A stretch of 64,000 bases of DNA. Source: Streptomyces rubradiris (GTDB lineage Bacteria; Actinomycetota; Actinomycetes; Streptomycetales; Streptomycetaceae). The stretch covers positions 372,001-436,000 of the forward strand of contig NZ_BNEA01000015.1 of the NCBI RefSeq assembly GCF_016860525.1. Direction: 5' to 3'. Each line of letters begins with the position of its first letter. Position 1 is the first letter of the stretch. Positions 1 to 64,000 of this stretch are shown one piece after another. Under the pieces are notes generated by a model. The model did not search any database. It saw nothing but the letters and a program-made list of their open reading frames with translations, and was not told the origin of the DNA. Both the position numbers and the translations under genes were made by a program.

Positions 1-164
1 GGGTTTTCGCCCTGGAAACGGCCGACCATCCCATCAGCGCGGATCTGACTGCCAACGGCGTGAAGACCACTGTCAACGTGCCGGAAGACGGTTTCGAGCC
101 CGTAGGGGAAGGAACCACGGGCGGCGCCCAGTCCGTTCTCGTCGAGATCCGCGTCACCGGCTAG
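1..164 (+). CDS. C-terminal end of an unidentified protein (partial)
   Basis: An open frame enters from the left edge and ends at a TAG at 162-164, giving the last 53 residues of a protein. The visible part is polar and beta-rich and ends in SVLVEIRVTG, with no cysteines, membrane segment or recognisable catalytic motif. Codon use is typical of the window. I do not recognise the family. The tail could belong to a secreted or phage-tail-like beta protein, but that is a guess. About 200 bp separate the stop from the insertion sequence that follows. Confidence 0.55.
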   Translation, partial: VFALETADHPISADLTANGVKTTVNVPEDGFEPVGEGTTGGAQSVLVEIRVTG

Positions 165-370
165 CCGCGGCCGCCGACCATCCGCCCTCATCGCACAGCC
201 ATGCGAGCTCGCCAAGCCCGTTAGGCACTCTCAACGACCTTTAGCGAGTGGACGTGCGATAGCACGTGCTCTTCGGGCAGTGGCCCATCCCGCACCGGCC
301 AGGCCCGGCGTGCTCTCACAAAAGCGGCCCACTGGCCGCGGTGCACCGACGTCAAGGCATCACCCACTTA

Positions 371-387
371 GACGCCATTTCACTTGG
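371..387. repeat. Left terminal inverted repeat of the IS
   Basis: Seventeen bases that match exactly, in inverse orientation, the sequence at 1214-1230. The transposase stop codon (380-382) lies within it. Confidence 0.93.
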
Positions 388-1188
388 TCAGTCTGCGGTG
401 GCATATGAGGGTCGCGGCGATGGCGGTGAAGGCGAGGAAGTGTTCTGGCTTGCGTTCGTAGCGGCGGTGCAGACGGCGGCAGCCAGACAGCCAGGACACG
501 GTCCGCTCCACCACCCAGCGGTGCCGGCCCAGGTGCCGGGAGGACTCGATTCCCTTGCGGGCAAGACGATGCCGGATGCCACGGGATGCGAGCCATTGCC
601 GCAGGTGACGGTAGTCGTAGCCCTTGTCACCGTGCAGTTTGCCGGGCCGCCTGCGCCGTGGGCCGCGGCTGGAGCGGATGGGCGGGATGCCGCGGACCAG
701 TGGGATGAGGGCCTGGCTGTCGTGGAGGTTGGCGGCGGAGATGCCGATCGACAGGGGCAGGCCCTGGCGGTCGACGATGAGGTGGATTTTCGATCCCTTC
801 TTGCCGCGGTCGGTCGGATTCGGTCCCGTCAGCTGCCCCCTTTGAGGGCCCGGACGCTGACGGAGTCGATTGCGCACCGCGACCAGTCCAGCTCGCCCCG
901 GGCACCGAGTTCGTCCAGGACCAGGCGGTGGAGCTTGGCCCACACCCGGGCCTCGGTCCATTCGGTGAACCGCCGGAAGGCCGTCACGCCCGACAGGCCG
1001 AATCCCGGTGGTAACTGGTTCCAGGTGCAGCCCGAGGTGGCCACGAAGATGATCGCGGCCAGCACCTCGCGGTCCCCTCGCCGACGATGCCCTCCACCCT
1101 GCGGGCGAACCGGCGCTGGTGGCACCACCCGCTGGAACAACGTCCACAGGTCATCCGGTGCCATCCGCTCGACAAGCGCAGCAGTCAT
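380..1188 (-). CDS. IS5-family transposase made by -1 frameshifting
   Basis: DDE transposase that moves the surrounding IS. The first frame starts at ATG 1188 (MTAALVERMAPDD) and ends at 829; it contains the N-terminal region with the motif GCTWNQLPPGFG and the first acidic residue in AIDSVSVRA. The second frame, in the -1 register, continues to the stop at 380 and holds GDKGYDYRHL and the RWVVERTVSW segment with the catalytic Glu. The frames meet at the run AAAGGGGGC (minus strand, 843-835), a plausible slippery site; the fused product would be about 269 aa. Paired frames of this kind are common in IS5 relatives. A rare Leu TTA codon occurs at 1014-1012. Confidence 0.9.
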
Positions 1189-1213
1189 CACCCCAGACTG
1201 CCGCAAGATAACG

Positions 1214-1230
1214 CCAAGTGAAATGGCGTC
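1214..1230. repeat. Right terminal inverted repeat of the IS
   Basis: Exact inverse match of 371-387, followed directly by the duplicated target TTA (1231-1233). Confidence 0.93.
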
Positions 1231-1260
1231 TTATTGTTCGCACAGAACGAGTCTCACATC

Positions 1261-2262
1261 ATGCCCAAGCCCCGCGCACGAGTCACACTGACCATCGGCT
1301 TCATGGCCGCGACGCTGGCCGTTGGCTGCCTCACCACCACGGCGTCGGCCGCCACCGGTGACGCCGCCAGCGGTTCCTTGGCCTTCACCGCCCGATTACA
1401 GATAGGCGACAACCTGCGTGCCTGCTCCGGTGTACTGATCGCTCCGCAGTGGCTGGCCACCTCTGCCAACTGCTTCACCGACGACCCAGGAACCGGCCAA
1501 GTCGCCACAGGGAAGCCCAAGTGGAAGACCTTGGCGACCATCGGCCGCACCGACCTCACCACCACCGGCGGCCAAGTCCGGGAAGTGGTCGAACTTGTTC
1601 CCCGTAACGACCGGGACATGGTCATGGCACGCCTGGTCTCACCGACCACCGGCATCGTCCCCGTCCCGCTTGCCACGACCGCACCGACCGTCGGTGAGGA
1701 ACTGACCATCGCGGGCTTCGGGCGGAGCAAGTCCGACTGGGTGCCGAACCAGCTGCACACCGCGGTCCTCACCGTGGAGTCCGTCACCGGCACCACGCTT
1801 GCCCTCGACGGGAAGACGGAGGCGGACTCGATTTGTGCCGACGACAGCGGCGGACCCGTTCTCCGACAGAAGAACGGCAGATACGAACTGGTCGCGCTCG
1901 GCAGCCGGTCATGGCAAGGAGGCTGCTGGGGAGCCGACCCAGCCGAGACCCGTAACAACGCCCTCTCTCCCCGGCTGGACAACATCACAGGAGGCAACAC
2001 CCTCACCGCCGGAACCGTGTTGACCGCCGGGGACAGCCTGACCTCGAACGCCACCCGCCTGACCCTGCAGGACGACGGCAATTCCAGGCCGGACGCCAAC
2101 AGCCGGGCATGCGACAGTGCCCTGGGCAGGCCGGCGGGTTGGCGGTTCCGGCGGTTGGCGGGCCGGAGGCGTCCGTGCGACAGCAGACCGTGGGCGGCGG
2201 CGGTGACCACGAGCCCACAATCTGCCGCACCTGTCGGGGTACTGTCGAGTCGATGCGTGTGA
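1261..2262 (+). pseudogene. Trypsin-like (S1) secreted protein with Asn at the His position and a degraded lectin tail
   Basis: The predicted product starts with a Sec signal peptide (start ATG 1261, cleavage near TASA-ATGD) and has a trypsin fold: CSGVLIAPQWLATSANCF around the first catalytic site, DRDMVMARL for the Asp and CADDSGGPV for the Ser. The usual TAAHC histidine is replaced by Asn, so normal proteolysis is unlikely. From about residue 255 a bulb-type lectin repeat begins (LTAGDSLTSN, then LQDDGN), but the reading then degenerates into Arg/Pro-rich sequence, consistent with small indels. A rare TTA codon lies at 1396-1398. No good ribosome binding site precedes the start, and the IS has removed the native promoter. 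It is either a non-catalytic binding protein or, more likely, a decaying gene. Confidence 0.7.
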
Positions 2263-2477
2263 CAGCAGCCGACAGCCCGGCGCGAAGCGATGCCGGCCGC
2301 GAAATGCACGCCTCTGGAGAGGTCGTTGCCATCAGTGACATATGCGGCACGCTTGCCGGCAGCCACCCACGCCGGCGCCAGGGTGGTGGATACGACGCAC
2401 GGCCGGAAACGTTCGACGAACTCAGGGTGGACAGCAGATCTACGGCCCGGAAACCCGGCGCACCGGTCCCGGTCTCC

Positions 2478-3131
2478 TCAGGACAGCAGGCGTTGTTCCT
2501 TCGCCACCGCCACCGCGCCCGCCCGGGTGTCCACGCCGAGCTTGTCGTAGACGCGCCGCAGATGGGTCTTGACGGTGGCCTCGCTGATGTAGAGGGCGCG
2601 GGCGATGGCGTGGTTGGACAGGCCCCGGGAGAGGTGGGCGAGGATGTCCCGTTCCCGGGGGGTGAGGGCGGGGCGGGGGTTGCGCAGGCGGGACATCACG
2701 CGGTCGGCGACCGGGGGCGAGAGCGCCGGGCGGCCCTGGGCCGCCGCGTGGATGGCCGTGAACAGGTCCTCCGCGCGCTCCGCCTTCAGCAGATAGCCGG
2801 TGGCGCCGGCCTCGACGGCACGGGTGACGTCGGCGTCGGTGTCGTACGTGGTGAGGACCAGGACGTGCGGGGCGGCCGGCTCGGCGCGCAGCCGGCGGGT
2901 GGTCTCGACGCCGTCGATGCCCTCGCCCAGTTGCAGGTCCATCAGGACGACGTCCGGGGTCGTCTTGCGGGCCAGGGCGAGCGCCTCCTCGCCGCTGCCC
3001 GCCTCGCCGACGACCTCGATGTCCGGGGCGCTGTGCAGCAGCGCCAGCAGTCCGGCGCGGACGACGGCGTGGTCGTCGCAGACGAGGATGCGCACCGGGG
3101 TCCGGGCCTCCGTCGCGGGAGTGTGGGTCAT
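2478..3131 (-). CDS. senR: NarL/LuxR-type response regulator, SenR-like
   Basis: A 217-aa regulator with a receiver domain (RILVCDDHAVVRAGL, phosphoacceptor Asp in DVVLMDLQLG, Thr in VLVLTTYD, Lys in GYLLKAE) and a C-terminal LuxR helix-turn-helix (LTPRERDILAHLSRGLSN, then ISEATVKTHLRRVYDKLGV). Its start overlaps the kinase stop by four bases, so the two are translationally coupled. SenR is assigned because of context: the adjacent kinase, the divergent hbpS and the neighbouring furS-katG pair reproduce the SenS/SenR-HbpS-FurS-CpeB arrangement described in Streptomyces reticuli, where SenR activates hbpS and furS-cpeB under oxidative stress. Confidence 0.88.
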   Translation of the reverse strand: MTHTPATEARTPVRILVCDDHAVVRAGLLALLHSAPDIEVVGEAGSGEEALALARKTTPDVVLMDLQLGEGIDGVETTRRLRAEPAAPHVLVLTTYDTDADVTRAVEAGATGYLLKAERAEDLFTAIHAAAQGRPALSPPVADRVMSRLRNPRPALTPRERDILAHLSRGLSNHAIARALYISEATVKTHLRRVYDKLGVDTRAGAVAVAKEQRLLS

Positions 3132-4312
3132 CTCGGCTCCAACGGGATCGCCGCCGACAGGGCCGTACCCTCGCCCGGTGCCGACTCGATGGTGAGGGTG
3201 CCGCCCAGCTGGCGCAGGCGGGCACGGATGGCGGGCAGGCCGTGGCCGCGCCGCCCGGCGGCGGACGCGGGGTCTGCCGAGGCGTTCGGGTCGAAGCCGC
3301 GGCCGTCGTCGGTCACGTCCAGCACGATCTGGTCGTCCAGGCAGGTCAGGGTGAGGGTGGCACTGGTGGCCGCCGCGTGTTCGCGGACGTTGGCGAGGGC
3401 GCCCTGGGCGATGCGCAGCAGGGCGGACTCCACGGGCGCGGGCAGCGGGTCGGGCGGGCTGCCCTCGGTGTGCACGCGGACGGTGAGATCGGGTGTCGTC
3501 TCGCGCTCGGCGACGGCGTGCAGGGCCCGGAGCAGGCCGCCGCCCTCGGCGAGGTCGGCGGGGGTCAGGTCGTGCACGAAGCGGCGGGCCTCGGCGAGGC
3601 TGCGCTCGGCAATGGCCGCCGCCGTGCGGACGTGGTCGCGGGCCGTGCCGGGGGCGCTGTCCCACAGGCGGTCGGCCGCCTGGAGCAGCATGCGCTGGCT
3701 GGACAGGCCCTGGGCGAGGGTGTCGTGGATCTCCCGGGCGAGCCGTTCGCGTTCGGCGAGGGTGCCCTCGCGGCGCTCGGTGGCGGCCAGTTCGCGCCGA
3801 GTGCGGACCAGGTCGGCGATCAGGGCGTCCCGGCGGGCCGCCTGGCGCTGCATGACGACGAACACGGTGGTGGCCACGGCGGCCACCGCGGGCGGGGCCA
3901 GCAGCACGTTCGGGTCGGGCCAGCCCGCCAGGCTGAGCTGGGCGGCCACCGCGAGCGCGGTCAGCAGCGCGACCAGGGGGATGGCGGCGCGCGGCGGAAG
4001 CGTGCGCAGACCGGTGTAGAAGAGCGGGACCGCGCACCAGGCGAAGCTCGGGGCCAGGACGACGAGCAGCACCCAGGCCGCCACGACCAGGCCGAGCCAG
4101 GCCAGCCGGCGCGGTGCGGGGCGGGTGCCGAGGGCGGGGCCGAGGACGTAGAGCACCGCCAGCAGCACGGACAGGGCGATCACCCAGGGGGTGTGCGGTC
4201 CCCCGGCGTGCCGGGCCAGGTAGCGGGCGACGGACGCGGACAGCAGCACGAAGAACGCCGTGTGCATGACGACGGTGAGGGCGCGGGTGTCGTCGCGCTC
4301 GGGTGCGGCCAC
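3128..4312 (-). CDS. senS: Membrane sensor histidine kinase, SenS-like
   Basis: About five hydrophobic segments fill the N-terminal half, followed by a HisKA_3 dimerisation domain with the phosphoacceptor in REIHDTLAQGL and a HATPase domain (DVTDDGRGFDPN, HGLPAIRARL, PGEGTALSAAIP). In S. reticuli the five-TM SenS autophosphorylates and is modulated outside the membrane by HbpS. I place the start at GTG 4312 because GGGAGG lies eight bases upstream; a GTG at 4354 is in frame but has GGAGG directly abutting it. Overlaps senR by four bases. Confidence 0.86.
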   Translation of the reverse strand: MAAPERDDTRALTVVMHTAFFVLLSASVARYLARHAGGPHTPWVIALSVLLAVLYVLGPALGTRPAPRRLAWLGLVVAAWVLLVVLAPSFAWCAVPLFYTGLRTLPPRAAIPLVALLTALAVAAQLSLAGWPDPNVLLAPPAVAAVATTVFVVMQRQAARRDALIADLVRTRRELAATERREGTLAERERLAREIHDTLAQGLSSQRMLLQAADRLWDSAPGTARDHVRTAAAIAERSLAEARRFVHDLTPADLAEGGGLLRALHAVAERETTPDLTVRVHTEGSPPDPLPAPVESALLRIAQGALANVREHAAATSATLTLTCLDDQIVLDVTDDGRGFDPNASADPASAAGRRGHGLPAIRARLRQLGGTLTIESAPGEGTALSAAIPLEPR

Positions 4313-4382
4313 CCAGGACACCTCCCTCGGCTCCGCGCTGAACTGGGCAAACACCCTCCATTGTGCCCAGGTGCGGGAGCCG

Positions 4383-4408
4383 GGGGGTCATCCGATCGGA
4401 TGACCCCC
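4383..4408. promoter_or_regulatory. Perfect 26-bp palindrome between senS and hbpS
   Basis: A perfect dyad (GGGGGTCATCCGA and its exact complement, centre between 4395 and 4396) lies in the 200-bp region from which senS-senR and hbpS are read divergently. It begins 71 bp from the chosen senS start and ends 104 bp from hbpS. Its position and symmetry suit a dimeric regulator such as SenR or FurS; the assignment is inference. As RNA it could also form a hairpin in either 5' leader. Confidence 0.6.
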
Positions 4409-4512
4409 GGGGCGACCGGTCCACCGACGGGACGCGGCCCGGTCCGGCGGCAGGATCGGTTCCGGGAAGCGGTTCCGCCTCCCGCCCAGGATCTACCGAG
4501 AGGTTCCTCAGC

Positions 4513-5079
4513 ATGCCCAGTCGCAAGAAGACGTCCGGCCGCAACCGCGTCCTGGTGGGCGGTGCCGCCCTGGCCGTCGTCGGGGCCGGTGTCGTCGGCA
4601 CGGTCGCCGCCAACGCCGCCGACTCCACCGACGCCGTGCCCGCCGCCGCGCCGGTGGCGGCCCGCGGCGGCGAGCTGACGCAGAGCACGCACCTGTCCGT
4701 GGACGCGGCCACCAAGGCGGCGCGCGCCGCGCTGGACGCGGCCGAGAAGGACGGCCGGCAGGTGTCCGTGGCCGTCGTCGACCGCAACGGCAACACCGTG
4801 GTCACCCTGCGCGGGGACGGCGCGGGCCCGCAGTCGTACGAGTCCGCGGAGCGCAAGGCGTACACCGCGGTCTCCTGGAACGCGCCGACCTCGGAGCTGG
4901 CCAAGCGGCTGGCGCAGGCACCGAACCTGAAGGACATCCCGGGCACGCTGTTCCTCGCGGGCGGCGCGCCGGTGACCGCCAAGGGCGCCCCGGTCGCGGG
5001 CATCGGCGTCGCGGGCGCCCCGTCGGGCGACCTGGACGAGCGGTACGCGCAGGCGGGCGCGGCGGCCCTCGGCCGCTGA
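4513..5079 (+). CDS. hbpS: Secreted haem-binding protein HbpS (GlcG/HbpS family)
   Basis: A 188-aa protein with an N-terminal twin-Arg-free Sec-type leader (hydrophobic run LVGGAALAVVGAGVVG, small residues near VAANAADS) and one GlcG/HbpS domain: LTQSTHLSVDAATKAARAAL, VSVAVVDRNGN, SAERKAYTAVSW, GIGVAGAPSGDLDE. HbpS of S. reticuli is an extracytoplasmic octameric haem/iron-binding protein that interacts with SenS and controls its activity under redox stress. A GAGAGG ribosome binding site lies eight bases before ATG 4513. It is divergent from senS and converges on katG across a strong hairpin. Confidence 0.87.
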   Translation: MPSRKKTSGRNRVLVGGAALAVVGAGVVGTVAANAADSTDAVPAAAPVAARGGELTQSTHLSVDAATKAARAALDAAEKDGRQVSVAVVDRNGNTVVTLRGDGAGPQSYESAERKAYTAVSWNAPTSELAKRLAQAPNLKDIPGTLFLAGGAPVTAKGAPVAGIGVAGAPSGDLDERYAQAGAAALGR

Positions 5080-5109
5080 CACGCCCCGGCGCACGCCGGC
5101 ACGGAAAAA

Positions 5110-5144
5110 CGTCCGGGTCCACCCCGAGGGGGCGGACCCGGACG
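5110..5144. terminator. Bidirectional hairpin between hbpS and katG
   Basis: CGTCCGGGTCC (5110-5120) pairs perfectly with GGACCCGGACG (5134-5144) around a 13-base loop, 31 bp after the hbpS stop and 48 bp after the katG stop. AAAAA just before the stem gives a U-run for transcripts coming from katG. Confidence 0.8.
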
Positions 5145-5191
5145 CGCCGTTCAGCGGGCCGGAACGGCCGTCACCGGACCGGCCGGGCCGG

Positions 5192-7450
<2,259 letters not shown>

Positions 7451-7888
7451 TCAGGAACTGCGGCCGGTGGAACAGCCGGGGCACAGGCCCCAGTACACGA
7501 CCTCGGCCTCGTCGATGGCGAAGCCGTGGTCGTCGGAGGCGGTCAGGCAGGGCGCGTCGCCGACGGCACAGTCGACGTCCGCGACGGCCCCGCAGGACCG
7601 GCACACGATGTGGTGGTGGTTGTCGCCCACGCGTCCCTCGTACCGGGCCGGGTGGCCGGCCGGCTCGATACGGCGTACCAGGCCCGCCGCGGTCAGCGCG
7701 TGCAGGGCCTCGTAGACGGCTTGCAGGGAGATGTGGCCTACGCGATCGCGGACACCGGAGGCGATCGCCTCGGCGCCGAGGTGGTCACCGTCCCGGACGG
7801 TCTCCAGCAGCGCGACGCGGGCTGCCGTCACGCGCAGGCCGGCACCGCGCAGCTCCTCGGCGGTGGTCGGTCTCGGGGAGGCGGACAT
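7451..7888 (-). CDS. furS: Fur-family redox/metal-dependent repressor FurS
   Basis: A 145-aa Fur protein: winged helix (AGLRVTAARVALLETV, HISLQAVYEALHAL), then a dimerisation/metal domain with VGDNHHHIVCRSCGAV and a C-terminal CPGC, giving the two CxxC pairs that bind structural zinc. In Streptomyces such proteins repress their own operon with the adjacent catalase-peroxidase and release DNA when thiols are oxidised. No Shine-Dalgarno precedes ATG 7888, and a promoter-like pair is positioned to start transcription at the ATG, so a leaderless mRNA is likely. Confidence 0.93.
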   Translation of the reverse strand: MSASPRPTTAEELRGAGLRVTAARVALLETVRDGDHLGAEAIASGVRDRVGHISLQAVYEALHALTAAGLVRRIEPAGHPARYEGRVGDNHHHIVCRSCGAVADVDCAVGDAPCLTASDDHGFAIDEAEVVYWGLCPGCSTGRSS

Positions 7889-8208
7889 GGGCCGAACCTA
7901 CCGTCATAAACACGAGGGGTTCAAGAAAACGAAGGATGCAATTCTGGTCGCGTCCGGGCGACGTCCGGCCGTCTTCGGGGCCCTGTGCGCACCGGTCGGA
8001 CGGGGGCTGCGGGGCGGGGTCGCGCGCATGCCCGCATCATGGGGTCCCCGACCGGCGGCAGCGGTGCGGCGAGCCGGAAGGCCCACCGGAACGGGGGAAC
8101 CGGAACCCGGACCGACAGCGCCGACGAATCATCACAAACAGCACATAAAGCCGCTACGGCGCGAAACCCGGGACCCTGTCATCGAGGTGGCCGTCGAGAG
8201 GGGCGCCG
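7889..8208. other. Divergent intergenic region furS / 8209 gene
   Basis: 320 bp without a gene. The left 60 bp are unusually AT-rich for this genome and hold the furS promoter. The rest is ordinary G/C-rich sequence; a second low-GC patch (8125-8155) may hold the promoter of the rightward gene. Confidence 0.5.
7895..7924 (-). promoter_or_regulatory. Candidate furS-katG promoter
   Basis: On the minus strand TTGAAC (7924-7919) and TAGGTT (7900-7895) are separated by 18 bases, a fair match to vegetative Streptomyces -35/-10 boxes. The predicted start lies at or next to A 7888 of the furS ATG. The AT-rich stretch 7919-7945 just upstream is where an autorepressor site would be expected. Confidence 0.55.
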
Positions 8209-9276
8209 GTGGACCTGGACTCCGTCGCCGACGAGCTGTACGGGCTGCGGCCGGAGGAATTCGTGGCAGTCCGTGACCGTCGCGCCCGGGACGCCCGCGA
8301 AGCCGGTGAGCGGGCCCTCGCCAAGGAGATCGGCGCGTTGCGGCGGCCGAGCCTGGCCGCCTGGGCGGGCAATCTGCTGGTGCGCCGGCGGCCGGAGGAG
8401 GTCGGGCCGCTGCTGGGCCTCGGTGAGGAGCTGCGCCGCGCGCACCGGGAGCTGGACGGGGCGCGGCTGCGCGAACTGGCCCGGCGGCAGGGCGAGGTGA
8501 TCGGCGCGCTGGGCCGGCAGGCCCGACGGCTGGCCGAGCGGGAGGGTCATCCGGTGGGCGAGGGCGTCCAGCGCGAGGTCGAGGAGACCCTGCACGCCGT
8601 GCTCGCCGACCCGGAGGCGGCCCACGTGTGGGCGGCGGGGCGGCTGGTGAGACCGCTGAAGTCCACGTTCGGGTTTCCGCAGGCGGATGCCCTCGAATCC
8701 CGGCCGAGCGATGTGCCACGGCGGGCCGGGGACGGCCGCCGGGAGGAACGCGAGGGCTCGCGCCGGAAGAAGCCCGGGGGCAGGGCGGCGGAGCACCACG
8801 GGGACGAGCCCGGGGACAAGACTGCGGAACACCACACGGACGAGCCCGGGGACAAGACTGCGGAACACCACACGGACGAGCCCGGGGACAAGACTGCGGA
8901 GCACCACGGGGACGAGCCCGGGGACAAGACTGCGGAACACCACACGGACGAGCTGGCCCGGCGGCGCCGGATCAAGGAGGCCCGCCGGGCGGCCCGCGAC
9001 GCCGAGGGGGACCTGCGCGACCGCGAGGCGGAGGCCCGGACCGCCGACGCGGACGCGGAGGCGGCCCGCGACCGGGCGGCCCGGACCGAGCGGCGCGTAC
9101 GGGAGCTACGCGCCGAGCTGCGCCGGGCGGAGCGGGAGCAGCGGCAGGCCCGTACCGACGCGGAGACGGCCCGGGAGCGGGCCCGGCGGGCCGGCCGTGC
9201 CGTACAGGAGGCCCGGCGGCACGCCGGGACGGCCGCGCAGCGGGTGGAGCGGCTGGTCACCGGCGAGCGCGACTGA
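8209..9276 (+). CDS. Coiled-coil protein with a 12-residue tandem repeat, upstream of Ku
   Basis: A 355-aa protein without recognisable enzymatic motifs. Residues 1-150 form a conserved-looking helical domain (LYGLRPEEFVAVRDRRARDA, SLAAWAGNLLVRRRPEEVG). Residues about 195-248 are four and a half copies of a 12-residue repeat of the type AEHH(G/T)DEPGDKT. The rest is a long Arg/Glu/Ala-rich coiled coil. GTG 8209 is preceded by GAGAGGGG. It is cytoplasmic by composition, has no signal or TM segment, and ends 57 bp before ku on the same strand, so cotranscription and a link to DNA-end repair are possible but unproven. Confidence 0.8.
   Translation: MDLDSVADELYGLRPEEFVAVRDRRARDAREAGERALAKEIGALRRPSLAAWAGNLLVRRRPEEVGPLLGLGEELRRAHRELDGARLRELARRQGEVIGALGRQARRLAEREGHPVGEGVQREVEETLHAVLADPEAAHVWAAGRLVRPLKSTFGFPQADALESRPSDVPRRAGDGRREEREGSRRKKPGGRAAEHHGDEPGDKTAEHHTDEPGDKTAEHHTDEPGDKTAEHHGDEPGDKTAEHHTDELARRRRIKEARRAARDAEGDLRDREAEARTADADAEAARDRAARTERRVRELRAELRRAEREQRQARTDAETARERARRAGRAVQEARRHAGTAAQRVERLVTGERD
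8791..8952 (+). repeat. 36-bp tandem repeat, 4.5 copies, in coding sequence
   Basis: Copies start at 8791, 8827, 8863, 8899 and 8935 (half copy); they alternate between GGGGAC and ACGGAC variants after the shared CACCAC or CACCACA core. The period is a multiple of three, so copy changes keep the frame. Confidence 0.93.
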
Positions 9277-9333
9277 GCGCCACGACGCAACGGCCCGATG
9301 CCGGGAGAAGCAGCCGACAGGAGAGAAGGAGCC

Positions 9334-10347
9334 ATGGCGAGACCGATCTGGACGGGGGTCCTGACCTTCGGGCTGGTCACCCTGCCCGTGGGGCTGTACA
9401 CCGCCACCGAGGACCACACCGTGCACTTCCACCAGCTCCAGCGCGGCACCTCGGACCGGATCCGCAACAAGCGGGTCAACGAGCGCACCGGCAAGGAAGT
9501 CGGCAGCGACAACGTCGTCAAGGGCTACGAGCTGGACGAGGGCGAGTACGTGGTCGTGGAGCCGGAGGAGCTGGAGGAGATCGCGCCCGGCCGGTCGAAG
9601 GTGATCGACCTCGCCGGGTTCGTCGACCTGCACCGCATCGAGCCCGTCTACTTCGGCCGGACCTACTACGTCGGCCCGCGCGGCAAGGAGTACGCGCGGG
9701 TCTACGAGCTGATGCGGGCGGCCCTCGACCGCTCGGACAAGGCCGGGATCGCCACGCTCACGATGCGCGGCAAGGAGTACCTGACCGCGCTGCGGGCCCA
9801 GCCGGACGTCCTCGTCCTGCACACCCTGCACTGGGCCGACGAGGTGCGCGACCCCGCCGATGTGGTGCCCGAGCTGCCGGAACGGCACGCGAAGGCCGGC
9901 AGCAAGGAGCTGCGCACGGCCGAGCAGCTGATCGACGCCCTCACCATCGACTGGGACCCGCACGACTACCGCGACACCTACGAGGAGCGCGTCAAGAAGC
10001 TCGTCGCCGCCAAGCGCGAGGGCGAGGAGGTCGTCGGCGAACCGGGGCCGCCGGAGGCGACCAACGTCATCGACCTCATGGAGGCGCTGAGCCGCAGCGT
10101 CGAACAGAGCCGGTCCCGAGGCGGCACGGGCGGCAGGCAAGGCAAGAGGAGCGAGGGGAGCAAAGGAATCAAGGGGAGCAAGGGGAGCAAGGGAAACAAG
10201 GCGGGCTCGGGTGGCAGGGAGGGCAAGCTCCGGGAGCGGTCCGGCGAACTGGCCTCCCTGTCGAAGGCGGAACTGTACGAGCGGGCGAGCGCGGCGGACG
10301 TACCGGGCCGGTCGAAGATGACCCGCGAGCAGTTGACGAGGCCCTGA
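9334..10347 (+). CDS. ku: Non-homologous end-joining protein Ku with basic tail
   Basis: A 337-aa bacterial Ku. The core domain (residues 1-255) carries MARPIWTGVLTFGLVTLPVG, FHQLQRGTSDRIRNKRVN and the DNA-encircling region around AGIATLTMRGKEYLTALR. It forms a ring on double-strand ends and recruits ligase D-type enzymes. After residue 265 comes a Lys/Gly/Ser-rich linker (repeats of GSKG) and a final SAP-like segment (LASLSKAELYERASAADV), extensions known in actinobacterial Ku proteins and expected to help DNA binding. AGAAGGAG precedes ATG 9334. No ligD lies in the window. Confidence 0.95.
   Translation: MARPIWTGVLTFGLVTLPVGLYTATEDHTVHFHQLQRGTSDRIRNKRVNERTGKEVGSDNVVKGYELDEGEYVVVEPEELEEIAPGRSKVIDLAGFVDLHRIEPVYFGRTYYVGPRGKEYARVYELMRAALDRSDKAGIATLTMRGKEYLTALRAQPDVLVLHTLHWADEVRDPADVVPELPERHAKAGSKELRTAEQLIDALTIDWDPHDYRDTYEERVKKLVAAKREGEEVVGEPGPPEATNVIDLMEALSRSVEQSRSRGGTGGRQGKRSEGSKGIKGSKGSKGNKAGSGGREGKLRERSGELASLSKAELYERASAADVPGRSKMTREQLTRP
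10130..10204 (+). repeat. Polypurine low-complexity tract inside ku
   Basis: About 75 bases almost entirely A and G on the coding strand, built from variants of AAGGGGAGC; encodes the Lys/Gly/Ser linker. Repeats are imperfect. Confidence 0.75.
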
Positions 10348-10603
10348 CCCGGGCGGGCGCCGCGGCCTGACCGGGGCGAGCGCCGCGGCGCTGACCGGGG
10401 CGCCCGTCCCCGGCCGGCCGTGCGTGGCCCAAGGACCGATGTCATCACTCGTGCGGGTGCACACCGTCCCGCCGTCCGTGGCGTCCACGGCGACGTGTCG
10501 TTCGGCAGCAGTGTGAAGTTTCCCGAGCTACGTGATGGACCGGCGGCGGACGGGCAACGAACCCCTTCATGCCCCACGCGATCCTCCTGCGGCAGGTGAT
10601 GTG

Positions 10604-11785
10604 ATGACCACGGCGACGACCCGGGCGCTCCGGACGCCGCCCGCCCGGACCGGCCAGGCGGCCGCCGGGTCCCCCGCACCGCCCGCCCCGCCCTCCCTGC
10701 CGTCGCTCACCGGACTGCGCTGGATGGCGGCGCTGCTGGTGTTCGGACTGCACGTGCACAACTTCGGCTGGTTCGGCGGCACGGGTGGCCGCCTGGTGTC
10801 CTGGGGCTTCGGCGCCGGCGCCACCGGAGTGTCGTTCTTCTTCGTCCTGTCGGGATTCGTGCTGACCTGGTCGGCGCGGCCCCGCGACCGCGCGCCGGCC
10901 TTCTGGTGGCGGCGGATCGCCCGGGTCTACCCGGTGCACCTGGTCACCCTCGTCATGGCGCTGGTCATGGCGGGGACGCTGACGCACCGGCCGCTGCCGG
11001 CGCCGGATCAGGCCCTGGCCAACGCGCTGCTGGTGCACTCCTGGTGGCAGCCGTGGTGGCAGACGCTGAACCCGGTGAGCTGGTCGCTGGCCTGCGAGGC
11101 GTTCTTCTACGCCGCGTTCCCCCTGCTGATCCGGCTGCTGCGCCGGCTCGGGGCGCGCGGCACGACCGCGCTGGGCGGGCTGTCGGTGGCCGCGGTGGTG
11201 CTGCTGGCCTGGACGGACGCCCACCAATGGTGGACGCACGCGGTCTACTCGTTCCCCGCCGCCCGGCTGCCCGAGTTCGTGCTCGGCGCGGTCACCGCGC
11301 GGCTGGTGCTGCTGGGCCGCTGGCGCGGGCCGGGGCTGGAGGCGTCGCTCGCGCTGGCCGTCATCGGCTACTTCCTGGTCCCGCAGGTCACGCCCGGCTA
11401 CTCGGCCACCGTGTGCACCCTCGCCGGGTTCGCGCTGCTCATCCCCGCGGCGGCGGTCGCCGACCTGCACGGGCTGCCGTCCCTGTGGCGGAGCGGGCGG
11501 ATGGTGCGGCTCGGGGAGCTGTCGTTCGCCTTCTACATGGTCCATCTACTGGTGCTGCGCGCCGCGACGACCGTGCTGGGCACGAAGCCGCGCTTCGGCG
11601 CCTGCGCGGGGCTCGCGGTCAGCGCCACCGCGTTCGCCGTCTCGCTCGGCCTGTCCTGGGTGCTGTACGAGGCAGTGGAGCGCCCGGCCCGGCGCCTGCT
11701 GCTGCGCCGCCGCCGTCCGGCCGCGCGGCCGGATTCGGTACCGGCCCGCCGGGAGCCCTCGGCACCGGCACCGGCACGCGACTGA
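10604..11785 (+). CDS. Membrane acyltransferase, family 3 (OafA/NodX type)
   Basis: A 393-aa polytopic protein with about ten TM segments. It begins with the family signature SLTGLRWMAALLVFGLHVHNF, where the His and Arg are expected catalytic residues, then GVSFFFVLSGFVLTWS, WWRRIARVYPVHL and SWSLACEAFFYAAFP. Members transfer acyl groups from cytoplasmic donors to extracytoplasmic sugars, lipids or secreted metabolites; the substrate here is unknown. The start is ATG 10604 (a GTG three bases upstream is possible) after GCAGG. The C terminus is a short Arg/Pro-rich tail. It stands alone between ku and the stressosome operon. Confidence 0.88.
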   Translation: MTTATTRALRTPPARTGQAAAGSPAPPAPPSLPSLTGLRWMAALLVFGLHVHNFGWFGGTGGRLVSWGFGAGATGVSFFFVLSGFVLTWSARPRDRAPAFWWRRIARVYPVHLVTLVMALVMAGTLTHRPLPAPDQALANALLVHSWWQPWWQTLNPVSWSLACEAFFYAAFPLLIRLLRRLGARGTTALGGLSVAAVVLLAWTDAHQWWTHAVYSFPAARLPEFVLGAVTARLVLLGRWRGPGLEASLALAVIGYFLVPQVTPGYSATVCTLAGFALLIPAAAVADLHGLPSLWRSGRMVRLGELSFAFYMVHLLVLRAATTVLGTKPRFGACAGLAVSATAFAVSLGLSWVLYEAVERPARRLLLRRRRPAARPDSVPARREPSAPAPARD

Positions 11786-12249
11786 CCGCCCCTCGCTTTC
11801 CAGCCGATTCTTCCGGCTCCGTTCGGCCATCTGTTCCCCCTTTCCCCGGCCGCCCGTTCCCGCACGGCCCGCCGCGCCCGCCCCGGCGTGTGTCGCACGC
11901 GCGGGTGACGTCTGCGGGACCGAGGAGAGTCCGCGGGTTTCGCGGGTAGGCGGCTGACCGGCGCCGGCCCGGCGGACACGCACCACCGGGTAGGCGACAG
12001 CCGCACGCACCGAAGGAGCCGAGCCGTCGTACCCGGACAGCCAGTGGACCACCCACCGGGGCCCCGCCCGCTCGCCCGCCCGCCCACCGGACCGGGCCGA
12101 CCGTTCCCGGCCTGGGCGTCAGTTGCCCTGGTCACGGAGCCGGGAGCGGGTTTGGCCCGGCCGGACACCGGTCGCTACGGTGGGCGGTCGGCAATGATCG
12201 GCTTCGGAGAGCCGGCCCACCGGCGCACCTGGCTGTGCGAGAGGAGAGG
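11786..12249. other. 464-bp intergenic region before the stressosome operon
   Basis: No supportable coding sequence on either strand. It presumably holds the rsb operon promoter; the best pair I can see is weak, TTGGCC (12152-12157) and TACGGT (12176-12181) with an 18-base spacer. I see no clear GNNT/GGGTA sigma-B-type element. Confidence 0.35.
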
Positions 12250-13143
12250 ATGACAGTGCCCGAGCAGGACGCGGCAGTATCGGCACCTCAGGTGGTGAGT
12301 TCCTTCCTGGAACAGCGCAAAGAGCAGATCGCGCAGCGCTGGGCCGACACGCCCTTGTTCCGCTCGGTCTTCACCGTTTCCCGCGACGAGGCGGTGGAGG
12401 CGTGCAAGGCCGTGGTGGAAGCGCTGTCCGAGGTGGCCGTCAGCGGACGGCTGGAGGACGTGGGCTCGCCCGGCTTCGCTCCGGTGCGCGACCAGTTGGG
12501 GCGGATGACGCAGACCCGGGCCCGCACCGGGTCCACCGCGTCGCAGATCGCCGACGAGGTGGCCGGGCTGCGCGTGCCCGTGATGGACCTGCTGCGCGAG
12601 GAGTTCGCCGACGCCACCACCCCGCGGGCCCAGGAGGCCGCGCTGGCGCTGACCCTGCTGCTGGGCACGCTGCGGCTGGTGGTCATGGAGACGGCGCTGG
12701 ACGCGAACGCGGAACTGATCGAGCGGCAGCGGCAGCAGCTGCTGGAGGTGGCCACCCCGGTGATCAAGCTGTGGGAGGGCACGGTCGCCGTACCGCTGAT
12801 CGGCACCCTGGACAGCGCCCGCAGCCAGGTGGTGATGGAGTCGCTGCTGGAGGCGATCGTGGACCAGCGGGCCCGGTACGCCATCCTCGACATCACCGGC
12901 GTGCCGACCGTCGACTCGCTCGTGGCCCAGCACCTGATGAAGACGGTCGCCGCGGCCCGGCTGATGGGCGCCGAGTGCATCGTCTCCGGCATCCGCCCGG
13001 CCATCGCGCAGACCATCGTGCAGCTCGGCATCGACCTGGGCTCGGTGCTCACCCGGTCCTCGCTGGCCGACGCGCTGGCCTACGCGCTCGGCAAACAGGG
13101 CATCGAGGTGTCCCGGGCGCACGCGAATGAGAGGGTCCGGTGA
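12250..13143 (+). CDS. rsbR: Stressosome scaffold/sensor RsbR
   Basis: A 297-aa protein with an N-terminal globin-like sensory domain (residues about 1-165) and a C-terminal STAS domain. The STAS part contains PVIKLWEGTVAVPLIGTLD, DITGVPTVDSLVAQHL and SGIRPAIAQTIVQLGIDLG, which align with the RsbRA segments phosphorylated by RsbT in Bacillus; the first position is Ser here rather than Thr, the second (AQT) is kept. RsbR and RsbS build the megadalton stressosome that holds RsbT until stress. GGAGAGG precedes ATG 12250, and it overlaps rsbS by four bases. Confidence 0.92.
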   Translation: MTVPEQDAAVSAPQVVSSFLEQRKEQIAQRWADTPLFRSVFTVSRDEAVEACKAVVEALSEVAVSGRLEDVGSPGFAPVRDQLGRMTQTRARTGSTASQIADEVAGLRVPVMDLLREEFADATTPRAQEAALALTLLLGTLRLVVMETALDANAELIERQRQQLLEVATPVIKLWEGTVAVPLIGTLDSARSQVVMESLLEAIVDQRARYAILDITGVPTVDSLVAQHLMKTVAAARLMGAECIVSGIRPAIAQTIVQLGIDLGSVLTRSSLADALAYALGKQGIEVSRAHANERVR

Positions 13144-13520
13144 ACCAGCCCCTTCCCGGCCAACCGGCCCAGGTGCCGGTGCTCGCCCTCGGCGACGTGC
13201 TGCTGGTCTCCCTCCAGGGGGAGCTGCACGACGGCATGGCCGAGCAGTTGCAGCAGGACATCACCCACCGCATCTCCACGGACCGGGTGACCGGAGTGGT
13301 GATCGACATCTCCGGCGTGGACATGGTCGACTCCTTCCTCGGCCGGGTGCTCGCGGAGATCGCCTCCACGGCCGGGCTGCTGGCGGCGCGCACGGTCCTG
13401 GCCGGAATGCGGCCCGCCGTGGCGATCACCCTGGTCGAGCTGGGGCTCACGCTGCCCGGGCTGGTCACCGCCCTGGACGTCGACCGTGCCATGGAACTGC
13501 TGAACCAGAGGGGGAGCTGA
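13140..13520 (+). CDS. rsbS: Stressosome STAS protein RsbS
   Basis: A 126-aa single STAS domain: VLALGDVLLVSLQGELHD, VIDISGVDMVDSFLGRVL (phosphorylatable Ser in VDSF, equivalent to Bacillus Ser59) and GMRPAVAITLVELGLTLPG. It forms the stressosome core with RsbR and sequesters the kinase RsbT. It starts at GTG 13140 within the rsbR stop and ends one base into the rsbT start, so translation of the three is coupled. Confidence 0.94.
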   Translation: MNQPLPGQPAQVPVLALGDVLLVSLQGELHDGMAEQLQQDITHRISTDRVTGVVIDISGVDMVDSFLGRVLAEIASTAGLLAARTVLAGMRPAVAITLVELGLTLPGLVTALDVDRAMELLNQRGS

Positions 13521-13963
13521 TGCAGCCGTCCGGCCAGATGTCCACGACGAGCCTGCCCATCGGCTCGGACGCGGATCTGGCCTGGGTGCGGCAGCAGGTG
13601 CGGCAGTGCGCGGCGGGGCTCGGCTTCGGCCTGGTGCAGCAGACCAAGCTGGTCACGGCGGCGAGCGAGCTGGCCCGCAACACGCTGGTGCACGGCGGTG
13701 GTGGGCGGGTGGAGATCACCCCGCTGGACAACGGGCGCAGTCGCGGCCTTCGGATGAGTTTCATCGACGAAGGTCCGGGCATCCGCGATCTGGAACTGGC
13801 CATGACCGACGGGTACACCACCGGCGGCGGCCTCGGGCTGGGACTGAGCGGAGCGAAGCGGCTGGTGCACGAGTTCAGTGTCGACACCGAGCCCGGCCGG
13901 GGCACGACCGTCACGGCCGTGGCCTGGGTGGCCCAGGTGCCCGCGTCCCGCCCGGGGGTGTGA
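13520..13963 (+). CDS. rsbT: Stressosome serine kinase / switch protein RsbT
   Basis: A 147-aa GHKL-type kinase with the N-box VTAASELARNTLVHGG, G1 motif DEGPGIRDLE and G2 region GGGLGLGLSGAKRLV. On stress RsbT phosphorylates RsbR and RsbS, leaves the complex and activates an RsbU-type phosphatase. Start ATG 13520 overlaps the rsbS stop, and AGGGGGAG lies just upstream. It overlaps the next gene at 13963. Confidence 0.93.
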   Translation: MQPSGQMSTTSLPIGSDADLAWVRQQVRQCAAGLGFGLVQQTKLVTAASELARNTLVHGGGGRVEITPLDNGRSRGLRMSFIDEGPGIRDLELAMTDGYTTGGGLGLGLSGAKRLVHEFSVDTEPGRGTTVTAVAWVAQVPASRPGV

Positions 13964-15012
13964 TGAGCCGGGTGTGGGAGGTCCCGGTGCACGACTCCAC
14001 CCGGGTGCGGGACGCCCGGATGGCGGCCCGGGAGGCGTGCGACGACTCGGGCCTGGCCCCCGCGCGTACGGCGGCGGCGGAGCTGGTCGCCACCGAGCTG
14101 GCCACCAATCTGCTCAAGCACGCCGGCGGCGGCCTGATGGTGGTGAACCTGGTGGAGCCGCCGGACGGCGGCACGGGCGCGTCGGTCCAGGTGTACTCGC
14201 TGGACCACGGGCCGGGGATCGCCGACGTGGACGCCGCCCTGCGCGACGGCTACTCCACCGCCGACGGCTCGCTCGGCGCGGGGCTGGGCAGCTGCCGGCG
14301 CAGCGCCAACGCCTTCCACCTGTACAGCCGGCCCGGCCGCGGGACGGTCGCGGCGGCCCGGATCGACGCCGAGCCGGGCGAGCGCGGGGCGCCCCCGGCG
14401 CGGCTGCCCGCGGGCGGGATCACGGTCTCCCTCGGTCAGGACGCGCAGTGCGGTGACGCCTGGGGCTGGGTGCGCTCCGGGCGGCTGCTGACGCTGCTGC
14501 TCGCGGACGGTCTCGGGCACGGGCAGAAGGCCGCGCACGCCTCCACCGCGGCGGTGACGGAGCTGCGCCGGGCCGGGCATCTGCCGCCCGCGGACATCCT
14601 GCGCCGACTGCACACGGCGCTGCGGCCCACCCGGGGCGCGGCGGTGACGGTGGCGCAGGTGGACACCGACCGGGCGGAGCTCAGCTTCGCCGGGGTCGGC
14701 AACGTGGGCGCCCGGGTGCGCAGTGGGGAGTCCTGGACGTCCCTGGTGTCCCATCCGGGGATCGTCGGGGCCTACTTCCCGGCGCAGGTCCCGGTGCGCC
14801 GGCTGCCGTGGCGCCAGGACAGCCTGCTCGTCGTGCACAGCGACGGGCTGCCCAGCCGGTGGACCCCGCCGGAGGACCCCGGGCTGCTCGCCCACGACCC
14901 GTCGGTGCTGGCCGCGGCGATCCTGCGTGACGCGGGCAGCCCCGCCCGCCCCGTTCGCGACGACACCAGCGTGGCCGTACTGGCCCCCGACCGCCGGACC
15001 ACCGCCCCATGA
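13963..15012 (+). CDS. ATPase-SpoIIE phosphatase fusion (RsbX-like stressosome phosphatase)
   Basis: A 349-aa two-domain protein. Residues 1-135 are a GHKL ATPase domain (VATELATNLLKHAGGG, DHGPGIADVD, SLGAGLGSCRRSA) and residues 150-345 a compact PP2C/SpoIIE phosphatase (QDAQCGDAWGW, LLADGLGHGQKAAHAS, DDTSVAVLAPD). In Bacillus a separate RsbX dephosphorylates RsbR/RsbS to reset the stressosome; here a second ATP-binding domain is fused to that activity, so the protein may both bind a partner like RsbT and reset. The gene is coupled to rsbT (ATG overlapping TGA) and overlaps the next gene by four bases. Confidence 0.87.
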   Translation: MSRVWEVPVHDSTRVRDARMAAREACDDSGLAPARTAAAELVATELATNLLKHAGGGLMVVNLVEPPDGGTGASVQVYSLDHGPGIADVDAALRDGYSTADGSLGAGLGSCRRSANAFHLYSRPGRGTVAAARIDAEPGERGAPPARLPAGGITVSLGQDAQCGDAWGWVRSGRLLTLLLADGLGHGQKAAHASTAAVTELRRAGHLPPADILRRLHTALRPTRGAAVTVAQVDTDRAELSFAGVGNVGARVRSGESWTSLVSHPGIVGAYFPAQVPVRRLPWRQDSLLVVHSDGLPSRWTPPEDPGLLAHDPSVLAAAILRDAGSPARPVRDDTSVAVLAPDRRTTAP

Positions 15013-16676
15013 CAGCCGCCCGCGACACCCGCACCATCGCCTCCGCCGCCGACGCGGCCCGCGCCCGTGCCCGGCTGGCGCGGCTCCTCACGGACGCCGG
15101 GGTGCCCGCGCTGGACCGCGCCCGTTTCCTCAGCGCCCTCGGGGTGCGGCTGCGGCGCGCCCTGGACGCGGGCGGCGCCGAACTGGCCGTGACCGCGGGC
15201 CCGGACGGCCGGCTGGCGATCGCCCTGGACGGGCCGGAACCCTGGCGGCACACGCTCGACTGCCCCGGCGCGGTGCCCCGCCCGCTGCCCGGTCCGCAGG
15301 ACGCCCCGCTCGCCGAGGCTCTGCTGGGCGCCGACGAGGACACCGCCGCCGTGCTGGCGGGCCTCGCCGAGACGGAGGAGCTGCTGCGCCTGCACCGGGA
15401 GGAGCTGCACCAGACCAACCAGGGCGTGCTGGCGCTGCACGCCGAGCTGGAGGCGGCCGCGCTGGCCCAGCGCGACCTGCTGGACGCCGAGCGGGCGGCC
15501 CGCGCCGAGGCGGAGAACGCCCGCCGGATGCTGACCTTCCTGGCCAACGCCAGCGCGGTGCTGCACGCCTCCCTGGACCACGAGGACATCCTGCGCCGGC
15601 TGCCCGAGCTGCTGGTCCCGGAGTACGCCCGGCACGTCGACGTATGGCTGGTGGACGACGAGCGGACCCCGCCGGGCGACCGGGCGGCGGCCACGGTGAC
15701 GGCGGCGCGCACCGGCCGTCCGCAGCACGCGGGCCCGCGTCCCGGTGGGCTGCCCGGCGTGGACGACCAGCCGGCCTCGGCGCTCTCCCCCGACCGGCCG
15801 CTGCTGTGCCTGCCGCTGGGCGGGCGCACCGTGCAGGGGGTGCTGACGCTGGCCGCGCCGGGCGACCGCTTCGACCCGGACACCGCCGTGGTGCTGCTGG
15901 AGCTGGCCCGGCGGGCGGGCATCGCGCTGGAGAACGCCCGCCAGTACGAGCAGCACCGGGATGTCGCCGAGGCGTTGCAACGCGCGCAGCTGACGAAGCT
16001 GCCCACCGTGCCGGGCCTGGACCTGGCCGCGCGCTATCTGCCGGCGACGCGCGGCCTGAACATCGGCGGCGACTGGTACGACGCCTTCTCCCAGCCGGAC
16101 GGCAGTGTGCTGGCGGTGATAGGCGACGTCACCGGGCACGGGCTGCGCGCGGCGGTCATCATGGGCCAGTTGCGCACCGCCCTGCGCGCCTACGCCGTGG
16201 AGGGCAACGGCCCGGCGCGCATCCTCACCCTGCTGCACCGCATGCTCCGCCACCAGCAGCCGGAGCTGTACGCGACCTGTGCCATCGCCCGGTTCACGCC
16301 CGGGGAGCGGGAGGTGGTGTGGGCCGCCGCGGGACATCCGCCGGCCGTCGCCCGCGGCCCCCGGGGAGAGGTACGGGTGCTGGACGCGAAGCCGGGGATC
16401 ATGCTGGGGGTGCCGCTGCCGTACGAGTACGAGGAGCACACCGTCGAGCTGCCGCCCGGGTCCGTCCTCGCGCTGTACACGGACGGTCTGGTGGAGCGGC
16501 GGGCCGCGGGGATCGACGTGGGCATCGACCGGCTCGCCCGGGCCGTGCAGGTGCTCGGCGCGAAGGAGCTGGCGGAGCTGGACAAGGCGGCCGACGCGCT
16601 GCTCAAGCCGATGCTGCACGACTCCGAACACGACGACGACATCTGCCTGTTGCTGTGCCGCACCACCTGTGGCTGA
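15009..16676 (+). CDS. GAF-SpoIIE serine phosphatase (RsbU-like output)
   Basis: A 555-aa protein: a first region of about 120 aa, a coiled coil around residues 120-175 (ETEELLRLHREELHQTNQG), a GAF-like sensory domain (about 180-310) and a C-terminal PP2C/SpoIIE domain with IGGDWYDAF, VIGDVTGHGLRAAVIMG, TDGLVERR and a terminal DDDICLLL metal-binding motif. By analogy with RsbU it would dephosphorylate an anti-anti-sigma factor when activated by RsbT; no RsbV/RsbW or sigma gene is nearby, so the target is encoded elsewhere. It is the last gene of the operon, ended by a perfect hairpin. Confidence 0.88.
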   Translation: MTAARDTRTIASAADAARARARLARLLTDAGVPALDRARFLSALGVRLRRALDAGGAELAVTAGPDGRLAIALDGPEPWRHTLDCPGAVPRPLPGPQDAPLAEALLGADEDTAAVLAGLAETEELLRLHREELHQTNQGVLALHAELEAAALAQRDLLDAERAARAEAENARRMLTFLANASAVLHASLDHEDILRRLPELLVPEYARHVDVWLVDDERTPPGDRAAATVTAARTGRPQHAGPRPGGLPGVDDQPASALSPDRPLLCLPLGGRTVQGVLTLAAPGDRFDPDTAVVLLELARRAGIALENARQYEQHRDVAEALQRAQLTKLPTVPGLDLAARYLPATRGLNIGGDWYDAFSQPDGSVLAVIGDVTGHGLRAAVIMGQLRTALRAYAVEGNGPARILTLLHRMLRHQQPELYATCAIARFTPGEREVVWAAAGHPPAVARGPRGEVRVLDAKPGIMLGVPLPYEYEEHTVELPPGSVLALYTDGLVERRAAGIDVGIDRLARAVQVLGAKELAELDKAADALLKPMLHDSEHDDDICLLLCRTTCG

Positions 16677-16680
16677 ACAG

Positions 16681-16718
16681 CCGTGCGCCGGCCCCCTGTC
16701 GCGGGGGCCGGCGCACGG
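16681..16718. terminator. Perfect 16-bp stem terminator between stressosome operon and chaplin
   Basis: CCGTGCGCCGGCCCCC (16681-16696) pairs without mismatch with 16703-16718 around a six-base loop. It lies four bases after the phosphatase stop and six before the stop of the opposing chaplin gene, so it can serve both. Confidence 0.85.
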
Positions 16719-16724
16719 CGGGGG

Positions 16725-16973
16725 TCACTTGTTGGCGCAGGCGTTGCCGAAGGCCGGGTTCAGCAGCCCGATGATGTTGATGGAGTTCCCGCAGACGTTG
16801 GCCTGGAGGTTGATCGGTACCTGGACGACGTTGCCGGACAGGACGCCGGGGCTGTTGGCGGCGACGCCGACCGCGGACGCGCCGCCGCCGTCGGAGGCGA
16901 AGGCGTCGGCCGTGCCGGCCAGGGCGAGGGCTGCGGTGATGACGGTCGTGGTGGCCAAGGAGCGAAGACGCAT
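16725..16973 (-). CDS. Short chaplin (surface amyloid of aerial hyphae)
   Basis: An 82-aa secreted protein: signal peptide MRLRSLATTTVITAALALAG with cleavage near ADAFA-SDG, then a single chaplin domain with NSPGVLSGNVVQVPINLQ, NVCGNSINIIGLLNPAF and GNACANK. The two Cys are those conserved in short chaplins (ChpD-H type). Chaplins assemble into amphipathic fibrils that lower surface tension so hyphae can leave the medium and coat the spore surface. ATG 16973 has GTGAGG upstream. It has no LPXTG anchor, so cell-wall attachment depends on long chaplins elsewhere. Confidence 0.95.
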   Translation of the reverse strand: MRLRSLATTTVITAALALAGTADAFASDGGGASAVGVAANSPGVLSGNVVQVPINLQANVCGNSINIIGLLNPAFGNACANK

Positions 16974-17089
16974 GTTCTGCCTCACTGGTTGACGTCGGGT
17001 CGTCTCCATCACACCCGGTGGTCGTGCCGTTCGCCTCCGCTGCTACGCCGTCCGGGCACCACCGCCGCGCCGTTCCCCCGTCCGGCCGG

Positions 17090-19369
<2,280 letters not shown>

Positions 19370-19802
19370 CAGTGGCAATTCCTTCGCTGGTCACGGGGGC
19401 GGGCCCGGCTCGGACGAGCGGGTGTCCGCCGCACGGTGGCCCCGCCGGGGCGGGCGGCCGGCACCGCGGCTCGCGTCGGGTGGGTCCCGGGCGGAGGGGG
19501 CCGGTGGTGGCCTCGTACCGAGGTCCCCGGGCCGGGGCGTCCGAAACCGGGAACTCGGGGAGTTCCCGGTCGGGGTGAAGTCGGGCCGTCTCGTATCGAG
19601 TTGCCGGGACGGCGGCCCGCCGGACGCGCTGGTCCGGCCCGGGGACCGTCGGCAGGGCCACAGCCTCCTGCCGCGGACGTGTCCGTCAGCAGGGCCGGCT
19701 TCTTGACCCGGGGGCAGGCCGCCGGTGCCCGGCCGCCCGCACCGCCACCCTAGGCGCTGAGCCGGCGCGGCGCAGTTCGAACGGTGTGCGGGGCCCGGCC
19801 GG
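19370..19802. other. 433-bp region upstream of katE
   Basis: Separates the decarboxylase gene from katE on the same strand. It holds a perfect 10-3-10 inverted repeat (next entry) and several G/C-rich imperfect dyads; I see no open frame with convincing start, composition or motifs. Confidence 0.45.
19547..19569. promoter_or_regulatory. Perfect inverted repeat upstream of katE
   Basis: CCGGGAACTC (19547-19556) and GAGTTCCCGG (19560-19569) flank a GGG centre, 178 bp upstream of the katE start. It could be a repressor site or the terminator hairpin of the decarboxylase gene (234 bp past its stop); there is no T-run, which favours an operator. Confidence 0.4.
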
Positions 19803-21266
19803 TCAGGGGCGGGCGACGACGCGGAAGGTGTCCAGGGAGGAGTCCGCCGCGTCCGGGACGAGGAAACCGTGGGCGATGCCGCTGCGCAGATAGTCCACGA
19901 TCTCCGCGGTGATCACCTCGCCGGGTGCCACGACCGGCACGCCCGGCGGGTAGGGGCTGAGCATCTCGGCGGCGATCCGGCCCACGGCCCGCTCGGCGGG
20001 CACCTGTTCGGCGGGGCCGAAGAAGGCGTCCCGGGGCAGGACCGCCTGTTCCAGTTCCAGGGCGCGCGGCTCGGGCAGGTGCACGGCCGGGCGCCGCTCG
20101 ATGCCGTCCGCCCGCTCCACCAGCGAACGCACGGACTCCACCAGCAGCTTCTCGGTCAGCTCGTCGTCGGAGTGGGTGATGGAGGCGCTGATCCGGCAGG
20201 TGTCCGAGCCGCCCATGTCGATGTGGCAGTTCGTGCGCAGCCACTCGGTGGCCTGCATCCCGCTGATACCGAGGCCCCGTACGTCGACGACGATCTTCAG
20301 CGGGTCGAACTCGGCGGCCAGCCCCTCGTCGATGATCTCGCCGCCCATCACCCGCAGTCCGGGCAGTTCCCGCAGCCGGGCGCGGACGCGTTCGGCGCGG
20401 TGCAGGGCGGCGTCCAGCAGGTCGTGCCCCTGCTCGACCATCTGCCGCCGCCAGCCGTCGAGGGTGGCGTAGACCAGGCTGGAGGCGCTGGTGGTGCCGA
20501 GCAGGTCCTCGCGCTGCTTGAGCACGACGGGCGAGATGCGGTCGCCCTGGAGGTGGAAGACCGAGCTCTGCTCGATGGCGCCGCCCATCTTGTGGACGCT
20601 GGTGAGGACCAGGTCGGCGCCCGCGTTCATGCCCCACACGGGCAGCCCCGGGTGGAAGGGCAGATGGGCGCCCCACGCCTCGTCCACGATGAGCGGGACG
20701 TCGGCGGCGTGGCAGACGTCGGCGACCGCTCGCACGTCGGCGCAGGTGCCCCAGTCGGTGGGGGTGATCAGCAGCATGCCCTTGGCGTCGGGGTGCTCGC
20801 GCAGCCGGTCGCGGACGTCGTCGGCCTCCGGCGGGTGGGCCATGTGCCGTTCGCCGTCGAACTTGGGGTGCACCCAGACAGGCTCCACCCCGTTGATGAT
20901 CACCGCGGCGATGACCGACTTGTGGGCGTTGCGGGACAGCAGCAGCTTCTCCCCCGGTCCGGCGACCGCGAGCATCGCGGTCTTCACGGACAGGGAGCTG
21001 CCGCAGGTGGAGAAGAACGCGTGGTCGGCGCCGACCGCGTCGGCCATCAGTTCCTGCGCCTGCTCCAGCACGCCCTGGGACTGGCGGCGGTCGTCCAGCC
21101 CGTTGAGGCTGAGCACGTCGGAGCGGAAGACGTCCGGCCCGAGGATGTCGACCACCCTCGGATCGGCGCCACGGCCCTGTTTGTGTCCGGGAGGCCCGTA
21201 CACCACGTCCCCTCGTCGCCGGAACTCCTGCAGAGCCTCCAGCACGGGTACGCGGGAGTGATCCAT
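19803..21266 (-). CDS. Short Orn/Lys/Arg decarboxylase (PLP, fold type I)
   Basis: A 487-aa enzyme of the Bacillus SpeA-like short class. Motifs: YGPPGHKQGRGADPRV near the start, STCGSSLSVKTAML, the PLP-binding Asp in VPLIVDEAWGAHLPFH and the Schiff-base Lys in LTSVHKMGGAIEQSS; the C-terminal domain has MLSPYPPGVPVVAPGE. It would decarboxylate arginine, lysine or ornithine to a polyamine precursor; the sequence alone does not fix the substrate. AGGAGG precedes ATG 21266. The M20 amidohydrolase is divergent, 140 bp away. Confidence 0.9.
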   Translation of the reverse strand: MDHSRVPVLEALQEFRRRGDVVYGPPGHKQGRGADPRVVDILGPDVFRSDVLSLNGLDDRRQSQGVLEQAQELMADAVGADHAFFSTCGSSLSVKTAMLAVAGPGEKLLLSRNAHKSVIAAVIINGVEPVWVHPKFDGERHMAHPPEADDVRDRLREHPDAKGMLLITPTDWGTCADVRAVADVCHAADVPLIVDEAWGAHLPFHPGLPVWGMNAGADLVLTSVHKMGGAIEQSSVFHLQGDRISPVVLKQREDLLGTTSASSLVYATLDGWRRQMVEQGHDLLDAALHRAERVRARLRELPGLRVMGGEIIDEGLAAEFDPLKIVVDVRGLGISGMQATEWLRTNCHIDMGGSDTCRISASITHSDDELTEKLLVESVRSLVERADGIERRPAVHLPEPRALELEQAVLPRDAFFGPAEQVPAERAVGRIAAEMLSPYPPGVPVVAPGEVITAEIVDYLRSGIAHGFLVPDAADSSLDTFRVVARP

Positions 21267-21406
21267 GACTGCCTCCTGAACTGTTCGGTCGCGCACTGAC
21301 CGTGTTGCACCGGTGGGGCACCCCAAACCCGGCGGCCCGGTGTCAGGAGCCGTCCGGGTGGAACCCGGCCCGGCACGGAGCACACCCGCCGCACCGAGGA
21401 GGACCC

Positions 21407-22573
21407 GTGTCGCTGTACCGCCGGATCGGGGAGGAGGTCGCGCGGCGCGCCGACGCGTTGTGGTCGGTCGCATCAACACTGCACGCGGATCCGGAGACCG
21501 CGTTCGCCGAGCACCGGGCCGCGGCGCTGCTCTCGGGGGAGCTGGAGGGCGCGGGGTTCGAGGTGCGGCGCGAGGTGGCGGGGCTGCCGACGGCGTTCAC
21601 GGCCCGCTCGGGCCGGGGGCGGCCGGTGGTGGCGTTCCCGCTGGAGTACGACGCGCTGCCCGGGCTCGGCCACGCCTGCGGGCACAATCTGATCGCGGCG
21701 GCCGGTCTCGGGGCGGCGCTGGTCCTGGACGCCGTGCGGGACGGCGGGGAGGGCACGGTCCTCGCGGTGGGCACGCCGGCCGAGGAGGGCGGCGGTGGCA
21801 AGGCGCTGGAGGTGGAGGCGGGCGTCTTCGACGGGGTGGACGCGGCCCTGATGTTCCACCCGGGGGTGTACGACTGGGTGCGGGCCCCGCTGACCGCGCA
21901 GGAGCAGTACCGGGTCGCCTTCCGGGGCCGGGCCGCGCACCCGACGGGCAATCCGACCGAGGGCATCGACGCGCTGGCGGCGCTGATCGAGCTGTTCAAC
22001 GTGGTGTCCTCGCTGGGCCGGCGGCTGCCGCAGGGCTCCCACGCGCAGGGCATCATCACCCACGGCGGCACGGCGACGAACATCGTCCCGGAGTACGCGG
22101 AGGGGCGGTTCGGGCTGCGGGCGCTGACGACGGCCGCCCTGGACGAGCTGGCCGGGCAGCTGCGCACGGCCGCCGAGGGGGTGGCCCGGGCGACCGGCAC
22201 GACGGTGACCGTGGAGCGGGCGGGCGTGCGCTACGAGCACTTCCGGGACAGCTCCGCGCTGTCGGAGCGGTTCGCCGGGCATCTGGACCGGGCCGGGATC
22301 GCCCTCACCGCGCCCGCTCCCGGCGTCTATCTGGGCTCCTCCGACATCGGCAACGTCAGCGGCCGGGTACCCGCCATCCATCCCTTCGTCGCGATCATGG
22401 GCGCCGGGGGTTCGGACCACACCCCGGAGTTCGCCGAGGCCGCGGCCTCGCAGCGGGCGCGCCGGGTGCTCCTCGCCGTGGTGGAGGCGCTGGCCTGCAC
22501 GGCGGCGGACGTACTGGGCGACGCGGGCCTGCGCGGCCTGGCCTGGGCGGAGCTGCGCCAGGCCGGGGGTTGA
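21407..22573 (+). CDS. M20D-family amidohydrolase/peptidase
   Basis: A 388-aa zinc hydrolase of the AbgB/amidohydrolase group. Metal-site motifs are visible: PLEYDALPGLGHACGHNLI, the Glu pair in GTPAEEGGGGK and MFHPGVYDW; the lid/dimerisation insert follows (AAHPTGNPTEGIDALAAL) and a late His-containing segment (AGGSDHTPEFAEAA). Relatives remove acyl or amino-acid groups from amide-linked substrates; the substrate is unknown. The start is GTG 21407 after GAGGAGGA. It is divergent from the decarboxylase, and a shared regulatory region suggests a role in amino-acid or amide catabolism. Confidence 0.88.
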   Translation: MSLYRRIGEEVARRADALWSVASTLHADPETAFAEHRAAALLSGELEGAGFEVRREVAGLPTAFTARSGRGRPVVAFPLEYDALPGLGHACGHNLIAAAGLGAALVLDAVRDGGEGTVLAVGTPAEEGGGGKALEVEAGVFDGVDAALMFHPGVYDWVRAPLTAQEQYRVAFRGRAAHPTGNPTEGIDALAALIELFNVVSSLGRRLPQGSHAQGIITHGGTATNIVPEYAEGRFGLRALTTAALDELAGQLRTAAEGVARATGTTVTVERAGVRYEHFRDSSALSERFAGHLDRAGIALTAPAPGVYLGSSDIGNVSGRVPAIHPFVAIMGAGGSDHTPEFAEAAASQRARRVLLAVVEALACTAADVLGDAGLRGLAWAELRQAGG

Positions 22574-22609
22574 GGCCTGGCGCGTCCCGCGGGCGGTGCC
22601 GTACGGGTC

Positions 22610-25150
22610 CTACGGGAAGGACGTCACCTTGGAGGGGATGGTGTCGGTGCCCGAGGTGGGGGCGCCGGTGTTGTTGACGACGTGGGCGTACTGGCCCTTG
22701 CCGCCGAGGGAGATCACCAGCAGGTCGTGCATCTTGACGCCCGGGGTGACGGGCACCTGGAAGCCGTGGGTCTGGACGATCGACGGGTCGGCCGTGAAGT
22801 TGCAGTAGCTGCCCAGGCCCCAGGCCTCGTGGGCGGTGACGGTGTCGGCGACCTTGTAGGCCGCGTAGCCGACGATGCCGTCATGGGTGACGGCGGCGGC
22901 GTTCGGGACGTCGTACGCCTTCTCGTTCTGGAAGAAGATCGTCCGGCCGCGCTCCCCGCTCCAGTGGACGTCGTACTTGTTGAAGTGCTCCACGAACAGG
23001 CCGGTGGCCAGGACGTCGTCGCCGTTGACACGCAGTCCGTAGTCGGCGCGGTTGGTGTCCCAGCCGACGCCGCTGCCGTGGTCGGCGCGCCAGATCCAGG
23101 TGTGGTCGATGACGACGTCATCACTGTCCACCACGACGGAGTTGGTGGCGAGTCCGGGTCCGGCGCCGCCGATGCGGATGAACACGTCCTGCATGGTGGT
23201 GGGGTTCGCGGAGTGGTCGGCGGTCGCGCCGGGGGTGCCGATGCGCAGCAGGGTGTCGGAGTTGACCGGGCCCGCGTCGATGAGGAATCCGGCGAGCCGT
23301 ACGCCGTCGACGTCGGCGACGTGCATGGCGTCGATGCCGTTGTCCGGGATCAGGGTGGCCAGGCCCAGGCCGAGGACGACGGTGTCGGGGCGGGTGACGT
23401 CGAGGGTCTGGTCGAGGTGGTAGACGCCCGGGGTGAACAGGAGGTTGAGGCCCTGGGCGAGGGCCGCGTTGATGGTGGCGGCGGTGGCGCCGGGCTTGAC
23501 CACGTAGAACCGGTCGAGCGGGAGCGAGGTGCCGGCGTTCGCGGGCCAGGAGACGCCCCGGGCGTTCGTGCGCTTGGCCGGGACGAACACCTTGTAGGCG
23601 GAACCGTCCAGGTAGAGGAAGGGCTTCTCGCGGGAGACGGGGGTGGTGTCCAGGGTGGTGTACGGGCCGTTGTCGAAGTTGGTGGCGGGGGCGCCCTGGA
23701 CGCCGGAGAAGGTCATGTTCCACACGCCGTTGGTCCAGCCGCCGACGGAGCTGTCCCGGGTGTACCACTGCTGCTGGGAGTAGGGGCCCACGGTGCCGTC
23801 GATCCTGGAGTCGGCGATGTAGCCGCCGGAGGCCCAGCCGTAGCCGTTGGGCGCGAGGTTGAGGCCGCCCTTGACGTGGATGCGGCGGAAGGGCGCGGCC
23901 TGGGCGACCGCCCAGCGGTCGGTGCCGTTGGACGGGGTGATCGCGAGGTTCTCCGCCGAACGCCAGAAGTTCTGCGTGGCGTTGCCGTTGAACCAGCCGG
24001 CGTCGACGGTGACATCGCCGTTGATCTGGGTGTCGTCGGGGTTCAGTCCGAGGCCGGAGATCGAGGTGTAGAAGCCGAGTTGAGCGTTGATGCCGTTGTA
24101 GGTGCCGGGCTTGAGCAGGAACTGGTAGCGGCCGGTGCCGAACTGGGCGGACTCCTGCCGGGCGAAGACGTCGTCGAACTTCTGCTGGAGGTTCGGGGTG
24201 GAGGGGTCGACGACGATGACGTTCGGGCCGAGGTCGCCGCCGCCCTGGACCGGCGGCAGACCGCTGGTTCCGGTGTGCACGGCCACCTCCCACAGGGAGT
24301 AGCCGTAGCCGGTGCCGCGCGCGGTGCCGTGGATCCGTACGTACCGGCCGGAGCCGCTGACGTCGTAGGACGCGGTGCCGCCGGTCGCGCCGGTGACGGA
24401 CTTGAGGGTGTTCCAGTTCTGCCCGTCGGCGGAGGCCTGGATCTGGAAGTCCTTGGCGTAGGCGGCCTCCCAGTTCAGGTCGACCTTGCAGATGTCCTTG
24501 ACGGCGCCGAGGTCGACCTGGAGCCACTGCGGGTCGGCGGCCCGGCTGGACCAGCGGGTGGTGGTGTCGCCGTCGAAGGCGGCGGAGGCGGGGGTGCCGG
24601 CGTTCTCGGTCGAGGAGGCGGTGGCGGGCCTGCCCTTGGCCGCGTTGCCGCTGTCGCAGCCCGCCTGGCCGGTGTCCGTGCCGCCGAACACCCGGAACTC
24701 CCACAGGGAGTAGCCGTACGGGGTGGCCCGGTGCACGCCGAGCATCCGGACGTAGCGGCCCCGGCCGGAGACGTCGAGGGTGTCGGCGCCTCCGTCGGAG
24801 CCGGTGACGGACTTCAGGTCGGTCCAGGTCGTGCCGTCCCCGGAGATCTGGACCTTGTAGTCCTTGCCATAGGCGGCCTCCCAGTCGAGTTCCACCCGGC
24901 TGACCGAGGCGGTGACGCCCAGGTCGACCTGGAGCCACTGGTCGTCGCCGGCGGCCGAGGACCACCGGGTGCCGGTGTCCCCGTCGACGGCCTTGCCGGC
25001 CGCGGTGCCGGCGTTCTCCACGGACGACGCGGTGGCCGTCTTCCCCTGGGACAGGGGGATCTCGGCCGCGTCGGCCGAGGGGTGGGCGGCGGGCAGGGCG
25101 GTCAGCGCGGCCGTTGCGGCCAGCGCGACACCCAGGGGTCTCCATCTCAT
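22610..25150 (-). CDS. Secreted protein with two F5/8 (discoidin) domains and a beta-helix region
   Basis: An 846-aa exported protein. A signal peptide (MRWRPLGVALAATAALTALP) is followed by two F5/8 type C/CBM32-like domains (about 35-160 and 175-300), each with the WSS...QWLQVDLG signature and the ending YGYSLWE. Residues about 320-840 look like a right-handed parallel beta-helix (GTYNGINAQLGFYTSISGLG, HVKGGLNLAPNGYGWASG, VDSDDVVIDHTWIWRADHG), a fold common in glycanases and lyases. Related Streptomyces proteins are often labelled adenylyl cyclase or coagulation-factor domain proteins; a glycosidase role is more likely, but I cannot identify the catalytic residues or family. GGAG precedes ATG 25150. 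Confidence 0.82.
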   Translation of the reverse strand: MRWRPLGVALAATAALTALPAAHPSADAAEIPLSQGKTATASSVENAGTAAGKAVDGDTGTRWSSAAGDDQWLQVDLGVTASVSRVELDWEAAYGKDYKVQISGDGTTWTDLKSVTGSDGGADTLDVSGRGRYVRMLGVHRATPYGYSLWEFRVFGGTDTGQAGCDSGNAAKGRPATASSTENAGTPASAAFDGDTTTRWSSRAADPQWLQVDLGAVKDICKVDLNWEAAYAKDFQIQASADGQNWNTLKSVTGATGGTASYDVSGSGRYVRIHGTARGTGYGYSLWEVAVHTGTSGLPPVQGGGDLGPNVIVVDPSTPNLQQKFDDVFARQESAQFGTGRYQFLLKPGTYNGINAQLGFYTSISGLGLNPDDTQINGDVTVDAGWFNGNATQNFWRSAENLAITPSNGTDRWAVAQAAPFRRIHVKGGLNLAPNGYGWASGGYIADSRIDGTVGPYSQQQWYTRDSSVGGWTNGVWNMTFSGVQGAPATNFDNGPYTTLDTTPVSREKPFLYLDGSAYKVFVPAKRTNARGVSWPANAGTSLPLDRFYVVKPGATAATINAALAQGLNLLFTPGVYHLDQTLDVTRPDTVVLGLGLATLIPDNGIDAMHVADVDGVRLAGFLIDAGPVNSDTLLRIGTPGATADHSANPTTMQDVFIRIGGAGPGLATNSVVVDSDDVVIDHTWIWRADHGSGVGWDTNRADYGLRVNGDDVLATGLFVEHFNKYDVHWSGERGRTIFFQNEKAYDVPNAAAVTHDGIVGYAAYKVADTVTAHEAWGLGSYCNFTADPSIVQTHGFQVPVTPGVKMHDLLVISLGGKGQYAHVVNNTGAPTSGTDTIPSKVTSFP

Positions 25151-25289
25151 ACGGCGGCTCCAGACGTGGCGGGGCCGACTCGTCGGCCCCACGGCTTAGT
25201 TCAGGTTTTGATTTAAGGGATGAACCAAGCCGACCACAAGCCTTCGGACGCCACCTCCTTCGTAGGGCGGGACCCTGGACCGCCGTGCG

Positions 25290-27066
25290 TCAGGCCCGGG
25301 ACGGGGTGAAGGACAGGGTCTGTTCGGCGGCCGTGCGGCCGTCGCCCAGGGAGCCCGCGGGGGCCGTCCAGGTGCGCAACGGAGTGGTCTCGGCGAGCCG
25401 GCCGGGGGTCGCGGACAGGCCGAGGACGAGCCCGCTGTAGCGGTTGACCAGGCGGTGGATGCCGGGCGCTGAGGAATTCGCGATCAGGAACCACTGCTGT
25501 CCGACGGCCGGTCCACCGGCCGGGGCGGCGGTCACCGTGGGCCGCGCTCCCCAGGCCCGGCCCGCCGTGCGTGCGGAGTCCACGCCCAGCAAGCGGCCGG
25601 TCGCCGCGTTGGCGACGGTGAAGGCGCCGTCTCCCGTCGGGGTGAAGGACCACGACTCGCGGGCGGAGCCGGTGGGCAGGGCGAGGGAGGTGACGGCCGA
25701 GCCGCCGGACTCCTGGGCGAGGACACGGCCGGTACCGGCGGCGATGCGGTAGCGGCGGCCGGTGTCCACCGGCGGGGCGGCCGGCGTGGCGGAGTCCACG
25801 GTGACGTCGGCGTACTCGCCCGAGGAGCCGTGGGAGCAGCCGAAGGAGCAGTAGGCGCGGAAGGTCCGGCCGAGCACGGCGGAGCCGGTGCGGCTCACGG
25901 GATCCAGGAACCAGCGGTACCAGGAGGCGGTGGTGTAGTCGCCGGTGTCGCCGATGAGCTGCCACTTCTGGGTGGCCAGGTCGTCGGTGGCGTACAACTG
26001 CTGGGGTGCGCCGCCGCTCTGGTCGACGGCCTGCGGGGTGCCGATGTACCGGCCGAGGTGGGCGTCGTAGGCGATGTTCATCACGAACAGCGGTGAGGTC
26101 GGGGGCATCTTCCCGGCCGCGATCTGCTCGGCGGCGGTGCCGGTGGAGGGCCGGGTCGTACTCGGACCCGACGGGGGTGTGGCCGGTGGGGTGCCCGGCG
26201 TCGACGGGGACGATGTTGCTCTCCCGGCCGCCGGTGCCGGGCTGGGACCAGGCGCCGTCGTACCACTTGCGCCAGGAGCCGGGGGCCATCTTCGCGGCGA
26301 TCGGGGCGCGGGCCACGTGTGCGTAGAAGGCCTTCCAGCCGCCGCTCTTGTCGACGATCCGCGAGCCGTAATAGACGTAGAAGTAGCCGGAGGCGGTGTC
26401 GACGAAGAGGCGCTGGTCGCCGTCGCCGTAGGAGTACGTCTCGTGCGGGAAGGCCGTGGTGTCCCCGCGCCTGGTGCTGTACGGCGAGGTGAGCACGTGG
26501 TCCTTGATGGTCCAGGTGCGACCCCGGTCTGTGGAGACGGCGTAGTCGATGGCGTCGTAGTGCAGTCCGTCGCCGAAGGGGCGCGGGGTGAACTCGTTGT
26601 GCACCAGGCCGTACCAGTCGCCGGTGTCGGGGTCGATCCAGATCCCGGACAGGTCGCAGTAGTTCTTCTGCGCGTATCCGGAGCCGGCCGGCGCGTACGT
26701 CGCCTCCCGCCCGGTGGGGCTGTTGTTGCAGCGCCAGGTGGTGTCGTCGTTGCGGTCGGCGGGGTTGGCCGGGTCGGCGGCCTCGCTGAGGGTCCGGTCG
26801 AAGGCGGCGGTGTCGAAGTCCTTGCCGGTGTAGAAGTCCCAGACCCGGGGGTCGTCGGCGCCGTACAGCGCGGCGGACTGCTGGTAGTGGAAGGTGCCGT
26901 CGCGGTCGGTGAACGCGGTGGCGGGGGTGTCGGTGGGATGCGGGAACGGTACCGGGGTGCCCACGGTCACGGTGTAGCGGGTGTCGGCGGGGGACGCGGT
27001 GCCGCTGCCCAGGACCAGGGCGACGGCTGCGGCCACGGCGCCGCCCGCTCGGATCGACAGTCGCAC
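25290..27066 (-). pseudogene. Secreted propeller protein with ricin-like domain, frameshifted
   Basis: The gene begins at GTG 27066 after AGGAG, with signal peptide LSIRAGGAVAAAVALVLG. The first frame encodes about 300 residues of a probable glycosidase-like propeller (DPRVWDFYTGKDFDTAAF, NYCDLSGIWIDPDTGDWYG, YAVSTDRGRTWTIKDHVL). Near 26153-26155 coding passes to the +1 frame, which continues with PTSPLFVMNIAYDAHLGRY and ends in a ricin/CBM13-like trefoil (RYRIAAGTGRVLAQESGG, QQWFLIANSSAPGIHRLVN). Dropping one G/C pair from the run at 26153-26155 restores one frame of about 590 aa. It is either a real inactivating mutation or a sequencing error; both halves keep normal codon bias, which argues for a recent change. 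Confidence 0.78.
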
Positions 27067-27415
27067 GGTAGCTCCTAGTTGCCTCAGGGGCCGGTCGCAC
27101 GGAACGATCCGGCTCCGGCCGCGCCGCGGCAATGGACTCCCGTCCCACGGCTCTTGCACTTTCGCGCGCCGGCGGCACGGTTCACGTACCGTTCGGGGCC
27201 GCCGTCCGGGCCGGGGCGGGCGTGCTGTGCGGCCGGTGTGCGCGTACCCTGCCGCCGGACGGGCGCCCGCTCTCCCCCGGCCGTGCGCTGTGCGCTCCTG
27301 GCCCATGTCGGACTGCCGCGCGAGCCGCTTTCGAGGCGCGGCCCGGCGGGCCCGTGCTCCGGAACGCCCCTCGTGCGAAGGGTGATCGCACCGGTGGAAC
27401 GGGTACGTCCCGGCC
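27067..27415. other. 349-bp divergent intergenic region
   Basis: Lies between the frameshifted secreted protein (leftward) and the Ppx-like gene (rightward). G/C-rich throughout with no convincing gene; promoters for both flanking genes must lie here, but I cannot single out a -35/-10 pair. Confidence 0.4.
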
Positions 27416-28486
27416 ATGCGGGTGAGTGTGGTGGACGCGGGGTCGAACACGGTGCGGCTGGTGATCGCGGACGTCGAGGGGGGCGTGCCGCTGCCGGTGC
27501 ACACGGTCAAGTGGAAGTTACGCCTGTCCGAACACCTGGGCCCGGACGGCACGATCGCGGACGAGGCGGTGCGGCGGCTGGTCGAGGCGGTGGGCGCGGC
27601 GAGCGCCACGGCCCGCAGATGGCAGGCGGCGGGCCCGCTGGCCTTCGCGACCACGGTGGTCCGCACCGCCCCGAACCGCCACGAGGTGCTGCACCGGGTG
27701 GCGTCCGGGACCGGGGTGCGCATGTGCACGCCGCCCGGGGAGACGGAGGCCGAACTGACCTTCCTGGCGGCCCGCCGCTGGCTGGGCTGGAAGGCGGGCC
27801 CGCTGGCGCTGCTCGACATCGGTGGCGGCTCACTGGAGGTGGCCTTCGGGCGGGGCCGGATGCCCGGCTTCGTGGCGTCCCTGCCGCTCGGCGCGGGCCG
27901 GCTGACCAGGGAGTACCTGACCCTCCAGGACCCGCCCGGGCCGAAGGAGCTGAAGGAGCTGCGCCGCCGGGTCCGCCATGAGCTGCGGGACGTGGCCGCG
28001 CGGATCCGCTGGGAGCGGCCGCGTACCGTCGCCGTCACCTCCCGTACGTTCCAGCAGCTGGCCCGGCTGTGCGGGGCGCCGCCGGGGCGTCACGGCCCGT
28101 TTGTGGAGCGGGAGTTGACCTGCCGTGACCTGCGCGAGGCGGTGCGCGCGCTGGCCGCGCTGCCCGCCGCCGAGCGGGCCGGGCTGCCGGGGATCTCCGC
28201 GCCGCGCGCCGAGCAGAGCCTCGCGGGGGCGGTGGTGGGGCACACCGCGCTGAAGCTGATGGGCGTGTCCCGGGCGGTGGTCTGCCCCTGGGCGATCCGC
28301 GAGGGTGTGCTGCTGAGGTACGCCGAGGACGGCGCCGACTGGTGGACGGACGTCACCTCCACCGCCGGCACCGTCACTCCCGCCGCCGGCGCTGTCCCCA
28401 CCACCGTCGGCGCCGTCACCCCCGCCGCCGGCGCCGGCGCGCCGCCCGCGACGGCGGTGCTGCGCGTCGCGGGTCCGTCGGCCTGA
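27416..28486 (+). CDS. Ppx/GppA-family phosphatase (exopolyphosphatase-like), TTA-containing
   Basis: A 356-aa ASKHA-fold protein with the family motifs VSVVDAGSNTVRLVIAD, the catalytic-Glu region GETEAELTFLAARR and the P-loop LLDIGGGSLEVAFGRG. Members hydrolyse polyphosphate or (p)ppGpp pentaphosphate; actinobacterial short forms act as exopolyphosphatases. The last 50 residues are an Ala/Thr/Val/Pro-rich tail with repeated TPAAGA units, not part of the fold. Codon 35 is TTA (27518-27520), the codon read only by the developmentally controlled bldA tRNA in Streptomyces, so production may be confined to late growth. Confidence 0.9.
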   Translation: MRVSVVDAGSNTVRLVIADVEGGVPLPVHTVKWKLRLSEHLGPDGTIADEAVRRLVEAVGAASATARRWQAAGPLAFATTVVRTAPNRHEVLHRVASGTGVRMCTPPGETEAELTFLAARRWLGWKAGPLALLDIGGGSLEVAFGRGRMPGFVASLPLGAGRLTREYLTLQDPPGPKELKELRRRVRHELRDVAARIRWERPRTVAVTSRTFQQLARLCGAPPGRHGPFVERELTCRDLREAVRALAALPAAERAGLPGISAPRAEQSLAGAVVGHTALKLMGVSRAVVCPWAIREGVLLRYAEDGADWWTDVTSTAGTVTPAAGAVPTTVGAVTPAAGAGAPPATAVLRVAGPSA

Positions 28487-28511
28487 CCGGCCGGGAAGCG
28501 GGAGGCCGCGG

Positions 28512-28892
28512 TCAGGAGACGTGCCTCAGGCGGGGCAGGCAGCCGAACCAGTTCACCGTGTCCTTGTCGGTGGTGTAGCCCATGCACCGGATGCTTCTGT
28601 CGTGCAGGGTGCCGGTCCGCTCCACGCCCCCGTCCACGTAGTCGTTCTTCTGGTGGGGCTGTACGAGGGTGTCGAACTCGACGGTGTACCAGGGGTGGTC
28701 CTGGTCCGGCACGCTGCAGTGGCGGGCGGTCACGTTACGGCTGGGCCCCTCACTCCATATGGGGCGTTCGGCGCGGTCGCAGTGGGCGCGGCCGGCGGCC
28801 TCGGCGGTGCCGGCGCCGGTGCCGAGCAGGGCGGTGGCGCCCGTGGCCACCGCCGCGCCGGCGCCGAGCAGGCGCTTGAGAGCGGAGTTCAT
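28512..28892 (-). CDS. Small secreted protein with four cysteines
   Basis: A 126-aa protein: signal peptide MNSALKRLLGAGAAVATGAT with cleavage near AEAAG, then about 90 residues containing four Cys (HCDRAE, HCSVPD, RCMGY, GCLPR), enough for two disulfides. No catalytic motif or known domain is apparent. GGAGGA lies upstream of ATG 28892. It converges on the Ppx-like gene. Family unknown to me; it looks like one of the many small extracellular proteins of streptomycetes. Confidence 0.8.
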   Translation of the reverse strand: MNSALKRLLGAGAAVATGATALLGTGAGTAEAAGRAHCDRAERPIWSEGPSRNVTARHCSVPDQDHPWYTVEFDTLVQPHQKNDYVDGGVERTGTLHDRSIRCMGYTTDKDTVNWFGCLPRLRHVS

Positions 28893-29212
28893 CGTGTGGT
28901 CCTCCCACCGGCCGCGGTGACGGCCGGAATCGCTGTGTCACCTTGCTGTGATCGTCACACCGCCCCGCGGGTCCGGCCCGTCGGCCGGGGGCCCGCTCCC
29001 CCGACCCGGTGATCCGGGTCCCGCCAATGCAGCAGGCGGCGGCCCGGGAGGGCGCTCCGCCGCCCGGCACCCACCCCGGTATTGACATGTACCTGCGTCT
29101 ACCCCGAGGCTTCGTGCGTGAAGTTGCTCGATTGACGCTTGTTTCAAGCGCTTCCGAGCAGCTCCAGTTCAGGACAGTCAATCCGCGAAGGTGCGAGGGG
29201 AGCTGTTCCGCC
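28893..29212. other. 320-bp divergent region between a small secreted protein and GH31
   Basis: Contains an isolated TTGACA (29082-29087) without a good -10, and LacI-type dyads just before the GH31 gene (next entry). No gene is apparent. Confidence 0.45.
29136..29153. promoter_or_regulatory. LacI-family-like operator upstream of the GH31 gene
   Basis: CGCTTG and CAAGCG are perfectly inverted around TTT (29136-29150), and an overlapping AAGCGCTT (29146-29153) is itself a perfect dyad with the central CG typical of LacI/CcpA-family sites. It ends 59 bp before the GH31 start, as expected of a sugar-responsive repressor site. Confidence 0.55.
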
Positions 29213-31858
29213 GTGCGAAGACTCCGACATCGTGTGCCATGGCCGGCCTGGGTTCCGCTGGGGCTGGCGACCGCCCTGGCCGCGACCGTGCTGTCCGGCC
29301 CGGCACCCGCCGAGGCCGCCCCCGCCGCCGCCGGCGCCGTACTGGACCCCGCCCACGCCGAAGTCGGCTGGCGCAGCCCGGTCTACGCCAAAGGCACCGG
29401 CACCGGCCCCGAGAAGTGCCCCACCGGGGCCGCCGACCCCGACGGCACGGTCTGCCACCGCTTCGACCTCACCGTGTCGGTGCCGGACGGCTACTGGAAC
29501 GACAACCCCGAGGGCGGCGTCCCGCTGTCCATCAGCTGGGAGCGCCCCTCGGACGACTTCGACCTGTACGTCTACGACGACCACGGCAAGCAGGTGGCCT
29601 CCAGCGCGGGCACCGCCGACCCCGAGGCCACGGTGATCCCGCGCGCGTCGGGGACGTACCACGTGCTCGTGGTGCCGTACGACGTGCACGACAACTCCTT
29701 CACCGGCACCGCCTACCTGCCCGCGACCACGGACGCGGGCGACCTCACCTCCTTCTCCGGCCGCGACGGCAGCTACACCATCGGCGCCGGCCGGCTGACG
29801 GCGCGCGCCGACTTCCTGAAGGGCGGTCGGCTACGGCTCCAGGCCGACCCATCCGGCGCGCTCAGCGATCCGGCCGGCACCGCCATCGTGCGTCGGCGGC
29901 CCGCGCTCCAGCGCGGCACCTCGTCCTTCGACGCGGGCGACTACTACGGCATCCGCTCCCCTCAGGCCGTGCTGCGCGTCTACAAGAAGCCGCTGCGGTT
30001 CGGGCTGTACCGGCCCGACAACCGCACCCGGATCTGGCAGGAGGACAAGCCGCTGCGCTGGTCGACCGGCGGCATGCGGCAGAGCCTCGCGCGTGGCGCG
30101 GACGAGCAGTTCTTCGGCGGCGGCGAGCAGAACGGCAGCTTCTCGCACCGCGACCGGACGATGCACGTGGCCAACAGCTTCGACTGGAACGAGGGCGGCT
30201 ACAACAACTCCCAGCCGTTCTACCTCTCCAGCGCGGGCTACGGCGTCTTCCGCAACACCTTCGCGCCGGGCGTGTACACCTTCGGCTCGCCGGTGACGAC
30301 CGGTCAGCAGGAACGCCGGTTCGACGCCTACTACTTCCTCGGCGACGCCAAGCAAGTCATCGGAAAGTACACGGCGTTGGTGGGCCGCCCCTTCATGCCG
30401 CCGGTGTACGGCCTGGAACCGGGCGACTCCGACTGCTACCTGCACAACGCCAACCGGGGCGAGCGGCACACCCTGGACGCGCTGAAGATCGCCGACGGCT
30501 ACACCGAGCACCGGATGCCGCTCGGCTGGATGCTGGTCAACGACGGGTACGGCTGCGGGTACGAGGACCTGGAGCAGACCGCCAAGGGCCTCCAGGACCA
30601 CCACGCCCAGCTCGGCCTGTGGACCGAGAACGGCATCGACAAGCTCGCCGACCAGGTGAAGGCGGGCCAGCGGGTGGCCAAGCTGGACGTGGCCTGGGTC
30701 GGCAACGGCTACAAGTTCGCGCTGGACGCCTGTGACGCCGCCAAGAAGGGCATCGAGGACAACAGCGACGCCCGCGGTTTCGTCTGGCTGCCCGTGTCCT
30801 GGGCGGGCGCCCAGCGCTGCGGGGTGCTGTGGAGCGGCGACCAGAAGCTGTCCTGGGACTACATCCGCTGGCAGATCCCCACGTACGCCGGCGCGACGAT
30901 GTCCGGCATCGCCTACAACACCGGTGACGTCGGCAGCATCTACCGCCACGACGCCGAGATGTACACCCGCGACCTGCAGTGGAAGGCGTTCCTGCCGGCC
31001 ATCATGACGATGGACGGCTGGGCGACCGACCTCACCACCGGCAAGCCCGCCGACCAGCAGCCCTGGCGGGACGGCGAGCCGTACACCTCGGTCAACCGCA
31101 CCTACCTCCAGCTCAAGGAGCGGCTGCTGCCGTACATGTACACGCTGTCCGCCGAGGCGGCGAAGACCGGCGTGGGGGCGGTGCGCCCGCTGTGGCTGGA
31201 GTACCCCGACGATCCGGCCACCCTGGGCGAGCGCGCGAAGTACGAGTTCCTGTCCGGCCCGGACTTCCTGGTCGCGCCGGTCTACGAGGACTCCGACACC
31301 CGCGACGGCATCTATCTGCCGAAGGGCACCTGGACCGACTACTGGACCGGGCGCACCTACCGGGGGCCGACCACGCTCGACGGCTACCACGCCCCGCTGG
31401 ACACCCTGCCGCTGTTCGTGCGCGAGGGTGCGATCGTCCCCATGTGGCCCCAGGGGACGACCAGTTGGCAGACCCGCGACCGGCACGAGCTGGACTGGGA
31501 CCTGTACCCGGCCGCGCACGGCACCAGCCACTACACGCTGTACGAGGACGACGGCGTGACCCGGGACTTCGTCCGGGGCGCCGCGGCCACGCAGAAGGTG
31601 TCGGTGCGCGCCGACGGCCGGGGCACGACCGTGAGCGTCGGCGCGAGCCGGGGCGGCTACGCGGGCAAGGTGGACGCCCGGTCGTACCGGTTCACGGTGC
31701 ACGGCGACGCCACCGCGCCCGCTCGGGTCCTGCTGGACGGCCGCCCGCTCCCGCGCTCCGCCTGGTCCCACGACCCCGCCACCCGGGTCACGACCGTCAC
31801 CACGGCCCGTCTGCCGCTCGACCGCGGCTTCTCCCTGCGCCTGGAGGAGACACGCTGA
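29213..31858 (+). CDS. Secreted glycoside hydrolase family 31
   Basis: An 881-aa exported enzyme. GTG 29213 follows GAGGGGAG; the signal peptide is Arg-rich then VPLGLATALAATVLSG. Residues about 45-180 form a PPC-like beta-sandwich (SWERPSDDFDLYVYDDHG), then the GH31 N-terminal domain and TIM barrel. The likely nucleophile is the Asp of AKLDVAWVGNG, and the likely acid/base the Asp of YNTGDVGSIYRHDAEM. The C-terminal beta domains have LPLFVREGAIVPMW and YTLYEDDGVTRDF. GH31 enzymes are retaining alpha-glycosidases or transglycosylases; alpha-glucosidase, xylosidase or galactosidase cannot be told apart here. Confidence 0.92.
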   Translation: MRRLRHRVPWPAWVPLGLATALAATVLSGPAPAEAAPAAAGAVLDPAHAEVGWRSPVYAKGTGTGPEKCPTGAADPDGTVCHRFDLTVSVPDGYWNDNPEGGVPLSISWERPSDDFDLYVYDDHGKQVASSAGTADPEATVIPRASGTYHVLVVPYDVHDNSFTGTAYLPATTDAGDLTSFSGRDGSYTIGAGRLTARADFLKGGRLRLQADPSGALSDPAGTAIVRRRPALQRGTSSFDAGDYYGIRSPQAVLRVYKKPLRFGLYRPDNRTRIWQEDKPLRWSTGGMRQSLARGADEQFFGGGEQNGSFSHRDRTMHVANSFDWNEGGYNNSQPFYLSSAGYGVFRNTFAPGVYTFGSPVTTGQQERRFDAYYFLGDAKQVIGKYTALVGRPFMPPVYGLEPGDSDCYLHNANRGERHTLDALKIADGYTEHRMPLGWMLVNDGYGCGYEDLEQTAKGLQDHHAQLGLWTENGIDKLADQVKAGQRVAKLDVAWVGNGYKFALDACDAAKKGIEDNSDARGFVWLPVSWAGAQRCGVLWSGDQKLSWDYIRWQIPTYAGATMSGIAYNTGDVGSIYRHDAEMYTRDLQWKAFLPAIMTMDGWATDLTTGKPADQQPWRDGEPYTSVNRTYLQLKERLLPYMYTLSAEAAKTGVGAVRPLWLEYPDDPATLGERAKYEFLSGPDFLVAPVYEDSDTRDGIYLPKGTWTDYWTGRTYRGPTTLDGYHAPLDTLPLFVREGAIVPMWPQGTTSWQTRDRHELDWDLYPAAHGTSHYTLYEDDGVTRDFVRGAAATQKVSVRADGRGTTVSVGASRGGYAGKVDARSYRFTVHGDATAPARVLLDGRPLPRSAWSHDPATRVTTVTTARLPLDRGFSLRLEETR

Positions 31859-31900
31859 CGCGCCCGGCCGACGGGGGATGACACACCCGCGGCAGCCCCT

Positions 31901-31935
31901 GGAGGGCGGGGCCCCGCTCCGGCGCCCCGCCCTCC
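31901..31935 (+). terminator. Terminator hairpin after the GH31 gene
   Basis: GGAGGGCGGGGC (31901-31912) pairs perfectly with GCCCCGCCCTCC (31924-31935), 42 bp after the stop. Confidence 0.7.
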
Positions 31936-32042
31936 GGGACATTCCCGGCATACGGTCCGACCTGCGCGACTGGTGCGAACGGCGGGACGGTCGTAGCGTC
32001 GGGGGCACGCGTTCGGACCAAGCACGACGGGCGGGAGCGGCG

Positions 32043-32501
32043 ATGCGCGGATCAGTGGTGGGAACGACGGTCACCCTGGCGGCGGGGGCCCTGCTGACAG
32101 CGGCCATGACGACGGCCTCGGCCAGTCCGCCGGACTCGGCGGCGCCGCACCGCTCCCGGGCGGACCGGCCCGTCCTGGTCGACTGCCTGTGGCAGCGCAC
32201 CGTACGCCCCATCGACTTCATCCTGGCCTGCGGCGACGGGAACAGCCGCCTCGCCGGGCTGCGCTGGTCCGAGTGGAGCCCGGGCGAGGCGACCGCCGTG
32301 GGCGTGAACGTCGTCAACGACTGCGAGCCGTACTGCGCGGCCGGCACGTTCCGCACCTACCCGGTGACCGTCCGGCTCGACGGCGCGAAGCCCTGGAAGG
32401 ACCACCCGGGCGAGCGGCGCTACACGCGGATCAGCCTCACCTACCCGGGCGACCGCCCGGAGGGCTACCGGCAGGTCATGACCTACCCCCTGTGGGACTG
32501 A
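32043..32501 (+). CDS. Small secreted protein with four cysteines
   Basis: A 152-aa protein with signal peptide (MRGSVVGTTVTLAAGALLT, cleavage near ASASP) and a compact domain with Cys in VDCLWQ, LACGDGN and DCEPYC, plus aromatic-rich stretches (RWSEWSPGEATAVG, RVMTYPLWD-like end). GGGAG precedes ATG 32043. I do not recognise the family; an extracellular inhibitor-like or structural role would fit its size and disulfides but is speculative. Confidence 0.78.
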   Translation: MRGSVVGTTVTLAAGALLTAAMTTASASPPDSAAPHRSRADRPVLVDCLWQRTVRPIDFILACGDGNSRLAGLRWSEWSPGEATAVGVNVVNDCEPYCAAGTFRTYPVTVRLDGAKPWKDHPGERRYTRISLTYPGDRPEGYRQVMTYPLWD

Positions 32502-32690
32502 CCGCCCGCCCGAGGGCGGCGGCCCGGGCCGCCGCGGCCGGATGCCGCGCGGTGTGCCTCGTACGGCGCGCCCGGGTGGTCCGCGCGGGCGAACCCGCGG
32601 CCCCGGCTCCCGCGGGCGGCGGTCCGTCCACCGTCATGTTGGTGTGGCCCCGCACGCCGGCGCCCCGCGCGCCGACCGAAAAGAGGTCAC

Positions 32691-33659
32691 ATGCCCCGAC
32701 GCCCCCGCCTGACCGGTGCCGCCACGGCCGCGCTCGCACTCGGTCTGGTCGCCGCCGCGCCCGCCACCGAGACCGAGCCGCCCGTCGGCGACGCGCGTGT
32801 CGTCGCCCGCTTCGACCCGGCCGCCGGGCAGCGGCCCGAGAACATCGCGCTGGAACCCGACGGCTCCGCCGACCTCACCTTCGCCTTCGCCCGTACGGTC
32901 GTCCGGGTGACCCCCGACGGGGCCCGCACCACCCTCGCCGAGCTGCCCGCGGTCGCCGACCCGCACACCCCGCTCGTGGGCGGCGCCGCCGTCACCGGGA
33001 TCGTCCGCGCCCACGACGGCACCCTGTACGTCAACTACGCCACCGGCACCCGGGCGACCGGCGTCTGGCGGATCTCCCCCGGCACCGCCCCGGTGCAGAT
33101 CGCCGCGCTGCCGCCCGACGGGTTCCCCAACGGCCTGGCCCTCGACGGGCGCCGGGGCGTGCTCTACGCCGCCGACTCGGTGCGCGGCACGGTCTGGCGC
33201 GTCCCCGCGGCGGGCGGCCCGGCCACCGCCTGGGCCCGCCGGACGGAGCTGCGGCCCTCCCGCGCCGGGAGCTTCGGTGCCAACGGCATCAAGGTCCACC
33301 GCGGTTCCGTGTGGGTGTCGAACACCGACCGGGGGACGCTGCTGCGCATCCCCGTGGGCGAGGACGGCTCCGCCGGGGCACCGGAGACCCGGGCGCGCGG
33401 GCTCGGCGGCATCGACGACTTCGCCTTCCCCGGCGCCGGCCGCACCGTCCTGGCCGCGCTGAACGGCAGCGGCCAGGTGGCACTCGTCCGGCGCGACGGC
33501 GGCCACAGCGTGGTCCTCACCGAGGCGGACGGGCTGGCCGGCCCGACCGCCGTCGCCGTACGCGGCCGTACGGTCTACGTGCCCGGCGCCGCCTACCGAA
33601 CCGAGCGCGACCCCAACCTGCTGCTGGCCCGGCTGCGGTACCACTTCGGCCGCCTGTAG
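32691..33659 (+). CDS. Secreted SMP-30/NHL-like beta-propeller protein
   Basis: A 322-aa protein with a signal peptide (LTGAATAALALGLVAAAPA) and propeller-type repeats: NIALEPDGSADLTFAFA, ITGIVRAHDGTLYVNYA-like strands, DGFPNGLALDGRRGVLYAAD and GANGIKVHRGSVWVSNTD. The pattern matches SMP-30/gluconolactonase-like sugar-lactone or metal-binding propellers, but typical catalytic Glu/Asn/Asp positions cannot be assigned by eye. AAGAGG precedes ATG 32691. It is monocistronic; the next gene is convergent, 470 bp away. Confidence 0.8.
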   Translation: MPRRPRLTGAATAALALGLVAAAPATETEPPVGDARVVARFDPAAGQRPENIALEPDGSADLTFAFARTVVRVTPDGARTTLAELPAVADPHTPLVGGAAVTGIVRAHDGTLYVNYATGTRATGVWRISPGTAPVQIAALPPDGFPNGLALDGRRGVLYAADSVRGTVWRVPAAGGPATAWARRTELRPSRAGSFGANGIKVHRGSVWVSNTDRGTLLRIPVGEDGSAGAPETRARGLGGIDDFAFPGAGRTVLAALNGSGQVALVRRDGGHSVVLTEADGLAGPTAVAVRGRTVYVPGAAYRTERDPNLLLARLRYHFGRL

Positions 33660-34132
<473 letters not shown>

Positions 34133-34134
<2 letters not shown>

Positions 34135-37100
34135 AGACGATCTCCACCAGGAGGTCGCCGCCCTCCACCTGTTGCACGCGGTTGATGGCCGGCCGGGAGA
34201 CGCGGCCCGCCCTCGGGGCGGTGATCGCGGCCTCCATCTTCATCGCCTCGATGGTGGCGACCGTGGCACCGGCCTCGACCGCGTCGCCCTCGGCGACGGC
34301 CAGGGTCACCACACCGGCGAAGGGCGCGGCGACGTGGCCCGGGTTGTTCCGGTCGGCCTTCTCCGTCACCGGGACGTCGGAGGCGGCGGCCCGGTCCCGG
34401 ACCTGGATGGGCCGCAGCTGGCCGTTGAGCGTGGACATCACGGTGCGCATGCCGCGCTCGTCGGCCTCGCCGATCGCCTGGAGCTCGATCAGCAGCCGGA
34501 CACCGGGTTCCAGGTCGACGGCGTACTCCTTGCCCGGGCGCAGGCCGTAGAAGAACGCCTTGCTGTCCAGGACGCCCGTGTCACCGAAGGACTGGCGGTG
34601 CGTCTCGAACGCGCGGGCCGGGCCGGGGAACAGCAGCCGGTTGAGGGTCGGCCTGCGGTCCTTGGCCAGCCCCTCGCGGTCCTCGGCGGACAGCTCGGGC
34701 GCGGGCTTGGGCGCGGCGCGGCCCTGGAGCGCCTTGGTGCGGAACGGCTCCGGCCAGCCGCCGGGCGGGGTGCCCAGCTCGCCGCGCAGGAAGCCGATCA
34801 CCGAGTCCGGGATGTCGTACGTGCCGGGGTCCGCCTCGAAGTCCTCCGGGGCGACACCGGCGCCGACCAGGTGCAGGGCGAGGTCGCCGACCACCTTGGA
34901 GGACGGGGTGACCTTGACCAGGCGGCCGAGGATACGGTCGGCGGCGGCGTACATCGCCTCGATGTCCTCGAAGCGGTCGCCGAGGCCGAGGGCGACGGCC
35001 TGGGTGCGCAGGTTGGACAGCTGGCCGCCGGGGATCTCGTGGTGGTAGACCCGGCCGGTCGGCGAGGCGAGGCCCGCCTCGAACGGGGCGTAGATCCGGC
35101 GGACGCCCTCCCAGTACGGCTCCAGGTCGCCGACCGCCTGGAGATCGAGGCCGGTGGGCCGCTCGGAGTGGTCGGTGGCGGCGACGATCGCGGACAGCGA
35201 CGGCTGGGAGGTGGTCCCGGCCATGGAGGCCACCGCGCCGTCGACCGCGTCCGCGCCCGCCTGGACCGCGGCGAGGTAGGTGGCGAGCTGGCCGCCCGCG
35301 GTGTCGTGGGTGTGCAGGTGCACGGGCAGGTCGAACTCGCGGCGCAACGCCGAGACCAGCTTGGCGGCGGCCGGGGCGCGCAGCAGGCCCGCCATGTCCT
35401 TGACCGCGAGGACGTGGGCGCCGGCCTCGACGATCCGCTCGGCCAGGCGCAGGTAGTAGTCCAGGGTGTAGAGCCGCTCCGCCGGGTCGCCGAGGTCGCC
35501 GGTGTAGCAGAGGGCCACCTCGGCGATCGCGGTGCCCGTCTCCCGTACGGCGTCGATGGCGGGGCGCATCTGGCCGACGTCGTTGAGGGCGTCGAAGATG
35601 CGGAAGATGTCGATGCCGGTGGCGGCGGCCTCCTGCACGAAGGCGTCGGTGACCTCGGTCGGGTACGGCGTGTAGCCGACGGTGTTGCGGCCGCGCAGGA
35701 GCATCTGGAGGCAGATGTTCGGGACGGCCTCGCGCAGGGCGGCCAGCCGCTCCCAGGGGTCCTCGGCGAGGAAGCGCAGCGCCACGTCGTAGGTGGCGCC
35801 GCCCCAGCACTCCAGGGACAGCAGCCCGGGCAGGGTGCGGGCGACGACCGGGGCGACGGCGAGGAGGTCCTTGGTGCGTACCCGGGTGGCCAGCAGGGAC
35901 TGGTGGGCGTCGCGGAAGGTGGTGTCGGTGACGCCGAGGACCGGCGACTGGCGCAGGTGCCGGGCGAAGCCCTCGGGGCCGAGGTCCACGAGGAGCTGCC
36001 GGGAGCCGGCGGGCGGCTCGCCGGAGGGCAGCGGCGGCAGCTTGGTCAGCGGGTCGGGCAGCTCGGGCCGTTCGCCGTGCGGCTTGTTGACGGTGACGTC
36101 GGCGAGGTAGGTGAGCAGCTTCGTGCCGCGGTCGGCGGAGTGCCGGGCGGTCAGCAGGTGCGGGCGGCGCTCGATGAAGGAGGTGGTGACCCGGCCCGCC
36201 TGGAAGTCGGGGTCGTCCAGGACCGCCTGGAGGAAGGGGATGTTGGTGGCCACACCGCGGATGCGGAACTCGGCGACCGCGCGCCGGGCCCGGCCGATGG
36301 CGGCTCGGAAGTCGCGGCCCCGGCAGGTGAGTTTGACCAGCATCGAGTCGAAGTGCGCGCTGATCTCCGTACCGGCGTGGGTGGTGCCGCCGTCGAGCCG
36401 GATGCCGGAGCCGCCCGGGGAGCGGTAGGCGCTGATCCGGCCGGTGTCCGGGCGGAAGCCGTTGGCGGGGTCCTCGGTGGTGATCCGGCACTGCAGGGCG
36501 GCGCCGCGCAGGGTGACCGTGTCCTGGGAGAGCCCCAGGTCGGCGAGGGTCTCGCCGGCCGCGATGCGCAGCTGGGCCTGGACCAGGTCGACGTCGGTGA
36601 CCTCCTCGGTCACGGTGTGCTCGACCTGGATGCGCGGGTTCATCTCGATGAACACGTGGTTGCCGTCGCGGTCGAGGAGGAACTCCACCGTGCCGGCGTT
36701 GCGGTAGCCGATCTCGCGGGCGAAGCGGACGGCGTCGGCGCAGATCCGGTCGCGCAGTTCCGGGTCCAGGTTGGGCGCGGGGGCCAGCTCGATGACCTTC
36801 TGGTGGCGGCGCTGGAGCGAGCAGTCGCGTTCGTAGAGGTGGATGACGTCGCCCTCGCCGTCGGCGAGGATCTGCACCTCGATGTGGCGGGGCTCGACGA
36901 CGGCCTTCTCCAGGAAGACCGTCGGGTCGCCGAAGGCGGAGGCGGCCTCTCGGGAGGCGGCCTCGATGGACTCGCGCAGCCGGTCCGGGTCCTCGACGCG
37001 GCGCATGCCGCGCCCGCCGCCGCCCGCGACCGCCTTGACGAAGACGGGGAAGCCGATGTCCTCGGCGGCGCGCAGGAGTTCGTCCACGTCGGTGGAGGGC

Positions 37101-37507
37101 GGGCAGGAGCCGAGGACCGGCACGCCGGCGGCGCGGGCGGCGGCGACCGCGCGCGCCTTGTTGCCGGTCAGCTCCAGCGTGTCCGCGCCGGGCCCGACGA
37201 AGGTGATGCCCGCCTCAGCGCAGGCGCGGGCGAGTTCGGGGTTCTCGGACAGGAAGCCGTAGCCCGGGTAGACGGCGTCGGCGCCCGCCCGGCGGGCGGC
37301 GGCCACGATCTCCTCGACGGAGAGGTAGGCCCGCACCGGATGCCCCGGCTCCCCGATCTCGTACGCCTCGTCGGCCTTGAGCCGGTGCAGCGAGTTGCGG
37401 TCCTCGTGCGGGAAGACGGCGACGGTACGCGCGCCGAGTTCGTAGCCCGCCCGGAACGCGCGGATCGCGATCTCTCCACGGTTGGCGACCAGCACCTTGC
37501 GGAACAT
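34133..37507 (-). CDS. pyc: Pyruvate carboxylase
   Basis: A 1124-aa biotin enzyme of standard single-chain length. Biotin carboxylase domain (about 1-450): KVLVANRGEIAIRAFRA, the Gly-rich ATP loop KAVAGGGGRGMRRV and MNPRIQVEHTVTEE. Carboxyltransferase domain (about 520-830): VTDTTFRDAHQSLLATRVR, and the Lys carbamylation/metal region in VLAVKDMAGLLRAPAA and LHTHDTAGGQLA. C-terminal biotinyl domain: IEAMKMEAAITAPRAG. It converts pyruvate, bicarbonate and ATP to oxaloacetate to refill the TCA cycle. It lies 76 bp downstream of the rhomboid-like gene on the same strand. Confidence 0.97.
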
Positions 37508-37583
37508 CCTGGATTCCCTTCAGCTGCCTGCCGGCGGCGAACACCCTGGCCTCGGCCCGCCCTGCCGTCGCTCGCGGGCAACC

Positions 37584-38435
37584 CTAGGGGCTGCCCGTAC
37601 GGGTCGAGGTGCGGAAACCATCACACCGGCGGGGTGGCCGGGGCCACAAGGGCGCGCCGGGTCCGCCGGTGTCCGGAAGCGGTGGTCCGGCCGGGCCGGA
37701 CCGGTGCCGGAGCCGGGACCGTACGGCCGTGCGCAGCCGCTCGCCCCGGCCGTGCAGGAGCCCGAGGACGACGGCCGCGGCCACGGCGATCAGGTGTTCG
37801 CGGCCCGCCAGGTTGGGTACGGCGATGGACTCCCACACCATCGAGCCGCCGGTCAGCGTGAACACCACGGGGGCGCGCCGGACCACCGCGAGATAGGTGA
37901 ACAGGCCCACCACGGCCGCGGAGGGGCCGGTGTCGAGCACCCGCCCGGCCTCGGGCGGCAGCCCGAACCCCCACCAGCCGGGCCCGAGGGCGATCATCAG
38001 GCGGGCGGTGAGGGTGCCGGCCAGGGTGGTGGTGTAGGCGATGAACAGGGTCCGGGCCCGGCCCAGGGTCAGTTCGGCGAGGGCGAAGGCGAGGAACAGC
38101 TGGGTGATGCCCGCCCACACCGGCAGGTCGAGCGCCGGGACGTACAGGGACACGGGGGTGCGCAGCAGGGACAGCCACAGCGGCAGGTCGGCCCGGACGC
38201 CGCCGAGCCGTCGTACCCACACCGCTCCGGCGGGGTACTGGGCGATGTCGTGGAAGAGGACGACACCGAACGCGGCGACGAACGCGAGCAGCAGCCCGGA
38301 CAGTCCGCGCCGCGCGAGCCGCCGTACCGGGTCGACGACGATGCCGTGCCACTCGGTGCCCAGCGTGCGCCCGGCGCACCGGGCGAGCCGGGCGAGCGTG
38401 GTGCGGGCCCGCCGGGTGGGTCCTTCATCGATCAC
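37584..38435 (-). CDS. Rhomboid-like polytopic membrane protein
   Basis: A 283-aa protein with about six hydrophobic segments. The order of an N-terminal helix, FHDIAQYP, a TGPSAAVVGLF segment (resembling the rhomboid Ser motif GxSxxxxG) and a later REHLIAVAAAVVLG helix with a His suggests a rhomboid fold of the actinobacterial rhomboid-like type; intramembrane protease activity is possible, not shown. The last 45 residues are Pro/Arg-rich. The start is uncertain: GTG 38435 has no strong ribosome binding site, and an upstream extension to 38561 is open but unlike coding sequence. It precedes pyc on the same strand. Confidence 0.7.
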   Translation of the reverse strand: MIDEGPTRRARTTLARLARCAGRTLGTEWHGIVVDPVRRLARRGLSGLLLAFVAAFGVVLFHDIAQYPAGAVWVRRLGGVRADLPLWLSLLRTPVSLYVPALDLPVWAGITQLFLAFALAELTLGRARTLFIAYTTTLAGTLTARLMIALGPGWWGFGLPPEAGRVLDTGPSAAVVGLFTYLAVVRRAPVVFTLTGGSMVWESIAVPNLAGREHLIAVAAAVVLGLLHGRGERLRTAVRSRLRHRSGPAGPPLPDTGGPGAPLWPRPPRRCDGFRTSTRTGSP

Positions 38436-38694
38436 CGGTGACAGTCCAGCGATCCGGAACGGGGGCGTCAAGATCTTTAAGGGGTGGCAAGTCCCACCTT
38501 GCGCATCAGGTACCGAGAGGCAACCTTCGCCCCCATTGATCCGTCCCCTCAATACCGGCATCTCGGCGCGGATGACCGCCGGAGACCCGGAACCCAGGGG
38601 TTCTGTTCTTTTTTGATCACGAACTCTCGTATAGTGACCGCGAATTCACGACCTGTGCCATGTCTCCCAGCCGCACGAGGACCAGACCGGACTG
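38436..38694. other. Divergent promoter region of the conservon
   Basis: 259 bp between the rhomboid-like gene and cvnA. An AT-rich stretch at 38601-38645 contains TATAGT (38630-38635), a good -10 box for cvnA, 60 bp before its start; the matching -35 is not obvious. Confidence 0.45.
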
Positions 38695-40338
38695 ATGACC
38701 GCGCCCACGCATCCCGGCGACCGACCCTCCCTCCGTACGTTCGTCTCCGCCCTCGCCGTCACCGGTGTGCTGTCGGCGCTCGCGGTCTGCGCGGCCGTGG
38801 CGGTGGCACCGGGCGCGGCACGCACCCCGCTCGCCGGCGGCGGGGCCGTGGCGGCGGTCGTCCTCAGCGTGGCGGTGGCCACGGCCGCGCACGCGCGACG
38901 CACCGCCCGGGACACCCGGCAGCGGCTGGAGGGCGTCACCCAGGACGTCGGACGGCTGCTCCAGCAGCAGGCCCGTACGACCGAGGAGGCGCACCAGGAG
39001 CGGCAGCGGCTCGTGGACGAACTGGCCCGGCAGCGCGCCGAGCTGACGGATTCGTTCACCGCCGAACGGGACCGCCTGGTCGCCGAGGGTACCCGGGAGC
39101 TGGACCGGCTCCGGCAGGAGAACGCCCGGCTGGCGGGCGAGTTGGAGCAGGCCCGGCGCGAGCGGGCGGCCGCGATCTCCGCGACCTCCAACACCGCCGC
39201 CCGGATGCAGGCGCTGGCCACCGCCACGCTCGCCGACCTGCGGGCGATGGAGGAGCGGCACACCGACGAGGACGTGCTGCACGATCTGCTCCACCTCGAC
39301 CACCGCACCGCCCAGGCCGGCCGGCTCGCGGACTCCATCGCCGTGCTCACCGGGGCGCGTTCGGGGCGCCGGTGGGCGCGGCCGATCAGCATGGAGTCGA
39401 TCCTGCGCGGCGCGATGGGCCGGATCGCCGGGTACCGGCGGGTACGGGTGCACTCGACGAGCGAGGCCGCCGTCGCCGGGCACGCCGCCGAGGGCGTGAT
39501 GCACGCGCTCGCCGAACTCCTCGACAACGCCGCGAACTTCTCGCCGCCCACGGCCGAGGTCCACGTGTACGTGGAGGAGGTGCCGGCCGGGGTCATCGTG
39601 TCGGTGGAGGACAGCGGGCTGGTGATGGGCGATGTGCAACTGCGCCGCGCCGAGCGGGCGGTCGCCGGGGACGTCTCCGGGCTGGGCGGCCTGACCGGCA
39701 CCCGGCTCGGGCTCGCCGTGGTCGGCCGCCTCTCCCGCAAGCACGGGCTCAAGGTGTCGTTCCGGCCCTCGGCGCGCGGCGGCACGGGCGTGCTGATGCT
39801 CATCCCGCAGGCCATCCTGACCGGCTCCGCCCCGGCCACTGCGGCCGAGCCGGCCGCCGCGGCCCCGCCCGCGCAGAACGTGACGCCCGCGCAGAGTGTG
39901 ACGCCCGTACCGGCGCCGCCCGCGCTGGAGGCCGCCCCGGTCCACGAGTCGGCCGCGCCGCCGGAACCGGGCCCGGCCGGACTGCCCAAGCGACGCCGGG
40001 GCCGTACGCTCGCCGAGGCCGAGCGCGCCCGGTCCGCGTCCGGCACCGGGCCGCGCAGCGCGCCGACGGCGGACGAGGGCAAGGCCCGCGCCGCCCGCTT
40101 CAGCAGCTTCCGCCAGGCCGTCCGCCCGTCGGCACCGCCGAGCCCGGAGCCCGCTCCCGCGGCCGGCCCGCCGGAGGAGGCGCCCCCGGCCCGCTCGTCC
40201 GACCCGGCCGGACCGTCCCGTCCGTCCGCTCCCTCCCACACGCCCGACGCGTCTCACGCACCGGCGCCGGACGCCCCCACCAACACGCACACCCACTCGC
40301 ACTCGCACTCGCACCCGGAAGGCGACACCACTTCATGA
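38695..40338 (+). CDS. cvnA: Conservon sensor-kinase-like protein CvnA
   Basis: A 547-aa protein: two N-terminal TM segments (residues about 15-65), a coiled coil (about 70-165), then a GHKL ATPase domain with the N-box MHALAELLDNAANFSPP, VEDSGLVMG and LGLAVVGRLSRKHGLKV. The C-terminal 150 residues are Pro/Ala-rich and disordered and end in a His-rich run (HTHSHSHSH). CvnA proteins lack the usual phosphoacceptor arrangement and act with CvnB-D in a membrane complex likened to eukaryotic G-protein-coupled signalling. It starts the operon and overlaps cvnB by four bases. Confidence 0.92.
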   Translation: MTAPTHPGDRPSLRTFVSALAVTGVLSALAVCAAVAVAPGAARTPLAGGGAVAAVVLSVAVATAAHARRTARDTRQRLEGVTQDVGRLLQQQARTTEEAHQERQRLVDELARQRAELTDSFTAERDRLVAEGTRELDRLRQENARLAGELEQARRERAAAISATSNTAARMQALATATLADLRAMEERHTDEDVLHDLLHLDHRTAQAGRLADSIAVLTGARSGRRWARPISMESILRGAMGRIAGYRRVRVHSTSEAAVAGHAAEGVMHALAELLDNAANFSPPTAEVHVYVEEVPAGVIVSVEDSGLVMGDVQLRRAERAVAGDVSGLGGLTGTRLGLAVVGRLSRKHGLKVSFRPSARGGTGVLMLIPQAILTGSAPATAAEPAAAAPPAQNVTPAQSVTPVPAPPALEAAPVHESAAPPEPGPAGLPKRRRGRTLAEAERARSASGTGPRSAPTADEGKARAARFSSFRQAVRPSAPPSPEPAPAAGPPEEAPPARSSDPAGPSRPSAPSHTPDASHAPAPDAPTNTHTHSHSHSHPEGDTTS

Positions 40339-40742
40339 CCGGCCCGACCACCGCCGACGACAAGCTCACCTGGCTCCTGGAGGGCCTGCTGGAGAGGACC
40401 CCGGGTGCCCGGCACGCGCTCGTGCTGTCCCGGGACGGGCTGAAGCTGTGCCGGACGCCGGAGCTGAGCGTCGACCAGGCCGATCAGCTGGCCGCGATCG
40501 CCGCCGGCATCCAGTCGCTGTCGCACGGCGCGTCCGTGGAGTTCGGCGACGGCAGCGGCGGGGTGCGCTCGGCGATGACCGAGTTCTACGGCGGTGTGCT
40601 GTTCATCGTCGAGGCGGGCGCCGGCGCCCACCTGGCCGTGATCACCACCGAGGACGCGGACGCCGGTGTCGTCGGGCACAACATGAGCGAGCTGGTGGAG
40701 CAGCTCGGCACGCACCTGACCGCTCTGCCCCGTACGTCATGA
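40335..40742 (+). CDS. cvnB: Conservon roadblock/LC7 protein CvnB
   Basis: A 135-aa roadblock/LC7 (MglB-like) domain: LTWLLEGLLERTPGARHALV, QLAAIAAGIQSLSHGASVEF and FIVEAGAGAHLAVITTEDADA. Roadblock proteins regulate small Ras-like GTPases, here CvnD. It is coupled by ATGA overlaps with cvnA before it and cvnC after it. Confidence 0.94.
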   Translation: MTGPTTADDKLTWLLEGLLERTPGARHALVLSRDGLKLCRTPELSVDQADQLAAIAAGIQSLSHGASVEFGDGSGGVRSAMTEFYGGVLFIVEAGAGAHLAVITTEDADAGVVGHNMSELVEQLGTHLTALPRTS

Positions 40743-41101
40743 GCGGACCCGGCAGGCACCGTCCGGGCCGCGACGACGCTCCCGACCGGCTGTACACCAT
40801 CACCCAGGGACGCAGCCGGTCCGACCCCGACAACCCCTTCGACCTGGTCACCCTCGTGGTCGCCGAGTCGGAGCCGACGGCCGGCATGCAGTCGGAGCAC
40901 GTGGCGATCCTGAAGCTGGCCCAGTTCCCCACGTCGGTGGTGGAGATCGCGGCCGAGCTGCGGCTGCCCGTGGGCATCACCAAGGTCCTGCTGTCCGATC
41001 TGCTGGCGGCGGGCCGGGTCAGCGCCCGGCACCCGCGCCGGCCGGCCATCACCGATCCCGACATCCTGGAGCAGGTGCTCGTTGGACTTCGCAACCTCTG
41101 A
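40739..41101 (+). CDS. cvnC: Conservon DUF742 protein CvnC
   Basis: A 120-aa DUF742 protein with the usual RLYTITQGRSRSDPDNPFDL-like opening and a winged-helix-like core (EHVAILKLAQFPTSVVEIAAE, then LPVGITKVLLSDLLAAGRV). Its function is unknown, but it is an invariant conservon member. Its final 20 bases overlap the cvnD start. Confidence 0.94.
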   Translation: MSGPGRHRPGRDDAPDRLYTITQGRSRSDPDNPFDLVTLVVAESEPTAGMQSEHVAILKLAQFPTSVVEIAAELRLPVGITKVLLSDLLAAGRVSARHPRRPAITDPDILEQVLVGLRNL

Positions 41102-41744
41102 CATGGGGGTCCCCCCGCTCGAGCGGAGCCGAGAGCGGGGGAGGACCCCGTTGGGTGCCACCGCCGACCAAGGCTTCAAGATCGTGGTCGTGGGCGGCTT
41201 CGGCGTCGGCAAGACCACGCTGGTCCGCTCGGTCAGCGAGATCCGTCCCCTCAACACCGAGGAGACGATGACCCAGGCCGGCGAGGCGATCGACGACACC
41301 GCCCAGGTCCGCGGCAAGTCCGCGACCACGGTGGCCTTCGACTTCGGCCGGATCACCCTGGACGCGCGCAACGTGCTGTACCTGTTCGGCGCGCCGGGCC
41401 AGGAGCGGTTCTGGTTCCTGTGGGACCGGCTGTTCACCGGCACGCTCGGCGCGGTCGTCCTGGTCGACACCCGGCGGATCGACGACTCCTGGTACGCCAT
41501 CGACCGGCTGGAGCACCACGGCACGCCGTTCATCGTGGCCTGCAACGACTTCGGCGGTCCGGTGCGGGCCGGCGCTGACGTCCGCGAGGCCCTCGACCTG
41601 GATCCGCATGTGCCGCTGGTCGACTGCGACGCCCGCTCCCGGGAGTCGGGCAAGCAGGTGCTGATCACGCTGGTGCAGCACGTGAAGAACCGGTACGCCG
41701 ACCCGTCCGCGCGGGCGGGCCAGCCCCGACAGGAGTTCGTGTGA
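41082..41744 (+). CDS. cvnD: Conservon Ras-like GTPase CvnD with N-terminal repeat insertion
   Basis: A 220-aa small GTPase: P-loop GGFGVGKTTLVRSV, switch/G3 region LFGAPGQERFWFLWD, and ACNDFGG in the place of the base-specificity motif. The start is TTG 41082, giving the typical CvnD opening MDF, within cvnC and preceded by GGAG. Residues about 8-25 are encoded by a palindromic element (next entry) and are absent from the CvnD pattern I know, so the protein carries a roughly 16-residue extension upstream of the GTPase core. It overlaps the P450 gene by four bases. Confidence 0.9.
   Translation: MDFATSDMGVPPLERSRERGRTPLGATADQGFKIVVVGGFGVGKTTLVRSVSEIRPLNTEETMTQAGEAIDDTAQVRGKSATTVAFDFGRITLDARNVLYLFGAPGQERFWFLWDRLFTGTLGAVVLVDTRRIDDSWYAIDRLEHHGTPFIVACNDFGGPVRAGADVREALDLDPHVPLVDCDARSRESGKQVLITLVQHVKNRYADPSARAGQPRQEFV
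41103..41150 (+). repeat. Streptomyces-type palindromic repeat element inside cvnD
   Basis: About 48 bp with arms GGGGGTCCCCCCGCTC (41105-41120) and GAGCGGGGGAGGACCCC (41133-41149) around a loop of GAGCGGAGCCGA. The sequence closely resembles a short intergenic hairpin that I recall as abundant in Streptomyces genomes. Its length is a multiple of three and it is read through in frame. Confidence 0.75.
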
Positions 41745-42952
41745 CCACCCCCGACGCCGTCCCGCTCAGCGGACCCCGGTTCCAGACCGAACCCGCGCGC
41801 CTGTACCGGGAGATGCGGCGCGACCACGGCTCCGTGGTGCCGGTGCTGCTCGACGGTGACATCCCGGCCTGGCTGGTGCTCGGCTACCGGGAACTGCACC
41901 AGGTCACCGGCGATCCCGTGCTGTTCAGCCGGGACTCGGACCTGTGGAACCAGTGGGAGAACATCCCCGCGGACTGGCCGCTGCTGCCGATGATCGGGCG
42001 CAAGCAGCCGTCGATCCTCTACACCGTCGGCGAACGGCACCGGCAGCGCGCGGCGATGGTGAGCAACGCGCTGGAGGCGGTGGACCCGTTCGAGATGCGC
42101 GGGCACGCCGAGCGGTTCGCGGACGAGCTGATCGACGCGCTGTGCGCCGAGGGCGAGGCCGATCTGATCGCGCAGTACGCCATGCTGCTGCCGGTACGGG
42201 TCCTGGCCCGGCTGTACGGGTTCTCCGACGAGGACGGCCCCGGGCTGGTCACCGCCCTGAACGACATGATCGACGGCCGGGAGCGGGCGCTGGCCGGGCA
42301 GGCGCACCTGGCCGGTTCCATGGCCCGGTTGGTCGCGGAGCGCAGGAAGGAGCCCGCGGACGACGTGGTCTCCCGGATGCTCGCCGACGGCAGCGGGTTC
42401 AGCGACGAGGAGATCGTCCAGGACCTGATGGTGATGATGGCGGCCGGGCACCAGCCGACCGCGGACTGGATCGGCAACTCGCTCCGGCTGATGCTGACCG
42501 ACGACCGGTTCGCCGCCTCCCTGTTCGGCGGGCGCAACAGCGTCGCCGAGGCGATGAACGAGGTGCTGTGGGAGGACACGCCCACGCAGAACGTGGCGGG
42601 CCGCTGGGCCGCCCGCGACACCCGCCTCGGCGGCCGGGCCGTCCGGGCCGGCGACCTGCTGCTGCTCGGTCTGCAGGGCGCCAACTCCGATCCGCAGGTG
42701 CGCACCGACGCCTCGGAGCTGACCGGCGGCAACAACGCGCACTTCTCCTTCGGCCACGGCGAGCACCGCTGCCCGTTCCCCGCGCAGGAGGTCGCCGAGG
42801 TGATCGCGCGGACCGGCATCGAGGTGGTACTGGACCGGCTGCCGGACATCGACCTGGCGGTGCCCGCCGACTCCCTCACCCGGCGGCCCTCGCCCTGGCT
42901 GAGAGGACTGACCAGACTGCCCGTCCGGTTCAGCCCCGTACCAGCCCGCTGA
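41741..42952 (+). CDS. Cytochrome P450, CYP157-like, lacking the ExxR motif
   Basis: A 403-aa P450-fold protein at the usual conservon position. The haem-binding loop is FSFGHGEHRCPFPAQE with the Cys ligand. The K-helix, normally ExxR, reads EVLW (in AMNEVLWEDTPTQN), matching the known exception in the CYP157 family, where Arg is replaced. The I-helix has AAGHQPTADWIGN, with Gln in place of the usual acidic residue. Such proteins are paired with a CYP154 in conservons. Start GTG 41741 overlaps the cvnD stop by four bases. Confidence 0.9.
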   Translation: MTTPDAVPLSGPRFQTEPARLYREMRRDHGSVVPVLLDGDIPAWLVLGYRELHQVTGDPVLFSRDSDLWNQWENIPADWPLLPMIGRKQPSILYTVGERHRQRAAMVSNALEAVDPFEMRGHAERFADELIDALCAEGEADLIAQYAMLLPVRVLARLYGFSDEDGPGLVTALNDMIDGRERALAGQAHLAGSMARLVAERRKEPADDVVSRMLADGSGFSDEEIVQDLMVMMAAGHQPTADWIGNSLRLMLTDDRFAASLFGGRNSVAEAMNEVLWEDTPTQNVAGRWAARDTRLGGRAVRAGDLLLLGLQGANSDPQVRTDASELTGGNNAHFSFGHGEHRCPFPAQEVAEVIARTGIEVVLDRLPDIDLAVPADSLTRRPSPWLRGLTRLPVRFSPVPAR

Positions 42953-43061
42953 TCCCGCGTCGCCCCGGCCGGTGCGTCGTGCGGCCGGGGGTCCGGGGAC
43001 GTCCTCCCCGGACCGGCGCCGTACCCGCGCACTTACGACCCTGCCCTGGGAGGCACGTCAG

Positions 43062-44285
43062 ATGACGACCGGTACCGCACCCCGTATCGCCCTGGACCCC
43101 TTCGTCACCGATCTGGACGCCGAGAGCGCGGCGCTGCGCGCGGCCGGTCCGCTCGCCGCGGTCGAACTCCCCGGCGGCGTCCCGGTGTGGGCCGTCACCC
43201 ACCACGCCGAGGCCAAGGCACTGCTCACCGACCCGCGCCTGGTGAAGGACATCGAGGTGTGGGGGGCCTGGCGGCGCGGTGAGATCCCCGCGGACTGGCC
43301 GCTGATCGGCCTGGCCAACCCGGGCCGCTCCATGCTCACGGCCGACGGCGCCGACCACCGCCGGCTGCGCACCCTGGTCGCGCAGGCGCTCACCCCGCGC
43401 CGGGTGGAGCGCATGCGGGAGCGGATAGCGAAGCTCACCCAGGATCTGCTGGACGCGCTGCCCACGGACGGCCGGACCGTCGACCTGAAGTCGGCCTTCG
43501 CCTATCCGCTGCCCATGTACGTGATCGCCGACCTGATGGGGATGGCGGAGGCGCGGCTGCCCCGGCTGAAGGTGCTGTTCGAGAAGTTCTTCTCCACCCA
43601 GACCCCGCCGGAGGAGGTCGGGACGACCCTCGCCGAACTGGCCGGGATCATGGCCGAGACGGTGGCGGCGAAGCGGGCCGAACCGGGCGACGACCTGACC
43701 AGCGCGCTGATCCTCGCGGCGGAGGACGGCGACCGGCTCACGGACGAGGAGATCGTCTCCACGCTCCAGCTGATGGTGGCGGCGGGCCACGAGACGACGA
43801 TCTCGCTGATCGTCAACGCCGTCGTCAACCTCTCCACCCACCCCGAGCAGCGCGCGCTGGTGCTGTCCGGGCGGGCCGACTGGCCGGCGGTGATCGAGGA
43901 GACGCTGCGCTACTCCACGCCGACCTCCCACGTCCTGATCCGGTTCGCGACCGAGGACGTGCCGGTCGGCGACAAGGTGATCCCGGCCGGGGACGCGCTG
44001 ATCGTGTCGTACGGCGCGATCGGGCGCGACGAGAACGCGCACGGCCCGACCGCGGGCAGCTTCGACATCACCCGTGAGACGCGCAACCGGCACATCTCCT
44101 TCGGTCACGGCCCGCACGTCTGCCCCGGCGCCGCCCTGTCCCGGCTGGAGGCGGGCATCGCCCTGCCGGCGCTGTACGCCCGGTTCCCGGGCCTGGACCT
44201 GGCGGTACCGGCGAGCGAGCTGCGCAACAAGCCGGTGGTCACCCAGAACGACCTCTTCGAACTGCCTGTACGACTCAACCCCTAG
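43062..44285 (+). CDS. Cytochrome P450, CYP154-like
   Basis: A 407-aa complete P450: I-helix VAAGHETTISL, K-helix ExxR in EETLRYSTP and haem loop FGHGPHVCPGAALSRLE. CYP154 enzymes hydroxylate macrolides, steroids and aromatics; the physiological substrate in conservons is unknown. GGGAGG lies upstream of ATG 43062. It follows the CYP157-like gene by 109 bp and probably shares its transcript. Confidence 0.93.
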   Translation: MTTGTAPRIALDPFVTDLDAESAALRAAGPLAAVELPGGVPVWAVTHHAEAKALLTDPRLVKDIEVWGAWRRGEIPADWPLIGLANPGRSMLTADGADHRRLRTLVAQALTPRRVERMRERIAKLTQDLLDALPTDGRTVDLKSAFAYPLPMYVIADLMGMAEARLPRLKVLFEKFFSTQTPPEEVGTTLAELAGIMAETVAAKRAEPGDDLTSALILAAEDGDRLTDEEIVSTLQLMVAAGHETTISLIVNAVVNLSTHPEQRALVLSGRADWPAVIEETLRYSTPTSHVLIRFATEDVPVGDKVIPAGDALIVSYGAIGRDENAHGPTAGSFDITRETRNRHISFGHGPHVCPGAALSRLEAGIALPALYARFPGLDLAVPASELRNKPVVTQNDLFELPVRLNP

Positions 44286-44667
44286 CGCACCGGCTCAGCG
44301 CCCTCGGCGCACGGCAGCGGTGCCGCGCACCGAGGGTGTCAACTTCGCGCCCCCCGATTCCCCCTGGGAAGGGGTGAGCGACACGGGGTGAGCAGGCGTT
44401 TTCGGCCACGGCTGAGCTGGCGCCTGGTGTCACGTGTACGCGGGTTGCTGGAGTGGCACGGTCCCGGCGGTGACGGGTGACCGGGTGAAAGCGGCGTTGG
44501 CGCGGGGCGGTTGAAACCCGCTGCGCCAGGTTGGCGAGAGCCGTTCGGCCGTCCCTTCCCGAGGTCACCCGGATGCGCTGCCCTGGCTGGGCATCCGGGC
44601 GTCGCCGCCGGCGCATGCGCGGCCGGCCGGGGCGCACTCCGGCAACGCCGACACAAGGGGAAGACCC
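44286..44667. other. 382-bp intergenic region before the DUF11 gene
   Basis: After the terminator there is no gene. Three GGTGA units at 44469, 44476 and 44484 form short direct repeats of seven to eight bases that could be a regulator site; no clear promoter boxes. Confidence 0.4.
44302..44335 (+). terminator. Terminator candidate after the conservon operon
   Basis: CCTCGGCGCACGGCA (44302-44316) and TGCCGCGCACCGAGG (44321-44335) pair with two mismatches around a four-base loop, 16 bp after the CYP154 stop. Confidence 0.6.
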
Positions 44668-46071
44668 ATGACCACACCTCCCGCCGCTCCACTCCGGGTC
44701 ACGCTCGTCAACGGCAGCTTCGAACAGCCTCCCGTCGCCGACATGGCGATCCTGCCGGACGCCTCACAGACACAGGCGCCCACGCGGGTCCCGGGCTGGC
44801 TCACCACCGCGTCCGACCACATGATCGAGATCTGGCGGTCGGGCTTCAACGGCGTGCCGTCGGCCGACGGTTCCCAGTTCGCCGAGCTGAACGCCAACGA
44901 GGTCTCCACGCTCTACCAGGACCTGCCGACCACGCCCGGGTCCACCCTGTACTGGCGGCTCTACCACCGTGGCCGGCTGGGGCAGGACACCATGGCCCTG
45001 GACATCGGCGCGCCAGGCTCACCGGTGGAACAGCGACGCTTCACCGACGGCACCACCGCCTGGGGCTACTACACCGGCACCTACACCGTCCCGGCGGGGC
45101 AGACGACGACGCGCTTCTCCTTCAGGTCGGTCTCCGCCGCCGGCGGCAACCGCAGCGTCGGCAACTTCCTCGACGGCATCTTCTTCGGCACCGCTCCGTT
45201 CGTGGAGCTGACCAAGTCCGCCATCCCCGTGGGGCCGTTGGAGGTAGGTGACGTCATCACCTACCGCGTCACCGCGAAGAACGAGGGCGGCGGCGCGGCG
45301 GAGAACGTCGTGCTGAGCGACGACATCCCGGAGGGCACGACGTATGTGCCCGGGTCCCTGCGCATCGTCGACGGCCCGAACGCGGGCCCGAAGACCGACG
45401 AACAGGGCGACGACCAGGCGTACTTCGACGAGGAGACGAACAGGGTCGTCTTCCACCTGGGCTCCGGCGCGTCCGCCGGGCAGGGCGGCAGCCTGCCCAA
45501 TACCGAGACGCTGCCGGCGGGCACCACGGTGGAGTACCGGGTGGTCGTCGACCGGTCCGCCGGCGGCACGCGGATCAGCAACACCGCCACCGCCACCTAC
45601 GAGAACCGGCTGGGCGACACCCCGGAGCCGCTCACCGCCACGTCCGACGAGGAGATCACCGAGATCCTTCCGGCGGCCGACCTGAACGTGACGAAGTCGG
45701 CCGACGCGACCACGGTGACCGTCGGCCAGACCATGACGTACCGCATCACCGTCCGCAACGCCGGCCCGAACCAGGCCACCGGCGTCGTCGTCACCGACGA
45801 ACTCCCCTACGGCCTCACCTTCCTGTCCGCCGACACCGCGTCCGGCACGTACGACCCGGCGACCGGCGAGTGGGCGGTCGGCGACGTACCCGACGGCGCC
45901 ACCGCGACCCTCGTCCTGCGCGCCAAGGCCACGGAGGCGGGCCCGCTCACCAACACCGCCACGGTGACCGGCAACGAGACCGAGCCGGACACCTCCGACA
46001 ACACCGACTCCGTCACCATCTGCGTCGAACCGGCCCCTTCCTGCTGTGACCCGTGCGCGACGCGCGGCTAG
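44668..46071 (+). CDS. DUF11-repeat surface-type protein without signal peptide
   Basis: A 467-aa beta-rich protein. Residues 1-165 resemble a carbohydrate-binding-like jelly-roll (VTLVNGSFEQPPVADMAIL, QFAELNANEVSTLYQDL). Two DUF11 repeats follow (about 175-335 and 340-455; ITYRVTAKNEGGGAAENVVL and MTYRITVRNAGPNQATGVVV). The C terminus is Cys-rich (APSCCDPCATRG). DUF11 proteins are usually exported wall proteins, yet the N terminus (MTTPPAAPLRVTLVNG) has no hydrophobic leader. AAGGGGAAG precedes ATG 44668. A strong hairpin follows. Role unknown. Confidence 0.83.
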   Translation: MTTPPAAPLRVTLVNGSFEQPPVADMAILPDASQTQAPTRVPGWLTTASDHMIEIWRSGFNGVPSADGSQFAELNANEVSTLYQDLPTTPGSTLYWRLYHRGRLGQDTMALDIGAPGSPVEQRRFTDGTTAWGYYTGTYTVPAGQTTTRFSFRSVSAAGGNRSVGNFLDGIFFGTAPFVELTKSAIPVGPLEVGDVITYRVTAKNEGGGAAENVVLSDDIPEGTTYVPGSLRIVDGPNAGPKTDEQGDDQAYFDEETNRVVFHLGSGASAGQGGSLPNTETLPAGTTVEYRVVVDRSAGGTRISNTATATYENRLGDTPEPLTATSDEEITEILPAADLNVTKSADATTVTVGQTMTYRITVRNAGPNQATGVVVTDELPYGLTFLSADTASGTYDPATGEWAVGDVPDGATATLVLRAKATEAGPLTNTATVTGNETEPDTSDNTDSVTICVEPAPSCCDPCATRG

Positions 46072-46085
46072 CGACCGGCGCCACC

Positions 46086-46131
46086 GCGGCGGGGCCCGGA
46101 GCCGTACGGTACGGCTCCGGGGCCCCGCCGC
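46086..46131. terminator. Long terminator hairpin after the DUF11 gene
   Basis: 46086-46106 and 46110-46131 form a stem of about 21 pairs with a single bulged C and a three-base loop (core GGAGCCGTA / TACGGCTCC), 14 bp after the stop. Confidence 0.85.
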
Positions 46132-46294
46132 GCGTGCGGGGTTCGACTCAACGCCCGTGACGGAGGAGCCCTCCGAAGGTCAGCCTCCGGAGTGAATTCC
46201 GACAGCCGTATGCGTGTCGTCCGCGTGGGCGGCGCATGGAGGAAGTAGAAGCCGCGCCGAACGGCGGCACGGTACCAGGACATCGGAGACTCAC

Positions 46295-46570
46295 ATGGGT
46301 ACTCCTCCCGACAACAACGTCGCCGGCCTCATCAACGGCCTCCTCGGATCCGACGGTTCCAGCGGCCTCCTCGGCGGCCTCCTCGGCTCCGGGGGCTCCG
46401 CCGGCCTCGCCCCGTCCCCCGGCTTTCTCCGCTCCGTCGCCGAAGGGGTCGGCCGGCCGATCACTCAGGAGCTCGCCGACCAGGCACAGGAACTCGAGGG
46501 CCAGGCGGAGCGCATCAGGCAGCAGGCGCTGGAGATCAGGGACCGGCTGCCCGACTTCCCCGGGCACTGA
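46295..46570 (+). CDS. Small protein of 91 aa with GLLG repeats and a helical tail
   Basis: Start ATG 46295 with GGAG upstream. Residues 8-38 are Gly/Leu/Ser-rich with repeated GLLG ([16 protein letters not shown]); residues 45-85 form an amphipathic, Gln/Glu-rich helix ([20 protein letters not shown]). No signal peptide, Cys or known domain. Codon bias supports coding. The Gly-rich part resembles membrane- or self-associating segments, but no function can be given. Confidence 0.7.
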
Positions 46571-46685
46571 CCCCGCGAGCCGCCCCCTGTCCCGTCACCC
46601 GCGTGCCGGGCCCGTCTTGACTTCGAGGGCGCTTCACCTCGTAGCGTCGCCGGAGAGTACGACCCAGCGTGCGAAAGGGAACCCC

Positions 46686-47675
<990 letters not shown>

Positions 47676-47922
47676 GCGAGCGGCCTCTGGGCGATCAACG
47701 TGCGGATGCGCCTGTGAGGAACCCCACGCGGGTGGTGACGGGCCTGCTCGGAGGGCGTTTTCCCGGTTCCGCGGGCCCGTTCCGCGCCCGGTGTGGCGTC
47801 GACTCGGGCGTCCCGTCTGTCACCATGGTCGGCGCCCTGACCAGGCGGCCCAGCCGTGCGACGCAGCCGGCCCGACGGACCCCGCCGGTCTCTCCCGACC
47901 CCTGGTTGTCGAGTACCCCGCC

Positions 47923-49251
47923 GTGCCCTCTGCCTCTGCCGTGCCCACACCCGCCCACGCCCCGGCCTCCCGTTCGCCGTGGCGCTCCCTGCGCCACCGC
48001 GGCATGCGCTGGTGGTCGGTGGCCAACTTCGTCTCCAACGCCGGTACGTGGATGCAGCTCACCGTGCAGAACCTGCTCGTGCTGCACATCACGGGCTCGG
48101 CCGCGGCGACCGGTCTGTCGATGTCCGTCCAGGCGGCCCCGGCGCTGCTGGTGAGCCTGCTCGGCGGCGCGGCCGTGGACCGCTGGCCCCGCAAGGTGAC
48201 GGTCGCGGTCAGTCAGACACTGCTCGGCGCGGTCGCCTTCACCACGGCGCTGCTCGTGGCGCTGGACCGGATCGACATGACGGCGCTGCTGGTGCTGGCC
48301 GCCGTGACCGGCGTCATCGCCACCGTCGACGGGCCGGCCTGTGCCCTGCTCGGCAACGATCTCGTGCCCGTGGCGGACGTCCCGTCGGCGATCGGGGTGG
48401 GCGCGCTGGTGCACAGCGCGGGCCGGCTGGCCGGAACCGCCCTGGCCGGGGTCGCCGTCGGCTTCCTCGGTACGGCCTCCGCGTACGCCGCCAACGGGCT
48501 GTCGTTCCTGTTCGTGGCCTCGGTGGTGCCGTTCCTGCGCCCGGCCGCCGGGGCCGCCGAGCCGGCGGCGGCCGTGCCTCGGGAGGCGCCGGCCCGCGCG
48601 GGGACGGGCGTACGCGAGGGCCTGGCCTTCTTCGTGCGCAGGCCCCGGCTGGTCGCCCTCGCGGGCATCACGGGTCTCAGCTCCGTCTTCGGCCGCAATT
48701 ACGGCCTGACCCTCGCCGTCCTGGTCACCGGGCCGCTCGCGGGTGGCGCCGGGGCGTTCGGCACCGTGTCCACCGTGCTGGCCGTCGGCGGCATCATCGG
48801 CGCGGTCCTCGGCGCCCGGCTGCGCAAGCCGTCCGTGCGGACCGTGGGCCTGCTCGCGGCGGCCGGCGCGCTGCTCCAGGTGGTGGCCGGTCTGTCGCCG
48901 ACGCTTGCGGTCCTGCTGGTGCTGGTGCTGCCGATGGCGGTCGTGGAGTCCGTCTCCGACACCGCCGGTACCGCCGTGCTCCAGACCGACCCGCCGCCGC
49001 ATCTGCGCGGCCGGGTGCTCGGGGTGTGGAGCAGCATCGGCACGGTGTGGAGCCTCGGCGGGCCGCCGCTGCTGGGTCTGCTGATGGAGTGGGCCGGGGC
49101 GCGCGGTGCCCTCGTGGCGGGCGGTCTGCTGATCGCCGGGTCGATCGGCGCGGGCCTGCTGGTGCGCCGCCGGGGCGGGCCGGTGCCGGTGCCGCTCGCC
49201 GCCAAGGACGGCGACGTGACCGGCCGCGAGGCCCTGGGAACGGCGGCCTGA
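47923..49251 (+). CDS. MFS efflux transporter (EntS/MFS_3-like)
   Basis: A 442-aa transporter with about 11-12 TM segments, opening SVANFVSNAGTWMQLTVQNL and the loop VDRWPRKVTVAVSQ between TM2 and TM3, as in the MFS_3 group that exports siderophores or drugs. The start is the least certain part: GTG 47923 has no clear ribosome binding site, and the frame is open further upstream. Its stop is 93 bp from that of the opposing metallophosphoesterase. Confidence 0.87.
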   Translation: MPSASAVPTPAHAPASRSPWRSLRHRGMRWWSVANFVSNAGTWMQLTVQNLLVLHITGSAAATGLSMSVQAAPALLVSLLGGAAVDRWPRKVTVAVSQTLLGAVAFTTALLVALDRIDMTALLVLAAVTGVIATVDGPACALLGNDLVPVADVPSAIGVGALVHSAGRLAGTALAGVAVGFLGTASAYAANGLSFLFVASVVPFLRPAAGAAEPAAAVPREAPARAGTGVREGLAFFVRRPRLVALAGITGLSSVFGRNYGLTLAVLVTGPLAGGAGAFGTVSTVLAVGGIIGAVLGARLRKPSVRTVGLLAAAGALLQVVAGLSPTLAVLLVLVLPMAVVESVSDTAGTAVLQTDPPPHLRGRVLGVWSSIGTVWSLGGPPLLGLLMEWAGARGALVAGGLLIAGSIGAGLLVRRRGGPVPVPLAAKDGDVTGREALGTAA

Positions 49252-49344
49252 CGGTCCCGGTCCCGCGGGGTACAGGACCGCGCCGCCGTAACTGGCGGGT
49301 ACGCCCCACGTCAGGCCACCGCACCCCGGCCCGCACACCCCACC

Positions 49345-50076
49345 TCAGTCCCCTGCACCCGGCAGGTGGTACACGTGGAACGCCTGTCCGATCACCGGCT
49401 GGGCCACATTGCGTACGCGCACCCCGCCGGTGGTCATGCCGTGCTCGGTGCCGGCGTGGGCGTGGCCGTGCACCGCGAGGTCGGCACCCGCCGTGTCGAT
49501 CGCCTCGGCGAGCAGATAGCTGCCGAGGAACGGGTAGATCTCCAGCGGCTCCCCGGCCAGGGTGTCCGGCACCGGGGAGAAGTGGGTCAGCGCGATCCGT
49601 ACGTCGCAGTCCTGTTCCTCCAGCTCCTTCAGGGCGCCGTGCAGGCCGTCGGCGCACCGGCGGGAGTAGCGGACGAACTCCTTCATGAGGGGTTCGCCGA
49701 ACTCCCCGGCGCAGCGGCCGACGAAGCCGCCGCCGAAGCCCTTGGTCCCGGCGACCCCGATCCGGGCGCCGTCTGCGGTGACGACGGCGGCCTGTCCTTC
49801 GAGGACGTGGGCGCCGGCGTCCCGGAGGATCGCGGAGACCTCCTCGGGCCGTTCGTCGTGGTGGTCGTGGTTGCCGAGTACGGCGACGACGGGCACGCCG
49901 AGGTCCTTGATCTCGCGGGCCACGACCGCGGCCTCCTCCGGTGTGCCGTGCCGGGTGAGGTCGCCGGCGAGCAGCAGCGCGTCGGCGCACCCGGGCAGGG
50001 TCTCGAAGGCGGAGCGCAGCGTGCCCTGGCTCTCGGGGCCCATGTGAATGTCCCCGACGGCCGCGACGCGGATCAT
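49345..50076 (-). CDS. Calcineurin-like metallophosphoesterase
   Basis: A 243-aa dinuclear metal phosphoesterase with all signature motifs: GDIHMG, LLAGDLTRHG, VLGNHDHHDE, a middle His (ALTHFSPVPD) and the terminal VHGHAHAGTEHG. Family members hydrolyse phosphomono- or diesters, including cyclic nucleotides and nucleotide second messengers; no substrate can be inferred. ATG 50076 overlaps the BON gene stop (ATGA), the third gene of a coupled set. Confidence 0.92.
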   Translation of the reverse strand: MIRVAAVGDIHMGPESQGTLRSAFETLPGCADALLLAGDLTRHGTPEEAAVVAREIKDLGVPVVAVLGNHDHHDERPEEVSAILRDAGAHVLEGQAAVVTADGARIGVAGTKGFGGGFVGRCAGEFGEPLMKEFVRYSRRCADGLHGALKELEEQDCDVRIALTHFSPVPDTLAGEPLEIYPFLGSYLLAEAIDTAGADLAVHGHAHAGTEHGMTTGGVRVRNVAQPVIGQAFHVYHLPGAGD

Positions 50077-50351
50077 GTCAGGTCCTCTCCGTGGTCGGGC
50101 GAGGAGGTCCCGGCGATGAGCAGGTCGCTGTGGACGGAGTGCCCCGCCAGTTCCTCGCGGGCCATGCGCAGGATGTCGTCCCGGCACTGGGTGGACGGCA
50201 CGGTGCCGGTGAGCAGGACGACATCGCCGCGCAGTTCGAGTCGTACGCCGAGTTCCCCCAGCTGCCCGGAGGCGAGGTGTTCGGCGAGGTGGGCGACGCG
50301 GTAGTCCAGGTTCCCGGCCGCCGACGGGGGCGGCGGGCTCGTGTCGGTCAT
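50073..50351 (-). CDS. Cytoplasmic single-BON-domain protein
   Basis: A 92-aa protein with one BON domain (DYRVAHLAEHLASGQLGELG, ELRGDVVLLTGTVPSTQCRD, AGHSVHSDLLI). BON domains bind phospholipid or proteins, but this copy has no signal peptide or TM segment. ATGA overlaps join it to the genes on both sides, so it should be made in step with the nucleotidyltransferase-like protein and the phosphoesterase. Confidence 0.88.
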   Translation of the reverse strand: MTDTSPPPPSAAGNLDYRVAHLAEHLASGQLGELGVRLELRGDVVLLTGTVPSTQCRDDILRMAREELAGHSVHSDLLIAGTSSPDHGEDLT

Positions 50352-51487
50352 GGCTGGCCCTCCTGGGCGTCGATCACGTTCAGCCGTTCGAGGAGGAAGA
50401 GGAAGGCGGCGGGCATGGGCTCGGCGCCGCAGGCCGCGCGGACCGCGTCCCAGTCGACCTTCTCGCGCACGGCGCGGGCCACCGGCAGGACGGACCCGAA
50501 GTCGCAGTAGTGCTCGGAGAAGGCGCTGATCAGGCTCTGGATCAGGTCGGTCGGGCTGAGGACGGGCATGAGCACCGAGTCGACCGGCAGGACGTGGGCC
50601 CGGTCGAGCATCTCGCGGGTGACCGGCTGGTGGGCCAGCGAGAAGATGATGTCGACGTTCTGCCCGTGACAGGTCGTCTTGATCAGCCAGTCCTCCGGCG
50701 GGACCCGGACGCCGAGTCCGGCCTCCCGCAGGGTGCCGGCCACCGCCTCGGCGTCGTCGGGGAGGATGGCGAAGTCGGCGTCGTGCTGGAGGTAGCGGCT
50801 GCCGCCGTGGGCGTAGACGGCCACGCTTCCGGCGAGCGCGAAGGGATGGCCCGCGCGCTTGAGGAGGGTGCCGATCTGCTTGGCGGCCTCCAGGATCGCC
50901 TGGCTGCGGTCCTGCGGCAGCTCCCCCGGCTCCGGGCCGGACACGGGCGGCGGCTCGCTCGGCTCCGGAACGGGCGCGGGTGGCGGCTCCGCGCTCCTGG
51001 GCGCCGACTCGGGTTGCGGCTCCGAGTGCTCTGGCCGGCCGGAGGCCGACGCGGGCCGCGGCTCCGGCTGACCGGGGGCCGCCCCGGGCCGCCGCCCTGC
51101 GCGATCCGGGGCCGGCGCGGGCCCCGGCCCGATGCGGCTCAAAGGGGGCGCGGACGGCAGTTCCGTGGGGTCCGTGGCCGAGGTGGCCCTCGGTTCGGTG
51201 GGATCGGAAGCGGAAGCGAGCCCCGGCCACGTCGGTCGCCTCGGAGCCGTCGGCTCGGCGGCGGAAGCCCGCTCCGGCCCTGTCGGGCCCGCCGGCTCGG
51301 CGGCGCGGCCCTGCCCTGGCCCCGTCGGCCCCACCAGTCCTGTCGACCCCGTCGGACCGGAAGCGGGCGTGTGCCGTGGCTCCGCAGGCCCGGGCGCCGG
51401 CGCGCGGCGCGGCCCGTCGGTGGCGAGCCCGAGTTCGGTGACCCCCGCTCGCCGCAGGGGCGCGGTGTCCTCCCCGTCGTGCGTCAT
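50348..51487 (-). CDS. Nucleotidyltransferase-fold protein with long low-complexity N terminus
   Basis: A 379-aa protein. Residues 1-185 are low-complexity Pro/Ala/Gly/Glu/Ser sequence with loose GPTGP and EPS/EPP repeats. Residues about 195-379 have a nucleotidyltransferase core: FALAGSVAVYAHGGSRYL, then the acidic pair in QHDADFAIL and a further Asp in NVDIIFSLAHQPV, as in AbiEii/DUF6036-like enzymes. Target and nucleotide are unknown. GGAGAGG precedes ATG 51487. It is the first gene of a coupled set with the BON protein and metallophosphoesterase; the 102-bp upstream gap isolates it from the permease. Confidence 0.83.
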   Translation of the reverse strand: MTHDGEDTAPLRRAGVTELGLATDGPRRAPAPGPAEPRHTPASGPTGSTGLVGPTGPGQGRAAEPAGPTGPERASAAEPTAPRRPTWPGLASASDPTEPRATSATDPTELPSAPPLSRIGPGPAPAPDRAGRRPGAAPGQPEPRPASASGRPEHSEPQPESAPRSAEPPPAPVPEPSEPPPVSGPEPGELPQDRSQAILEAAKQIGTLLKRAGHPFALAGSVAVYAHGGSRYLQHDADFAILPDDAEAVAGTLREAGLGVRVPPEDWLIKTTCHGQNVDIIFSLAHQPVTREMLDRAHVLPVDSVLMPVLSPTDLIQSLISAFSEHYCDFGSVLPVARAVREKVDWDAVRAACGAEPMPAAFLFLLERLNVIDAQEGQP

Positions 51488-51589
51488 GACCTCTCCATTC
51501 GGCACCCTTGCACCCCGGGCGGCCGGATCGGCCCGGGGTGGTACGGGTACCCGGGGCGCCGCCCCCGACACGGCGCCCGAAGGAGTGGT

Positions 51590-53140
51590 TCAGTCCTCCA
51601 CGACGAGCGCCGGGGTGCCGGCGGTGAGGATCTGGCCGCGGAAGAAGGCCGGGTCGCGGCGCCGCATCACCAGCATGATCACCGCGCCGAGGACCAGCAG
51701 GCCGACCCCGATGACGAAGACGGAGCCGACGCCGAGGACGGCGGAGCCGCTGCCGTAGGCCGGGTCCCACATGTCGTACAGCGTCTTGCCGAACACGGCG
51801 GTGAGCAGGATGCCGCCGAGGACCGGGAAGAGGCCCTTGAAGAGGGCGTCGCGGGCGGAGCGGGTGAGGTCGCGGCGGAAGTACCAGGCGCAGGCGAACG
51901 CGGTGAGCGCGTAGTAGAAGCAGATCATCAGGCCGAGGGCGTAGATGGTGTCGACCAGGACGTGCTCGCTGAGCAGCGACATCACCGCGTAGAAGACGCC
52001 GGTGGCCACGCCGGCGGTGACGGTGGCCCGGCCGGGGGTGCGGAAGCGCTCGTGGACGCGGGCGTAGGAGGGGGGCAGGGCCTGGTACGTCGACATGGCG
52101 AGCACCGTGCGGGCGACGGGGATGAAGGTGGTCTGGAGGCTGGCGGCGGCCGAGGCGAGGACGGCGGCGAAGAGCAGGATGCCGCAGAGGTGGCCCATGA
52201 CCGGGCCGGCCAGGGCGGCGAAGACGTTGTCGGAGGTGTCCGGGTTGGCCAGGCCCAGGCCGTGGGTGCCGGAGCCGACGGCCATCTGCGCGGCGACGCC
52301 GGTGACGAGGTAGGAGCCGACCAGCACGACCATGGCGATCAGGGCGGCCCGGCCCGGTGTCTTGTCGCTGCCGACGGTTTCCTCGTTGGCGGTCAGGCAG
52401 GTGTCCCAGCCCCAGTACATGAAGATCGACAGGGACAGTCCGGCGCTGAAGGAGGCGAAGGAGTCCACCGCGAAGGGGTTGAGCCAGGACCAGGAGAAGT
52501 CTGTGTGTCCGGGGAAGGCGCCGGTGCGGGCCTTGTCCAGGGCCAGGACGACGAAGAGGGCGAGCACCACGAGCTGGAGTCCGACCAGCGCGTACTGCAC
52601 GCCCTTCGTGGTGGTCATGCCCCGGTAGCTGACCGCGGTGGCGGCGGCGATCAGGGCCAGACAGGTGACGATGTGCACGGCCTTGTTGCCGTCCAGGCCG
52701 GAGACCGCGTCGCTGCCGGTGACCTCCCCGGCCAGCAGCCAGAAGTAGGTGGTGGCGACTCCGGCGAGGTTGGACAGCACGATCACGGTCGCGATGACCA
52801 GTCCCCAGCCGCACATCCAGCCGACGTGCGGGCCGAACGCCTTGACGGTCCAGGTGAAGGAGGTGCCGCAGTCGGGCACGGCCTTGTTCAGCTCCCGGTA
52901 GGCGAAGGCGACCAGCAGCATCGGCAGGAAGCCGGCGAGGAAGACGGCCGGCATGTGCAGGCCGACCTCACCGGCGGTGGAGCCGAGCGTGGAGGTGAGG
53001 CAGTAGACCGGTGCCACGGTGGACAGGCCGATGACCGCGCTGCCCAGCAGGCCGATGGAATTGCCGCCGAGGCCCTTGCCCCGTACTCCGTCGCCGGGTG
53101 CCGTGTCGTGGGCGTCCGGCCTCATCGCCGTCTGTGTCAT
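51590..53140 (-). CDS. APC-superfamily amino acid permease
   Basis: A 516-aa transporter with about 12 TM segments and the APC opening GNSIGLLGSAVIGLSTVAPV, plus PDCGTSFTWTVKAFGPHVGW and a central TCLTANEETVGSDKTPGRAA loop. It likely imports an amino acid or amine by proton symport; the substrate is not clear. ATG 53140 lies inside a 16-bp palindrome and lacks an obvious ribosome binding site; in-frame upstream TTG 53197 is less likely. Confidence 0.88.
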   Translation of the reverse strand: MTQTAMRPDAHDTAPGDGVRGKGLGGNSIGLLGSAVIGLSTVAPVYCLTSTLGSTAGEVGLHMPAVFLAGFLPMLLVAFAYRELNKAVPDCGTSFTWTVKAFGPHVGWMCGWGLVIATVIVLSNLAGVATTYFWLLAGEVTGSDAVSGLDGNKAVHIVTCLALIAAATAVSYRGMTTTKGVQYALVGLQLVVLALFVVLALDKARTGAFPGHTDFSWSWLNPFAVDSFASFSAGLSLSIFMYWGWDTCLTANEETVGSDKTPGRAALIAMVVLVGSYLVTGVAAQMAVGSGTHGLGLANPDTSDNVFAALAGPVMGHLCGILLFAAVLASAAASLQTTFIPVARTVLAMSTYQALPPSYARVHERFRTPGRATVTAGVATGVFYAVMSLLSEHVLVDTIYALGLMICFYYALTAFACAWYFRRDLTRSARDALFKGLFPVLGGILLTAVFGKTLYDMWDPAYGSGSAVLGVGSVFVIGVGLLVLGAVIMLVMRRRDPAFFRGQILTAGTPALVVED

Positions 53141-53147
53141 GACACAG
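53132..53147. promoter_or_regulatory. Palindrome over the permease start codon
   Basis: CTGTGTCATGACACAG, a perfect 16-bp dyad centred on the permease ATG. It may be a repressor site, or a hairpin controlling translation initiation. Confidence 0.5.
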
Positions 53148-53390
53148 GACGCTAAATGCTGCGATTTCGGTTGAGGGTGGTTCAGATCACCCGTCAAGCG
53201 CCTTTATTTCCCAGGTCAAATCGGCAAACCAGCCGGTATTTGAACGGGGAATGACGCTAGCCGATCCGCTTCATGAAGGCAAAGCGATCAGCGTCCGCTA
53301 TTCGGGAACCGAAGCGCCACCCGGAATGTCCGATTCCAAATCTGTCGGTGTGACGTGCGTCTCACGCACCCCGGGCGCACGCTGGGAGGC

Positions 53391-54512
53391 ATGGCATCCC
53401 GGCTCGGTCGCGCGCGACCGCGGCGGCCGTGGCAGTCGGCCCGCGCGCTGCTGACGCTGCCCGTCGCGCTCATCGTGGTGATCACCGTCGTGGACCTGCA
53501 CGCTCCCCACGACGTGCACCTCGGACCGGCCCTGGTGATCGCCCCCGCGCTCACCCCCTCCTTCGCCGGTCCCCGCACCACCGCGGCGGTCGGCGCCCTC
53601 GCGGTGGCCGCGCAGGTCTTCCTCGGCGTCACCCACGGCGGGCTCGGCACCACGAACCACATCGTCCAGATCATCGCCCTCACCGTCCTGGTCGTGCTCA
53701 CCGTCCTCTACAGCGCCCTGCGGATGCGCCGGCAGGCCCAGCTGGCCCGGGTCCGCACGGTCGCCGAGGCCGCGCAGCAGGTGCTGATGTGGCCGCTGCC
53801 CGAGCGGATCGGCGCGGTGCGCATCGCCTCCCTGTACCTGGCCGCCGAGGACGAGGCGCAGATCGGCGGCGACCTGTACGCGGCGGCCCGCTGCGACGGC
53901 GGCGTGCGCGTGCTGATCGGGGACGTCCGCGGCAAGGGGCTGCCCGCCATCGGGGAGGCGGCGCTGCTGCTCGGCGCCTTCCGGGAGAGCGCGCACCGAC
54001 GCGTGCCGCTGACGGAGCTCGCCACCACGCTGGACCAGAGCATCACCCGCTACGCCGCCGAGCTGGACCGCCCGGAGGAGGAGGGCGAGCGGTTCGCCAC
54101 CGCGCTGCTCGTGGAGATCCCGGACCACGACGCGGTCACCCGGATGACCAGCTGCGGTCATCCGCCGCCGCTGCTGCTGGGCCCCGGCCACGTCGTCACG
54201 GCCCCGAGCCTGCACCCCTCGCCGCCGCTCGGGGTGCAGTGCGGCGTCGAGCACACGCTGGACGTGTTCTCCTTCGAACCGGGCGACACACTGCTGCTGT
54301 ACACCGACGGGGTGGTGGAGGCCCGGGACGAGCGGGGCCGGTTCTATCCGCTCGCCGACCGGGTGGCGCGCTGGACCGGGGACAGCCCGGAGGCGCTGAT
54401 GCACCATCTGCGGCGCGATCTGCTCGCCCACGCCGGCGGCCAGCTCGGCGACGACGCCGCGCTCATCGCCGTACACCGCACCACCGCCGAACGCCGCCGC
54501 CGCCACGGCTGA
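53391..54512 (+). CDS. Membrane-bound SpoIIE/PP2C phosphatase
   Basis: A 373-aa protein: three N-terminal TM segments (residues about 18-110), a short linker helix, then a PP2C/SpoIIE domain with IGGDLYAAARCDGG, LIGDVRGKGLPAIGEAALL, MTSCGHPPPLLL, TDGVVEARDERG and GDDAALIAV. Streptomycetes have many such phosphatases acting on anti-sigma factor antagonists; the target is unknown. ATG 53391 has GGGAGG close upstream (one-base spacing), and GTG 53355 is an alternative start. It is divergent from the permease. Confidence 0.88.
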   Translation: MASRLGRARPRRPWQSARALLTLPVALIVVITVVDLHAPHDVHLGPALVIAPALTPSFAGPRTTAAVGALAVAAQVFLGVTHGGLGTTNHIVQIIALTVLVVLTVLYSALRMRRQAQLARVRTVAEAAQQVLMWPLPERIGAVRIASLYLAAEDEAQIGGDLYAAARCDGGVRVLIGDVRGKGLPAIGEAALLLGAFRESAHRRVPLTELATTLDQSITRYAAELDRPEEEGERFATALLVEIPDHDAVTRMTSCGHPPPLLLGPGHVVTAPSLHPSPPLGVQCGVEHTLDVFSFEPGDTLLLYTDGVVEARDERGRFYPLADRVARWTGDSPEALMHHLRRDLLAHAGGQLGDDAALIAVHRTTAERRRRHG

Positions 54513-54668
54513 GCATCCGGTGCGTGCCCCGGCCGGGACGGCGGGGACGTTCACCTGTCCGTGCCGGAGTGTTCAGCCGGGAGGGTGGCCGGCCCCGCGG
54601 GGCATTGCGAGAATCCGCCACGCGCCCGGCGGACTCCTCCGCCCGCTCAGACCCGAGTGAGGTTCCCG

Positions 54669-55802
54669 ATGTCCGTACGACCCTCGTCCCTACGGCACCC
54701 GTCCCTACGGCACCTGCCCCCGCGACGCCCGTCCCTGCGACGCCTCGTGCGGCCCCTGGCCGTCGGCCTGGCCGTGCTGTCCGCGCCGCTGACCCCGGTG
54801 ACCGCGCACGCGGCGCCGGGCGGACCCGCGCCGGCCCGCTTCGACCTCCAGGCGCACCGCGGCGGCCTCGGCCTGACCACCGAGGAGTCGCTGGAGGGCT
54901 TCGGCAAGGCGCTGCGGCTCGGGGTGTCCACGCTGGAGCTGGACACCCAGATCACCCGGGACCTGAAGGTCGTCGTCAACCACGACCGGCAGATCAGTGG
55001 CGTCAAGTGCCGGGACACCGGCCCGCTCACGCCCGGCGACCCGATGTACCCCTATGCCGGCAAGTACATCAAGGATCTGACGCTCGCTCAGATCAAGACG
55101 CTGGACTGCGGCTACCGGCAACTGCCCGGCTTCCCCGGGCAGGAGGTCGTCAAGGGGTTCCGGATGGTGGAGCTGAAGGACGTCCTCGGCCTGGTCAGGA
55201 GCTACCGCGCCCGGGGCGTGAAGCTGAACATCGAGACCAAGGTGGAGGCGGGCGCGCCCGAACAGACCGCGCCGCGCGAGGTGTTCGTGCGCCGGGTGTA
55301 CGAGGAGATCCACCGCTCGGGCATCGAGCGGCAGGTCACCATCCAGTCGTTCGACTGGGGGGCACTGAAGGTGATGCACCGGCTCGCGCCGAGGTGGCCG
55401 CTGGTGGCGCTGACGAACCACGACTTCCTCCAGGTCGGCCGGCCCGGCGCCTCCCCGTGGCTGGGCGGGATCGACGCCGACGACTACGGCGGTGACTTCG
55501 TCCGGGCAGCGGCGACCCTGCCCGGCGTCACCACCCTCTCCCCCAACTACGGCTTCCCGCAGAGCGGCAAGGTCGGCGACCCGGACTTCCGGTTCTACTC
55601 CGACGCGGCCATGATCGCCGAGGCGCACGCCCGTGGGCTGAAGGTGGTGCCGTGGACGTGTGACGACCCGGCGACCGTGGAGGCGCTGATGGACCTGGGC
55701 GTCGACGGGATCATCACCGACTATCCCGACCGGGTGCGGCGGATCATGGCCGACCGGGGCATGCGGCTGCCACGCCCGTACCACCCGCACGGCCACGCCT
55801 GA
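54669..55802 (+). CDS. Secreted glycerophosphodiester phosphodiesterase
   Basis: A 377-aa GDPD enzyme. The N terminus is an Arg-rich, repetitive leader (PSLRH/PSLRR units), then a hydrophobic core VRPLAVGLAVLSAPL with cleavage near AHAAP. Catalytic motifs: FDLQAHRGG, EESLEGFG, STLELDTQITRD and VVVNHDR, with PWTCDDPATVEALMDLGVDG near the end. It hydrolyses deacylated phospholipid head groups to glycerol-3-phosphate, a phosphorus and carbon source outside the cell. GTGAGG precedes ATG 54669. Confidence 0.92.
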   Translation: MSVRPSSLRHPSLRHLPPRRPSLRRLVRPLAVGLAVLSAPLTPVTAHAAPGGPAPARFDLQAHRGGLGLTTEESLEGFGKALRLGVSTLELDTQITRDLKVVVNHDRQISGVKCRDTGPLTPGDPMYPYAGKYIKDLTLAQIKTLDCGYRQLPGFPGQEVVKGFRMVELKDVLGLVRSYRARGVKLNIETKVEAGAPEQTAPREVFVRRVYEEIHRSGIERQVTIQSFDWGALKVMHRLAPRWPLVALTNHDFLQVGRPGASPWLGGIDADDYGGDFVRAAATLPGVTTLSPNYGFPQSGKVGDPDFRFYSDAAMIAEAHARGLKVVPWTCDDPATVEALMDLGVDGIITDYPDRVRRIMADRGMRLPRPYHPHGHA

Positions 55803-56228
55803 CCGGCGCCCGGGGCGCGCGGAGCGTGGACCTCGCCCCGAATGGGGCGGGGCGGGGCCCACACCCGGGCCAGGCGGCCGGCCCGAGGCCGGTCGTCTTC
55901 AGGGTCTTCAGGTCGGACCGGACGCCGATCCGGCCGACCTCGGCGTGCGGTCCCCCGGATTCTCCGCGACCGCGCCGATCCCGGCCTTCGGCGGTCCCTA
56001 AGACCGCTTTCCGGGCACTCCGGTTCCGTAGTCGCGGGGGTCGTTTCCTCCGGTCCTGACGGAAGGCGGGTCGCCTCCGGTCCTGCCGGGGTTCGTTCCA
56101 GGGGGCTGTGTTCCGGTCGTCGCGGGTGCGGCGGCCGCCCGGCCCGCCGTACGGCCCGTCGTACGCGTCGTACGACGAGGGGCGGGGCCGGGGTCCGGGA
56201 GGTGGGTCGGACCCCGGCCCCGGGTCTG
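55803..56228. other. 426-bp spacer between convergent genes
   Basis: No gene is supported. It contains a direct repeat of CCTCCGGTCCTG at 56047 and 56074 and a CGTCGTACGACG dyad (56166-56177). No good terminator stem is recognised. Confidence 0.4.
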
Positions 56229-57056
56229 TCACGGCTTGCGGGCCACCGCGCCGTACATGGCGATGTCCTCGTCCCGGATGCCCTGCGCGCCGCCGTCGGG
56301 GTGCCACTTGTGCACCTGAACGATGCCGGGCGCGACCAGGTCGAGGCCGTCGAAGAACTCGTGGGCCTCGGCCAGGGTGCGCAGCCGCATCGGCATGTCA
56401 CGGGCGGCGTACTCGCGGGCGACCCGGCCCACCTCGTCGGGGGCGAACTCGGCGGTGCCGATGGTCATCGCGAGGTAACTGCCGGAGGGCAGCGGCTCCA
56501 GCAGCCGGCGCACCACGCCTACCGCGTCGTCCGCGTCCAGCATGAAGTGCACGATCGCGATGACGGTGAGGGCGACGGGCCGGCTCAGGTCCAGCGTCTC
56601 GCGCAGTTCGGGGGCGCCCAGGATGGCCGCAGGGTCGCGGAAGTCGGCCTCCACGTACGCGGTCCGGCCCTCGGGCGCGCTGGCCAGCAGGCCCTGGGAG
56701 AGGGTGAGCACGATCGGGTCGTTGTCGACGTAGACGACCCGGGCCCCGGGGTCCACCGCCTGGGCGATCTCGTGCAGGTTGGGCGAGGTCGGGATGCCGG
56801 TGCCGATGTCCAGGAACTGCCGCACGCCCGCGTCCTCGGCCAGCCAGCGCACCGCACGGTTCATGAAGTCGCGGTTGGCGCGCATGTGCACCGGGAGCGC
56901 GGGCCACTCCCGTGTCATCGCCTCGCCCGCCTCCTTGTCGGCGGGGTAGTAGTCCTTGCCGCCGAGTATGTAGTCGTAGATGCGGGCGGAGTGGGCGTTC
57001 TCGGTGTCGATCCGGTCGGCCGGCCATCCGTTGTCGGGCAACGCCGTGTCTCCCAT
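56229..57056 (-). CDS. SAM-dependent methyltransferase (Methyltransf_19/DUF574)
   Basis: A 275-aa enzyme of the actinobacterial family that opens with HSARIYDYILGGKDYYPAD. The SAM site is FLDIGTGIPTSPNLHEIAQ with the acidic residue in VVYVDNDPIVL; other motifs are VALTVIAIVHFMLDADDA and a C-terminal PGIVQVHKWHPD. Substrates are unknown. It follows the XRE-DUF5753 regulator by 83 bp on the same strand, a pairing often seen in streptomycetes. The start ATG 57056 has no strong ribosome binding site. Confidence 0.9.
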   Translation of the reverse strand: MGDTALPDNGWPADRIDTENAHSARIYDYILGGKDYYPADKEAGEAMTREWPALPVHMRANRDFMNRAVRWLAEDAGVRQFLDIGTGIPTSPNLHEIAQAVDPGARVVYVDNDPIVLTLSQGLLASAPEGRTAYVEADFRDPAAILGAPELRETLDLSRPVALTVIAIVHFMLDADDAVGVVRRLLEPLPSGSYLAMTIGTAEFAPDEVGRVAREYAARDMPMRLRTLAEAHEFFDGLDLVAPGIVQVHKWHPDGGAQGIRDEDIAMYGAVARKP

Positions 57057-57139
57057 TCGGGTCAGGGGTCGGGCCCTCGCGTCGGCGCGTGCGGGGGCGG
57101 TTGCGCGGGGTGGTGCGACGGGCGGATACGGTCGGCGGC

Positions 57140-58015
57140 TCACCACTCCTCGCGCAACTCGGCGAGCAGGGCCTCGGTCTTGCGGGCGGACGGCGCCTGG
57201 GCGCTCAGCCGGTCCAGGGCCTCCCGGTAGACCACCACCTCGTCGGGCTTGTCCAGGTACTCGGCCCTGGCCAGGCCGCTGAGGTAGGCGATGTCGGGCA
57301 GTTCGCGGGCGCGGAACCGGAAGAGGTGGAAGGCGCCGGCCCACAGCGCGGGATGCGGTCCGCCCGCGAACGGCATGACCTGCACGGTGACGTGGGGCAG
57401 CCGGCCCAGCTCGATGAGGTGGTCGATCTGCGCGCGCATCACCCGCGGGCCGCCGACCGGCCGGCGCAGCACGGTCTCGTCCATCACCACCCACAGCCGC
57501 GGCGGTCGGGCCCCGGTCAGCAGCTTCTGGCGACGCGTGCGCAGCGCTACCCGGCGTTCGGTGGTCTCGGCGGGGGCGTGCGGGTAGGACGCGGTGAGCT
57601 GGGCGCGGGCGTAGTCCTCGGTCTGCAGCAGGCCGTGCACGAACTGGTTCTCGTAGCCGCGCAGGTGCAGGGCCGCCTGCTCCAGGCTGAGGTAGGCGGG
57701 CAGCCAGTGGGGCACGACGTCGCGGTAGGTGTGCCACCAGCCGCGCTTGTTGGCCTCGCGCACGGACTGCAGGAAGGTCTCGATCTCCTCTCGGTCCGTG
57801 ACGCCGTAGACCTGGAGGAGTTTCTCGGCGTCCGCGAGCCGCAGCCGGGCCACCTTGGCGGCCTCCATGCGGCGGATCGTGGAGTGGCTGACCCCGATGG
57901 CCGCGCCCGCCTCGGCGAAGCTGAGGCCGGCCCGGGTGCGCAGCTCCTCCAGCCGTCTGCCGAGGATCATGCGCAGCACGGAGGGCGCGCCGCCCCACTC
58001 GGTCTCCCCGGTCAC
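57140..58015 (-). CDS. XRE-family regulator with DUF5753 domain
   Basis: A 291-aa protein: N-terminal helix-turn-helix (LRTRAGLSFAEAGAAIGVSH, STIRRMEAAKV) and a DUF5753 sensory domain (VPHWLPAYLSLEQAALHLRG, QFVHGLLQTEDYARAQL, PHVTVQVMPFAGG). Relatives control differentiation and antibiotic production, usually with a DUF397 partner; none is adjacent here. I start at GTG 58015, which has GAGGGGG seven bases upstream and gives the usual length; ATG codons at 58090 and 58117 are in frame alternatives. Confidence 0.88.
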   Translation of the reverse strand: MTGETEWGGAPSVLRMILGRRLEELRTRAGLSFAEAGAAIGVSHSTIRRMEAAKVARLRLADAEKLLQVYGVTDREEIETFLQSVREANKRGWWHTYRDVVPHWLPAYLSLEQAALHLRGYENQFVHGLLQTEDYARAQLTASYPHAPAETTERRVALRTRRQKLLTGARPPRLWVVMDETVLRRPVGGPRVMRAQIDHLIELGRLPHVTVQVMPFAGGPHPALWAGAFHLFRFRARELPDIAYLSGLARAEYLDKPDEVVVYREALDRLSAQAPSARKTEALLAELREEW

Positions 58016-58127
58016 GCCCACCCCCTCGTCGGCTTCGGCCGTCCACGTCGGTTCCGGCCGTCCGCGCAGGCGGATCGGCTGCCGGCCCATTCGATCACGT
58101 TCCGTCGGATGCAGCATGCACTTCGCC

Positions 58128-58147
58128 ACTTGCAAATTTCAACTTGC
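58128..58147. promoter_or_regulatory. Direct-repeat candidate operator upstream of the XRE gene
   Basis: ACTTGC occurs at 58128-58133 and 58142-58147, 14 bp apart, around an AT-rich AAATTTCA centre that is conspicuous in this G/C-rich region, 113 bp before the chosen start. Possible autoregulatory site or part of a promoter. Confidence 0.4.
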
Positions 58148-58665
58148 CGGTTGCGATGCCTGGTTGGCAGATGCCAGAGTGGTCCCGCTGCTCCGGCCGA
58201 CCCACGGAGCAGGCGGCACGTCCGGCCAGGGAAGACAGGCCGCGGGCAGGGCCTTCCGGCAGGCAGCGCGAGCGTGCGCCGCCCGAACGGCCGGTCCGCC
58301 GACCGCGACCCCGCTCACGAGGCCGGACGGAAGGCGGACGGCGATGACTCCGTCTTTCCCCCCGACGGCTCCCCCGCCCGGCCGCCGACCACCCGCCGTC
58401 GCGGACCGCTCCCGCGCGGCGGGGGTCGCACCCCGGCCGTCGGCCCTGCCGGCAGCCGGCGACACAGGCGTCGGCGAGCGTGCCGCCCGGCGCGCGGGCA
58501 CCGCGCCGGCGTCGGGCGGAGCGGGCGCGGTGCCCCGCCCTGTGAACCACCCGGAGGCGAGTGTCCTGGTCGACTCCCTGGGCTCTGCGGCCCCGACCGG
58601 CTCGCCTCCGGGCTCACCGCACGCCCCCCTGAACCACGCCTCCCCTACGACATCCGGCCCGGCCC

Positions 58666-58749
58666 GAGGCCGGGAGGCGAAGCGGAACCGGTCGAGGCCG
58701 GGAAGCGCAACGGAACCGGGCGGGGCCGGGAGGCGGAGCGGAATCGGTC
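58666..58749. repeat. 28-bp tandem repeat, three copies
   Basis: Imperfect copies at 58666, 58694 and 58722 share GGCCGGGA, GCGGA or ACGGA and ATCGG/ACCGG blocks; they lie 60-143 bp upstream of the GNAT start. Confidence 0.88.
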
Positions 58750-58808
58750 GTGCCCGACCGACGGAGCGGACATATGCTGCGAAATGCCGCCCGAAGGGAG
58801 TGCTGCTC

Positions 58809-59414
58809 ATGGCCGACACGCCCACCGACCCCACCGCCGTACCACCGCCACAGGAGCCGTCGGCGTCCCCGCCCGGCTCCCCCGCCGGCGAGCTCACGCT
58901 GCGCCCGCTCGGCTTCGAGCACCTGGCCGCCGTTCTCGACCTCGGTCACCGGGTGTACGACACCGGGGCGATGCCCTACACCGGCTGGTCGCTGTCGGCC
59001 GTCGCCGGGCACCTGGACGCGCCGGACCCGGCCTGTCTCGTGCTGCTCGACGGGGACCGGGTCGCCGGGTTCGTGCTCGGTTCGCTGTCCTTCGAGCAGC
59101 GCGCCGACTGGGGCTACCTGGAGTGGATCGCCGTCGACCCCGACTACCAGGGGCGCGGGGCGGCCTCCCGGCTGGTGCGGGAGTGCTGTGCGCGACTGGC
59201 CGAGGCCGGCGCGGTGTGCGTGGTCACGGACGTGGAGCGGCGCAACACCGCCTCGGCCGAGCTGATGCGCCGCAACGGGTTCGCGGAGGAGGCCAGCGTC
59301 AGCCTCTTCGTCCGGCCGCTCACCGACGCGCCCGCGACCGGAACGGGCCGGGCCCGGGGCGGCTCCGGGCCACGCCGTCACCTCACCCGCGCGGCGGCCG
59401 AACGGGTCCGCTGA
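58809..59414 (+). CDS. GNAT-family N-acetyltransferase
   Basis: A 201-aa acetyltransferase. After a Pro/Ser-rich N-terminal leader of about 28 aa comes the GNAT core: LTLRPLGFEHLAAVLDLG, then the acetyl-CoA loop WIAVDPDYQGRGAASRLV (Q-x-x-G-x-G/A) and TASAELMRRNGFAEEASV. The spacing resembles ribosomal-protein-alanine (RimI-like) acetyltransferases, but substrate is open. AAGGGAG precedes ATG 58809. Its last 32 bp overlap the end of the convergent desaturase gene. Confidence 0.9.
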   Translation: MADTPTDPTAVPPPQEPSASPPGSPAGELTLRPLGFEHLAAVLDLGHRVYDTGAMPYTGWSLSAVAGHLDAPDPACLVLLDGDRVAGFVLGSLSFEQRADWGYLEWIAVDPDYQGRGAASRLVRECCARLAEAGAVCVVTDVERRNTASAELMRRNGFAEEASVSLFVRPLTDAPATGTGRARGGSGPRRHLTRAAAERVR

Positions 59415-60426
59415 CGCCGGCCCGGTCCGCCCCGGCCCTCCCTGCCCCGGCCCTCCCTGCCCGGCCCCGGTCCGCCTCTGCCGGGCCGTCGGCGTGCGGC
59501 TCGCGCCGGGCCGGGCGGCGGCGGTGGTCCGGCCAGCGCACGTCGTAGGCCCAGCCGAGGCGCTCGAACCAGCGGATCAGCCGGGCACTCGCGTCGAGCT
59601 GGCCGGTGAGCACGCCGTGCCGGGCACTGGTGGGATCGGCGTGGTGCAGGTTGTGCCAGGACTCGCCGAAGGACAGCGGGGCCAGCCACCACACGTTGCC
59701 CGAGCGGTCCCGGCTGCGGAACGGGCGGGCACCGGTCGCGTGGCAGATGGAGTTGACGGACCAGGTGACGTGGTGGACCAGGCAGATCCGGACCAGCCCG
59801 GCCCAGAACAGCGCGGTGAGGGCGCCCTGCCAGGACCGGGTCAGCGCCCCGCCGAGCAGGGCGGGCAGGGCGAGGGAGGCGAGCACCAGCAGGCCGAAGC
59901 GCCGGGAGATCAGCATCAGGGCGCGGTCGCGGACCAGGTCGGGCGCGTAGGCGCGGGGCGAGGCGTGCTCGGTCTCGAACAGCCAGCCCAGGTGGGCGTA
60001 GAGCATGCCCTTGGCGAGGGCGCGGGGCGAGTGGCCGTACCGCCAGGGCGAGTGCGGGTCGCCGTCCCGGTCGGAGTACCTGTGGTGCTTGCGGTGGTCG
60101 GCCACCCAGGTGATGAGCGGGCCCTGCACCGCGAGGCTGCCGGCCAGCGCGAGCGCGATCCGCAGCGGCCGACGGGCCTTGAACGAGCCGTGGGTGAAGT
60201 GCCGGTGGAAGCCGACCGTGATGCCGAGCCCGCTGACCAGGTAGAAGACGACGGCGAGCGTGAGGTCCACGGGGCTCAGCCCGTGCCGCCAGGCCAGCGG
60301 CACAGCGGCGAGCAGGGCGAGGAACGGTACGGCGACGAAAACGCCGATCATCAGCTGCTCGCCGGTGGGCCAGGACCGGCCGCCGGCCACCGCCGGCGGG
60401 GCGGCGTCGGAGAACTCGGAGGACAT
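59383..60426 (-). CDS. Acyl-CoA/acyl-lipid desaturase (delta-9 type)
   Basis: A 347-aa membrane di-iron desaturase with the three His boxes: HRHFTH, DHRKHHRYSD and HNLHHADP, plus about four TM segments (for example LTLAVVFYLVSGLGITVG). It introduces a cis double bond in fatty acyl chains. The C terminus is a repetitive Arg/Ala/Gly tail (GRAGRAGAGRAGADRAG). It lies 26 bp after the ketosynthase stop on the same strand, so the two probably form an operon. The start ATG 60426 is preceded by AAAGGG. Confidence 0.93.
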   Translation of the reverse strand: MSSEFSDAAPPAVAGGRSWPTGEQLMIGVFVAVPFLALLAAVPLAWRHGLSPVDLTLAVVFYLVSGLGITVGFHRHFTHGSFKARRPLRIALALAGSLAVQGPLITWVADHRKHHRYSDRDGDPHSPWRYGHSPRALAKGMLYAHLGWLFETEHASPRAYAPDLVRDRALMLISRRFGLLVLASLALPALLGGALTRSWQGALTALFWAGLVRICLVHHVTWSVNSICHATGARPFRSRDRSGNVWWLAPLSFGESWHNLHHADPTSARHGVLTGQLDASARLIRWFERLGWAYDVRWPDHRRRPARREPHADGPAEADRGRAGRAGAGRAGADRAGVSGPVRPPRG

Positions 60427-60452
60427 GACGGCCCTTTCTCCGCCCGGGCGGA

Positions 60453-61700
60453 CTAGTCGGCGGCGGTGAAGGCGAGTACGGCGTTCTGGCCGCCGAAGCC
60501 GAAGGAGTTGCTGACGGCCGCCGCCATCCGGTGCGGACGGGGCACCTTGGTGACGATGTCCAGGTCCATGGCCGGATCGAGCGTGTCCAGGTTGGCGGTG
60601 GGCGGGATCAGCTGGTGGCGCAGGGTGAGCACGGTGCAGGCCGCCTCGATGGCTCCGGCGCCGCCGATGGCGTGCCCGATGGTGCCTTTGAGGGCGGTGA
60701 CGGGCGGGGGGCGGCGGAAGACGCGGTGCAGCGCGTTGTGTTCGGCGGCGTCCCCCTGAGGGGTGGCGGTGCCGTGCGCGTTGACGTGGTCGATGTCCTC
60801 CGGGGCCAGACCGGCGTCGGCGAGGGCGGCACCGAGGGCGCGGGCGGCACCGTCGCCGTCGGGGTGCGGGGCGGTGAAGTGGTGGGCGTCGCAGGAGGCG
60901 CCGAACCCGGCGAGCAGCGCCTGGGGGCGTACGCCCCGGGCGCGGGCGTCCGCGGTGCGCTCCAGGACGAGGACGGCGGCGCCCTCGCCGAGGACGAAGC
61001 CGTCCCGGTCCCGGTCGAAGGGGCGGGAGGCGGCGTCGGGGCTGTCCGCGCGGCGGGACAGGGCGCGCATCTGGGCGAAGCAGGCGGCGGTCATCCGCAG
61101 CCGGGCCGACTCGCTGCCGCCGGCCAGGACCAGGTCGCAGCGGCCGGACAGCAGCCAGTCCCGGGCGAGGCCCAGCGCGCTGGTGCCGGAGGCGCAGGCG
61201 GTGCTGACCACCATGTTGGGGCCGAGCGCGCCGAGGTCCAGGGCGATCTCCGCGGCGGCCATGTTGGGCACGCTGCGCGGCAGCGCCAGCGGGGAGACAC
61301 GCTCGGGGACGGCGTCGGCGAGCCGGTCGAACTCGGCCTGCCAGCCCTGCATGGAGCCGGTGCCGACGCCCATCACCACGCCCACCCGGGCGCCCTCCCA
61401 GCCGGCCGGGTCGAGCCCGGCGTCGGCGACGGCCTCGCGGGCGGCGAGCAGCGCGAAGGTGGTGAACCGGTCGAGCCGTCGGGCCAGCCGGTGCCCGAGC
61501 AGGGCGGGCGCGTCCAGACCGTGGACCTGACAGGAGAAGGCCACCGGCAGCCCGGCCAGGGCGGGGTCGACGGCGGCGGTGGACTGCCCGGCGCACAGTC
61601 CCGCCCAGGCCGCGTCCCGGCCGATGCCCGCCGGGGTGATCAGACCGAGTCCGGTGACGGCGACCGGGGCCCGGGACGTGCCCGTGTGCACCTGTTGCAT
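60453..61700 (-). CDS. Beta-ketoacyl-ACP synthase II (FabF-like)
   Basis: A 415-aa condensing enzyme with all catalytic residues: Cys in MVVSTACASGTSALGLA, His in VNAHGTATPQGDA and His in LKGTIGHAIGGAGAIEA; the end is SNSFGFGGQNAVL. It elongates acyl-ACP by Claisen condensation. It stands apart from any fabD-H-P cluster and directly precedes a desaturase, suggesting specialised fatty-acid modification rather than housekeeping synthesis. No strong ribosome binding site precedes ATG 61700. Confidence 0.92.
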   Translation of the reverse strand: MQQVHTGTSRAPVAVTGLGLITPAGIGRDAAWAGLCAGQSTAAVDPALAGLPVAFSCQVHGLDAPALLGHRLARRLDRFTTFALLAAREAVADAGLDPAGWEGARVGVVMGVGTGSMQGWQAEFDRLADAVPERVSPLALPRSVPNMAAAEIALDLGALGPNMVVSTACASGTSALGLARDWLLSGRCDLVLAGGSESARLRMTAACFAQMRALSRRADSPDAASRPFDRDRDGFVLGEGAAVLVLERTADARARGVRPQALLAGFGASCDAHHFTAPHPDGDGAARALGAALADAGLAPEDIDHVNAHGTATPQGDAAEHNALHRVFRRPPPVTALKGTIGHAIGGAGAIEAACTVLTLRHQLIPPTANLDTLDPAMDLDIVTKVPRPHRMAAAVSNSFGFGGQNAVLAFTAAD

Positions 61701-61864
61701 GAGCCGTGATTATCCGCACCGCACGGGCCGGCCCCGCGCTACGACAGCTCGTTCGGCCAGGGAAGAGGCGCGCTACCACCCGGATGCGCGAACGGAGCGA
61801 GCGGATCCGCTCACCCCGCACGCCGATACGGTGCCCGGCCGGGCGGTGCGGTTCTGTACCGGGC

Positions 61865-61969
61865 CGACCGGGGGCGGTGCGGTGCGGGCCTTCCCGAGCC
61901 GGCCGGGGGCGGTGCGGTGCGGGCCTTCCCGAGCTGGTCGGGGGCGGTGCCGTGCCGGGCCCTCCCGGG
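61865..61969. repeat. 35-bp tandem repeat, about three copies
   Basis: Copies at 61865-61899 and 61900-61934 differ in one base of the CGACC/CGGCC start; a diverged third copy runs to about 61969. Shared core GGGGGCGGTGCGGTGCGGGC. Confidence 0.85.
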
Positions 61970-62018
61970 CCGGGTTGGCCGGTACGGTGCCCGTCCAGGC
62001 GGGCTCGGCCGGTACGGG

Positions 62019-62114
62019 GCGGTGCCGCTCGGCGGGGTTGGCGGTACGGTGCGGTGCCGCTCGGCGGGGTTGGCGGTACGGTGCGGTGCCGCTCGGCGGG
62101 GTTGGCGGTACGGT
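62019..62114. repeat. 32-bp tandem repeat, three exact copies
   Basis: Copies at 62019-62050, 62051-62082 and 62083-62114 are identical, each beginning GCGGTGCCGCTCGGCGGGG. There are no unique spacers between them. Confidence 0.95.
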
Positions 62115-62310
62115 GCGGGGCGCGTCCGGGCGGGCGGGCTTGGCCGGCATGGTGCCCGCCCCGTCGGATCAGCCGCTCCCCGCCGCCCCAGGCGCCTCAG
62201 CCGAACCAGCCGCCTCAGGCCCAGTCGAAGCAGCCGCCCCAAGCCCAGCTGAACCGGTCGCTCCCCACCGTCCCAGCCCGAGCCGAACCAGCCGTCCCAC
62301 GCCGGCCGAA

Positions 62311-63051
62311 TCAGCCGCTCCCCGCCGGCCCAGGCTCGGTCGGACCAGTCGCTCCCGCCACCCCCGGCCCTCTCGGATCAGCCGGTTCCGCCGGGCCGTC
62401 CGCCCTCTCCGCCAAAGCCCGGACCGCGGTCGACCATGCCTCGGCGAGGGCGGTTTCCAGGGTGGTCACGGGGTGGTCGGCGGTGTCCAGGCGGAGGGCG
62501 GGGCCGATGTGGACGTGGACGCGGGGGCGGCGCAGCGGCGCGGTGGCCCAGCCGGCGAGCTGCTTGGCGCGGCTGCCGGAGGAGACCCGGCGGGCGCCGG
62601 CGTGTCCGAGCGGGATCACGGGCGCGCCGGTGGACAGCGCGAGCCGGACCGCCCCGGACTTCAGGCGGCCGGGCGGGCGGTCGTGGGAGGCGCGGTAGCC
62701 GGGCAGGCCGCCCTCGGGGTAGATGAGCACGTCCCGGCCGGCGGCCAGGGCGTCGGCGGCGTGCCGGAGGGCGTCCGGGGCGCGGCGGCTGCCCCGGTGC
62801 ACGGGTACGTGGCCCTCGCGGGTGAGGGCCCGGCCGAGCACCGGCACCCGCCACAGTCCGGCCGTGGCCAGCACGGCGGGACGCAGGCCGAGCCGGTGCA
62901 GGGTGCCGAGGAGCAGGACCGGGTCGAAGAACGAGGTGTGGTTGGCGGCGAGGAGACGCCCGGTGCCGGGCGGCCGCGCCAGATGGCCGGTGCCGGTCAC
63001 GCTCGTGTCGCTGAACACGGGCACCAGCGCCCCGGCCCACGCCGACAGCAT
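62311..63051 (-). CDS. PlsC-like 1-acyl-glycerol-3-phosphate acyltransferase
   Basis: A 246-aa acyltransferase: motif I in AANHTSFFDPVLLLG, then TREGHVPVHRGSRR (motif II region), the motif III analogue LIYPEGGLPGYRASH and motif IV GAPVIPLGHAGARR. It transfers acyl groups to lysophosphatidate or a related acceptor at the membrane. The start ATG 63051 has GGAGAGGAG upstream; longer in-frame starts exist. The C terminus is Pro/Gly-rich and enters the repeat region. It is divergent from the P450. Confidence 0.88.
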   Translation of the reverse strand: MLSAWAGALVPVFSDTSVTGTGHLARPPGTGRLLAANHTSFFDPVLLLGTLHRLGLRPAVLATAGLWRVPVLGRALTREGHVPVHRGSRRAPDALRHAADALAAGRDVLIYPEGGLPGYRASHDRPPGRLKSGAVRLALSTGAPVIPLGHAGARRVSSGSRAKQLAGWATAPLRRPRVHVHIGPALRLDTADHPVTTLETALAEAWSTAVRALAERADGPAEPADPRGPGVAGATGPTEPGPAGSG

Positions 63052-63167
63052 CGGGCTCTCCTCTCCGCCACGTCCCCGGACGTCCATCGTCACCCGCGCC
63101 CGGCCCGCCCGCACCCCTCTGCCCCGAATGCCCGTCCGGCGTGCGGTGGCCGGGGGCCGGTGGCTGA

Positions 63168-64000
63168 ATGACCGGCATGGACTTCCTCGCCGCCTATGAC
63201 GCGATCCCCCAGGACGACGTCCCGCAGCGGGTGGCTCTGCTGCGGCGGGCCATGACGACCGGCCGGGCGGAGCTGTTCGCCGAACTGCGCACCCACCGGC
63301 CGGTGTTCGGCACGCCCATCGGTGTGTTCGTCACCCGGCACCCCGATGTCCTGGAGGTGCTGTCGGCGCCCGAGACGTTCACCGTGGGCGTGTTCGGGCC
63401 GGCGCTGGAGGAGGTGCTCGGCGGGCCGTTCATCCTCGCCCGGGACGGCGCGGACGTGCACTGGCGGGAGCGCGGGTACGGGCAACTGATGCTCGCCGCC
63501 GAGGACGCGCCCAGGGTGCGGGAACTCACCGCGCGGATCGCCGACGAGGTGCTGGACGAGGCGGTCGGCCGGGGCACGGACACCTTCGACCTCGTCCAGG
63601 ACTACGCCCGCCTGGCCGCCGCCCGGGTCGCGGTCGCCTATCTGGGCTTCACCGGCATCGAGGAGGAGACGCTGCACTCCTGCACGCGCCGGATGCAGTG
63701 GGCGTTCGCCATCAACCCGGGGCGTGACCCGGAGATCCACGCGGCGGGCGTGGCCGCCGGCCGGGAACTGCACGACCGGGTCGCCGAGGTGATCGCCCGC
63801 CGCCGGTCCGCGCCGGGCGACGACGGCCCGGACGACGTGCTCGCCCGGATGCTGCGGACCCGGCTGCCCGCCGAGTACGGCTTCGACGACGAGCGGGTCA
63901 ACGCCAACCTGGTCGGCTATCTGACGGGCTATCAGCAGAACGCCACCCAGTGCACGGCCACCGCCCTGAAGGAACTCGCCGTACGTCCCGAGGTGTTGGC
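63168..64000 (+). CDS. Cytochrome P450 (partial, cut by the window end)
   Basis: 277 residues are visible from ATG 63168 (ATG 63177 also possible) with no stop before the edge. P450 features: FVTRHPDVLEVLSAPETFTV, LARDGADVHWRERGYGQLM (C-helix region with His and Arg) and LVQDYARLAAARVAVAYLG. The I-helix region reads VGYLTGYQQNATQCTATAL, lacking the usual acid-Thr pair. K-helix and haem loop lie outside the window. The lipid-enzyme neighbours suggest a fatty-acyl substrate; this is inference. Confidence 0.83.
   Translation, partial: MTGMDFLAAYDAIPQDDVPQRVALLRRAMTTGRAELFAELRTHRPVFGTPIGVFVTRHPDVLEVLSAPETFTVGVFGPALEEVLGGPFILARDGADVHWRERGYGQLMLAAEDAPRVRELTARIADEVLDEAVGRGTDTFDLVQDYARLAAARVAVAYLGFTGIEEETLHSCTRRMQWAFAINPGRDPEIHAAGVAAGRELHDRVAEVIARRRSAPGDDGPDDVLARMLRTRLPAEYGFDDERVNANLVGYLTGYQQNATQCTATALKELAVRPEVL

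What the first reader, a model, noticed from the sequence alone, without database searches (positions are those of the whole stretch)
49345..51487. Coupled nucleotidyltransferase-BON-metallophosphoesterase module
Three genes joined by ATGA overlaps encode an NTase-fold enzyme, a tiny cytoplasmic BON protein and a calcineurin-like phosphoesterase. A writer-binder-eraser set (nucleotide addition, recognition, removal) is a coherent hypothesis for an undescribed modification or second-messenger system. The NTase also has a 185-aa disordered front.
Basis: inference. Interest (0 to 1): 0.7.

Follow-up and report, generated by a model that had tools for sequence, protein, structure and literature searches.

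The report
Stress-linked writer–eraser enzyme gene trio
Three overlapping genes in a Streptomyces encode an enzyme of a kind that adds nucleotides, a small BON-domain protein and an enzyme of a kind that removes phosphate-linked groups; the two enzyme genes are nearly always side by side in the surveyed actinobacteria that have both, the first enzyme resembles toxins that cap transfer RNA, and a stress-type promoter motif sits in front, so this may be a reversible brake on protein synthesis.

Summary
In detail: in a Streptomyces genome, an NTase gene (51487-50348), a 92-aa BON gene (50351-50073) and a calcineurin-like phosphoesterase gene, MPE (50076-49345), are joined by two ATGA overlaps. 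In 150 Streptomyces genomes NTase and MPE are present or absent together (53 both, 96 neither, one NTase remnant). In 296 genomes of the phylum, 45 of 46 with both keep them within 2 kb, in several orientations. An NTase-MPE pair without BON also occurs in Alphaproteobacteria. Where the class survey found no MPE, the NTase sits near an unrelated phosphodiesterase-fold gene (EEP, 31 of 37) or a ribosome-hibernation-like factor (4 of 37). Catalytic Asps are invariant. The nearest solved fold is MenT1, a toxin that adds cytidines to tRNA 3' ends. A SigB-type promoter motif precedes the operon in 25 of 50 and 47 of 77 Streptomyces loci (overlapping sets). Best reading: a stress-induced, reversible tRNA 3'-end nucleotidylation brake, with MPE (or EEP) as eraser and BON as an MPE-linked accessory. 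Biochemistry is untested. The second-messenger and defence readings gain no support here. The 185-aa disordered front is a local linker expansion.

The parts
51547..51571 (-). SigB-type promoter-like element GTGTCG-N13-GGGTAC, 59 nt upstream of the NTase ATG
   Evidence: Position. The strict motif GTRTCG-N12-14-GGGTAC lies upstream of the NTase in 25 of 50 and 47 of 77 Streptomyces loci (sets overlap), against 1 of 1522 and 1 of 627 background stretches. SigB consensus from passages of PMC8346170. No transcript data.
50348..51487 (-). NTase gene, 379 aa; Pol-beta-type nucleotidyltransferase, conserved core 50348-50920
   Evidence: Relatives pass PF14907 and PF09970. The fold of relative L132 is nearest MenT1.
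50918..51409 (-). Low-complexity Pro/Ala/Glu/Ser-rich linker (about residues 27-190), expanded in this strain and a few close relatives
   Evidence: most aligned homologues lack most of it; degenerate tandem repeats.
50774..50782 (-). DxD catalytic motif (D236, D238)
   Evidence: Invariant in 22 of 22 and 70 of 70 aligned NTases; also in 4 of 4 alphaproteobacterial homologues.
50651..50653 (-). Third catalytic acid D279 (VDIIF strand)
   Evidence: Invariant in 22 of 22 and 70 of 70 and in 4 of 4 alphaproteobacterial homologues.
50073..50351 (-). BON gene, 92 aa, with invariant N-terminal Tyr17-Arg18
   Evidence: PF04972 29.2 bits; Y17 and R18 in 22 of 22 Streptomyces BONs; ATGA overlaps on both sides.
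49345..50076 (-). MPE gene, 243 aa; calcineurin-like metallophosphoesterase with the usual metal-ligand motifs (GDIH, GDLTRHG, GNHD, LTH, VHGHAH)
   Evidence: PF00149 57.3 bits. D39, N69, H70, D71, H165, H203 and H205 are invariant, and D9 and H11 at least 90% conserved, in 47 sequences. Model pLDDT 92.5. That these residues are the metal ligands is recalled family knowledge.

Best explanation
The trio is a reversible nucleotidylation switch of the general stress response. A SigB-type sigma factor turns on the operon. The NTase, a relative of the MenT tRNA nucleotidyltransferase toxins, adds nucleotide(s) to a tRNA (or similar RNA) 3' end and so slows translation. The metallophosphoesterase hydrolyses the added nucleotide(s) and restores the RNA. 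The BON protein is an accessory that goes with the phosphoesterase (substrate binding, scaffolding or sensing). Shown by computation: the genes, their conserved linkage, intact active-site motifs, fold kinship, promoter motif and partner swapping. Inferred: the RNA substrate, direction and reversibility of the chemistry, the role of BON, sigma-factor control and the effect on translation.
Confidence: 0.42

Rival explanations
1. RNA repair: after RNase attack on tRNA, the MPE heals the 3' end (for example by opening a 2',3'-cyclic phosphate) and the NTase re-adds the lost nucleotides. The module mends rather than brakes translation.
For: A Pol-beta NTase beside a release-factor/RtcB repair system was proposed to rebuild trimmed RNAs (PMC6514570 passages). 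The NTase-baeRF pairing and fold matches of the MPE to 2',3'-cyclic nucleotide phosphodiesterases would fit.
Confidence: 0.15
2. Protein nucleotidylation, GlnD/PII-like: the NTase adds a nucleotide to the near-invariant N-terminal Tyr of the BON protein and the MPE removes it, making BON a switchable sensor. (GlnD/PII is recalled; no call.)
For: Tyr in 22 of 22 Streptomyces BONs, in 18 of 18 other separate BONs listed, and in 47 of 56 BON-bearing rows of the fusion alignment. NTase-BON fusions.
Against: No BON was detected within 3 kb of the NTase in 31 of 31 EEP loci, 4 of 4 baeRF loci and 4 of 4 alphaproteobacterial loci, which keep the NTase, so BON is unlikely to be the general target.
Confidence: 0.12
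3. Small-molecule nucleotidylation: the NTase inactivates an antibiotic or metabolite, as ANT(2'') and Lnu enzymes do, and the MPE reverses it.
Against: Inference only: phylum-wide and alphaproteobacterial spread, a stress-type promoter motif and a conserved phosphoesterase partner would be unusual for resistance enzymes.
Confidence: 0.09
4. One reading: the NTase makes a nucleotide signal, BON binds it, the MPE degrades it.
For: Gene order and conservation.
Against: The NTase core is a small single-domain fold nearest MenT1; a CD-NTase (CdnD) appears only at rank 49 in Foldseek. No PADLOC system. BON is not found in the NTase-EEP and NTase-baeRF lineages.
Confidence: 0.07
5. Toxin-antitoxin of type VII style: the MPE acts on the NTase protein itself (dephosphorylation) rather than on its product.
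For: MenT1 is controlled by auto-phosphorylation of T39 (PMC11375011 passages), and phosphorylated MenT3 can be dephosphorylated by the phosphatase PstP in vitro (PMC11541572 passages).
Against: The phosphoacceptor position is Gln in 21 and Arg in 1 of 22 Streptomyces sequences. The EEP swap does not decide it, since EEP enzymes include phosphatases (recalled).
Confidence: 0.06

Closest known systems
MenT1 and other MenT (DUF1814/AbiEii) tRNA nucleotidyltransferase toxins
   Different: Partner genes are a BON protein and a phosphoesterase instead of MenA. The phosphoacceptor Thr is not conserved in Streptomyces. tRNA activity untested. SigB-type promoter motif.
PF14907 NTP_transf_5 / PF09970 DUF2204 (TM1012)
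   Different: The window protein itself is below the PF14907 cut-off (20.9 against 31.2). The models are described only as uncharacterised nucleotidyltransferases.
BON + DUF2204 proteins (cluster 10 of Table 1, PMC7806268)
   Same: Same NTase-BON domain pair, nearly all actinobacterial (77 in the actinobacterial column; passage read).
   Different: That table lists the architecture only; no phosphoesterase link or function is in the passages read.
Calcineurin-like phosphodiesterases (MPPED2, PptH, Rv0805, Mre11)
   Same: Fold and active-site motifs.
   Different: No PDB sequence relative at E 0.001; substrate unknown; conserved family motif TLAGEPxEIYPFLGS.
DarTG-type toxin with a mark-removing antitoxin (recalled, no call)
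   Same: Works like: one enzyme adds a nucleic-acid mark, the neighbour removes it.
   Different: Different chemistry and folds; not a member.

Membership tests
MenT / DUF1814 tRNA nucleotidyltransferase toxins | Pol-beta NTase fold with catalytic DxD | tested here: met
   (model of relative L132); DxD invariant in 70 of 70.
MenT / DUF1814 tRNA nucleotidyltransferase toxins | Ser/Thr phosphoacceptor two residues before the first catalytic Asp (T39 in MenT1, S78 in MenT3; PMC10435456 passages) | tested here: not met
   Streptomyces: Gln 21, Arg 1 of 22; broader set: Thr 6, Ser 2 of 70. Alphaproteobacterial homologues carry Thr, 4 of 4.
MenT / DUF1814 tRNA nucleotidyltransferase toxins | Catalytic Lys and Asp (K137, D152 in MenT1) | tested here: inconclusive
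   No residue-level structural alignment was made; conserved K270, D329 and D345 (window numbering) are candidates only.
MenT / DUF1814 tRNA nucleotidyltransferase toxins | Adjacent MenA-type antitoxin | tested here: inconclusive
   The neighbours are BON and Metallophos by Pfam, but MenA antitoxins are diverse (PMC11375011 passages).
MenT / DUF1814 tRNA nucleotidyltransferase toxins | Transfers nucleotides to tRNA and arrests growth | not testable with these tools
   Needs biochemistry.
PF14907 NTP_transf_5 | Score at or above the curated cut-off 31.2 | tested here: not met
   Window protein 20.9; relatives L132 40.3, L134 38.1, L142 33.7 pass.
PF04972 BON | Score at or above cut-off 27 | tested here: met
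   29.2 bits.
PF00149 calcineurin-like phosphoesterase | Score at or above cut-off 21.5 and conserved active-site motifs | tested here: met
   57.3 bits; motif residues invariant or at least 90% conserved in 47 sequences.
Rv2629-family ribosome hibernation factor (the f28 partner gene, not in the window) | NCBIfam NF052289 score at or above 320 | tested here: not met
   L153: 263.9 bits over nearly the full model; it passes Pfam baeRF_family2, 144.8 against 26.9.
Known anti-phage defence systems | PADLOC model match | tested here: inconclusive
   Only PDC-S10, 30.7 bits, on the MPE; no cut-off is given.

The most novel reading that the evidence does not exclude
A new class of stress-controlled, enzymatically reversible tRNA (or RNA) 3'-end nucleotidylation systems: a MenT-like writer is paired with a dedicated eraser, which evolution swapped from a calcineurin-like to an EEP-type phosphodiesterase, and in one lineage the writer is paired with a ribosome-hibernation-like factor. 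It would be a dormancy switch spread over actinobacteria and Alphaproteobacteria.
Probability: 0.35. Interest if true: 0.87.

Novelty: new variant of a known kind. Interest (0 to 1): 0.63.

Why it matters
MenT enzymes are described as toxins held in check by protein antitoxins, and in M. tuberculosis clean-up of MenT3-modified tRNA is ascribed to general enzymes (the CCA-adding enzyme PcnA, and RNase PH in vitro; PMC11541572 passages). A conserved writer with its own eraser under a general-stress promoter would recast tRNA 3'-end nucleotidylation as ordinary, reversible physiology and give a tractable model in harmless Streptomyces. The partner swap (two unrelated phosphodiesterase folds and a hibernation-like factor) makes a specific prediction about a shared substrate that simple assays can test. 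The literature searches made here returned no description of the trio (open-licence papers only).

Tried and rejected
Second-messenger and defence readings: no support from PADLOC, folds or the viral scan. Phage families: no PHROG for NTase or BON; generic phosphoesterase PHROGs for the MPE. NTase A2 profile against PDB sequences: no meaningful hit; only the broader A5 profile reached MenT1. MPE and EEP against PDB sequences: nothing at E 0.001. Other conserved neighbours in Streptomyces: no cluster beyond the trio is in more than 12 of the 50 loci (simple gene caller of my own). RtcB or RNA ligases were not searched for.

The '1 TGA inside' flags were not examined one by one; the local matches of L018-L023 stop at residue 183 or 189 of the core, so they are probably read-through of the normal stop. 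G179 was counted as an NTase-BON fusion and labelled so (L140); one search shows a TAG between the domains, and one search corrects it (7 fused loci, 5 changes on the tree). In one search the nearest NTase match was used; in G669 and G730 that is a second, weaker NTase, and the better one stands in the usual order. Two papers matched words without relevance (PMC2912261, PMC5411423; passages). The two papers and those not named elsewhere were seen as listings only.

Dropped rows: I kept NTase matches of about E 1e-15 or better, 50 of the 81 matched genomes; the other 31 had weaker, short or BON-only matches. In one search a genome's weaker second matches were ignored, and the MPE limit was 1e-20. 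Of the 54 NTase genomes, 50 were fetched with flanks of up to 8 kb; the other 4 were read in short loci. In one search, 2 of 37 MPE-less loci (L246, L262) are short contigs with no partner visible and count as misses. L245 gave no NTase match and is not in the tree. L070 has a partial NTase match and L077 a broken MPE; neither was repaired.
Full report
What is there. The window lies in a 9.05-Mb genome; the organism names given among the 120 best NTase homologues are all Streptomyces, and some of the 120 carry no name. On the minus strand lie an NTase gene of 379 aa (51487-50348), a BON gene of 92 aa (50351-50073) and a calcineurin-like phosphoesterase gene, MPE, of 243 aa (50076-49345), joined by two ATGA overlaps. 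Pfam confirms BON (29.2 bits, cut-off 27) and Metallophos (57.3, cut-off 21.5). The NTase scores 20.9 for NTP_transf_5, below its cut-off of 31.2, but relatives pass that model and DUF2204.

The disordered front. Most listed homologues are about 228 aa. The window's first 13 residues (MTHDGEDTAPLRR) align with the start of ordinary family members, and the next stretch (VTELGLATDGP) resembles theirs by eye, so the start codon is probably right. The long Pro/Ala/Glu/Ser-rich stretch before the core (about residues 27-190) is an expansion shared, in varying length, with a few close relatives. Its DNA contains degenerate 33- and 42-bp repeats, and its codon-position bias is weak. It is a local oddity; that it is not needed for the function is my inference from relatives that lack it.

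Linkage in the genus. Of 150 Streptomyces genomes, 54 have an NTase match and 53 have a strong MPE match, E below 1e-70 (counted by hand). All 53 are among the 54. The remaining one, G101, has a 58-residue NTase remnant and no BON or MPE match in its fetched locus (L071). So 96 have neither. Of the 54 loci, 50 were read with flanks of up to 8 kb: 48 have NTase, BON and MPE adjacent in the same order, one has BON-MPE about 4 kb away in the opposite direction (L068), and one is the remnant. Among the 48, L070 has a partial NTase match and L077 a broken MPE. The other 4 of the 54 were read in short loci, and all 4 show the trio. In 80 named Streptomyces loci found with the MPE, 76 have NTase>BON>MPE on one strand, 1 has mixed strands and 3 show only BON-MPE within the fetched flank. 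The BON-MPE overlap is 4 nt in 42 of 42 and 67 of 74 measurable loci, 1 nt in the other 7. The NTase-BON junction is a 4-nt overlap in 32 of 47 and 46 of 74, taking the in-frame BON start nearest the stop, which favours small values. No other gene cluster is in more than 12 of the 50 Streptomyces loci.

Linkage beyond the genus. In 394 genomes of the class, 105 have the NTase, 79 the MPE and 68 both; 67 of the 68 lie within 3.5 kb on one strand, 52 as NTase>MPE and 15 as MPE>NTase; the other (G526) has a 35-residue NTase fragment 6.8 kb away. Genomes are not independent, so the Fisher value of that call (3e-37) is only descriptive. The NTase alone is in 37 genomes and the MPE alone in 11, all of one family. 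In 296 genomes of the phylum, 50 have a clear NTase, 49 the MPE and 46 both; 45 of the 46 lie within 2 kb and one has them on different contigs. By the nearest NTase match the call counts 32 NTase>MPE, 3 MPE>NTase, 8 convergent and 2 divergent; with the better-scoring NTase in G669 and G730 it becomes 34, 2, 7 and 2. Adjacency that survives inversion argues for a shared function. Relatives of the MPE at 43-46% identity in the listed rows were found on plasmids of Sinorhizobium, Sphingobium and Azospirillum. In the four loci examined an NTase overlaps the MPE start, and no BON was detected. A relative of the Sinorhizobium NTase is on 126 plasmid records, whose tally by genus matches that of the 126 alphaproteobacterial MPE records; adjacency was not checked in the rest. 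A Nonomuraea locus from the same search (L245) has an MPE but no NTase match in 10.7 kb. A viral scan gave 41 pattern matches, none confirmed as a relative.

Partner swapping. All 37 MPE-less NTase neighbourhoods of the class survey were read. In 31 an EEP-family gene (Exo_endo_phos, 80.6 bits for L148) lies within 3.5 kb, always on the opposite strand, 25 of them within 135 bp; the maps show head-to-head pairs. In 4 a baeRF gene follows on the same strand. Two are short contigs with nothing visible. EEP is near the NTase in 0 of 75 loci that have the MPE, and in 0 of 10 more from the phylum survey; one MPE locus (L142) also has a baeRF gene nearby. The baeRF protein of L153 scores 144.8 bits to baeRF_family2 (cut-off 26.9) and 263.9 to the Rv2629 family ribosome hibernation factor model (cut-off 320, not met). 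On an NTase tree of 94 sequences, EEP is one clade and baeRF is one clade (support 100/99 each), though the tree tool warns of long branches among the deepest rows. So each swap happened once and was then kept across several families; the counts are not independent events. With a BON profile, 42 of 56 MPE loci in that set have BON within 3 kb of the NTase (35 separate, 7 fused), against 0 of 31 EEP loci and 0 of 4 baeRF loci. Of the 14 MPE loci without one, 4 are alphaproteobacterial, 7 are other phylum-level loci, and 3 (L124, L125, L129) have BON in the locus but further from the NTase. BON therefore goes with the MPE rather than with the NTase. NTase-BON fusions need 5 changes on the tree. 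They occur in Thermobifida, Amycolatopsis, Frankia and Mycolicibacter among others. An earlier survey lists 'one BON and one DUF2204' as a mainly actinobacterial architecture (PMC7806268, Table 1 passage).

Active sites. In the NTase, D236, D238 and D279 are invariant in 22 of 22 Streptomyces sequences and 70 of 70 broader ones, as are E265, W267 and K270. The 4 alphaproteobacterial proteins share the triad. In the MPE, D39, N69, H70, D71, H165, H203 and H205 are invariant, and D9 and H11 are at least 90% conserved, in 47 sequences. Both enzymes look active; that these are catalytic and metal-binding residues is family knowledge.

Regulation. A strict SigB-like motif, GTRTCG-N12-14-GGGTAC, lies within 750 nt upstream of the NTase core in 25 of 50 and 47 of 77 Streptomyces loci (overlapping sets), against 1 of 1522 and 1 of 627 background stretches of the same length. 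The looser form GNNT-N14-16-GGGTA[CT] is in 29 of 50 and 53 of 77 (background 50 of 1522 and 10 of 627), in 15 of 37 loci of the EEP/baeRF group (14 of 665) and in 8 of 27 other actinobacterial MPE loci (23 of 692). The motif class was chosen after I had seen the window's sequence, so the window itself is not a test, and the strict form was drawn from the first set of loci. Other controls for the loose form: 29 of 415 upstream regions of other genes in the same loci, 8 of 50 on the antisense strand of the NTase upstream regions, 0 of 50 in reversed sequence. GNNT/GTTT -35 boxes and GGG-rich -10 boxes, some GGGTAC, are described for promoters of the nine S. coelicolor SigB homologues (PMC8346170 passages). 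Outside Streptomyces the loose element begins 34-93 nt upstream of the NTase match in 20 of the 23 loci that have it; the other three lie at 131, 393 and 447 nt. In loci L120-L130 of one family, DUF6328 is present in 10 of 11 and a PRC-barrel gene in 10 of 11, and L120 has a CBS-BON gene, which fits a stress island. Control by a sigma factor is untested.

How it most likely works. Taken together, a MenT-like transferase is usually found beside an enzyme of phosphodiesterase type (calcineurin-like or EEP) or, in one clade, a hibernation-like ribosome-binding protein, often behind a general-stress promoter motif. The simplest common substrate is a tRNA 3' end. I infer that stress induces the NTase, tRNA is nucleotidylated, translation slows, and the phosphoesterase reverses the mark. 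It is also possible that the pair repairs RNA, or nucleotidylates BON (near-invariant Tyr17) or a small molecule; probabilities are given under the rivals. GlnD/PII and DarTG are recalled comparisons and rest on no call.

Novelty. Searches for BON domain with nucleotidyltransferase and metallophosphoesterase (no paper), with Streptomyces (none), the Pfam names (only PMC7806268), stress-island terms (one unrelated listing) and toxin-antitoxin terms (two listings, not read) gave no description of the trio; the library holds open-licence papers only. I rate it a new variant of a known kind (MenT-like NTase modules), with a credible case for more.

Noticed in passing
L120-L130 (one actinobacterial family, f17): In 10 of these 11 loci a DUF6328 gene, often with a small membrane-protein gene, DUF1360 or an LLM-type oxidoreductase, lies between MPE and NTase, next to PRC-barrel genes in 10 of 11 and CBS-BON genes in L120: a stress-gene island.
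   Followed up: partly
L152, L153, L250, L253 (family f28): NTase followed on the same strand, by overlap in L152 and L153, by an Rv2629/baeRF_family2-like gene.
   Followed up: partly
L143, L144, L260: The short region between the divergent EEP and NTase genes carries a near-palindromic GGGTACTAGCTACCC element, perhaps a two-way stress promoter.
   Followed up: no
Class survey, family f18 (G166, G244, G254 and 8 others): 11 genomes of one family have an MPE relative without the NTase, with weaker scores, perhaps paralogues.
   Followed up: no
G669 and G730 (phylum survey): A second, weaker NTase match lies on the far side of the MPE from the usual NTase.
   Followed up: no
window:53355-54512: SpoIIE-type phosphatase gene (150.9 bits), divergent from the amino-acid permease gene upstream of the trio.
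   Followed up: no
window:44668-46071: Protein with two DUF11 stretches (153.9 bits), perhaps a surface protein.
   Followed up: no
L068: Trio rearranged: BON-MPE lies about 4 kb from the NTase and on the opposite strand.
   Followed up: no
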